Source of the DNA: Thiotrichales bacterium
GTDB taxonomy: Bacteria; Pseudomonadota; Gammaproteobacteria; SZUA-229
Direction of reading: 5' to 3'
Assembly (NCBI GenBank): GCA_020341835.1
Contig: CP070838.1
Span: 1,761,096 to 1,800,777, forward strand
Length of the DNA stretch: 39,682 bases
The translations under genes were made by a program, and so were the position numbers. The notes beneath the pieces were generated by a model. That model did not search any database. It saw nothing but the letters and a program-made list of their open reading frames with translations, and was not told where the DNA came from. Positions 1 through 39,682 of this stretch are shown in pieces; positions within the stretch are counted from its first letter, which is position 1, and each line of letters starts with the position of its first letter.

Positions 1-720
1 GACGGTCTGAAGTACCAGAATCGCGGTTATGTCGAGGCGCTCATCACAGCGCTTGATCAGGACACCGAAGCCGAGCAGAAGGAAATGACCCCGGGCGAGG
101 CGCTGATTGCGCGGCTGAAGGCGTCACTGGAGGAGAGCGAGAGTAAACCGGCGCCGGCTGCCGATGACGATGGTCGTGGTCAGAAGGCGGCGAATATCGA
201 CAGCCTGCGCATTACCTTCGAAAAGGACCAGGAACGCAATCCGCCCGGTGAACGTGAACAGTGGGACGGCAGTGGTGCACAGATGCTGTCCTGGCACTAT
301 GAACAGAATCTGGCACGCTACTTCAATGTGCCGGAGCAGATACAGCCGATGGTCGCTAACATGTCGCTGGCAGCAGATACCGTTTTCTGGCTGATGATTG
401 CGGCCATGGTCTTCCTTGTGGTCGCGACACGCAAAACGAATAGCAGGCTTTACTGGCTGCTGGTGATACCATCAATCCTGCTGCCCGTGTTCTTTATCAT
501 CGACTACTCGGCCTGGCTGTGGTGGTACGGCCATACACTGAATGACATGGGTGCATTCACAGTCAAGCCTTTCATGCCGACTGTCTTCGGTGACGGCAAG
601 GTTGCACAATTTACCACCCATTCATATCCGTATACCGGGTTTGGCCTGATGGCCCTGTTTTCCGTGCTGCTGATTATTGCCGCGAACCAGCGCTATAAGC
701 AGTTCAATATCGACGAGTGA
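1..720 (+). CDS. NosB-like membrane protein of the nos cluster, 5' partial
   Basis: The reading frame is open to the left edge, so the true start may lie outside the window; an internal ATG at 85 would give 211 residues. The N-terminal part is hydrophilic and charged, with an Ala/Pro/Asp-rich linker. Three strongly hydrophobic segments follow: TVFWLMIAAMVFLVV, then LYWLLVIPSILLPVFFII running into a Trp/Tyr-rich stretch, then FGLMALFSVLLIIAA just before the C-terminus. I recognise no catalytic motif. Its place immediately before nosD matches the transmembrane protein called NosB, which lies between nosZ and nosD in clade II (atypical) N2O-reductase clusters. That assignment rests on position and topology, not on a diagnostic motif. 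The end overlaps or abuts the nosD start, which implies co-transcription. Function unknown, possibly quinol or electron-transfer related. Confidence 0.55.
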   Translation, partial: DGLKYQNRGYVEALITALDQDTEAEQKEMTPGEALIARLKASLEESESKPAPAADDDGRGQKAANIDSLRITFEKDQERNPPGEREQWDGSGAQMLSWHYEQNLARYFNVPEQIQPMVANMSLAADTVFWLMIAAMVFLVVATRKTNSRLYWLLVIPSILLPVFFIIDYSAWLWWYGHTLNDMGAFTVKPFMPTVFGDGKVAQFTTHSYPYTGFGLMALFSVLLIIAANQRYKQFNIDE

Positions 721-725
721 GGACC

Positions 726-2021
726 ATGAACGGGTGGCCTCGTGTGCTCGTCTCCCTGTTGTTTCTGCTGCCTTCAGTAGTGCTGGCTGATGGCCGCCAG
801 CCGTTACAGCCTTTGATCGACGATGCCGAGGAGGGCGCGGTACTGTTGCTCGAAGCAGGCACCTACGCCGGCCCTGTCGTTATTGACAAACCGTTGACAC
901 TGGATGGCCAGGGAATCGCAACCATCGACGCGGGTGGCAAGGGCAGTGTCATCGTGCTGGATACGGACGGTGCAATTGTTCGCAACCTCCATCTGACCAA
1001 CTCGGGCGAATCGCACAATGATATCGACTCCGGTGTCCAGGTGCGTGGACGCTTCAACGTGGTCAGCGACAATATCATCGATAATTGCCTGTTCGGCGTC
1101 GATCTGCAGCAGTCGGAACACAATATCGTTCGCCGGAACACGATCAGTTCCAAGCCGTTCGAACTCGGCACGCGTGGTGATGCAATCCGTCTCTGGTACA
1201 GTTTCGAGAACAAGGTCACAGACAACAAGATCACCGATTCGCGTGACATGGTGGTGTGGTACTCGGCGAATAATACGATTGCACGTAATACTTCCTCCGA
1301 TAGTCGTTATTCGCTGCATTTCATGTACTCGCGTTACAACCTGGTGGAGGCAAACCATTATTACAACAACACGGTTGGTGTGTTTTTGATGTACAGCGAC
1401 GGTGTGGTATTGAAGAACAACTACATCGCTCATGCGTCCGGGTCTACCGGGGTCGGTATTGGTTTCAAGGAGACGTCAGACGTAACCGTTGAGGGTAACA
1501 AGATTCTTTATTGCGCGACAGGCCTGTACATTGATGTTTCCCCCTTTCAACCCGATACCATCAACACTTTTACGAATAACCTGATTGCCTATAACGGTAT
1601 AGGCATCAGGTTTCTGAATGACTGGGCTGGTAACGAGTTCAGGGTAAACCGCTTGATCGATAACCTGACCCAGGTGGCAGTTTCGAGTGGCAAGACTGCC
1701 AACCGGAACCTCTGGGAAGGTAATCACTGGAGCGATTATGAAGGTTTTGATGAGGACGCCGATGGCGTGGGTGATACTGCCTATGAGCTTTATGTGTATG
1801 CTGATCGGCTATGGCAAGATGTTCCCTACGCGCAGTTTTTCAAGGGATCCCCGGTGCTCGAGGTGATGGACTTTCTCGAACGGCTGGCTCCCTTTACTGA
1901 GCCACGTATCCTCGTTCGTGACGAACGGCCATCGAAAGAAAGAACACTGGTACAGGTCGAGAAAAAGACGCAAGTCAAGGACTCACTGGATATGCTGCGG
2001 GAAAGCCTCGGAAGAGAATAA
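726..2021 (+). CDS. nosD: NosD, periplasmic copper-insertion protein for N2O reductase
   Basis: NosD acts in the periplasm with the ABC transporter NosFY to mature the copper centres of nitrous oxide reductase. The protein has about 431 residues. It begins with a clear signal peptide (VLVSLLFLLPSVVLADG). It then shows the repeated Asn/Asp-rich strands of a right-handed beta-helix (CASH/NosD domain), for example NNTIARNTSS, YNLVEANHYY and VVLKNNYIAH, over roughly residues 60-320. The C-terminal tail is charged. A GTG at 717 overlaps the upstream stop and is an alternative start. I prefer ATG 726 because GAGG at 719-722 lies just ahead of it, although the spacing is short. The gene is followed by nosG/nosH-like, nosF, nosL and nosY, the order expected for a nos maturation operon. 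Confidence 0.92.
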   Translation: MNGWPRVLVSLLFLLPSVVLADGRQPLQPLIDDAEEGAVLLLEAGTYAGPVVIDKPLTLDGQGIATIDAGGKGSVIVLDTDGAIVRNLHLTNSGESHNDIDSGVQVRGRFNVVSDNIIDNCLFGVDLQQSEHNIVRRNTISSKPFELGTRGDAIRLWYSFENKVTDNKITDSRDMVVWYSANNTIARNTSSDSRYSLHFMYSRYNLVEANHYYNNTVGVFLMYSDGVVLKNNYIAHASGSTGVGIGFKETSDVTVEGNKILYCATGLYIDVSPFQPDTINTFTNNLIAYNGIGIRFLNDWAGNEFRVNRLIDNLTQVAVSSGKTANRNLWEGNHWSDYEGFDEDADGVGDTAYELYVYADRLWQDVPYAQFFKGSPVLEVMDFLERLAPFTEPRILVRDERPSKERTLVQVEKKTQVKDSLDMLRESLGRE

Positions 2022-2036
2022 CGAATAATGAATAAT
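2016..2036 (+). repeat. AT-rich stop-codon-anchored repeat, copy 1 (after nosD)
   Basis: The 17-mer GAATAACGAATAATGAA at 2016-2032 contains the nosD stop TAA (2019-2021). The identical 17-mer occurs at 25545-25561, where it contains the stop codon of the yejA-like gene. Related AT-rich sequence lies at 22721-22751 and 22837-22861. All copies sit exactly at gene ends and carry several in-frame and out-of-frame stop codons. The function is unknown. Confidence 0.6.
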
Positions 2037-2090
2037 GCGATACATCATACAACGGATCCTGCCAATGCTGGTAACGCCATGGTAGTGCCC

Positions 2091-2212
2091 GCTGAAGCCG
2101 TTTGCTTGCGATGTGATCATTTGGCAAATGATTTTCGCCTGACCGGTACTTTCTTCCGGTTTGTGTTGCGTTACTATTGGAGTCTGTCCGTAGGAGCGGC
2201 TTCAGCCACGAA
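2091..2212. repeat. REP-like inverted pair between nosD and the nosG-like gene
   Basis: GCTGAAGCCG at 2091-2100 is the perfect reverse complement of CGGCTTCAGC at 2197-2206. The right copy lies in GTAGGAGCGGCTTCAGCC (2190-2207), which resembles the REP-type palindromes common in gammaproteobacterial intergenic DNA. The pair sits in the only real gap (2022-2221) of an otherwise overlapping operon. A 64-codon frame (2028-2222) crosses it, but it consists largely of the repeat sequence, so I do not call it a gene. A folded transcript here could protect the upstream message or lower downstream expression. Confidence 0.55.
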
Positions 2213-2221
2213 TGACTGCTG

Positions 2222-3037
2222 ATGGCGACTGTAAAAAGAACATTGCGGGGTAAACAGAAGGCACGCAGGAAGTTTCTGCGTACTGTCGTGCTGGGTGTCG
2301 GTGTTATCGGTGTATCGCTGCTCGGTTACATTCCGGTGGTAAAACGCTGGCGCGAGCGTATCCGGCCGCCCGGCGCGCTGCAGGAGCAGGAGTTCCTCGC
2401 CTCATGCATCAAGTGTGGCCAGTGTGTGCAGGTCTGTCCGGTGAATGCGATCAAGCTTGCTGACCTGGATGAGGGGTTTGGTATTGGCGCACCCTATATC
2501 GATACACGCGAGCAGGCCTGTGATTTTTCCTGTGACGGCCTGCAATGTGTGCTCGCCTGTCCAACGGGTGCGTTAACGCACGAGATCAATTATTCGCATC
2601 AGACGGATATGGCCATTGCACGCGTGGTTGATGAACCACAATGCCTGGCGGTCATGGGTAAGGGTTTCAAGGGGCAGGCGCGTGGCGCAGCATTCAAGGG
2701 CAAGTTACGATACGAAGATGTTGACCGCTGGAATCCGATCAGGATTAGCGAATATCCCTACGATCTGGAACTCTGCGATCTGTGTGTCAGGCAATGCCCG
2801 ATCGAGATCCGCATTGCCCAGTGCGAAACAGGCAAGCCGCCATCGGGTGATGAAAACCAGTGTCCGCCGCAGCATGCAATCAAACTCGAAACCATTGCCA
2901 GTGAGGATGGCATTGTACGCAAGCGACCGGTGATACTGGATGGCTGCGTCGGGTGCGGGGTCTGTGAAATGATTTGTCCGCCGGAGCCGGCCGTGATTGT
3001 CATGGACGGCGCTGAAAGCAGGGGAGTTGTGGCATGA
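2222..3037 (+). CDS. nosG: NosG/NapG-like periplasmic ferredoxin-type protein
   Basis: This 271-residue protein probably carries electrons from a membrane quinol-oxidising partner towards periplasmic N2O reductase. A twin-arginine-like start (RRKFLR, residues 15-20) precedes a hydrophobic segment, so Tat export or a Tat-type anchor is likely. Four [4Fe-4S] ligand groups are visible: CIKCGQCVQVCP (62-73), CDFSCDGLQCVLACP (100-114), CDLCVRQCP (near 180-190) and CVGCGVCEMICP (near 240-250). This is the NapG/MauM pattern. The 3' end overlaps the next gene by 4 bp (ATGA), and that gene encodes the NapH-like membrane partner. No good Shine-Dalgarno precedes the ATG at 2222. The name nosG rests on context; by sequence family it is NapG-like. 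Confidence 0.85.
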   Translation: MATVKRTLRGKQKARRKFLRTVVLGVGVIGVSLLGYIPVVKRWRERIRPPGALQEQEFLASCIKCGQCVQVCPVNAIKLADLDEGFGIGAPYIDTREQACDFSCDGLQCVLACPTGALTHEINYSHQTDMAIARVVDEPQCLAVMGKGFKGQARGAAFKGKLRYEDVDRWNPIRISEYPYDLELCDLCVRQCPIEIRIAQCETGKPPSGDENQCPPQHAIKLETIASEDGIVRKRPVILDGCVGCGVCEMICPPEPAVIVMDGAESRGVVA

Positions 3038-4014
3038 AACATGTCTTAAAACACGTTGCTGTCATGCTGGGCGCGGAGCCGAAAAAACCTGTAGCGGAAG
3101 ACTACTCGCCCGAAGCCAAAGCCATGCATGCCGAACAGCGTGCCGACAAGAGCCGCATCGAAGCCATCCACCTGGAACTGGCGCACAAGGCGCAGCACAA
3201 GACCCCCGAGAAATGGCGACGCAGGCGCTGGGCTGTACTGATCGCGGTCAATCTGCTGTTCGTGGTGTCCTTTCAGCTCGATATCCAGATTCTGGAAGGT
3301 GCGCTGACCGCGTCCCGCTTCGTCGGATTCCACATGGCGGACCTTAACTCGGCACTGCAAGTGATGCTGGCGTACAAGGAGGTCGTGATCAACCTGATGA
3401 TCGGCACGACGACGGTATTGATCATGTGGTGGCTGCTCGGCGGGCGCACGTTCTGTTCCTGGGTGTGTCCCTATCATTTGCTCGCCGAGTGGGCCGAGAT
3501 GGCGCACGATTACCTGGCGAAAAAGAAAATCGTCAAGGACCATCCTTTCGATCGCAGGGTGCGTACGGTGTTCTGGATTGTGTTTGCAGTGCTCGCCTTC
3601 GTGACCGGTTACACGGTGTTCGAAACCATTTCGCCGACCGGCATCCTCAGCCGGGCATTGATCTACGGCCCCGGCATCGCAATGGTCTGGGTGGTCACGC
3701 TGCTGTTGTTCGAAATTTTTTATTCGAAACGCGCGTGGTGCCGCTATGCCTGTCCGATCGGGCTCACCTACGGCCTGGTCGGCGCGGTATCACCGTTAAA
3801 GGTCACCTATAACCTCTCGACCTGTTTCCACGAGGCCGAATGCAAAAAGGTCTGCGAAGTGCCGCATGTGCTGGACGTGGTCATCAAGGGACGCGCGACC
3901 GACGTGGACCTTTTTATCGGCGCGGACTGCACGCACTGTGGCCGCTGCGTCGACGCCTGTCCCACGCATTCACTCAACCTTGAATTCAAGGGGCTGGGGC
4001 AGATTTTCAAATGA
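3034..4014 (+). CDS. nosH: NosH/NapH-like membrane iron-sulfur protein
   Basis: This is an integral-membrane polyferredoxin of the NapH/NosR C-terminal type, 326 residues, presumed to take electrons from quinol and pass them to the NapG-like protein. A charged cytoplasmic N-terminus of about 65 residues is followed by four hydrophobic segments: WAVLIAVNLLFVVSF, VVINLMIGTTTVLIMWWLL, VFWIVFAVLAFVTGYTVF and GIAMVWVVTLLLFEIFY. Two CxxxCP motifs (CSWVCPYH and CRYACPIG) are characteristic of NapH. The C-terminal part carries CFHEAECKKVC and a [4Fe-4S] motif CTHCGRCVDACP. The start overlaps the preceding gene by 4 bp, and the end overlaps nosF by 4 bp. The N-terminal extension is longer than in typical NapH. 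Confidence 0.87.
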   Translation: MKHVLKHVAVMLGAEPKKPVAEDYSPEAKAMHAEQRADKSRIEAIHLELAHKAQHKTPEKWRRRRWAVLIAVNLLFVVSFQLDIQILEGALTASRFVGFHMADLNSALQVMLAYKEVVINLMIGTTTVLIMWWLLGGRTFCSWVCPYHLLAEWAEMAHDYLAKKKIVKDHPFDRRVRTVFWIVFAVLAFVTGYTVFETISPTGILSRALIYGPGIAMVWVVTLLLFEIFYSKRAWCRYACPIGLTYGLVGAVSPLKVTYNLSTCFHEAECKKVCEVPHVLDVVIKGRATDVDLFIGADCTHCGRCVDACPTHSLNLEFKGLGQIFK

Positions 4015-4901
4015 TCAGCATTCAGGGTGTATCCAAGCAATTTCGCCGCGTCAGCGTGTTGAACAGCATCGACCTTGATATCCATCACGGTGATCGTGTT
4101 GCACTGGTTGGATCCAACGGTGCCGGAAAAACGACGCTGATACGCTGCCTGCTCGGGGAGTACAACTACCAGGGCAAGATCGAAATTGATGGCCTTGAGC
4201 CGGGTGCGAACCGGACCCGTGTACTGAAGCGCATTGGCTTTGTGCCGCAATTGTCACCGCCGCTGAAAATGCCGGTCGGGCAGTTGATCAGGTTTGCGGC
4301 GGGTGTGTGTCAATCAACGCCGGATGCCATGCTGGCGATCTGTGATCAACTTGGACTGGACAGTGCGGAGGTCTGGCGCAGGCCTTTCAACAAACTCTCC
4401 GGTGGACAGAAACAGAAGCTGTTGATCAGTATTGCACTGGGCAGGGATACTGATCTGCTGGTGCTGGATGAACCGGCCGCTAACCTGGATCCCGAAGCCA
4501 GGCATACCTTTTTCCAGCTGCTCGCCGACAGGCAACAGCACGCCGCGATGATCATTTCCAGTCACCGCCTGGACGAGGTGGCAGCCCTGGTCAACCGCGT
4601 GGTCGAGCTGGATCAGGGCAACATTGTGCTCAATGACCACGTCGCTGATCAGATCGACCTTGCCAGTGTGCTGAATTGCTGTCTGACGCTGACCCGGGCC
4701 GACGCTGCGTTTGCAGAAACCATACGGGAATGGGGCTTTGTTGACAGCGAGGGTGGCCGGGTGTGGCGGGGTGATATCGCTGGCCCGGATCGTTTGCGTT
4801 TTCTTGGTGTGCTGTCGCGCTATGCAGCGCTGATAAAAGGGATTGAACTCGCCGATAGCCAGAAAGAAGGTAGTGCGGATGTACAGGCACGTATTGTTTA
4901 G
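4011..4901 (+). CDS. nosF: NosF, ABC transporter ATPase for N2O reductase maturation
   Basis: NosF is the cytoplasmic ATPase that drives the NosY permease. With NosD it helps assemble the copper sites of N2O reductase. In 296 residues it shows Walker A GSNGAGKTT (34-42), the ABC signature LSGGQKQ (about 129-135), Walker B LLVLDEPAANLD (from about 150) and the switch histidine in ISSHRLDE. The C-terminal third, which is variable in this family, has no further recognised motif. It starts in an ATGA overlap with nosH and extends 23 bp past the nosL start, so translation of the cluster is probably coupled. Confidence 0.93.
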   Translation: MISIQGVSKQFRRVSVLNSIDLDIHHGDRVALVGSNGAGKTTLIRCLLGEYNYQGKIEIDGLEPGANRTRVLKRIGFVPQLSPPLKMPVGQLIRFAAGVCQSTPDAMLAICDQLGLDSAEVWRRPFNKLSGGQKQKLLISIALGRDTDLLVLDEPAANLDPEARHTFFQLLADRQQHAAMIISSHRLDEVAALVNRVVELDQGNIVLNDHVADQIDLASVLNCCLTLTRADAAFAETIREWGFVDSEGGRVWRGDIAGPDRLRFLGVLSRYAALIKGIELADSQKEGSADVQARIV

Positions 4902-5352
4902 CTGTTTTGTTCTCGCGCTCACCGCGTGTACGCCGGATGAGGTGACCGGGCCCGGCGAAATACGCTGGGACCGGGAAGTGTGTGCACGCTGCAGTATGGC
5001 GATCGGTGACCGCAGCTTTGCAGCGCAGGTGCGCGGCGCGGCGGCCGGTGAGCGTACACGTCTGTACAAGTTCGATGATATCGGTTGTGCGGTGATCTGG
5101 CTGGAGCAGCAGGTCTGGAAAAATGATCCGCGTACCGAGGTGTGGGTGATGGACCACCGTAACGGTGAATGGCTGGATGCGCGCAGGGCGGCTTATGTCA
5201 AGGGCAGGATCAGCCCGATGAATTATGGACTCGCTGCCCAGGCCGATGTGGCCGGCGACGTACTCGATTTCGAACAGGCAAAAACCTACATTATGACGGC
5301 TGAAAAGCAACGCCATTTACACAATGGGCACAAGCCGGCGGGGCAGGAATGA
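4879..5352 (+). CDS. nosL: NosL, copper-binding outer-membrane lipoprotein
   Basis: NosL is a Cu(I) chaperone that delivers copper for N2O reductase assembly. The start at 4879 is chosen over an in-frame ATG at 4843 because AGAAGG at 4865-4870 is well spaced ahead of it. That start also gives a compact lipoprotein signal: hydrophobic FVLALTAC with the lipobox LTAC at residues 14-17. The copper-binding pattern C-x-x-C-x-M appears as CARCSMAI (C35, C38, M40). This is a slight variant of the usual C-x-M-C-G-M in this family. It is 157 residues long. The 3' end overlaps nosY by 4 bp (ATGA). Confidence 0.9.
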   Translation: MYRHVLFSCFVLALTACTPDEVTGPGEIRWDREVCARCSMAIGDRSFAAQVRGAAAGERTRLYKFDDIGCAVIWLEQQVWKNDPRTEVWVMDHRNGEWLDARRAAYVKGRISPMNYGLAAQADVAGDVLDFEQAKTYIMTAEKQRHLHNGHKPAGQE

Positions 5353-6176
5353 ATCATTTGTTGCTGGCAGCACGAACAGACATCAGTGAATCACTGCGTT
5401 CGCGCTGGTTCATGGTATACACGCTGGTCTTCGGCGGCATCATCGTTGCGCTGTTCGTTTCAGGACTGACGGAATCGCGGGTGATGGGTTTCAGCGGGCT
5501 TTCCCGTGTCCTGGTGACCTATCTGCAGATAACCATGGCGATTCTGCCGGTGTTCGTGCTGATTACAACGGTGCGCTCGGTTGCCGGTGACCGTGAAGCG
5601 GGCGTGTTTGAATATATGCTGTCGCTGCCGGTGAGTCTGTCGGCCTGGTACTGGGGGAAAATGCTGGGTCGATTCTTCGTGGTGTTTTTACCGGTTGTCC
5701 TGGCGATGTTTGCGGCCGTGTTCTGGGGGCTGGGCAAGGCTATCGAAATACCCTGGGTGCAGGTCGCCTATTACACCGGCTTCCTGCTGTCGCTGGCCTG
5801 GTGCTTTCTGGGTATAGGCATGCTGGTATCGACGCTCGCGCGCACATCCGACGTGGCGACCGGGATTGCCTTTATCATCTGGTTGGTATTGTTGCTGTTC
5901 ATGGATTTGATCCTGCTGGGACTGCTGGTCCGCCAGGGCATGCCGTCGGAGTCCGTTATCCTGCTCGCATTGTTCAATCCGATGCAGGTATTCCGTACTG
6001 CTGCAATGATGTTGTTCGATCCGCATCTGGTCTTGCTTGGGCAGTCTGCCTATGTGATCCTCGATAATTTCGGGCAGCTTGGTTACAGGGCCTGGGCACT
6101 GGCTTATCCTGTTGTTCTTGGTTCGGTTTGTGCCTGGGCGGGCTATAGCGTTTTCAAACGCAGCGATCTGCCCTGA
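5349..6176 (+). CDS. nosY: NosY, ABC-2 type permease for N2O reductase maturation
   Basis: NosY is the inner-membrane permease partner of NosF. The 275-residue protein has about six hydrophobic segments, including MVYTLVFGGIIVALFVS, ITMAILPVFVLITTV, FFVVFLPVVLAMFAAVFWGL, LLSLAWCFLGIGMLVSTLA, FIIWLVLLLFMDLILLGLLV and a C-terminal AYPVVLGSVCAWAGYSVF. The cytoplasmic loop VAGDREAGVFEYMLSLP is typical of this ABC-2 family. The start overlaps nosL and has a GGCAGGA ribosome site. It is the last gene of the cluster; no nosX or nosR copy follows. Confidence 0.93.
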   Translation: MNHLLLAARTDISESLRSRWFMVYTLVFGGIIVALFVSGLTESRVMGFSGLSRVLVTYLQITMAILPVFVLITTVRSVAGDREAGVFEYMLSLPVSLSAWYWGKMLGRFFVVFLPVVLAMFAAVFWGLGKAIEIPWVQVAYYTGFLLSLAWCFLGIGMLVSTLARTSDVATGIAFIIWLVLLLFMDLILLGLLVRQGMPSESVILLALFNPMQVFRTAAMMLFDPHLVLLGQSAYVILDNFGQLGYRAWALAYPVVLGSVCAWAGYSVFKRSDLP

Positions 6177-6252
6177 CAGGCGTGAAAATCTTCAGCCATG
6201 GCCGGATTTCCAGCCGATCTCCTGATAGCCGGACTTGAAGCCGACTATCGTT

Positions 6253-6314
6253 CCGTGGTTTGATCTCGGGCAAAATCTCAAATCACGGTCGTGGTACGCT
6301 GCTGTTTTGAGATT
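6253..6314. other. nested inverted repeats between nosY and the MscS gene
   Basis: AATCTCAAA at 6274-6282 is the perfect reverse complement of TTTGAGATT at 6306-6314. A second, imperfect pair (CCGTGGTTTGA from 6254 against TCAAATCACGG from 6278) overlaps it, so two alternative hairpins are possible in the transcript. Only a short T-run (TTTT) follows, so this may be a weak terminator for the nos operon or a regulatory fold. The rest of the 215-bp spacer shows nothing I can name. Confidence 0.35.
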
Positions 6315-6391
6315 CGTTTTGTCATATCTATCGGGTACATTGCCTCAGTCCGGAAAGACTCGATGATGAAATGTTTGTGGAGATATTACCG

Positions 6392-7927
6392 ATGAAGATG
6401 AATATCAGTCTTCGGCTGTGGCTGTTCCTGCCGATTGTTTACCTGATGGTGTTATCGAAAGCGATCGGCGCTGATGACTGTCCTGAGGACATCAAGGCCA
6501 TCACCGACAGCGATGCTGAAGTGCCCGTCGAAGTACTGGCTTATCGGGTAAAACCACTGACCCGGTGTGAACTCGAAGCCGAGGCCAGGGCATGGCTGAT
6601 TCTGCTGCAGCAAAAGGTCAGGGAAATCAGCGATGCCGAAGTGGCGGCGATCTACAAGAAGCAGGAAATAGAAAAAGCCGAGCAGGTTGAAGAGGCGCTG
6701 GAGGAGGTAAAGGAAGCCAAGCAGGAAGCCGACCGGGAGGAGGCAAAGGAAGCCGCCGAGGAAGCGACCGAAGCCTTGAAGGAAGCAAAAGAAGTTGAGC
6801 AGAAATCCGCCCAGGATGCTTCGCTGCAAAAAGCGATCGAGGCGGCCAAGAGCAAGGCGGAAGAGGAGGGCGAATCGGTTGCGGTTTCCGAGCGCTCAAC
6901 AGAAGCCAAGGCTGATCTGAAAACCGCGTTGATCAAACACGTCACCGATCTGAGGGCCGAACGAACCGCGTTGATCGACCGTTTCAATGTGGTACTGGCT
7001 GAACTGACTGACAAGGGTGGTGACACGGCGGAGTATGACGCCTATGTCAAGTCGGTGTCCGGTATCAAGGTTGATGTGACTGATGCCAGTGCGGCCTGGA
7101 CGACGGTCACCGGCTGGCTGATGTCAGCCGAAGGCGGGTTCCGCTGGGCCGTGAACATCGTCCAGTTTGTTCTCATCATCGTCATTTTTTTCCTGCTATC
7201 GGCAGTCGCTGGAAAGGCCGCGCAAAAGGCGTTGTCCAGATCGACACGAGTCTCTTCTTTATTGCGCGAGTTCCTGGTTATCAGCGCACGTCGCCTGGTC
7301 CTGTTCATTGGGCTATTTGTCGGACTGGCAGCCCTTGAAATCAATATCGGCCCGGTGCTGGCTATTATCGGTGCGGCCGGTTTTGTTATCGCATTTGCAT
7401 TGCAGAATTCGCTGAGCAATTTTGCCAGCGGCATCCTGATGTTGATCTATCGGCCATTTGATGTGAGCGACATGATCAATGTGGCTGGCGTACTCGGCAA
7501 GGTCGAGTCGATGAATCTGTTGTCGACACAATTAAGAACGCCGGACAACCAGCAGATTATCGTTCCCAACAACTCGGTATGGGGTGATGTCATTACCAAT
7601 GTCACCGGCATTACCGAGCGCCGGGTAGACATGGTGTTTGGCATTGGCTACAGCGACGATATCGATAAGGCACAAAAGATTCTGGAAGACATCGTCAACG
7701 CGCATGAACATGTATTGAAAGATCCCGAGCCGGTGGTCAAGCTTCACGAACTGGCGGATTCATCAGTCAACTTTATTTGCCGACCCTGGGTCAAGCCTGA
7801 GCATTACTGGGATGTCTACTGGGATATCACGCAACAGGTTAAGCGTCGATTCGACGCCGAAGGGGTTTCGATTCCCTTCCCGCAACGCGATGTGCATCTG
7901 TATCAGGAAGCAGGTACCACGGTATAG
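6392..7927 (+). CDS. MscS-family mechanosensitive channel with long N-terminal coiled coil
   Basis: This is a small-conductance mechanosensitive channel family member, likely relieving osmotic pressure across the inner membrane. ATG 6392 is preferred over 6371 because GGAG (6379-6382) is well placed, and it yields a signal peptide (LWLFLPIVYLMVLSKAIGA). Residues of about 85-150 are extremely rich in Glu, Ala and Lys and should form a long charged coiled coil, presumably periplasmic. Three membrane segments follow: VNIVQFVLIIVIFFLLSAV, ARRLVLFIGLFVGLAALEI and a pore-like helix from VLAIIGAAGFVIAFALQNS. The downstream beta domain contains RPFDVSDMINVAGVLGKVES and VPNNSVWGDVITN, typical of MscS. 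The protein has 511 residues, larger than minimal MscS (about 286). It stands alone between two operons. Confidence 0.88.
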   Translation: MKMNISLRLWLFLPIVYLMVLSKAIGADDCPEDIKAITDSDAEVPVEVLAYRVKPLTRCELEAEARAWLILLQQKVREISDAEVAAIYKKQEIEKAEQVEEALEEVKEAKQEADREEAKEAAEEATEALKEAKEVEQKSAQDASLQKAIEAAKSKAEEEGESVAVSERSTEAKADLKTALIKHVTDLRAERTALIDRFNVVLAELTDKGGDTAEYDAYVKSVSGIKVDVTDASAAWTTVTGWLMSAEGGFRWAVNIVQFVLIIVIFFLLSAVAGKAAQKALSRSTRVSSLLREFLVISARRLVLFIGLFVGLAALEINIGPVLAIIGAAGFVIAFALQNSLSNFASGILMLIYRPFDVSDMINVAGVLGKVESMNLLSTQLRTPDNQQIIVPNNSVWGDVITNVTGITERRVDMVFGIGYSDDIDKAQKILEDIVNAHEHVLKDPEPVVKLHELADSSVNFICRPWVKPEHYWDVYWDITQQVKRRFDAEGVSIPFPQRDVHLYQEAGTTV

Positions 7928-8070
7928 GCTTTTTGAGTGTAGATACCGGATCTGCCGGCTGTGGATACCGTGGTCCGGAATATTGATTATAAAGTCAACA
8001 GAGATCGTCGGACGATGCAGCTTTGCCCGGTTTGAACGACATTTGAACAGCAATTTATGCTGTGTTTAAA

Positions 8071-8146
8071 CGTCATCATTCCGGCATGTTTCTAGCTGGA
8101 ATCCAGTGTCTTAAGCCACTGGAGGCCTGCTTGCGCAGACATGACG
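8071..8146. repeat. 76-bp imperfect palindromic intergenic repeat
   Basis: The element begins with CGTCAT (8071-8076) and ends with the reverse complement ATGACG (8141-8146). An inner pair, CCAGTG and CACTGG, flanks the centre, and ATTCCGGC with GCTGGAAT forms a hairpin on the left. It resembles the TCATTCCGGC...GGAATCCAG repeats dispersed in many gammaproteobacterial genomes. It lies 46 bp before the exporter operon. The rest of the 265-bp spacer shows nothing recognisable. Confidence 0.6.
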
Positions 8147-8192
8147 ATATTATTCCGAACCACAGTGTGGGTGATTAATCCAGGACAAGACT

Positions 8193-9344
8193 ATGCCTGC
8201 AAAACGTTACAAGCTGATTACGACCTTGCTTGTTATTGCTGCGTCGATTGCAGCTCTGTTTGTCTGGCTGGGCAGGGAAAAGCCGGTCGACGTGATCGTG
8301 AAGAAAGTGGATGTCGGCCGTGTACAGGAAACCGTGGCCAATACCCGTGCCGGCACGATCAAGGCCTGCCGGCGCGCGGGTATATCACCGGCGATCGGCG
8401 GGCAGATTTCCCGCTTGCCGGTCAAGGAAGGCGACCTGGTCGAGACGGACCAGGTGTTGATGGAGTTATGGAACGAGGATGTCATGTCCCAACACGAGCT
8501 GGCCACCAGCGAAGCCAGGGCGGCGGTGGCACTGGCGAATCAGGCCTGCGTGCTGGCAGAAGTCGCGCAGCGGGAGTCTGAACGGCAGCAGAAACTCAAA
8601 AAGAAGAAGCTGAGTTCGGAAGAGGCTGTCGATCGCGCCGATGGCGAAGCACGCGCGCAAAAGGCGGCCTGCAACGCGGCCAAGGCAACCGCACAGGTCA
8701 GCAAGGCCAGGCTCAACGTGATCCAGGCCGAACTCGATCGTACGCGCCTGGTGGCACCTTTTTCCGGCGTTGTCGCCGAGGTCAACGGTGAAATCGGTGA
8801 GTTCGTGACGCCTTCACCGGTGGGTATTCCAACCCCACCGGCTGTTGATCTTATGGATACCAGCTGTGTTTACGTGTCAGCGCCGATCGACGAGGTGGAT
8901 GCACCTCGTATTCGTGTCGACATGAAAGCCAATATTTCACTCGATGCCCTGTCGGACGAACTGTTCAGTGGCAGGGTAAAGCGCATTGCACCCTATGTGC
9001 TGGAGATTGAAAAACAGGCGCGTACGGTTGACGTCGAAGTGGACTTTGTCTGTCCGGACGACTGCCTGAACATGCTGCCTGGCTACAGCGCCGACGTCGA
9101 GGTTATTCTCGACGAACAGGACGATGTTTTGAGAGTGCCGACCGAAGCCGTCCTCGAGGGCAACAAGGTACTGGTATTCACTGCAGACAATCGGCTCGAG
9201 CAGCATGAAATCAGGACCGGCCTGAACAACTGGGAATGGACGCAGGTCATCGAGGGGTTGTCGGAAGGCGATGAAGTCGTTGTGTCGGTGGAGCGCGAAG
9301 GTGTCGAGGATGGTGTACTGGCCAGGCGAGACACGGATGAATGA
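8193..9344 (+). CDS. MacA/HlyD-type periplasmic adaptor (membrane-fusion) protein
   Basis: This 383-residue adaptor should link an inner-membrane ABC transporter to an outer-membrane channel. An N-terminal membrane anchor (LITTLLVIAASIAALFVWLG) is followed by a lipoyl/barrel-sandwich half (ISPAIGGQISRLPVKEGDLV). A long helical hairpin region of about residues 95-170 is rich in Ala, Glu and Lys. The returning lipoyl half (RTRLVAPFSGVVAEVNGEIG) and a beta-barrel domain with VPTEAVLEGNKVLVF complete it. AGGA at 8182-8185 supports the start. The ATPase gene begins 12 bp downstream, followed by two permeases, so this is a MacAB-like unit. The cargo cannot be predicted, and no TolC-like gene is present nearby. 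Confidence 0.87.
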   Translation: MPAKRYKLITTLLVIAASIAALFVWLGREKPVDVIVKKVDVGRVQETVANTRAGTIKACRRAGISPAIGGQISRLPVKEGDLVETDQVLMELWNEDVMSQHELATSEARAAVALANQACVLAEVAQRESERQQKLKKKKLSSEEAVDRADGEARAQKAACNAAKATAQVSKARLNVIQAELDRTRLVAPFSGVVAEVNGEIGEFVTPSPVGIPTPPAVDLMDTSCVYVSAPIDEVDAPRIRVDMKANISLDALSDELFSGRVKRIAPYVLEIEKQARTVDVEVDFVCPDDCLNMLPGYSADVEVILDEQDDVLRVPTEAVLEGNKVLVFTADNRLEQHEIRTGLNNWEWTQVIEGLSEGDEVVVSVEREGVEDGVLARRDTDE

Positions 9345-9356
9345 TGTGCCTGCTCG

Positions 9357-10064
9357 ATGATTGAACTGACAGAAATCCATCGCGATTTTCAGGTGGGCGA
9401 TCAACAGGTGCATGCACTTGATGATGTCAATCTGACGATCGCGTCGGGCGACTATGTTTCCATCATGGGACCTTCCGGTTCAGGCAAATCAACACTGTTG
9501 AACCTGCTCGGGTTACTCGATCGCCCGACATCGGGCAGTTATTACCTGAACGGTCAGGATGTCACATCATTGACCGATATCGAACAGGCGCAGGTACGCA
9601 ATCGTGAAATCGGTTTTGTATTTCAGATGTTTCATCTGGTGCCGCGGTTGACAGCGGCAGAGAACGTCGAGCTCCCGCTGATACTCGCCGGAATGCCGCC
9701 GGATCAACGCAGGGTTAAAGTCGGCAACGCGCTCGGTGATCTCGGGCTGGCCGACCGCAGTCATCACAAACCGGATCAGCTGTCGGGAGGCCAGCGCCAG
9801 CGTGTCGCTATTGCACGGGCAACGGTGACAGAGCCGAACGTGCTGCTGGCTGATGAACCGACCGGGAATCTCGATCACAAGTCAGGCATGGACGTGGTTC
9901 ACATCCTCGAGCAATTGAATCAGCGCGGCATCACCCTGATCATGGTGACGCACGACCCTGAAATGGGTCAGCGGGCCAGGCGCCAGTTACGCATGATAGA
10001 CGGGCGTATGCAAAGTGATCATCAAAACAAGAGCAGGATTGAACAGGACGATGGCTCTGCATAG
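9357..10064 (+). CDS. MacB/LolD-type ABC transporter ATPase
   Basis: This 235-residue ATPase belongs to the MacB/LolD/FtsE group that drives type VII ABC (mechanotransmission) systems. Motifs are Walker A GPSGSGKST (38-46), Q-loop in GFVFQMFHLVPRLT, signature [14 protein letters not shown], Walker B LLADEPTGNLD and the switch histidine in VTHDPEMG. The family-typical phrase LDRPTSGSYYLNGQDV is present. It follows the adaptor gene by 12 bp and overlaps the first permease by 14 bp. In MacB itself the ATPase is fused to the permease; here they are separate genes. Confidence 0.92.
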   Translation: MIELTEIHRDFQVGDQQVHALDDVNLTIASGDYVSIMGPSGSGKSTLLNLLGLLDRPTSGSYYLNGQDVTSLTDIEQAQVRNREIGFVFQMFHLVPRLTAAENVELPLILAGMPPDQRRVKVGNALGDLGLADRSHHKPDQLSGGQRQRVAIARATVTEPNVLLADEPTGNLDHKSGMDVVHILEQLNQRGITLIMVTHDPEMGQRARRQLRMIDGRMQSDHQNKSRIEQDDGSA

Positions 10065-11265
10065 TCCGGATATCGCCTGGTTTTCGTGGGGTGCGTTGCG
10101 CGGCTATCCTACCCGTACCGTGTTAATGCTGCTCGCGATGGCGATCGGCGTGTCGGCCGTGGTAGTGCTGACCTCGCTGGGTGAGGGCGCGCGCGTGTAT
10201 GTCATCGACCGGTTCGCCTCGCTGGGAACCAACCTGGTTATCGTGTTCCCGGGGCGCTCGGAAACCGCCGGTATCAATCCGACGACGATGATGGGAGAGA
10301 CACCGCGCGATCTGACACTGGATGATTCGCTGGCATTGACGCGCAGTTACAAGGTCAGAAGAATTGCGCCGATCAACGTCGGTGCGGCCGAGGTGAGTTT
10401 TTCGGGGCGTTCACGCGACGTCGTTGTGATTGGTACCAATCATCAGATGCTGGCGATTCGACACTGGGACTTGTCGCAGGGCAAGTTTTTACCGGCGATC
10501 GATCTGGACCGGGCCTCGCCGGTGGCCGTGATCGGCAGCAAGATTCGCGATGAACTGTTCGGCGCCGAGTTCGCACTTGGGGAATGGTTACGCATTGGCG
10601 ACCGGCGTTTTCGCGTTATCGGGGTGATGGGCTCGAAAGGACGATCGATCGGTGTCGATGTCGAGGAAACCGTCATGATTCCGATCGCGTCGGCCCAGCA
10701 AATATTCAATACGTCTTCGGTGTTCCGTATCCTGGTCGAGGCCAAGACGCGCGAGGGCATAGAGCCGGTGAAGCAGTTTATTATCGATACACTGCGACAA
10801 AGACACCAGGGCAAGGAGGACGTCACCGTGATCACCCAGGATGCAGTGCTCGAGACCTTCGACCGTATACTCGGGGCGCTGACCTTCGCGGTTGGCGGTA
10901 TTGCGGCGATCAGTCTGGCGGTAGCGGGAATCCTGATAATGAACGTGATGCTGGTCGCGGTGTCGCAACGCACCGCGGAAATCGGTCTGCTCAAGGCACT
11001 GGGGGCTTCACCCCGTCAGATCATTCTGTTGATTCTCGCCGAAGCCATGCTGTTGTCGGTGCTGGGTGCGATCGCGGGTTTTTTACTGGGTCAGCTGGGC
11101 AGCTGGTCGATTCGCTATGCTTTTCCCGAACTGCCGGCCTATGCTCCGGTCTGGGCTATCGTGGTTGCGCTCGCAGTGGCGGTGGTCACCGGCCTGGTAT
11201 TCAGTCTGATGCCCGCGCGTCGTGCCGCGCGCCTGGATCCGGTACTGGCCTTATCCGGCAGGTAA
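10051..11265 (+). CDS. MacB/FtsX-type ABC permease, first of two paralogs
   Basis: This inner-membrane permease of the MacB type has 404 residues. One N-terminal transmembrane helix (VLMLLAMAIGVSAVVVLTSL) precedes a large periplasmic domain (about residues 50-270). Three C-terminal helices follow, and the last ends in the family motif MPARRAARLDPVLAL. A GTG at 10015 in the same frame would lengthen it; ATG 10051 is preferred because the family begins about there. It resembles its downstream neighbour throughout, e.g. VVVLTSLGEGARVYVIDRF against VVLLTSIGEGLHQFVLSEF, and RFRVIGVMGSKG against RYRVIGVMESKG. The two probably form a heterodimer with the ATPase. Confidence 0.88.
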   Translation: MALHSPDIAWFSWGALRGYPTRTVLMLLAMAIGVSAVVVLTSLGEGARVYVIDRFASLGTNLVIVFPGRSETAGINPTTMMGETPRDLTLDDSLALTRSYKVRRIAPINVGAAEVSFSGRSRDVVVIGTNHQMLAIRHWDLSQGKFLPAIDLDRASPVAVIGSKIRDELFGAEFALGEWLRIGDRRFRVIGVMGSKGRSIGVDVEETVMIPIASAQQIFNTSSVFRILVEAKTREGIEPVKQFIIDTLRQRHQGKEDVTVITQDAVLETFDRILGALTFAVGGIAAISLAVAGILIMNVMLVAVSQRTAEIGLLKALGASPRQIILLILAEAMLLSVLGAIAGFLLGQLGSWSIRYAFPELPAYAPVWAIVVALAVAVVTGLVFSLMPARRAARLDPVLALSGR

Positions 11266-11269
11266 GACG

Positions 11270-12469
11270 ATGCGAACGCGGGATTTTCTCAGTCTGACCG
11301 GCACGTCCCTGATTGCCCATCGCCTGCGCAGTTTCCTGACGGCGCTGGGGATCGCAGTGGGGATTGCAGCCGTGGTGCTGCTGACCTCGATCGGCGAGGG
11401 ACTGCATCAGTTTGTATTATCCGAATTCACCCAGTTCGGTACCCGGCTGGTCAGTATCAACCCCGGCAAGACCACAACCTCCGGTGCCAATGTCGGCGGT
11501 TTCGGCACAGAACGCCCGCTGTCGATCGAGGATTCCGAGGCGCTGAAACGTCTGCCATTTGCGCAGGCGGTGGTGCCGCTGGTGCAGGGTAACGCTGAGG
11601 TCGAAGCCGACAACCGGCGTCGGCGTACGACGATCTACGGTGCCGGATCGCAGTGGCCGGAAGCCTACAGCATGCGTGTCAAGTCGGGCCGCTTCCTGCC
11701 TGATGATGACCCGGTAGCGCCGCGCGCCTATGCGGTACTCGGCAGTAAACTGCGCCAGGAGCTGTTCGGTGAGCGTAATCCGCTGGGGCAGCGTATAACC
11801 ATCGGTGGCAGCCGCTATCGCGTCATCGGTGTGATGGAGTCCAAGGGAAACGTGCTGGGTTTCGATCTTGATGACACGGTCTATATACCGACGGCGAGGG
11901 CGCTGAGCCTGTTCAACAAGGATACGCTGTTCCAGATTGATATGCTGTACAAGGAGGGTACGTCGGTCGATACCGTGGTCGATGGCGTAAGCAAGTTGCT
12001 GGAAGACCGGCACGGCAAAGATGATTTCACCATCACCACCCAGCAGCAAATGCTGGATGTACTCGGCCAGGTGCTGGACGTGCTGACCTTTGCGGTCGCC
12101 GCGATCGGCGGTATTTCGTTGCTGGTGGGCGCCATCGGTATTGTCACGATCATGACCATCGCGATCAAGGAGCGTACCAATGAGATCGGCTTGCTGCGCG
12201 CCCTGGGTGCAAAGCAATCCCAGGTGCTCAGCCTGTTTCTGGGCGAAGCCATCGTGCTGGCCGCGATCGGCGGTCTCAGTGGCCTTGCGCTGGGAATTGG
12301 CATCGCACAGCTGTTGCATCTGGCATTGCCGGCATTGCCGGTCCATACACCGATGCTGTACGTGGTGCTGGCCGAAGTCATTGCGGTGATGATCGGTCTG
12401 CTCGCTGGCGTATTGCCGGCGCGGCGCGCAGCCTTGCTCGATCCGGTGGATGCGCTGCGATCGGAGTAA
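11270..12469 (+). CDS. MacB/FtsX-type ABC permease, second paralog
   Basis: This is the second permease of the exporter, with 399 residues. It has the same layout: an N-terminal helix (FLTALGIAVGIAAVVLLTSI), a periplasmic MacB_PCD-like domain, and three C-terminal helices ending in LPARRAALLDPVDALRSE. The start at ATG 11270, just 4 bp after the previous stop, is preferred to the upstream frame extension at 11222, which would overlap the first permease by 44 bp. The GGTAAGA ahead of it is a passable ribosome site. Tandem duplication followed by divergence explains the pair. The operon appears to end here, because a mobile-type repeat and a tRNA gene follow. Confidence 0.88.
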   Translation: MRTRDFLSLTGTSLIAHRLRSFLTALGIAVGIAAVVLLTSIGEGLHQFVLSEFTQFGTRLVSINPGKTTTSGANVGGFGTERPLSIEDSEALKRLPFAQAVVPLVQGNAEVEADNRRRRTTIYGAGSQWPEAYSMRVKSGRFLPDDDPVAPRAYAVLGSKLRQELFGERNPLGQRITIGGSRYRVIGVMESKGNVLGFDLDDTVYIPTARALSLFNKDTLFQIDMLYKEGTSVDTVVDGVSKLLEDRHGKDDFTITTQQQMLDVLGQVLDVLTFAVAAIGGISLLVGAIGIVTIMTIAIKERTNEIGLLRALGAKQSQVLSLFLGEAIVLAAIGGLSGLALGIGIAQLLHLALPALPVHTPMLYVVLAEVIAVMIGLLAGVLPARRAALLDPVDALRSE

Positions 12470-12476
12470 GGGCGCG

Positions 12477-12586
12477 GGGGACAGTATACTTATTTCACCG
12501 GCCCGGACGTGAATCCTGCTGACATCAACACGCAAATGCTTCGTTGGTTTTCCGCTGAATTAGCGAGAAATAAGTATACTGTCCCC
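12477..12586. mobile_element. 110-bp element with perfect 20-bp terminal inverted repeats
   Basis: GGGGACAGTATACTTATTTC at 12477-12496 is repeated exactly, as its reverse complement, at 12567-12586. About 70 bp of unrelated DNA separates the ends, with no coding potential. The sequence is reminiscent of GGGGACAGTATACTTATTT-type repeats found near REP-associated tyrosine (Y1) transposase genes. No transposase is present in the window, so this would be a non-autonomous copy. It lies 8 bp after the exporter operon stop and 60 bp before tRNA-Leu, and as RNA it could act as a terminator-like hairpin. Confidence 0.65.
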
Positions 12587-12646
12587 GTATAGTCGTATAC
12601 GCCCGCATTGGGTAGGCTTTTTTGATATGATTCGCCCCCAGCGCGT

Positions 12647-12730
<84 letters not shown>

Positions 12731-12765
12731 GATTATCAATTAAATCATTAAGTTTTGAGGTTATT

Positions 12766-14049
12766 ATGCAGGTGTCAGTCGAAGCGGGTGAAGGTCTCGA
12801 ACGCAAGCTGAAAATACATATTCCTACTGAGACGGTAGAACAGCAGGTTGAGAGCCGGCTCAAGTCAATGCTGCCACGGGTGAAAATCGACGGTTTTCGT
12901 CCGGGCAAGGTGCCGCTGAAGGTCGTCAAGCAGCACTATGGTGACCAGGTGTTCCAGGAGGTCGCCGGTGAACTGATACAGAACTCGTTCCGCGATGCGC
13001 TGACCCAGGAAAACCTGAATCCGGCGGGTGATCCTTCGATATCGACTGACGGTATCAAGCAGGGCGAACCGCTCGAGTTTACCGCCACCTTTGAGGTTTA
13101 TCCTGAAGTCGAACTGGCGCCGGTTGCCGGTATGAAACTGGAGAAGATCACCTCGGCTGTCACCGATGCCGACATCGACAATATGATCGAAACCCTGCGT
13201 AAGCAGCGTTCCGGATGGACCGTGGTCGAGCGTGCCGCGGCGGATGATGACCGTGTCGTGATCGATTTCAAGGGCATGGTCGACGGCGAAGCCTTCGATG
13301 GTGGCAGTGCCGAGGATGTCCCTGTGGTGATTGGCTCCGGTGCGATGATTCCAGGTTTCGAACAACACCTGAAGGGTCTCAAGGCTGGCGATGAAAACAG
13401 TTTCAAGGTCAATTTTCCGGATGATTACAAGGCGGAGCATCTGGCCGGTACGGAAGCTGAATTTGCGGTCGTGGTTAAAACTGTCGAAGAGTCCGCGCTA
13501 CCTGAGGTCGATGAGGAGTTTGCCAGGGGATTTGGCGTCGAAGACGGTAATGTCGAAAAATTACGTGAAGACATTCGCGGTAACATGCAACGCGAACTGG
13601 ATAACCGCTTGCGCACCGAAATAAAGAACGCAGTGATGGAGCAGCTGATCGAGAACAACCCCATCGATGTGCCTGCAGCAATCGTCCAGCAGGAAGCGGA
13701 AACCCTGCAGAAACAGACGGCAACCCAGTTGCCCGGTTCGGAACAGGCGGTCGAAGCCTACATGGACGATGCAACTCGCCGGGTAAAATTGGGTCTGATA
13801 CTGGCAGAAGTAGTAAAAACCGCCGCTATTCAGCCTGATGCTGAAAAGGTCCGCGAACGGGTCGAATCCATGTCGAAAGATTATGAAGACCCGGATGAGT
13901 TTGTCCGCTATTATCAGAGTAACCCGCAGTTGTTGAGAGGCATCGAAACGCTGGTAATGGAAGACATGGTGGTCGACTGGATTGTCGATCAGGCCGAGGT
14001 GACTGAAACTGAACGATCATTTGATGATCTGATGAACGCGGCGGTATAA
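12766..14049 (+). CDS. tig: trigger factor, ribosome-associated chaperone
   Basis: Trigger factor binds the ribosome exit tunnel and shelters nascent chains; it also has peptidyl-prolyl isomerase activity. The 427-residue protein has the ribosome-docking signature GFRPGKVP at 43-50. An FKBP-type isomerase domain follows at about 150-245 (DRVVIDFKGMVDGEAFDGG, GSGAMIPGFEQHLKG), and a long helical C-terminal chaperone domain completes it. Length and domain order are normal for the family. GAGG (12757-12760) precedes ATG 12766 by 5 bp. It heads the conserved tig-clpP-clpX-lon block and begins 35 bp after tRNA-Leu. Confidence 0.97.
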   Translation: MQVSVEAGEGLERKLKIHIPTETVEQQVESRLKSMLPRVKIDGFRPGKVPLKVVKQHYGDQVFQEVAGELIQNSFRDALTQENLNPAGDPSISTDGIKQGEPLEFTATFEVYPEVELAPVAGMKLEKITSAVTDADIDNMIETLRKQRSGWTVVERAAADDDRVVIDFKGMVDGEAFDGGSAEDVPVVIGSGAMIPGFEQHLKGLKAGDENSFKVNFPDDYKAEHLAGTEAEFAVVVKTVEESALPEVDEEFARGFGVEDGNVEKLREDIRGNMQRELDNRLRTEIKNAVMEQLIENNPIDVPAAIVQQEAETLQKQTATQLPGSEQAVEAYMDDATRRVKLGLILAEVVKTAAIQPDAEKVRERVESMSKDYEDPDEFVRYYQSNPQLLRGIETLVMEDMVVDWIVDQAEVTETERSFDDLMNAAV

Positions 14050-14096
14050 ATCAGCTATAACTTAGCTGTAACAAAAACAATACACAGGTAACAGAA

Positions 14097-14726
14097 ATGC
14101 AGCATAAAGATCAGTCAGAAGGTGCGCTGAATACCAGGGCGCTGAACTTGATTCCAATGGTCGTTGAGCAGACTTCACGCGGTGAACGCTCTTACGATAT
14201 TTATTCACGTTTGCTCAAGGAACGGGTCATTTTTGTCGTCGGCCCGGTCGATGACCACATGGCTAATCTGGTTGTAGCCCAGCTGCTTTACCTGGAATCC
14301 GAAAACCCGGACAAGGACATTTCACTCTATATCAACTCGCCCGGCGGGGTAGTCACTGCAGGTCTGGCCATCTATGACACCATGCAGTTCGTCAAACCGG
14401 ACATCAGTACCCTGTGTGTCGGTCAGGCGGCCAGTATGGGTGCTGTACTCCTGGCCGGTGGCAGCAAGGGCAAGCGTTATTGCCTGCCGCATTCGCGCGT
14501 CATGATTCATCAGCCGCTGGGTGGTTTTCAGGGGCAGGCGTCGGATATCGATATCCATGCGCGCGAGATCCTGAAGATCCGTGACCAGCTGAACAAGATT
14601 CTATCTGAACATACCGGCCAACCTATTGAAAAGATTGGGGAAGACACCGAGCGTGATAATTTCATGAGCAGCTCGGATGCGGCCGAGTATGGCATCATCG
14701 ACGAAGTGCTCGATACCCGCGCCTGA
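14097..14726 (+). CDS. clpP: ClpP, ATP-dependent protease proteolytic subunit
   Basis: ClpP is the serine protease chamber that degrades proteins fed in by ClpX or ClpA. The 209-residue protein has the catalytic triad Ser113 ([11 protein letters not shown]), His138 ([11 protein letters not shown]) and Asp187 (ERDNFMSS). The N-terminus carries a short propeptide-like stretch before [19 protein letters not shown]. It lies 47 bp after tig and 191 bp before clpX. Confidence 0.97.
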
Positions 14727-14727
14727 G

Positions 14728-14759
14728 CGGCCAAAACACGGTCCGAATGGCCGGATTTT
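14728..14759 (+). terminator. possible weak hairpin terminator after clpP
   Basis: CGGCCA (14728-14733) pairs with TGGCCG (14748-14753) across a 14-base loop, followed by GATTTTG. The stem is short and the T-run is brief, so it may only attenuate transcription into clpX. The remainder of the spacer to 14917 shows no clear promoter. Confidence 0.3.
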
Positions 14760-14917
14760 GACGTTTTATAATAAAAAAACCGCGATTTTGTCGGCAAATG
14801 CCTGATGAAATTATCGAATTGGGCTATTGTCTAAATAACATCCTTTCCGTCGGAAAAACTTGCAAGCGCTATTCGAAATTGGCAAGGTAGACTTGTAGCC
14901 AAAATGAAGGGGTATTC

Positions 14918-16195
14918 ATGAGCGACGACAATAACCATTCAGGCAACGATACGGAGAAATTGCTGTATTGCTCGTTCTGTGGAAAAAGCCAGCATGAAGT
15001 GAAGAAACTGATTGCCGGGCCTTCGGTTTATGTCTGTGATGAATGTGTCGAGCTCTGTAATGACATCATCCGCGAGGAGATGGAAGAGGAGTCTACCACC
15101 GCGATCCGTAAACTGCCTACCCCGCAGGAAATCAACGCCATTCTCAACGATTATGTGATTGGCCAGGAACGTGCCAAGAAGGTACTATCCGTTGCCGTCT
15201 ACAATCACTACAAGCGCCTTGAGGTCAAGCACAAGAAAGACGATATCGAGCTTTCGAAAAGCAATATTCTGCTGATCGGCCCGACCGGCTCGGGCAAGAC
15301 CCTGCTGGCGGAAACCATGGCGCGCCTGCTGAATGTCCCGTTCACGATCGCCGACGCGACTACTTTGACCGAGGCCGGTTACGTTGGTGAGGATGTCGAG
15401 AACATCATCCAGAAGCTGTTGCAGAAATGCGACTACGATGTTGAAAAGGCGCAGACCGGTATCGTCTATATCGATGAAATCGACAAGATTTCACGCAAGT
15501 CGGATAACCCCTCCATAACCCGTGACGTGTCCGGTGAAGGCGTGCAGCAGGCACTGCTGAAGCTGATCGAAGGCACAATTGCTTCGGTACCGCCCCAGGG
15601 TGGACGCAAGCATCCGCAGCAGGAGTTTCTGCAGGTTGATACCGCAAAAATCCTGTTCATCTGTGGCGGTGCATTTTCGGGTCTCGACAAGGTCGTCAGG
15701 GACCGCTCCGAGAAGAGCGGAATCGGATTCGGTGCCCAGGTTCGCAGCAAGGACAATCAAGTCAGCGCTTCCGAAGTACTCACCAATCTCGAAGCGGATG
15801 ACCTGATCCAGTATGGCCTGATTCCCGAATTCGTCGGCCGCCTGCCGGTGGTTGCGACTCTCGAGGAACTTGATGAGGATGCGCTGGTCACAATCCTGAA
15901 AGAACCCAAGAACGCACTCGCCAAACAGTATTCGAAAATGATCGAAATGGAAGGCTGCGAACTCGAATTGCGCGATGATGCGCTCAAGGCAATCGCAAGG
16001 AAGGCGATGCAGCGCAAAACAGGTGCTCGAGGCCTGCGTACCATTCTCGAGAATGTACTGCTCGATACCATGTATGACCTGCCGTCGCAGGAAGATGTCA
16101 CCAAGGTGGTCATCGATGAGTCTGTCATTGAAGGGGTCAACAAACCCTTCCTCGTTTATGAAGGCGGCGACAGCCTTCAGGCGTCACAAGAATAA
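14918..16195 (+). CDS. clpX: ClpX, AAA+ unfoldase of the ClpXP protease
   Basis: ClpX recognises and unfolds substrates and threads them into ClpP. The 425-residue protein has an N-terminal zinc-binding domain with C18, C21, C40 and C43 (CSFC...CDEC). Walker A is GPTGSGKT (121-128) and Walker B is VYIDEIDKI. Other visible parts are the pore-loop GYVG, the ClpP-binding IGF tripeptide in SGIGFGAQV, and the sensor-2 region [16 protein letters not shown] at 14907-14912 gives a strong ribosome site. It is 76 bp ahead of lon. Confidence 0.98.
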
Positions 16196-16210
16196 TAAGA
16201 GCGCGGGCGT

Positions 16211-16245
16211 GAAGACTTGAAAGTCTTCGGATCCGACCACATAAA
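16211..16245 (+). promoter_or_regulatory. possible heat-shock (sigma-32 type) promoter for lon
   Basis: CTTGAAA at 16216-16222, a 14-bp spacer and CCACATAAA at 16237-16245 fit the sigma-32 consensus CTTGAAA-N13/14-CCCCATNT well. The -35 region lies in a near-perfect palindrome, GAAGACTT-GA-AAGTCTTC (16211-16228). lon is a known heat-shock gene in Enterobacteria. The match is by eye only. Confidence 0.5.
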
Positions 16246-16271
16246 CAGGGAAACAACCATTTGAGGCACTT

Positions 16272-18707
16272 ATGGCCACATCTACTGATCAAAACGATTT
16301 GAATTCACCTGCATCTGAAGTTCCTGTCTTACCGCTGAGAGACGTTGTGGTCTATCCACACATGGTAATCCCCCTGTTTGTCGGCCGTGAGAAATCCATC
16401 CAGGCGCTCGATGCCGCGATGCAGGATAACAAGCAGATTCTCCTTGTGGCCCAGAAAAGTGCTGATATCGATGAGCCAACGGTCGACGATGTGCATGAGA
16501 TCGGCACTATGGCGACAATCTTGCAGCTCCTCAAGTTACCGGATGGCACCATCAAGGTGCTGGTTGAGGGCGTACAGCGTGCGCGAGTTATTAACCTCAG
16601 AGATGGTGATGAATTTTTCGTTGCCGGCTACACCCTGCTCGAAAACGAAATGGCAATTGATGACAAGGAGCTGGATATACTGTCACGTTCAATCCTGGGT
16701 GCATTCGATCAATACGTAAAACTGAACAAGAAAGTACCGGCAGAAATACTCACTTCACTTTCCGGCATCGACGAACCTTCGCGAATGTCAGATACCATTG
16801 CCGCGCACATGTCATTAAAACTCGATGAAAAACAGAAAATTCTCGAGATCGTTGACGTGCATGAAAGGCTGGAATACCTGATGCGATTGATCGATGGCGA
16901 AATCGATTTGCTGCAAATCGAAAAACGTATTCGTGGCCGCGTCAAGCAGCAAATGGAAAAGAGTCAGCGCGAGTACTACCTCAACGAACAGATGAAAGCC
17001 ATTCAGAAGGAACTGGGTGACATGGAAGATGCGCCGAATGAAATCGAGGAGCTGGAACAGCGCATCGAAAAAGCGGGCATGTCAAAGGAAGCCAAGAAAA
17101 AGGCAACCAATGAACTCAACAAGCTGAAGATGATGTCACCAATGTCGGCTGAAGCGACGGTGGTGCGTAATTACATCGACTGGCTGGCGGATTGTCCGTG
17201 GAAGAAAAAATCCAAAATCAGTAATGATTTGAGCAAGGCCGAAAAGGTGCTCAATGACGACCATTATGGTCTGGAGAAAGTGAAGGAACGCATCCTCGAA
17301 TACCTGGCCGTGCAGCAGCGCGTGAAAAAACTGAAAGGACCGATCCTCTGTCTGGTCGGGCCCCCGGGTGTGGGTAAAACCTCACTGGGTCAATCCATTG
17401 CGCGCGCCACCAATCGTAAATACACCCGCATGGCTCTGGGCGGTGTTCGTGACGAATCCGAGATTCGCGGACATCGCAGGACCTACATCGGCTCACTGCC
17501 CGGCAAGGTGATTCAGAACCTGAGCAAGGTGGGAACACGCAATCCGTTGTTCCTGCTCGATGAAATCGACAAGATGGCGGCTGATTTCAGGGGCGACCCT
17601 GCGTCGGCGTTGCTTGAAGTGCTCGATCCGGAGCAGAACCATACCTTTGCGGATCACTACCTTGAAGTGGATTTCGATTTATCGGATGTGATGTTTGTTG
17701 CAACGGCCAACAGTATGAATATTCCTGCGGCGCTGCTCGATCGCATGGAAGTAATACGTCTGCCGGGCTATACCGAAGATGAAAAGGTGGCAATCGCGCG
17801 TAACTATCTGTTGCCGAAGCAGATGGAGAACAACGGTCTGAAGGATAACGAGTTGCAGGTCAGTGATTCGGCGCTTCGCGATATCGTTCGCCTGTACACG
17901 CGTGAAGCGGGTGTACGCAGCCTCGAGCGTGAGATTGCCAAGATCTGCCGCAAGGTGGTGAAGAGTGCCGTGCTCAAACCCACGGAGAAAGTTACGTCGG
18001 TGACATCACGCAACCTGGAGAAATACCTGGGTGTACACCGTTTCCGCTACGGAGAGGCTGAAGAAGATGATCAGGTTGGCCTGGTCAACGGTCTGGCCTG
18101 GACAGAAGTGGGCGGTGAACTGCTGACTATTGAATCCGCTGTGATGCCTGGCAAGGGCAAGCTGTCATTCACCGGTCAACTCGGTGATGTCATGCAGGAG
18201 TCGATTCAGGCAGCGATGACTGTGATGCGAAGCCGTTCTGCCTCACTGGGCCTGGAACCGGATTTCCAGGATGATATTGATATCCATATTCATGTACCTG
18301 AAGGTGCGACACCGAAAGACGGTCCGAGTGCAGGTATCGGTATGTGCACGGCCATCGCCTCTGTACTCACCGGAATTCCGGTGCGCGCCAATGTCGCGAT
18401 GACGGGAGAAATTACACTGCGTGGTGAAGTGCTTCCTATCGGTGGTCTGAAGGAGAAGCTGCTTGCGGCACACAGGGCCGGTGTCAAGACGGTGCTGATA
18501 CCGGAAGAGAACAGAAAGGACCTTACCGAGATGCCGAAGAACATCATGGCCAAGCTCGACATCAAACCTGTGCGCTGGATTGACCAGGTACTCGAGGTGG
18601 CATTGCAGAAAATGCCGACTCCACTTGAAGAAAAGTCGGCAAGTGACAGAAAAGCAAGTAATCAGGGAAAGGGCAAAAAGAGCAGGGATAGCCTTCGCCA
18701 CCATTAA
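16272..18707 (+). CDS. lon: Lon, ATP-dependent serine protease
   Basis: Lon is a hexameric cytoplasmic protease for misfolded and short-lived regulatory proteins. The 811-residue protein has an N-terminal LON substrate-binding domain (about 15-210) and a coiled-coil linker. The AAA+ module has Walker [10 protein letters not shown] (from 363) and LLDEIDKM. The C-terminal protease domain carries the Ser686/Lys729 dyad ([10 protein letters not shown] and [14 protein letters not shown]). The C-terminal tail is basic and Lys/Ser-rich, slightly longer than E. coli Lon (784 aa). A perfect 19-bp stem terminator lies just after the stop. Confidence 0.98.
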
Positions 18708-18721
18708 GCATTAGTGCCCGC

Positions 18722-18765
18722 AAAAAAACACAGGCCGGAGTGAGAACTCCGGCCTGTGTTTTTTT
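18722..18765 (+). terminator. strong rho-independent terminator after lon
   Basis: A 19-bp perfect stem (18722-18740 with 18747-18765) encloses a six-base loop TGAGAA. It is GC-rich near the loop (CAGGCCGGAG/CTCCGGCCTG), with an A-run on the left and seven T on the right. This symmetry would let it terminate on both strands. Confidence 0.93.
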
Positions 18766-18818
18766 GCGCAAAATCGCCATTTTTCCCTGAAATTAAGCAG
18801 TTTTTTTATGCGTAATCG

Positions 18819-18848
18819 TTGACACAACGCGCCGCAGGCTGGTATAAA
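18819..18848 (+). promoter_or_regulatory. sigma-70 type promoter for hupB
   Basis: A perfect -35 TTGACA at 18819-18824 is separated by 18 bp from TATAAA at 18843-18848. The predicted transcript would have a leader of about 110 bases before hupB. The spacing and matches make this the clearest housekeeping promoter in the window. Confidence 0.7.
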
Positions 18849-18963
18849 AACACAGCTTTTTACATCTACGGTGTTTACACTGCCTGGATATAAAGGGACA
18901 AATAATAATAACTGTGGATGAATATCTATAACTACTTACAACACCTTATGGGAATCACTATCA

Positions 18964-19236
18964 ATGAATAAATCCGAACTGATTGATGCTGTTGCTGATG
19001 CAGCAGATTTGTCGAAAGCTGACTCAGCACGCGCACTTGATGCAGTAATTGGTGCTATCTCGAATGCACTGAAATCTGGTGATCAGGTCAGTGTAGTTGG
19101 GTTTGGTACTTTTCTTGTTCGTCAGCGTGCAGCGCGTACCGGCCGTAACCCTCAAACAGGCGCAGAAATCCAGATTGCAGCGGCAAACGTACCGGCATTT
19201 AAGCCTGGCAAAGCGCTGAAAGATACCGTAAACTAG
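18964..19236 (+). CDS. hupB: HU-beta, histone-like DNA-binding protein
   Basis: HU is the small dimeric nucleoid protein that bends DNA. The 90-residue protein has the family start [20 protein letters not shown]. It also has the beta-arm region [21 protein letters not shown], where the Pro that intercalates into DNA lies, and the terminal [10 protein letters not shown]. The position after lon and before ppiD is conserved in gammaproteobacteria. It has its own promoter and follows a strong terminator, so it is expressed separately from lon. Confidence 0.97.
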
Positions 19237-19252
19237 CGCGCTCTTTCAGTAG

Positions 19253-19328
19253 GGGTGCTTAGCTCAGCTGGTAGAGCGTCGCCCTTACAAGGCGAATGTC
19301 GGGGGTTCGATCCCCTCAGCACCCACCA
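19253..19328 (+). tRNA. tRNA-Val (anticodon TAC)
   Basis: The acceptor stem GGGTGCT (19253-19259) pairs with AGCACCC (19318-19324). The anticodon stem TCGCC/GGCGA encloses CTTACAA, giving anticodon TAC (19286-19288). The T-loop is TTCGATC and the CCA end is encoded. It starts 16 bp after hupB, so it may be co-transcribed with it. Confidence 0.97.
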
Positions 19329-19331
19329 AAT

Positions 19332-19408
19332 GGAGCGGTAGTTCAGCTGGTTAGAATACCGGCCTGTCACGCCGGGGGTCGCGGGTTCGAGTCCCGTCCG
19401 CTCCGCCA
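19332..19408 (+). tRNA. tRNA-Asp (anticodon GTC)
   Basis: The acceptor stem GGAGCGG (19332-19338) pairs with CCGCTCC (19398-19404). The anticodon stem CCGGC/GCCGG encloses CTGTCAC, giving anticodon GTC (19366-19368). The CCA end is encoded. Only three bases separate it from tRNA-Val, so the pair is surely one transcript. Confidence 0.97.
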
Positions 19409-19424
19409 AATATTTCATACAGCG

Positions 19425-19469
19425 AACCACGTACGGGTTTTCGTTTCATCGATGACCCGGGTGGTTTTT
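19425..19469 (+). terminator. probable terminator after the tRNA pair
   Basis: AACCAC (19425-19430) pairs with GTGGTT (19461-19466), and inside it CGGGT (19434-19438) pairs with ACCCG (19455-19459). The 3' side runs into TTT. The stem has a small asymmetric bulge. Confidence 0.5.
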
Positions 19470-19493
19470 GCTGTTTATCACAATCTGTATAAT
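19465..19493 (+). promoter_or_regulatory. possible promoter for ppiD
   Basis: A consensus -10 TATAAT lies at 19488-19493, and a weak -35 (TTTTTG at 19465-19470) sits 17 bp upstream. The start codon is 33 bp downstream. The -10 is good but the -35 is poor. Confidence 0.4.
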
Positions 19494-19526
19494 CAGGGCT
19501 CAATTTACACAAGAGTAATCTAAGTC

Positions 19527-21416
19527 ATGTTGCAGGCAATCAACGATCGTATCAAGGGCTGGTTAGGTGGACTGGTAATCATCATGATTACCATACCGTT
19601 TGCGTTCTGGGGTATCGAGTCCTACCTGGGCGGCGGTGGCAAGCAGTTTGCCGCGGTGGTCAACGGTGAGGAAATACCCGTGTTTCAGTTCGATAATGCC
19701 TACTCGAATCAGCTCGCCCGGTTGAATCAGCAATTCGGCAGTGCCTTGCCTTTCAGCAACCAGCAGATCAAAACCCAGGTTCTGGATCAGCTGATCAACG
19801 CCGTCGTACTGGAAGACAACAGTTACTCTTCAGGTTACCGGGTATCGGATTCGAGTCTGAAACAGAACATAGCGGCCCTGTTCACCCGTGATGGCAAGTT
19901 TGACAGGGACTATTTCGAGAACGTGGTCGCCTCTAACGGTATGACGGTCAGCCAGTACGAGACCCGCCTGAGAAACGAATTGCGGGTGGTGCAAAAACAG
20001 AATGCGATTCTCGCATCGGCGATACTGAGCGACGAAGAAGCGCGCCAGCTTGCCGAGCTTACACAGCAGGAACGCGAAATTCGCATGATCAAATTCAAGG
20101 TTGACTCCGAATCTGACGAAATCGTTGTTACGGACGAGGAAATCGAGGATTACTACAATACCAATTCGGTGAATTACATGACGCCGGAAAGGGTCAGTGT
20201 CGAGTATGTTGAAATCATCAGCGATGATCTGGCCGACAGTGTTGATGTCGACGAAGACAGAATCACCGAAATGTATGAAGACTACAGACGTAGCATGCAG
20301 AAAAAAGAGGAACGCAAGGCGCGCCATATCCTGGTGCAGCTCGGTACTACCGAAGCCAAAAGCAAGGATGCATTGATGCCTCGCATGGAAGAGATACGCC
20401 AGCGGTTGAATGACGGCGAATCATTTGAGGACCTCGCAAAGGAATATTCCGAAGATCCGGGCTCGGCAAAACAGGGTGGTGACCTCGGCTGGGTGGCGAC
20501 AGGCGAAATGGTGAAGTCATTTGAAGACACACTGTTCAGCATGAACAAGGGTGAAGTCAGTGACGTCGTGGAAACGCAGTTTGGATTGCACCTGATAAAA
20601 CTCGATGATGTACGGACGCCTGAGGTGCAAACGCTGGCGGAAAAGCGCGGTGAATTCGAGCATGAGCTCAAGCAGGATGTAATCAGCAGCATGTTCTATG
20701 ACGTTTCCGAAAATATGGCGGTTACAGCCTATGAGAACCCGGACAGTCTCGATGCAGTGGTTGACGCAATCAACAAGCAGCCGAACAAGACGGAATTGTT
20801 CACGCGGGACGCCGGCAGCGGAATAGCGGACAACCATAAATTCCGGACAGCGGCATTTTCTTCTGCGGTGATCGAGCAGGGCCTGAACAGCGACATCATT
20901 GAGATTTCTCCGACGCATGTCGCTGTGTTGCGTATGCTCAAGCACGAACCGGCCAGTAAAAAACCGCTCGAGGAAGTCAGGGCGGACATCGAAGAGGTCC
21001 TTCGACTTAAAGCTGCGCATAACAGGACGATGGCCGCTGCAGAAGAGGCCAGGAATAAAATCACTGCAGGCGCATCCGCAGAAAGTGTACTGGCACAGGG
21101 CCAGGTGGTGGAAAGCCCGGTCACGGTCAAGCGTACCGACTTGAGGGATGTTGATGCAATGGTGGTCAGTGCGGCGTTTCAGATGCCCTATCCGCAAGAG
21201 GGCAAACCGTCCGTTCAGGTCGTCAACCTGGGATCGGGTGACATAGCCCTGGTTTTGCTCGACAAGGTTTCAAAACCCGACGAGGTAACCAGGGAACAAA
21301 TTGACGCAATCAAGCAGCAGCGAAAAAATGACATCGCCAACGCGGATTTCGATTCTGTGCTTGCGACAATCAAGGATGCTGCTGAAATACAACGCAATAC
21401 CGACCTGCTTCAATAA
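19527..21416 (+). CDS. ppiD: PpiD, membrane-anchored periplasmic folding factor
   Basis: PpiD is a periplasmic chaperone with a parvulin-type domain, anchored at the inner membrane near the Sec translocon. The 629-residue protein has a single N-terminal anchor (GGLVIIMITIPFAFWGI) followed by a SurA-N-like helical region. The parvulin (PpiC) domain spans about residues 265-361 (KARHILVQL, GGDLGWVATGEMV, TQFGLHLIKLDDV), and a long C-terminal chaperone region follows. Length is normal for PpiD. In Pseudomonas and relatives ppiD is directly followed by fabI. Here a symporter gene lies between them, 26 bp after the ppiD stop. Confidence 0.95.
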   Translation: MLQAINDRIKGWLGGLVIIMITIPFAFWGIESYLGGGGKQFAAVVNGEEIPVFQFDNAYSNQLARLNQQFGSALPFSNQQIKTQVLDQLINAVVLEDNSYSSGYRVSDSSLKQNIAALFTRDGKFDRDYFENVVASNGMTVSQYETRLRNELRVVQKQNAILASAILSDEEARQLAELTQQEREIRMIKFKVDSESDEIVVTDEEIEDYYNTNSVNYMTPERVSVEYVEIISDDLADSVDVDEDRITEMYEDYRRSMQKKEERKARHILVQLGTTEAKSKDALMPRMEEIRQRLNDGESFEDLAKEYSEDPGSAKQGGDLGWVATGEMVKSFEDTLFSMNKGEVSDVVETQFGLHLIKLDDVRTPEVQTLAEKRGEFEHELKQDVISSMFYDVSENMAVTAYENPDSLDAVVDAINKQPNKTELFTRDAGSGIADNHKFRTAAFSSAVIEQGLNSDIIEISPTHVAVLRMLKHEPASKKPLEEVRADIEEVLRLKAAHNRTMAAAEEARNKITAGASAESVLAQGQVVESPVTVKRTDLRDVDAMVVSAAFQMPYPQEGKPSVQVVNLGSGDIALVLLDKVSKPDEVTREQIDAIKQQRKNDIANADFDSVLATIKDAAEIQRNTDLLQ

Positions 21417-21442
21417 ACTGTTAATGTCCTAGCAGGCGCATA

Positions 21443-22720
21443 ATGAAATTCTTTCGTTTGGCCCTGCACTGGCAGATATTCATCGCTTTGATACTGGCCG
21501 TTCTGGTCGGTATTTTTGCTGACTCGGCAACGACACTGTTCGGTCTTTCACTGACCTCCATATTCAATTTTATCGGCACATTGTTCCTCAATGCGTTGAA
21601 GATGCTTATCGTGCCGCTGATCATGTCATCGATCATCGTCGGCATGATGGAGATACAACCGGATACACTGGGACGGCTCGGATACAAGACTCTGATTTAT
21701 TATGCAGCCAGCAGTCTGGTCGCGATTCTGATCGGCCTGATGGTGGTAAATCTGTTCCAGCCCGGCATTGCCGACGGCGAACCCGTTCGCGAACTGGTCG
21801 GGCTTTCTGCCGAGACTGACGATGTTGTTCAGAGTGTCGAAGGCAAGGGAACGGGTGATCTGGCAGAGGTCTTCATTCGTATGATCCCGCCCAATATCGT
21901 CTCGGCGGCCGCAGAAGGAAAAATGCTGGGTCTGATTTTCTTCAGTCTGCTATTTGGCTTCTTCGTATCTCGCGTCAAGGGGAAGCCGGGAGATACACTG
22001 AAAAATTTCTGGAACGGCCTGCTTGATGTGATGATGCAGATGACCGAATGGGTGATGATGTTTGCACCTGTTGGTGTATTTGCCCTGGTTGCCAAGGTGC
22101 TGATGACCTCGGGAATGGATGCGTTCAGGCCGCTGGCTGTATTCTTCTTTACTGTTCTGATTGCGCTGGGCATACATCTTCTGCTGGTGATGCCGTCGGT
22201 GCTTCGATTCATTGCCAGGGTCAGGCCGGCGGCGCACTTCAGGGCGATGATGCCCGCACTGTTAACCGCATTTTCAACCAGTTCTTCTTCGGCTACCTTG
22301 CCGATCACCATCGATTGTGTTGAAAGACGTGCGGGCGTTTCCAACCGCGTTAGCGGCTTCACGCTCCCGTTGGGCGCTACCGTGAATATGGATGGCACAG
22401 CTTTGTATGAATGCGTGGCGGCAATGTTTATCGCGCAGGCCTACGGGCTTTCTCTGGATTTCACCACCCAGTTCACCATCGTGCTGATTGCGTTATTGAC
22501 GTCGATTGGCGTGGCCGGCATTCCCTCAGCCAGCCTGGTCGCGATCACCATTATACTGGCGGCGATCGGCCTTCCCGCTGAAGCGATTGGTATGATCCTG
22601 GTAGTCGACCGGGTACTGGATATGTGCAGGACGGCGGTGAACGTGTTCAGCGACTCGGTCGCTGCAGTGACCATCGCGCGCCTGGAGGGAGAAGAAACGA
22701 ATCTGACAATGAAAAATTAA
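21443..22720 (+). CDS. glutamate/aspartate-type Na+(H+) symporter, DAACS family
   Basis: This 425-residue secondary transporter belongs to the dicarboxylate/amino acid:cation symporter family. It has about eight membrane helices and the re-entrant Ser-rich loop STSSSSATLPIT. The TM7 motif GATVNMDGTALYE and the TM8 motif DRVLDMCRTAVNVFSD are present. Aligned by eye with the archaeal homolog GltPh, the ligand residues Asp, Arg, Thr and Asn of TM8 (D394, R397, T398, N401) are retained. That favours acidic amino acids such as Glu or Asp over neutral ones. The usual NVxGD appears as NVFSD, a small departure. It is close behind ppiD (26 bp) and converges with fabI. Confidence 0.88.
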   Translation: MKFFRLALHWQIFIALILAVLVGIFADSATTLFGLSLTSIFNFIGTLFLNALKMLIVPLIMSSIIVGMMEIQPDTLGRLGYKTLIYYAASSLVAILIGLMVVNLFQPGIADGEPVRELVGLSAETDDVVQSVEGKGTGDLAEVFIRMIPPNIVSAAAEGKMLGLIFFSLLFGFFVSRVKGKPGDTLKNFWNGLLDVMMQMTEWVMMFAPVGVFALVAKVLMTSGMDAFRPLAVFFFTVLIALGIHLLLVMPSVLRFIARVRPAAHFRAMMPALLTAFSTSSSSATLPITIDCVERRAGVSNRVSGFTLPLGATVNMDGTALYECVAAMFIAQAYGLSLDFTTQFTIVLIALLTSIGVAGIPSASLVAITIILAAIGLPAEAIGMILVVDRVLDMCRTAVNVFSDSVAAVTIARLEGEETNLTMKN

Positions 22721-22861
22721 TAATGAATAATTAATAGTGAATAATGAAAACAATCTAAGCGCCGGATGGCGAGATATTTATCCTTCTTTCGCTATTATGA
22801 CCTGTAAATCCGGATAATGAAGGCTACATCATACTGTTAATTATTCATTGTTAATTATTAA
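22721..22861. repeat. AT-rich repeats filling the symporter-fabI convergent spacer
   Basis: AATGAATAATTAA at 22722-22734 recurs inverted as TTAATTATTCATT at 22837-22849, so the spacer is bracketed by an AT-rich inverted repeat. GAATAATGAAAAC at 22739-22751 is identical to 25552-25564 after the yejA-like gene. The left arm follows the symporter stop directly, and the right arm adjoins the fabI stop on the other strand. The middle 80 bp show nothing recognisable. There is no conventional GC-rich terminator here. Confidence 0.6.
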
Positions 22862-23656
22862 TTATTCCTTCGTGTTTCCCATCAGCCCGGCGGTGTGATA
22901 GCCGGCATCAACATAGATCACTTCACCGGTGATGCCGCTGGCAAGGTTGGAACACAGGAAGGCGGCTGTATCGCCGACTTCTTCGATGGTGACATTGCGG
23001 TGCAGCGGGGCGCTTTGTTCGACGTGCTCGAGAATCTTGTTAAAGCCGGAAATGCCCTTTGCCGCCAGTGTCTTGATCGGGCCGGCAGATATCGCATTGA
23101 CCCGAATGCCTTCCGGTCCCAGGGAATGTGCCAGGTAGCGCACATTGGCTTCGAGGCTGGCCTTTGCCAGACCCATGACATTGTAGCCCGGGAATGCACG
23201 CACAGCGCCTAGATAACTCAGCGTCAGGATCGAGGCATCCTCTCGGTTTTGCATCATGTGACGACCCGCCTTGGCAATCGCGGCGAGCGAATATGAGCTG
23301 ATGTCGTGCGCCTGATTAAAGCCGTCCCGTGTCAGGTTGTCGAGATAGTCACCTTCGAGCATCTCCTTGGGTGCAAACGCCACTGAATGAATGATGATGT
23401 CGACTGATTCCCAGAAATCATCCAGGTGTTCAAATACCGCTTCGATATCATCATCGTTTTCGACATCGCAGGGGAGCACGATATCAGAGTCGCACTCACC
23501 GGCAAGTTTCTCGACGCGCTCACGCAAGCGCTCACCCATGTAGGTAAATGCCAGATCCGCGCCTTCGCGGTGCATGGCCTTGGCGATTCCCCATGCGATG
23601 GATCGATTACTTGCAACGCCGAATATAAGCGCGCGTTTACCACTCATAAAGCCCAT
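22862..23656 (-). CDS. fabI: FabI, enoyl-ACP reductase (NADH)
   Basis: FabI catalyses the last reduction of each fatty-acid elongation cycle. The 264-residue protein is a short-chain dehydrogenase-like enzyme. It has the FabI cofactor motif [13 protein letters not shown] (13-25), SYLG with Tyr148, and the catalytic Y-x6-K pair Tyr158 and Lys165 in [20 protein letters not shown]. The terminal VIYVDAGYH is also typical. GGGGAG lies 8 bases upstream of the chosen ATG on the minus strand, supporting MGFMSG over the internal Met4. It diverges from the yejA-like gene and converges with the symporter. It is the only minus-strand gene in the central 29 kb. Confidence 0.97.
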
Positions 23657-23680
23657 ATCGGTTACTCCCCAATTAAAAGT

Positions 23681-23722
23681 GCTGTAAACTTGGACGGCCT
23701 AATGTTAGGCGGATTTTACAGC
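23681..23722. promoter_or_regulatory. nested palindromes in the fabI/yejA divergent spacer
   Basis: GCTGTAAA (23681-23688) and TTTACAGC (23715-23722) are perfect inverted arms. They enclose a second palindrome with 6-bp arms, GCCTAA-TG-TTAGGC (23697-23710). The spacer between the two divergent genes is only 85 bp, so both sets of arms could be operator half-sites. I cannot match them to a named regulator. A role as a transcript hairpin is also possible. Confidence 0.4.
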
Positions 23723-23741
23723 GAAAAGCAACAATAAAATC

Positions 23742-25550
23742 ATGCGACGCTGGTTACGCGTTCTATATCAGAAATTATTCTTCTGCCTCCTGCTTCTGTT
23801 TCAGATTTCCGGGGTTCAGGCGGTTCCCGCGATGGGGATGGGCTATGAGCCAAAGTATCCGCCGGAATTCAACCATTTCGATTATGTTGACCCGGATTCA
23901 GAAAAAGGCGGTGAAATCACGCTGTATGGTCTGGGTACGTTTGACAGCCTCAATCCGTACCTGCTCAAGGGCCTGTCAGCAGAGGGGCTGGGTTCTCTGG
24001 TGTTCGAGAGTTTGCTGGAAAAGAGCCTCGATGAACCCTTCAGCATGTATGGCCTGATCGCTGAAGATTTCTATCTGGCGGAAGACGGGCTCTCGGTGAC
24101 CTTTCACATCAATCCAGAGGCGCGGTTTTCCAATGGCAGGTCGATCACTGCTGAAGATGTAAAATTCTCCTTCGATACCCTGATGAGTAAGGCGGCGCAT
24201 CCACAGTTCAGGGTGTACTACGGAGACGTTGAGTCAGCGGAGGTCATCGATGAACTGACCGTGCGGTTCCATTTCAAAAACACAAACCGTGAACTGCACA
24301 TGATTGTCGGCGAGATACCGATATTCGCCAGGGAATGGCTGGGCTCCGAGCCTTTTGACAAGGTCGATGATGTGCCGCCCATCAGCTCGGGCCCCTACCT
24401 GGTTGACGGATACGAGCGTGGGCGCTTTATCCGTTACCGGAGAAACCCGGATTACTGGGCGAAGGATCTGCCGGTACGCAAGGGCATGTATAATTTTGAT
24501 ACCGTCACTTACAAGTATTACAAGGATTCGACGATTGCACTGGAAGCGTTCAAGGCGGGTGAGTTTGACTTCTTTTTCGAGAACTATTCGAAACGCTGGG
24601 CACGCTCCCATGTTGGCCCGAAGTACGATTCCGGCGAAATATTAAAGACGGAACTGGCGCACAGCAACAATGCCGGCATGCAGGGATTTGCCTTTAATAT
24701 GCGGCGCGAGAAATTTCAGGATCCCCGTGTACGCAGGGCGCTGACACTGGCGTTTGATTTCGAGTGGTCGAACAACCAGCTTTTCTACAACCAGTATGAG
24801 CGTTGTGACTCGTATTTCAGTAACAGCGAGTTGGCCTCATCCGGTTTGCCCGAAAGCAAGGAACTGGAGTTGCTTGAGCAGTATCGCGATGATCTGCCGG
24901 CTGCAGTATTCGACAAGGAATGGTATCCGCCGACGACGAACAGCGAAATTTCGTTAAGAGACAACCTGAAACAGGCGCGCGATTTGCTGGCCGAGGCTGG
25001 CTGGACAGTACGGGACGGTGTTCTGAAGAATGCGCAGGGGGAGGTGTTTGAGATCGATGTTCTGCTGGTTCAGAAAGGCTTTGACCGGATATTCGCACCT
25101 TATGCGCATAATCTGAAAAAGCTGGGTATCGATATGAACTACCGTACTGTTGATGACTCGCTTTACAAGCGCAGGCTCGACAAATTTGAATTTGATATGG
25201 TGGTGACCAGTTTTCCGCAGTCGGTGTCTCCGGGTAATGAACTGATGAACATGTTCCATTCTCAGGCGGCCGAAATGGAGGGTTCGCGTAATCTGCCCGG
25301 GATTGCCGATCCGGTTGTCGACGCCTTGATTGGCAGGATCATCAATGCAGAGGATCGTGGACAACTTATAATAGCCGCGCATGCGCTAGACCGGGTGATG
25401 TTGCATGGTGAATACCTGATGCCAAACTGGTATATCGACGCGCATCGCATTGCCTATCGCGACAAGTTCAACATGCCCGACACACTGCCGTTGTATTTTG
25501 AACCGGTATCGTGGCTCTTGAAGACATGGTCGGCAAGAAAGAATGAATAA
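23742..25550 (+). CDS. yejA: YejA-like peptide/oligopeptide substrate-binding protein
   Basis: This is the periplasmic binding component of an ABC importer of the YejABEF type, taking up peptides. The 602-residue protein has a signal peptide (LFFCLLLLFQISGVQAVPA). It then shows the SBP family 5 (OppA-like) fold: GGEITLYGLGTFDSLNPYLLKG at the mature start, FHINPEARFSNGRSITAEDV, SSGPYLVDGYERGRFIRYRR and, late, AFNMRREKFQDPRVRRALTL. The size matches YejA. The upstream ribosome site is weak. Its stop codon lies in an AT-rich repeat shared with the nosD end. Substrate is inferred from family only. Confidence 0.9.
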   Translation: MRRWLRVLYQKLFFCLLLLFQISGVQAVPAMGMGYEPKYPPEFNHFDYVDPDSEKGGEITLYGLGTFDSLNPYLLKGLSAEGLGSLVFESLLEKSLDEPFSMYGLIAEDFYLAEDGLSVTFHINPEARFSNGRSITAEDVKFSFDTLMSKAAHPQFRVYYGDVESAEVIDELTVRFHFKNTNRELHMIVGEIPIFAREWLGSEPFDKVDDVPPISSGPYLVDGYERGRFIRYRRNPDYWAKDLPVRKGMYNFDTVTYKYYKDSTIALEAFKAGEFDFFFENYSKRWARSHVGPKYDSGEILKTELAHSNNAGMQGFAFNMRREKFQDPRVRRALTLAFDFEWSNNQLFYNQYERCDSYFSNSELASSGLPESKELELLEQYRDDLPAAVFDKEWYPPTTNSEISLRDNLKQARDLLAEAGWTVRDGVLKNAQGEVFEIDVLLVQKGFDRIFAPYAHNLKKLGIDMNYRTVDDSLYKRRLDKFEFDMVVTSFPQSVSPGNELMNMFHSQAAEMEGSRNLPGIADPVVDALIGRIINAEDRGQLIIAAHALDRVMLHGEYLMPNWYIDAHRIAYRDKFNMPDTLPLYFEPVSWLLKTWSARKNE

Positions 25551-25640
25551 CGAATAATGAAAACCTGTTGTTACTGTAATGAAATGAAAATGCGCTGGTG
25601 TGATGTGTTAATTATCTATTTTTCATTCTTCATTTTTAAT
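25545..25640. repeat. AT-rich stop-codon-anchored repeat between yejA and yejB
   Basis: GAATAACGAATAATGAA at 25545-25561 is identical to 2016-2032 and contains the yejA-like stop codon. GAATAATGAAAAC at 25552-25564 is shared with 22739-22751. The right side, TTAATTATC and TTTTTCATTC (25608-25627), is a loose inverted counterpart. The repeat separates genes of one operon by 101 bp, where the other yej genes are 17 bp apart or less. Confidence 0.55.
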
Positions 25641-25651
25641 CAATAGTTTAT

Positions 25652-26701
25652 ATGTTTGCCTATATTTCAAAACGTCTGCTGTTGATGATACCGACGTTGA
25701 TCGGGGTGATGCTGATCACTTTCCTGGTGACCCAGTTTGTACCCGGTGGGCCGGTCGAGCAGCTGGTCAGCCAGCTGGAAGGCCGATCTGCGCAGGGTGA
25801 GGCAAGCACCGGCGCGAGAGGCCTGTATCGAGGCGCACACGGCCTGGATCCGGAGCATATCGAGGAAATCAGGGCCCTGTACGGATTCGATAAACCGGTG
25901 CATCAGCGTTTCTTCACCATGATGAAGAACTACCTGAGCTTTGAGTTTGGTGAAAGCTATTTTCACAACCGTTCGGTGATGGAGCTGATCATTGACAAAC
26001 TGCCGGTCTCCATCAGTCTTGGTATGTGGACCTTCTTCATTGTTTATCTTACCTGCATACCGCTTGGAATAGCCAAGGCGGTCAGGGATGGCAGCGTATT
26101 TGACGTCGCTACCAGTACCTTGATACTGATCGGCTATTCAATCCCCGGATTCGTTCTTGGCATCACGCTGCTGGTGCTGCTCGGTGGCGGCAGTTTTCTC
26201 GATATATTCCCGCTGCGCGGCCTGGTTTCTGATAACTGGGACACACTGCCATGGTACGAAAAGATACTGGATTATCTATGGCATATGGTATTGCCGATTA
26301 CGGCATCGGTGATTGGCAGTTTCGCCGTGATGACAATGCTGACCAAAAACAGTTTCCTCGAGGAGATCCGCAAGCAATATGTTTTGACTGCGAGAGCCAA
26401 AGGCGTTAGTGAAAACAATGTGCTGTATCGGCATGTGTTCAGAAATGCGATCATTCCGCTGGTTACGGGTTTTCCGGCAGCGTTCATCGGCGCGTTTTTT
26501 ACCGGCAGTCTGCTGATCGAGACCATCTTCTCACTTGATGGTCTCGGTTTACTCTCCTATGAGTCGGTACTGAAACGTGACTATCCGGTCGTGCTTGGCA
26601 CCCTGTATCTGTTCACGCTGCTGGGCCTGTTTGCAAAGCTGATGGCTGACATCAGCTACGTGTTGATTGATCCCCGAATTCACTTTGAGTCGGTCGACTA
26701 G
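25652..26701 (+). CDS. yejB: YejB-like ABC importer permease
   Basis: This is the first inner-membrane permease of the peptide importer, with 349 residues. It has the DppB-type start [23 protein letters not shown] and about six membrane helices. The ABC-importer loop (EAA motif) appears in the region [20 protein letters not shown]. An acidic and hydrophilic periplasmic stretch (about residues 30-90) precedes the second helix, as in YejB. The gene lies 17 bp (to the chosen yejE start) upstream of yejE. No convincing ribosome site precedes the ATG. Confidence 0.93.
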
Positions 26702-26718
26702 ACGAACGATGGTTGCTG

Positions 26719-27765
26719 ATGACTAACAACGCTACCTTGAATAATGTCCATCTCTCACCGGGCCAGCGGTCGTGGTTGCGTTTCAAGGCAAACAAACGCG
26801 GCTATATCAGTTTGTGGCTGTTTGCGATCCTGTTTTTGCTCAGCCTGTTTGCGGAAGTTCTGTTCAATGACAAACCTCTGATTGTGAGTTATCAGGACGA
26901 GCTGTTTTTTCCGTTCATCAAGGCTTACCCGGAGACTGCATTTGGTGGTGATTTTGATACCGAGGCCGATTACTCGGATCCCTATGTGCGTGATCTGATA
27001 ACAGCAGGTGACAACTGGGTTATCGATCCGCTGATCCACTACAGCTATAACACCATCAACTTCAGATCCGAGTTGCCCAACCCGGCGCCGCCGACCGGGC
27101 AAAACCTGCTGGGTACCGACGACCGTGGCCGGGATGTATTTGCAAGACTGGTTTACGGCTTCCGTATCTCAGTGTTGTTTGCTTTCGCGTTGACAGCGAT
27201 TGGCGTTGTAATTGGTATTCTGGCTGGCGCGGTGCAGGGATATTTTTCGGGCAGGCTCGATCTGATCATGCAACGACTGATCGAGGTCTGGTCATCGATG
27301 CCGGAACTTTACCTGCTGATCATTTTTGCCTCGATCTTTCAGCCCAGCATCTGGCTGTTGATCATACTGCTGTCGATGTTTGGCTGGATGGGATTGTCGG
27401 ATTACGTGCGCGCAGAATTTCTGCGTGGCCGCAATATGGACTATGTACGGGCGGCACGCGCCATGGGCCAGTCCGATGTTGCCATCATGCGCCATCACCT
27501 GTTACCCAACAGCATGACCCCGGTAATCACGTTCCTGCCTTTTCGTATCAGCGGGTCCATCCTGGCCCTGACCAGCCTGGATTTCCTCGGTCTCGGTGTG
27601 CCGCCAACGACACCCAGCCTGGGTGAGCTGCTGGCACAGGGCAAGGAAAATATCGAGGCCTGGTGGCTTTCGCTCGGCACCTTTATCGTACTGGTCGGCA
27701 CCCTGATGTTGCTGATCTTTATTGGCGAGGCTTTGCGCGAAGCCATGGACACCAGGAAGCATTGA
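26719..27765 (+). CDS. yejE: YejE-like ABC importer permease
   Basis: This is the second permease of the importer, with 348 residues from ATG 26719; a TTG at 26713 in frame is less likely. It has the OppC-type N-terminus (LWLFAILFLLSLFAEVLF). A periplasmic region then leads to GTDDRGRDVFARLVYGFRIS. The EAA-loop YVRAARAMGQSDVAIMRHHL and the terminal LGLGVPPTTPSLGELLAQG follow, all standard for the family. It ends 1 bp before the yejF start. Confidence 0.93.
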   Translation: MTNNATLNNVHLSPGQRSWLRFKANKRGYISLWLFAILFLLSLFAEVLFNDKPLIVSYQDELFFPFIKAYPETAFGGDFDTEADYSDPYVRDLITAGDNWVIDPLIHYSYNTINFRSELPNPAPPTGQNLLGTDDRGRDVFARLVYGFRISVLFAFALTAIGVVIGILAGAVQGYFSGRLDLIMQRLIEVWSSMPELYLLIIFASIFQPSIWLLIILLSMFGWMGLSDYVRAEFLRGRNMDYVRAARAMGQSDVAIMRHHLLPNSMTPVITFLPFRISGSILALTSLDFLGLGVPPTTPSLGELLAQGKENIEAWWLSLGTFIVLVGTLMLLIFIGEALREAMDTRKH

Positions 27766-27766
27766 T

Positions 27767-29365
27767 ATGCCAGGCAAACTTATACAGGTCGAGAATCTAA
27801 AGGTCACGTTCAGGACGCAGGGTGGCGATATCGAGGCGGTCCGCGGTGTCAGTTTCGAAATCAGTCAATCCGAGAATGTTGCGATTGTCGGAGAGTCGGG
27901 TTCGGGCAAGTCGGTGACTGCCTTATCCTTGTTGAAGCTGCATGATCCGAAGCAGGTCGATTACCCGGACGGCAGGATCATTTATGCACAGCGTGATCTG
28001 ATGCTGGCCAGTGAGGATGAGATGAGAGCGATTCGGGGCAAGGATATCTCGATGATTTTCCAGGAGCCGATGACCTCATTGAATCCGGTTTATCCGGTCG
28101 GCGTTCAGATCCAGGAAACACTGAAACTGCACAGGAACATGGACAGGGCTGCAGCCAGGAAAATTGCCATCGATCTGCTCGACAGGGTCGGTATCAGGGA
28201 GCCGCAGCACAAGGTTGATTCATTCCCGCATATGCTGTCAGGCGGCCAGCGCCAGCGTGCGATGATCGCGATGGCGCTGGCCTGCGATCCGGTGTTGCTG
28301 ATCGCCGACGAGCCGACCACGGCGCTCGACGTGACCGTTCAGCAGCAGATTCTTGAGCTGCTGAAAGACCTGCAGCGGGACACGGGCATGTCGGTGCTGT
28401 TGATTACGCATGACCTCAATCTGGTGCGCCGTTTTGCCGACCGCGTTTGCGTGATGCACGAAGGTCAGATTGTCGAGCAGGCGAATTCGGCCGAGCTGTT
28501 CCGGCAGCCCCGGCACAGCTACACACGGTATCTGCTCGACAGCGAGCCTGAATCGCGTATTGCAGAAATCGAGCCCGGCAAAGATATCGTGATCCAGGCC
28601 GAGAATGTTCGTGTCTACTTCCCGATCAAGAAGGGTTTTTTCAAACGCAAGGTGGGTGAGGTCAGGGCCGTCGATGATATCGATGTCACGTTAAAACGGG
28701 GTGAAACCCTGGGCATTGTTGGTGAGTCGGGTTCAGGCAAAACGACGCTTGGAATGGCACTATTGAGAATGCTCGATTCAACCGGACAGATACGTTTCAG
28801 GGAGCACGTGATTTCCGATTATCGAGAGCAGCAGATGCGGCCGTTGCGGCGCTTCTTCCAGATCGTATTCCAGGATCCGTTTTCCTCGCTGTCGCCGAGA
28901 ATGACGGTTGAGCAGATTGTCGGGGAAGGCTTGAAGCTGCACTATCCGGAACTGAACAAGACACAGCGTTACGATCGTATTGTGACCACACTGAAAGAAG
29001 TGGGCCTGGATGAGAGCGCGTTGTGGCGTTATCCTCACGAATTTTCCGGCGGTCAACGTCAACGTATCGCGGTGGCGCGAACCGTGATTCTGGAGCCGGA
29101 CGTGATCCTGCTCGACGAACCCACCAGTGCGCTCGACGTTTCGGTACAGAAGCAGGTGTTGAGCCTGCTTTCCGAGCTCCAGGTGAAGCACAAGCTCAGT
29201 TATCTGTTTATCAGCCATGATCTGCGCGTCGTGCGTGCCATGTCGCACCGGGTGATCGTGATGCGCGAGGGTAAAGTCGTCGAATCCGGCGCAGTCGCGG
29301 ATGTTTTCGATAATCCACAGCAAAGTTACACGCAAGAGCTCGCTAAAGCTTCGATTTATCACTAG
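27767..29365 (+). CDS. yejF: YejF-like ABC importer ATPase with two nucleotide-binding domains
   Basis: This is the ATPase that energises the YejBE permeases. The 532-residue chain holds two complete ABC domains. The first has Walker A GESGSGKS, signature [14 protein letters not shown] and Walker [13 protein letters not shown]. The second has [22 protein letters not shown] and [11 protein letters not shown]. Such fused ATPases are usual for YejF. The chosen start (27767) has AGGAAG at 27753-27758 eight bases upstream; the frame extends further up to 27722 without support. No clear terminator follows; 231 bp separate it from iscR. Confidence 0.94.
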
Positions 29366-29525
29366 CCGACGCGCTCGGCTGAGCACACGCTGACCAAAAC
29401 CATAATGGTTTCAGGCCAATTACCCCGTCAAATACGCAATTAAATCAATGGCCTGCGGTGCTGTGCCGCATCCGGGGCCCGTCCGCTGACCCTGTCCCGA
29501 AATAGCTGAGAATATTTTCCGAACA

Positions 29526-29583
29526 ATACTTGACTGTTTTACTGGGTATTTGTACACTAATTCATACTGTTTTAGTCAGGAAT
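29526..29583 (+). promoter_or_regulatory. iscR promoter with two IscR-type operator sites
   Basis: A sigma-70 promoter is visible: TTGACT at 29530-29535, 17-bp spacer, TACACT at 29553-29558. Over the -35 lies 29526-29549, which starts ATACTTGACT and ends TGGGTAT. This is close to the E. coli type 1 IscR box (ATASYYGACT ... AGTCRRSTAT) but one base short in the right arm. A second copy, TACTGTTTTAGTCAGGAAT at 29565-29583, matches 17 of the 19 right-hand positions of the same box. Such sites fit autorepression by [2Fe-2S]-IscR. Confidence 0.7.
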
Positions 29584-29596
29584 TATGAGGTGATTC

Positions 29597-30091
29597 ATGA
29601 GACTTTCAACAAAAGGGCGCTACAGTGTTACGGCCATGCTGGATCTGGCGATTCATGACAAGGCTGGCCCGGTGACTCTGGCTGATATATCCCAATGCCA
29701 GGGTATTTCATTGTCCTATCTGGAGCAGCTGTTCGCCAAGTTGCGCAAAAGCGGCCTGGTGAAGGGCGTACGTGGACCCGGAGGCGGTTATCGTCTGGCA
29801 CGTCCAGCCAGTGAAATCAGCATTGGCCAGATTATCAGTGCGGTCGATGAAAGTGTTGACGTAACCCGCTGTGGCGGCAAGGCAGATTGTGACAACGGCG
29901 AGGCCTGCCTGACGCACGAGCTCTGGACCGAACTCAGTAAACGGCTGTATGATTTTCTGGATAATATTACGCTGTCACAGTTTGTGGACCGACCGGGAAT
30001 TCCCGAGCTGTCATTACAGCGCGATAAAATGAACGGACGTTTTATTCTGGCGAGACGTCAGGCTGAAGCGATTTCCCAGGGTATTGTGTAG
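29597..30091 (+). CDS. iscR: IscR, iron-sulfur cluster-sensing transcription regulator
   Basis: IscR is an Rrf2-family regulator that binds a [2Fe-2S] cluster and represses isc genes when cluster supply is sufficient. The 164-residue protein has a winged helix-turn-helix ([21 protein letters not shown], with recognition region GPGGGYRL). The exact cluster ligands Cys92, Cys98, Cys104 and His107 lie in [17 protein letters not shown]. It starts [18 protein letters not shown], like E. coli IscR. Its own promoter carries likely binding sites. It is followed after 12 bp by iscU, not by iscS. Confidence 0.97.
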
Positions 30092-30103
30092 GGGTGACGG
30101 GCT

Positions 30104-30484
30104 ATGGCTTACAGTGAAAAAGTACTTGATCATTATGAAAATCCACGCAACGTCGGTTCATTCAACACGGACGAGGAAAATGTAGGTACCGGCATGGTTG
30201 GAGCACCCGCCTGTGGTGACGTAATGAAACTGCAGATCAAGGTTACTGACGACGGTATCATTGAGGATGCGGTATTCAAAACCTACGGTTGCGGCAGTGC
30301 GATTGCTTCGAGTTCGCTATTGACCGAATGGGTCAAGGGCAAGTCCCTTGAGGAAGCGAAATCGATCAAGAATACGGACATTGCAGAAGAGCTGGCCCTG
30401 CCGCCGGTAAAGATCCACTGTTCGGTACTGGCCGAGGATGCTATCCATGCTGCGATCGAAGACTACAAAGGCAAGCATGACTAA
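30104..30484 (+). CDS. iscU: IscU, iron-sulfur cluster scaffold protein
   Basis: IscU is the scaffold on which [2Fe-2S] clusters are built from sulfur supplied by IscS. The 126-residue protein retains all functional residues: Cys37 with Asp39 (APACGDVM), Cys63 (TYGCGSAI), His105-Cys106 (KIHCSVL) and the HscA-recognition motif LPPVK (99-103). It should therefore be active and work with HscA/HscB encoded elsewhere. In most gammaproteobacteria iscS lies between iscR and iscU, and iscA, hscBA and fdx follow. None of these is in the window. A terminator ends the unit 27 bp later. Confidence 0.96.
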   Translation: MAYSEKVLDHYENPRNVGSFNTDEENVGTGMVGAPACGDVMKLQIKVTDDGIIEDAVFKTYGCGSAIASSSLLTEWVKGKSLEEAKSIKNTDIAEELALPPVKIHCSVLAEDAIHAAIEDYKGKHD

Positions 30485-30510
30485 CGACATTCTGTGGGAT
30501 TTGCGGTAAG

Positions 30511-30536
30511 AAAAAGCCCGCTTAGCGGGCTTTTTT
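30511..30536 (+). terminator. rho-independent terminator after iscU
   Basis: A stem AAAAAGCCCGC/GCGGGCTTTTT with loop TTA (30511-30535) runs into a T-stretch to 30536. It is compact and GC-rich at the loop end. It marks the end of the two-gene iscRU transcript. Confidence 0.92.
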
Positions 30537-30563
30537 GTGTGCGTTAACATCAAAAGCTATAAT
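30535..30563 (+). promoter_or_regulatory. probable acnB promoter
   Basis: A perfect -10 TATAAT lies at 30558-30563. A weak -35 (TTGTGT, 30535-30540) is 17 bp upstream and abuts the iscU terminator. The transcript leader would be about 30 bases. Confidence 0.5.
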
Positions 30564-30598
30564 ACGCACCCTGTTTCGAGATCTACCGAGGTGAACAC

Positions 30599-33160
30599 GT
30601 GCTTGAGGCTTATCGTAAACATGTCGCTGACAGGCAAGCTGAAGGCTTGCCACCACTGCCGCTCGACGCCCAGCAGGTCGCTGATCTGGTCGAATTGATC
30701 AAGAGCCCGCCAGCGGGTGAAGAAGAGTTCCTGCTCGATCTGCTGGTGAACCGGGTACCGCCCGGCGTAGATCAGGCCGCCTATGTCAAAGCCGCTTTTC
30801 TCGCTGATGTTGCCAAGGGGAAGGTTGAGTGCGCGCTGATCGATCGAAATCGCGCCACTGAACTGCTCGGAACCATGCTTGGCGGCTATAACATCCAGCC
30901 GTTGATCGAATTACTCGATGATGAAGTGACCGCCGATTCGGCAGCCGCTGCGCTGGCGCATACTCGGCTTATCTACGATGCGTTTCATGACGTTGCGGAT
31001 AAAGCTGACAGCAACGCCCATGCTGCGCGTGTGCTGCGCTCATGGGCCGAAGCTGAATGGTTCACCACGCTGCCGGCGCTGAGCGAAGAAATTGCCGTCA
31101 CGGTATTCAAGGTTCCGGGTGAAACCAACACTGACGATCTTTCACCGGCGACAGAAGCGTGGAGTCGGCCGGATATACCGCTGCATGCAAAATCCATGTT
31201 GATCAGCAAGATGGATAATCCACTGCAAACGCTGGATGAACTCAAGAAGAAAGGTCATCCGGTCGCCTATGTCGGTGATGTGGTCGGTACCGGCTCGTCA
31301 CGCAAGTCTGCGATCAATTCCGTGTTGTGGCATATGGGATCCGACATACCCTTTGTGCCGAACAAGCGTGAAGGTGGTGTCGTGCTGGGTGGAAAGATTG
31401 CGCCGATTTTTTTCAATACCGCGGAAGACTCCGGGGCGCTGCCGATCGAGTGTGATGTCAGCGGCATGGAAATGGGCGACGTGATTCGTATCCGCCCGTT
31501 CGACGGCGTCATACTGAACGAAGCCGGAGAAGAACTGTGCAGTTTCGATCTGCGTCCAACCACACTGCCGGATGAAGTACGCGCGAACGGGCGTATTCCT
31601 TTGATCATCGGTCGTGGGCTGACAGAAAGGGCACGCGAGTTTCTCGGTGAAGCACCTACCGACGTATTCCTCAGGCCGGCAGAGGTCGTCGACACGGGCA
31701 AGGGTTACACACTGGCGCAGAAAATGGTCGGTCGCGCCTGTGGTGTCGAGGGTGTCCGGCCCGGTGCCTATTGTGAACCGAAGATGACGACCGTTGGATC
31801 CCAGGATACGACCGGTGCGATGACACGCGATGAGCTGAAGGAACTGGCCTGTCTGGGTTTTTCGGCGGATCTGGTCATGCAGAGCTTCTGTCATACAGCA
31901 GCCTACCCCAAACCGGTGGATGTCAAACTGCAGCACGAGCTGCCTGATTTTATGCAAACGCGTGGTGGTGTCGCGCTGCGTCCCGGCGACGGCATCATTC
32001 ATTCATGGCTCAACCGGATGATATTGCCTGATACGGTGGGTACCGGCGGTGATTCACACACACGTTTCCCGCTTGGCATCAGTTTTCCGGCCGGATCGGG
32101 CCTGGTTGCCTTTGGTGCCGCACTGGGTGTGATGCCGCTGGACATGCCGGAATCGGTGCTGGTGCGTTTCAAGGGCGAAATGCAGCCTGGTATTACCCTG
32201 CGTGATCTTGTCAATGCGATTCCTTATGTCGCGATTCAAAAGGGTTTGCTCACCGTCGAGAAGAAAGGCAAGAAGAACGTCTTCAATGGCCGCGTGCTGG
32301 AAATCGAGGGACTGCCTGACCTCAAGGTCGAGCAGGCGTTCGAGTTATCAGATGCGTCCGCAGAACGTTCGGCCAATGGCTGCACCATCCACCTGAACAG
32401 GGAACCGGTCATCGAATTTCTGAATTCGAACATCACCTTGCTGAAGTGGATGATCGCAAACGGTTACGAGGACCAGCGCACAATTCAGCGTCGTATCAAG
32501 GCGATGCAGGACTGGTTACTGGATCCTCAGTTACTCGAAGCGGATGCTGATGCCGAGTATGCAGAAATCATCGAGATCGATCTGAACGAAATCACCGAAC
32601 CCTTACTGGCATGCCCGAATGATCCTGACGATATCAAACCTTTATCCGAAGTCAGCGGCGACAAGGTCGACGAAGTATTCATCGGTTCATGCATGACCAA
32701 TATCGGACATTATCGTGCGGCCAGCAAGGTGCTCGACGGAATTACCAGCATGCCGACACGGATGTGGATTGTGCCGCCGACAAAAATGGATGCGCATCAG
32801 TTGATGGAAGAAGGCCACTACAGCGTTTTCGGCAAGGCCGGTGCCCGCACCGAAGTGCCGGGCTGTTCGCTGTGTATGGGTAACCAGGCGCGGGTTGCTG
32901 ACAATGCAACGGTGTTATCGACATCGACTCGCAACTTCCCCAATCGCCTGGGTAATGGTGCCAATGTTTATCTTGCTTCGGCTGAGTTGAGCGCCGTAAC
33001 CGCGACGCTGGGCTATATACCGACGATGGCCGAGTACATGGATCATATGAAATCCTTTGACGCCGCATCGGCCGATATCTACCGTTACCTCAATTTCGAC
33101 CAGATACCGGATTACACTGAAATAGCTGATACCGTTACCGTAGAGCTGGCCCAGGAATAG
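30599..33160 (+). CDS. acnB: AcnB, aconitate hydratase B
   Basis: AcnB interconverts citrate and isocitrate in the TCA cycle through a [4Fe-4S] cluster. The 853-residue protein begins at GTG 30599, giving the AcnB-typical [25 protein letters not shown] lies just upstream. An N-terminal HEAT-like domain is followed by the swivel domain ([20 protein letters not shown]). The cluster-binding cysteines are Cys698 ([10 protein letters not shown]), Cys756 and Cys759 ([12 protein letters not shown]). Length is close to E. coli AcnB (865 aa). It starts a run with crcB, DUF190 and serS. Confidence 0.97.
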
Positions 33161-33166
33161 AAAATC

Positions 33167-33541
33167 TTGAAGGCGCTGATTTTTATTGCGGTCGGCGGCG
33201 CAGTCGGGGCGGTACTTCGATACCTGACATCGGTCACCGTCTATGCGTTCATGGGCAGGGGCTTTCCCTACGGCACCCTGTTCGTCAATGTATCGGGCTC
33301 TATGCTGATGGGTTTGCTCAGTGTGATGATGCTGGAGCGGCTCGATCTGGGACCGGAGTGGCGCGCGGCTGTACTGGTTGGTGTGCTCGGTTCGTTTACA
33401 ACTTTTTCAACATTTTCAATCGAAACGCTAAATCTGCTGGAGCAGGGCGAAGTGGTCCGTGCGACGGCAAATATTGTACTGAGCGTGCTGTTATGTCTGG
33501 TAGCGGTATGGTCTGGCGTATTGATAGGGCGTCAATTATGA
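33167..33541 (+). CDS. crcB: CrcB/Fluc, fluoride ion channel
   Basis: CrcB is a small dimeric membrane channel that exports fluoride. The 124-residue protein has four hydrophobic helices and the family signatures GGAVGAVLRY, FVNVSGSMLMG and GVLGSFTTFSTFS. The start is a TTG at 33167 giving MKALIFIAVGG; there is no closer ATG. Only 6 bp separate it from acnB and it overlaps the next gene by 4 bp (ATGA). A fluoride riboswitch is not seen, so expression probably follows acnB. Confidence 0.93.
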   Translation: MKALIFIAVGGAVGAVLRYLTSVTVYAFMGRGFPYGTLFVNVSGSMLMGLLSVMMLERLDLGPEWRAAVLVGVLGSFTTFSTFSIETLNLLEQGEVVRATANIVLSVLLCLVAVWSGVLIGRQL

Positions 33542-33831
33542 AAGTTACCGTTGCAAGAATATACATTACCGAAGGTAAACACATTCACGAAAAGATCTTT
33601 CAGCGTCTGCATGATGAACACAAGGTGCGGGGCGTAACGGTTTACCGGGGAATCACCGGATTCGGCAAATCAGGTGAAACACATTCATCCACCCTGCTCG
33701 ATGTATCGTTTGACCTGCCTGTTGTCGTCGAGTTTTTTGATGACGAGGACAAGGTCAGAATGGCCCTCGAGGCTATCGCTGACCTGATAACCCCCGGTCA
33801 TGTGTTAACATTTGCGGCTGATTTTTCCTGA
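33538..33831 (+). CDS. DUF190 family protein, PII-like fold
   Basis: This is a small soluble protein of 97 residues in the DUF190 family, which is often encoded beside crcB. The pattern is KVTVARIYITEGKHIHEKIF, then VRGVTVYRGITGFGKSGETH and the acidic FFDDEDKVRMALEAI. DUF190 proteins have a ferredoxin-like PII fold. The molecular role is unknown; a link to fluoride handling or regulation of the channel is inferred from gene pairing only. The start ATG 33538 overlaps the crcB stop; the frame reads further back to 33358 inside crcB but without support. Confidence 0.88.
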   Translation: MKVTVARIYITEGKHIHEKIFQRLHDEHKVRGVTVYRGITGFGKSGETHSSTLLDVSFDLPVVVEFFDDEDKVRMALEAIADLITPGHVLTFAADFS

Positions 33832-33841
33832 GTGGTTTTAA

Positions 33842-35122
<1,281 letters not shown>

Positions 35123-35130
35123 AAACAAAA

Positions 35131-35220
35131 CCGCACAGGCGCGGAGTACACAGAGGATGATAATATGTTCTGTGATATTACTTTGAAAAAGACCCCTGTG
35201 TACTCAGTGTCCCTGCAGTG
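35131..35220. repeat. decayed inverted repeat between serS and nnr
   Basis: GCGGAGTACACAGAGG (35141-35156) and CCCCTGTGTACTCAGTG (35193-35209) are near-perfect inverted arms (GAGTACACAGAGG against GAGTACACAGGGG). Flanking CGCACAGGC and CCCTGCAGTG extend the resemblance to the accCGCAGAGGCGCAGAG...-type repeats seen in many environmental genomes. The right end supplies the GTG start of nnr. About 35 AT-rich bases form the loop. Confidence 0.55.
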
Positions 35221-36714
35221 AACAAACTTCCAACAAGTCTTTATAGTGCTGAAGCCGTCGCGCGTCTTGATCAGATCGCGATCAAGGACCACGGCATACC
35301 CGGTTATACCTTGATGCGCAGGGCAGGGCATGCGGTTCTGGCTGCGTTGCAGCAGCATTATCCGGCTGCCAGATCCATCCTTGTTCTATGCGGTGCGGGA
35401 AATAACGCCGGTGATGGCTATGTGCTTGCGCGCCTGGCACAGGCTGGTGGGTTCGATGTGCGCGTGCTTAGCATGATCGATCCCGCCGGTTTGAAAGGTG
35501 ATGCCAGCCAGGCCTGGCTGCACTGGCGGGAATGCGGTGAAACAGGACTTTATCAGCATGAGCCGGTGATCAATGCCGATATTATCGTTGATGCCCTGCT
35601 TGGAACCGGCCTGACACGCGAAGTCGATAACGACTGGAAAACATTGATCGGAAGCGTTAACCGGTCAGGTATTCCGGTGATATCGGTTGACATACCTTCG
35701 GGGCTGAATGCGGATACGGGTGTGATTGCCGGTGCTGCTGTCAACGCCAGTCACACCGTCACCTTTATCGGGCTGAAAAAAGGTATGTTCACGGGCAGTG
35801 GCAAGGCCTGTAGCGGTGAAATCATTTTTGACAATCTTCAGCTGCCAGAGCAGGCCTATGAATCAGTCAGGGCGGATGCCGAGCTGTTGCATTATCCGTC
35901 GCAGTGGTCATTGCCGCCACGTCGGCATGACATCCATAAAGGCAAGAACGGTCATGTTCTGATAATTGGCGGAAATTACGGCATGCCAGGTGCTGTCATT
36001 CTTGCCGCGCGCGCGGCTCTGAGATCCGGTGCCGGCCTGGTGTCGGTTTTGACGCGGCCGGATCATATCAATGCTGTGGCGGCAGCGTGCCCTGAAAGCA
36101 TGGTCCACGGCAGTATCAATGGGGAAATCCATGCGGATTTGCTGGAGAAAGCCGACTACATTGCAATCGGCTGTGGCCTGGGGCAGGACGCATGGGCGCA
36201 GCGCCTGCTTTATCTGGCGCTGGATTCGACAATACCGATGGTCGTCGATGCCGACGCATTGAATCTAATGGCGTCAAAGGATTATTTGAGCCTGACCGAG
36301 GAGTGTATTATTACACCACACCCCGGTGAAGCCTCGCGCTGCCTTAAATTGAGAAAGCGCGACATCCAGTGTGACCGCTACCAGGCTGCGCGTTTGCTCA
36401 AGCAGAAATGCAGCGCGCATGTAGTACTCAAGGGTTCGGGTACAATTATTCAGCAGGACGGCCATGCTCAGGTTTGTGCATTCGGTAATCCAGCGATGGC
36501 AACGGCCGGGATGGGCGACGTGCTCACCGGAATGATGGCGTCTCTGGCTGCACAACAGATCGTCGTTGCAGGTGATCTGGCCAGGGCGGTCAGGGCCGCC
36601 GTCTGCCTGCATTCGATTGCAGGTGATCTGGCCGCCGGGGGTGATGATCGTGGTGTAATTGCCACCGATGTGATTGAATATATTCGTGCAGCGAGCAGGT
36701 ACCGTGGAGAGTGA
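35218..36714 (+). CDS. nnr: Nnr, bifunctional NAD(P)H-hydrate epimerase/dehydratase
   Basis: Nnr repairs hydrated (damaged) NADH and NADPH. The 498-residue protein fuses the N-terminal epimerase (YjeF-N; about 1-215; CGAGNNAGDGYVLARLA, VDIPSGLNADTG) to the C-terminal ADP-dependent dehydratase (about 225-490; GNYGMPGAVILAARAALRSG, ITPHPGEASR and GNPAMATAGMGDVLTGMMAS). The start is GTG 35218, which lies in the edge of an inverted repeat and has no clear ribosome site; the domain start nevertheless fits. It overlaps tsaE by 4 bp. The order nnr-tsaE-amidase is conserved. Confidence 0.95.
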   Translation: MNKLPTSLYSAEAVARLDQIAIKDHGIPGYTLMRRAGHAVLAALQQHYPAARSILVLCGAGNNAGDGYVLARLAQAGGFDVRVLSMIDPAGLKGDASQAWLHWRECGETGLYQHEPVINADIIVDALLGTGLTREVDNDWKTLIGSVNRSGIPVISVDIPSGLNADTGVIAGAAVNASHTVTFIGLKKGMFTGSGKACSGEIIFDNLQLPEQAYESVRADAELLHYPSQWSLPPRRHDIHKGKNGHVLIIGGNYGMPGAVILAARAALRSGAGLVSVLTRPDHINAVAAACPESMVHGSINGEIHADLLEKADYIAIGCGLGQDAWAQRLLYLALDSTIPMVVDADALNLMASKDYLSLTEECIITPHPGEASRCLKLRKRDIQCDRYQAARLLKQKCSAHVVLKGSGTIIQQDGHAQVCAFGNPAMATAGMGDVLTGMMASLAAQQIVVAGDLARAVRAAVCLHSIAGDLAAGGDDRGVIATDVIEYIRAASRYRGE

Positions 36715-37190
36715 AGCGCGTCGTCGAACATGTTCTGCACACCCAGGCTGCGCTTGAAAACTATGCTGAGCGATTGGCAGAGCATGCCGTTCGCGATATG
36801 GTTATTTATCTTCGAGGGTCTCTGGGCGCAGGTAAAACGACATTTGCACGTGGCTTCCTGCGGGGTCTTGGTTATCAGGGTGTGGTAAAAAGTCCGACCT
36901 ATACACTGGTCGAACCCTACAGTTTCTCTTCGGGCATAACGTGTTATCACTTTGACCTGTACCGGCTGGCTGATGCCGAGGAACTGGAGTTCACCGGTGC
37001 GCGTGATTACTTCAACGCGTCGTCGATTTGCCTGATCGAGTGGCCTGAAAAGGCGGAAGGATTTTTGCCCGCAGCTGACATTGACTGTTGCCTGGAGCAC
37101 CATGCGCAGGGAAGGAAAATGACGCTAACTGCCTGTTCTGAAAAGGGAGAGCGCCTGATGGCCAGGGTGAAACCTGAAGAATTACTCTAG
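36711..37190 (+). CDS. tsaE: TsaE, tRNA threonylcarbamoyladenosine (t6A) synthesis ATPase
   Basis: TsaE is the P-loop ATPase needed with TsaB and TsaD to make t6A on ANN-decoding tRNAs. The 159-residue protein has Walker A GSLGAGKTT (36-44). The family motif SPTYTLVEPY, the acidic YHFDLYRLADAEELE and the IEWPEK segment are also present. It starts with GTG 36711 in a GTGA overlap with nnr. A 119-bp AT-rich spacer separates it from the amidase gene. Confidence 0.95.
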   Translation: MKRVVEHVLHTQAALENYAERLAEHAVRDMVIYLRGSLGAGKTTFARGFLRGLGYQGVVKSPTYTLVEPYSFSSGITCYHFDLYRLADAEELEFTGARDYFNASSICLIEWPEKAEGFLPAADIDCCLEHHAQGRKMTLTACSEKGERLMARVKPEELL

Positions 37191-37309
37191 CTTAGTGCGC
37201 TATGTGCATAAAAAACCTATAAAAAAATTTTGAAAAAACTTGCAAATCTGTTAAAAATAGCCAAACTATATTTACCTGTACATGGCTGCGATGATCACTT
37301 TCTAGGACT

Positions 37310-38641
37310 ATGGAAAAAAATCGTCGACAATTTCTGAGACGTATTGCCGGGCTTGGTGGCGTAGCGACCATGTCCGCGGTTCCCTTTGTGACCAATGCTG
37401 CAAGCCAGGTCACCGTTAAAGATATCCGCTTGTCCAGTCACAAGGACTATGTCCGACTGGTGTTCGATCTTGATAAGGTCGTTGATCACTCTGTCTTCAC
37501 ACTGAATAAACCTGATCGCATTGTTCTTGATCTGAAGAACACGAAAATGACGCACGGTATGGTGGACCGTATCGGTGCGAATTCCATGATTCGACGCATA
37601 CGCAGCGGTGTCAGAAACAGTAACGACCTGCGGGTGGTTTTTGATCTACAGCAGGAAGTGAAACCGAGAAGCTTTGTGCTGGGTCCGTCTGGTAAATCCG
37701 GGCATCGGCTCGTGCTTGACCTGCATGATCGGACGGCAGGGTCCACTGTCTCGAAAAAGGCCGCACCGAAAAAGCACCAGCTGCGTGATGTCATTATTGC
37801 GATCGATGCCGGCCATGGTGGCAAAGACCCTGGAGCGACCGGCAAGAAGGGTACCAGGGAGAAGACCGTTACTTTGCAGATGGCACGAAGACTGGAGAAA
37901 AAGATCAATCAGCAAAAAGGCATGAAAGCGGTGCTGACAAGAAGAGACGACCGCTTCCTTCGCCTGCGCGCACGTATCGAAAAGGCGCGCAAATACAATG
38001 CCGATATGATGATATCACTGCATGCCGATTCTTTCCCGGATCCGCGTGCCAGGGGTTCGTCCGTGTATGCGTTGTCCGTTGATGGTGCAACCTCGGAAAC
38101 AGCGAAACTGCTGGCCGAAAAAGAAAACGCCGCCGATTTGCTGTTTGGTGATGTCAATCTGGCCGTTGAGGATGAAATGGTAAAAGAGGTACTGTTCGAT
38201 CTGTCTTTGACAGGAACCATTCAGTCGAGTCTCGACATTGGTGATGAAGTTCTGCGACAGATCAAGCACGTCAATCGCGTTCACAAGAGGCAGGTACAGC
38301 AGGCCGGGTTTGCCGTATTGAAGGCTCCGAATATTCCTTCAATATTGCTGGAGACTGCATTCATATCAAATCCGCGCGAAGAAAAAAATCTGAAGAGTGC
38401 TGCACACCAGAAGAAGGTAGCCAATGCAATCAGCAAGGGCGTAGCCAAGTATTTCTCCCGCAAGGCACCGCCGGGTACCTGGCTGTCGGCGAGTGCAGCA
38501 GAATACAAGGTCAGGTCCGGGGATACCCTGGGCAGTATTGCAAAGAAATATAAAACCAGTGTCGAGAATTTGCGTGCACGCAACGCGATGCACACAAGTA
38601 GCCTGAACGCAGGTCAGGTGCTAAAAATCCCGGTGAGTTAA
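37310..38641 (+). CDS. AmiC-type N-acetylmuramoyl-L-alanine amidase with AMIN and LysM domains
   Basis: This periplasmic amidase cleaves the stem peptide from septal murein so daughter cells can separate. The 443-residue protein has a Tat signal (RRQFLRR at 5-11, then a hydrophobic stretch ending NAASQ). An AMIN localisation domain (about 35-130) and a zinc-dependent amidase_3 domain (about 160-385) follow. Zinc-site motifs are DAGHGGKDPG, REKTVTLQMA, MISLHAD and ILLETAFISN. A C-terminal LysM (about 398-441; YKVRSGDTLGSIAKKY) binds murein. It has the place of amiB after tsaE, but the Tat-type signal is AmiC-like. The usual downstream mutL is not here. Confidence 0.94.
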   Translation: MEKNRRQFLRRIAGLGGVATMSAVPFVTNAASQVTVKDIRLSSHKDYVRLVFDLDKVVDHSVFTLNKPDRIVLDLKNTKMTHGMVDRIGANSMIRRIRSGVRNSNDLRVVFDLQQEVKPRSFVLGPSGKSGHRLVLDLHDRTAGSTVSKKAAPKKHQLRDVIIAIDAGHGGKDPGATGKKGTREKTVTLQMARRLEKKINQQKGMKAVLTRRDDRFLRLRARIEKARKYNADMMISLHADSFPDPRARGSSVYALSVDGATSETAKLLAEKENAADLLFGDVNLAVEDEMVKEVLFDLSLTGTIQSSLDIGDEVLRQIKHVNRVHKRQVQQAGFAVLKAPNIPSILLETAFISNPREEKNLKSAAHQKKVANAISKGVAKYFSRKAPPGTWLSASAAEYKVRSGDTLGSIAKKYKTSVENLRARNAMHTSSLNAGQVLKIPVS

Positions 38642-38693
38642 TAAGCCAGTTTTCTGGAATTATAATAATAAAAACTCACATATTCCCTGCTTG

Positions 38694-38721
38694 ATGGCCC
38701 CGTAAAAAGGGCCATTTTTTT
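38694..38721 (+). terminator. rho-independent terminator after the amidase gene
   Basis: ATGGCCC (38694-38700) pairs with GGGCCAT (38709-38715) across an 8-base loop, followed by TTTTTT to 38721. It closes the nnr-tsaE-amidase unit on the plus strand and faces the end of the minus-strand gene. Confidence 0.88.
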
Positions 38722-38739
38722 GTCCGCAGAAAATGTCAT

Positions 38740-39682
38740 CTACTGGTCGGCCAGCGTCATGGTGATGTCAACACCGCTCTTGAACTGGTCATCCGCGGTA
38801 ATTTCAAAGGCCGGCTCAGTATCAGTGCTCAAATTCAGCCTTGCCAGCTGTTCCCTGGAAACGCGGATCCGGTATTTGCCCAGCGGGAGCTTGCTGATGA
38901 CATAGAAGCCGTCATATTCGGTTCTTGTCGTTTTGACGACACGCCCGCGTTCATCTACGACCTCGATGTCAACCCGGCCTGCGGGCAGGGTTTTCCCCTT
39001 GCGGGACAGGTATACCGTGCCGTCGATTTCGCCGCTGGTAAACACCGGAAAGTCCAGCTGCATAGCCTGGCCTGGCCTGGGGACGATTCGTATGCCTTCG
39101 AGTGCGGGTGTCCACAGGGGGTCCTCCAGTGTTGATACCGCCAATGCCAGGTTGACAGGTGCATACTCCAGCAGACCGGTCATGAAAGCGATACCCGATT
39201 CATTGGTGCGCACCTGCTGATAGCCATTATTGACCGTGAAACCAACGTTCTCAATCGGCTCATCGCCTTCGTTGTAAATGCCATCCTCGTTGTTATCAAG
39301 GAATACCCGTGCTGAAACGCTGCCTCTTCCGGCAATGGCAAGCGCATGCGGCACCCATTTGTTTTCTCGCGGTTCTCTACCCAGGCCGATTGAAAATCTT
39401 GCATCAAGACTCAGGACACTGTCAGTGTTGTACCTGAGGCCGGCCGAGAGATTGAAACTGCCAACCGATTTGGATGCTGATGCGCTGGCTTCAGTCAGGT
39501 CGAGGCGCAAAGAATGATTCAGGCCGTAGGTAAACTGGAAGTTCTTGTAAAGCGGGGGTCTTAAAGTGAGATCGACTGTCGTAAATTCAGAGTCCGGCTG
39601 AAATGCATAATCGATAGTTCCCCGCAGGCCATAACCCCGGATATTGCTGCTTATGCCGAAAGTGCCGGTGAATAAATTCTGG
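38740..39682 (-). CDS. outer-membrane beta-barrel protein with C-terminal Ig/carboxypeptidase-regulatory-like domains, usher-like, partial
   Basis: The frame is open to the right edge, so only the last 313 residues are seen. The N-terminal part has alternating strands ending in aromatics (GLRGTIDYAFQPDSEFTTVD, LYKNFQFTYGLNHSLRLDL, GSFNLSAGLRYNTDSVLSLD), as in an outer-membrane barrel. Next comes RVFLDNNEDGIYNEGDEPI, an SdrD-B-like acidic motif that may bind calcium. A regulatory beta-sandwich of the carboxypeptidase type follows (EIDGTVYLSRKG, YDGFYVISKLPLGKYRIRVS). The combination resembles C-termini of fimbrial usher proteins of the CS1/TcfC kind, but the usher core would lie outside the window. 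The identity is therefore tentative. Confidence 0.5.
   Translation of the reverse strand, partial: QNLFTGTFGISSNIRGYGLRGTIDYAFQPDSEFTTVDLTLRPPLYKNFQFTYGLNHSLRLDLTEASASASKSVGSFNLSAGLRYNTDSVLSLDARFSIGLGREPRENKWVPHALAIAGRGSVSARVFLDNNEDGIYNEGDEPIENVGFTVNNGYQQVRTNESGIAFMTGLLEYAPVNLALAVSTLEDPLWTPALEGIRIVPRPGQAMQLDFPVFTSGEIDGTVYLSRKGKTLPAGRVDIEVVDERGRVVKTTRTEYDGFYVISKLPLGKYRIRVSREQLARLNLSTDTEPAFEITADDQFKSGVDITMTLADQ

Follow-up and report, generated by a model that had tools for sequence, protein, structure and literature searches.

A contig edge hides the cytochrome genes of a clade II nos cluster in a Thiotrichales bacterium

The window, i.e., the whole stretch of 39,682 nucleotides analysed here from the genome of a Thiotrichales bacterium, very probably (about 0.93) opens with roughly the right half of a single ordinary nos cluster of clade II, severed inside nosB by the end of a contig. 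The cluster had been described in the initial annotation as one without cytochromes, but this description does not hold, since an overlapping contig of the same genome has three cytochrome c genes between nosZ and nosB, and cytochrome genes are found at the same place in all the related loci that extend as far as nosZ (66/66). The apparent absence of cytochromes is produced by the contig edge, and the cluster is an ordinary member of the known clade II type.

The nos Genes of the Window

As read from open reading frames and their translations, positions 1-6176 hold nosB (its 5' end missing), nosD, nosG, nosH, nosF, nosL and nosY, in this order and all on the + strand (Table 1). The genes overlap or almost touch one another, with the exception of the 200 bp separating nosD and nosG, in which there is a REP-like repeat present in 165 copies in the genome (with at most 2 mismatches), as against 2 for the reversed control. 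The order previously given for these genes (NosB-like, nosD, NapG-like, NapH-like, nosF, nosL, nosY) is borne out by profiles for D, G, H, F and Y, by a weak profile match for L and by synteny for B. The NosG protein, in which Fer4 domains are recognized, scores below the cut-offs of the more specific profiles NF007012 (122.7 bits) and TIGR00397 (111.2 bits, cut-off 179), and NosL falls under the cut-off of PF05573 (E 0.0032), which is passed by its orthologue in the related locus L024 (E 8.4e-8).

Table 1. Coordinates of the nos genes of the window and of the NapC and cytB genes associated with related nos clusters.
Feature	Coordinates	Strand	Basis and remarks
nosB, 3' part, 239 codons	1..720	+	assigned by its place beside nosZ in relatives; 5' part on the contig in L003
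nosD, beta-helix maturation protein	717..2021	+	TIGR04247 392.8 bits, cut-off 300
nosD-nosG intergenic stretch, REP-like dispersed repeat at 2190-2207	2022..2221	+
nosG, NapG-like Fe-S protein, RRKFLR near start	2222..3037	+	Fer4 domains
nosH, NapH-like membrane Fe-S protein	3034..4014	+	TIGR02163 239.7 bits, cut-off 213
nosF, ABC transporter ATPase	4011..4901	+	PF00005 88.5 bits
nosL, copper-chaperone-like lipoprotein	4879..5352	+	ATG at 4879; ORF open from TTG 4843
nosY, ABC-2 permease	5349..6176	+	PF12679 78.9 bits
NapC-cytB fusion at nos cluster	L021 11282-12454	-	also L022, L032, L034, L040, L066, L079, L081, L108, L122
cytB and NapC, adjacent separate genes beyond nosY, G012	L163 4280-5539

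The NosB protein matches no Pfam or NCBIfam family above cut-off and has no solved relative by sequence, the four matches obtained being at chance level. Its AlphaFold model (mean pLDDT 75.7) yielded no significant match in Foldseek (best E 0.21), while the best rows of VIA-align were mostly claudin/TARP-type membrane proteins with Z of at most 8.1, a value within the range for a common arrangement. Invariant in 40 of 40 NosB sequences (alignment A2, L031 NosB numbering) are Cys60, Cys76, His78, Met80, His85, Met89, His246, His325 and His354, a pattern that, judged from the alignment, could serve in the binding of copper or haem.

Neither cytochrome genes nor nosR occur in positions 1-6176, these approximately 6 kb being taken alone. 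At the junction between the two iron-sulfur protein genes, nosH begins 4 bases inside nosG, so that no gene fits between them; among the 63 relatives that hold both genes the gap is at most 150 bp in 61, and neither of the two gaps longer than 150 bp, to which the motif scan was confined, contains a CxxCH motif. The earlier statement that there is no cytochrome gene between nosG and nosH is thus true of the window, and none was seen in the 63 relatives.

A Cluster Divided Between Two Contigs

One record of 2.8 Mb, 82% complete, makes up the host genome; in the stretches sampled, it consists of contigs joined by 100-N gaps. The window is exactly one of these contigs, with a 100-N gap directly before base 1 and another gap after base 39682, and its base 1 falls within nosB. 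A further contig, 3,977 bp in length and from the same genome (L003, minus strand, bases 9416-13392 of the reverse complement), carries, in the order of transcription, nosZ from approximately codon 429, a monohaem cytochrome c, two successive dihaem cytochromes c and the first part of nosB. The three cytochromes, here referred to as cytA, cytB and cytC, are 113, 245 and 247 aa long when counted from the first possible start, and a Cytochrom_C domain was found in all of them. The initial annotation had itself recommended an extension to the left and had named cytochrome genes just outside the window as the observation that would speak against its reading; it is this contig that holds them.

Bases 1-305 of the window and the final 305 bases of the nosZ-bearing contig form a dovetail of 306 columns with 95% identity (13 mismatches, 2 gaps), and both contigs end exactly at the limits of the match. 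On the unbroken cluster of a congener (L021, reverse strand), the nosZ-bearing contig occupies 5685-10522 and the window 10223-16912, collinearly and with an overlap of 300 bp, and the NosZ fragment of the host is 96% identical to residues 429-769 of the congener NosZ. A search of the host genome brought up just these two pieces of nosB and nothing of nosZ residues 1-428. Since the two contigs overlap and map in order onto the congener, the record most likely places its contigs in arbitrary order, in which case the distance of 1.39 Mb between the two carries no meaning. The whole locus most likely reads nosZ-cytA (monohaem c)-cytB (dihaem, c4-like)-cytC (dihaem, c4-like)-nosB-nosD-nosG-nosH-nosF-nosL-nosY, so that nosB belongs to the nosZ cluster, with three cytochrome genes intervening.

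The identity of the overlap, being 95% and not 100%, implies that a mixture of strains or two alleles are involved, and a chimaeric genome bin is a remote possibility. The same imperfect match could be expected if the genome had two nos clusters, of which the first, truncated at nosB, held nosZ and cytochromes, while the second, that of the window, was free of cytochromes. Such an arrangement is highly improbable, however, given that the two pieces are exactly complementary, each stopping where the overlap stops, and that the genome search revealed neither a second nosZ nor any other piece of nosB.

Cytochrome Genes in Related Loci

A NosB search of 96 genomes returned 11 with a match, the host itself included, and the clusters of the other 10 were taken for comparison. 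In every one of them cytC is immediately upstream of nosB (10/10), and the seven that extend to nosZ all have cytA and cytC between nosZ and nosB. When named genomes were scanned with the NosB alignment, 80 of 337 loci were retained, mostly from Gammaproteobacteria and including records of Thiocapsa, Sedimenticola, Thiodiazotropha and Thiosymbion. The gammaproteobacterial background noted at the outset is in keeping with this, the best NosB-matching records being gammaproteobacterial.

Presence over the 80 loci was counted by tblastn, because ORF calling missed genes in some of them. Between nosZ and nosB, cytC was detected in all of the 66 loci that extend to nosZ, a count that describes this lineage and not all clade II clusters, since the loci were chosen for likeness to the NosB of the host, and cytA was detected in 64 of the 66 (the exceptions being L041 and L101). 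Among the 14 loci that stop short of nosZ, cytC is still upstream in 12, and the other two begin at nosB. A free cytB between nosZ and nosB was counted in 10 loci, 8 of them firm (the match in L041 reaches just 27%, and that in L083 is a 48-bp scrap), and for 37 of the 66 loci extending to nosZ the available DNA yielded no cytB. The complete B-D-G-H-F-L-Y run is present in 47 of the 80 loci. In L058 and L083, a 424-aa three-haem protein occupies the position of cytC and looks like a cytA-cytC fusion.

A clade II cluster truly lacking linked cytochromes, in which electrons would pass via the two iron-sulfur proteins NosG and NosH alone or via an unlinked cytochrome, as had been suggested, agrees with the lack of a cytochrome gene in positions 1-6176 and between nosG and nosH but is scarcely tenable for a window that starts at a contig end inside nosB, with linked cytochrome genes on the overlapping contig (three) and in all 66 relatives that extend to nosZ.

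Clade Assignment, NosZ and NosR

The assignment to the clade II type, already made in the initial annotation, is supported by model scores, which place NosZ in the Sec-type family. With the Sec-dependent model TIGR04246 (cut-off 625) the congener NosZ reaches 858 bits, as against 363 with the TAT model TIGR04244, and the 338-aa fragment of the host, too short for the cut-off, gives 300 as against 183. By eye, there is no twin arginine at the N-terminus of the congener NosZ; the nosZ of the host is without its 5' end. An automatic twin-arginine count flagged 8 of 55 relatives, but this count was faulty in that it also caught a motif in the mature part of the protein.

That no NosR copy is seen likewise agrees with the searches: there is none in positions 1-6176, and none was found in the host genome, 82% complete, where the two FMN_bind matches are RnfG-like by size and neighbours, as judged by eye; an unbinned nosR is possible. 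These matches were the candidates for a NosR elsewhere in the genome, which was rejected on account of their likeness to RnfG.

Comparison With Known nos Systems

In Wolinella succinogenes, the gene order is nosZ-B-D-G-C1-C2-H-F-Y-L. The present locus has in common with it NosZ, B, D, G, H, F, Y and L, as well as c-type cytochromes within the cluster. The two systems differ in the position of the cytochrome genes, which lie here between nosZ and nosB and in Wolinella between nosG and nosH; accordingly, in place of the NosG-C1-C2-H module, nosG and nosH stand here side by side with no cytochrome gene between them. A further difference is that nosL here comes before nosY.

With respect to the Dechloromonas-Magnetospirillum-Thiocapsa clade II nos lineage, which comprises sulfur-oxidising Gammaproteobacteria and Rhodocyclaceae, the window shows no difference (PMC2907700), whereas the nosZ-bearing contig of the host has an extra, third cytochrome gene, cytB. 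According to another report, sulfur-oxidising Gammaproteobacteria dominate this lineage in eelgrass sediment (PMC6440730).

Electron Supply to NosZ and the NapC-CytB Fusion

The host genome encodes nirS (PF02239, 389 bits), cytochrome c1 of the bc1 complex and a separate stand-alone NapC (C1:1472242), so that the host probably denitrifies and oxidizes quinol by more than one path. The stand-alone napC is adjoined by a NapF-like ferredoxin gene and then by pdxS/pdxT-like genes, named from their translations (L114 674-2037).

In general, NosD, NosF, NosY and NosL are involved in copper loading, and NosG and NosH resemble the quinol-side NapG/NapH pair. Going by these families, NosD, NosF, NosY and NosL of the host would load copper into NosZ, NosG and NosH would take up electrons from quinol for delivery to the periplasm, and cytA, cytB and cytC, which are soluble, would carry electrons, also those coming from bc1, to the CuA centre of NosZ. 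Two paths are proposed in a published account, one by way of bc1 and cytochrome c and the other by way of NosGH with NosBC2 and NosC1 (PMC11539149).

In ten distinct loci (nine of the 80, with L031 and L033 discounted as duplicates of the L021 and L022 contigs, and one in the genome G175), a NapC/NirT tetrahaem N-terminal half and a cytB C-terminal half are encoded in one uninterrupted frame, with six CxxCH motifs, a length of 385-404 codons where read from a start, and a score of 238 bits against PF03264 (cut-off 24.1). In G175 the fusion is on the other strand, adjoining nosZ, and in a class sample of 369 genomes it is the sole match, among the matches listed, that spans both halves without a stop. 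By its N-terminal NapC tetrahaem domain and C-terminal cytochrome part the fusion is like TorC and the NapC/NirT family; unlike TorC, which has a single extra haem, it contains two c4-like haem domains and sits in a nos cluster, and its score with the TorC model is 230 bits against a cut-off of 478. In G012, which belongs to the family of the host, the two parts have genes of their own, cytB (227 aa) and NapC (188 aa), with 9 bases between them and a further dihaem cytochrome behind, and, because the contig end carries the 3' part of nosY (translation read by eye), this pair lies just beyond the nos cluster.

In the cytB tree, which has several long branches, the nos-operon copies, whether fused or free, stand apart from the copies beyond nosY (100/100), and there are at least two changes between the fused and free states. 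In the NapC tree, into which L032 and L040 were each entered twice and whose bootstrap had not settled, the fused domains constitute one supported group that includes the stand-alone NapC of G012 (96/87). The possibility that the stand-alone NapC of the host is the split-off half of a fusion was rejected, this protein grouping 100/100 with the stand-alone NapC of the fusion-bearing congener.

Taken at the level of sequence, these arrangements suggest a NapC-cytB electron pair tied to NosZ, and in some relatives the fused cytochrome may convey electrons directly from the membrane to NosZ. A wider proposal, put forward tentatively and with the odds somewhat against it, is that sulfur-oxidising Gammaproteobacteria possess a modular hexahaem NapC-cytB wire from the membrane to NosZ, the parts of which would be fused in the operon, separate beyond nosY, or reduced to cytB alone as in the host, and which would bypass both NosG/NosH and bc1. 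No description of a NapC-cytochrome fusion in a nos cluster appeared among the titles, abstract openings and passages surveyed, which leave out most subscription papers, and this negative result is weak evidence for the novelty of the fusion.

As for the division of labour between the routes, a mechanism compatible with the reading of the window as half of an ordinary cluster is that a NapC-type tetrahaem protein and cytB would together be the main quinol dehydrogenase of NosZ, with NosG/NosH as a second route, and that the cytB of the host would have kept its place but have as its partner bc1 or a NapC encoded elsewhere. The fusion of cytB to NapC in the ten loci, the adjacency of the two genes beyond nosY in G012 and the clustering of the fused NapC domains all speak for it. 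This mechanism is rather doubtful, however, as the host contig bearing cytB has no NapC domain, the host NapC groups with the ordinary NapC of the congener, which has both kinds, and not with the fused ones, and cytB was missing from the available DNA of those 37 of 66 relatives.

Concluding Remarks

The joining of the two contigs removes a false exception, since the current model of electron supply would have been called into question by a clade II N2O-respiring system that lacked linked cytochromes, and it illustrates how a contig edge can mimic a missing module. If the fusion works as its domains suggest, electron delivery to the clade II NosZ would become directly testable, because the fusion would provide a path from quinol to cytochrome comparable to the one serving the periplasmic nitrate reductase.
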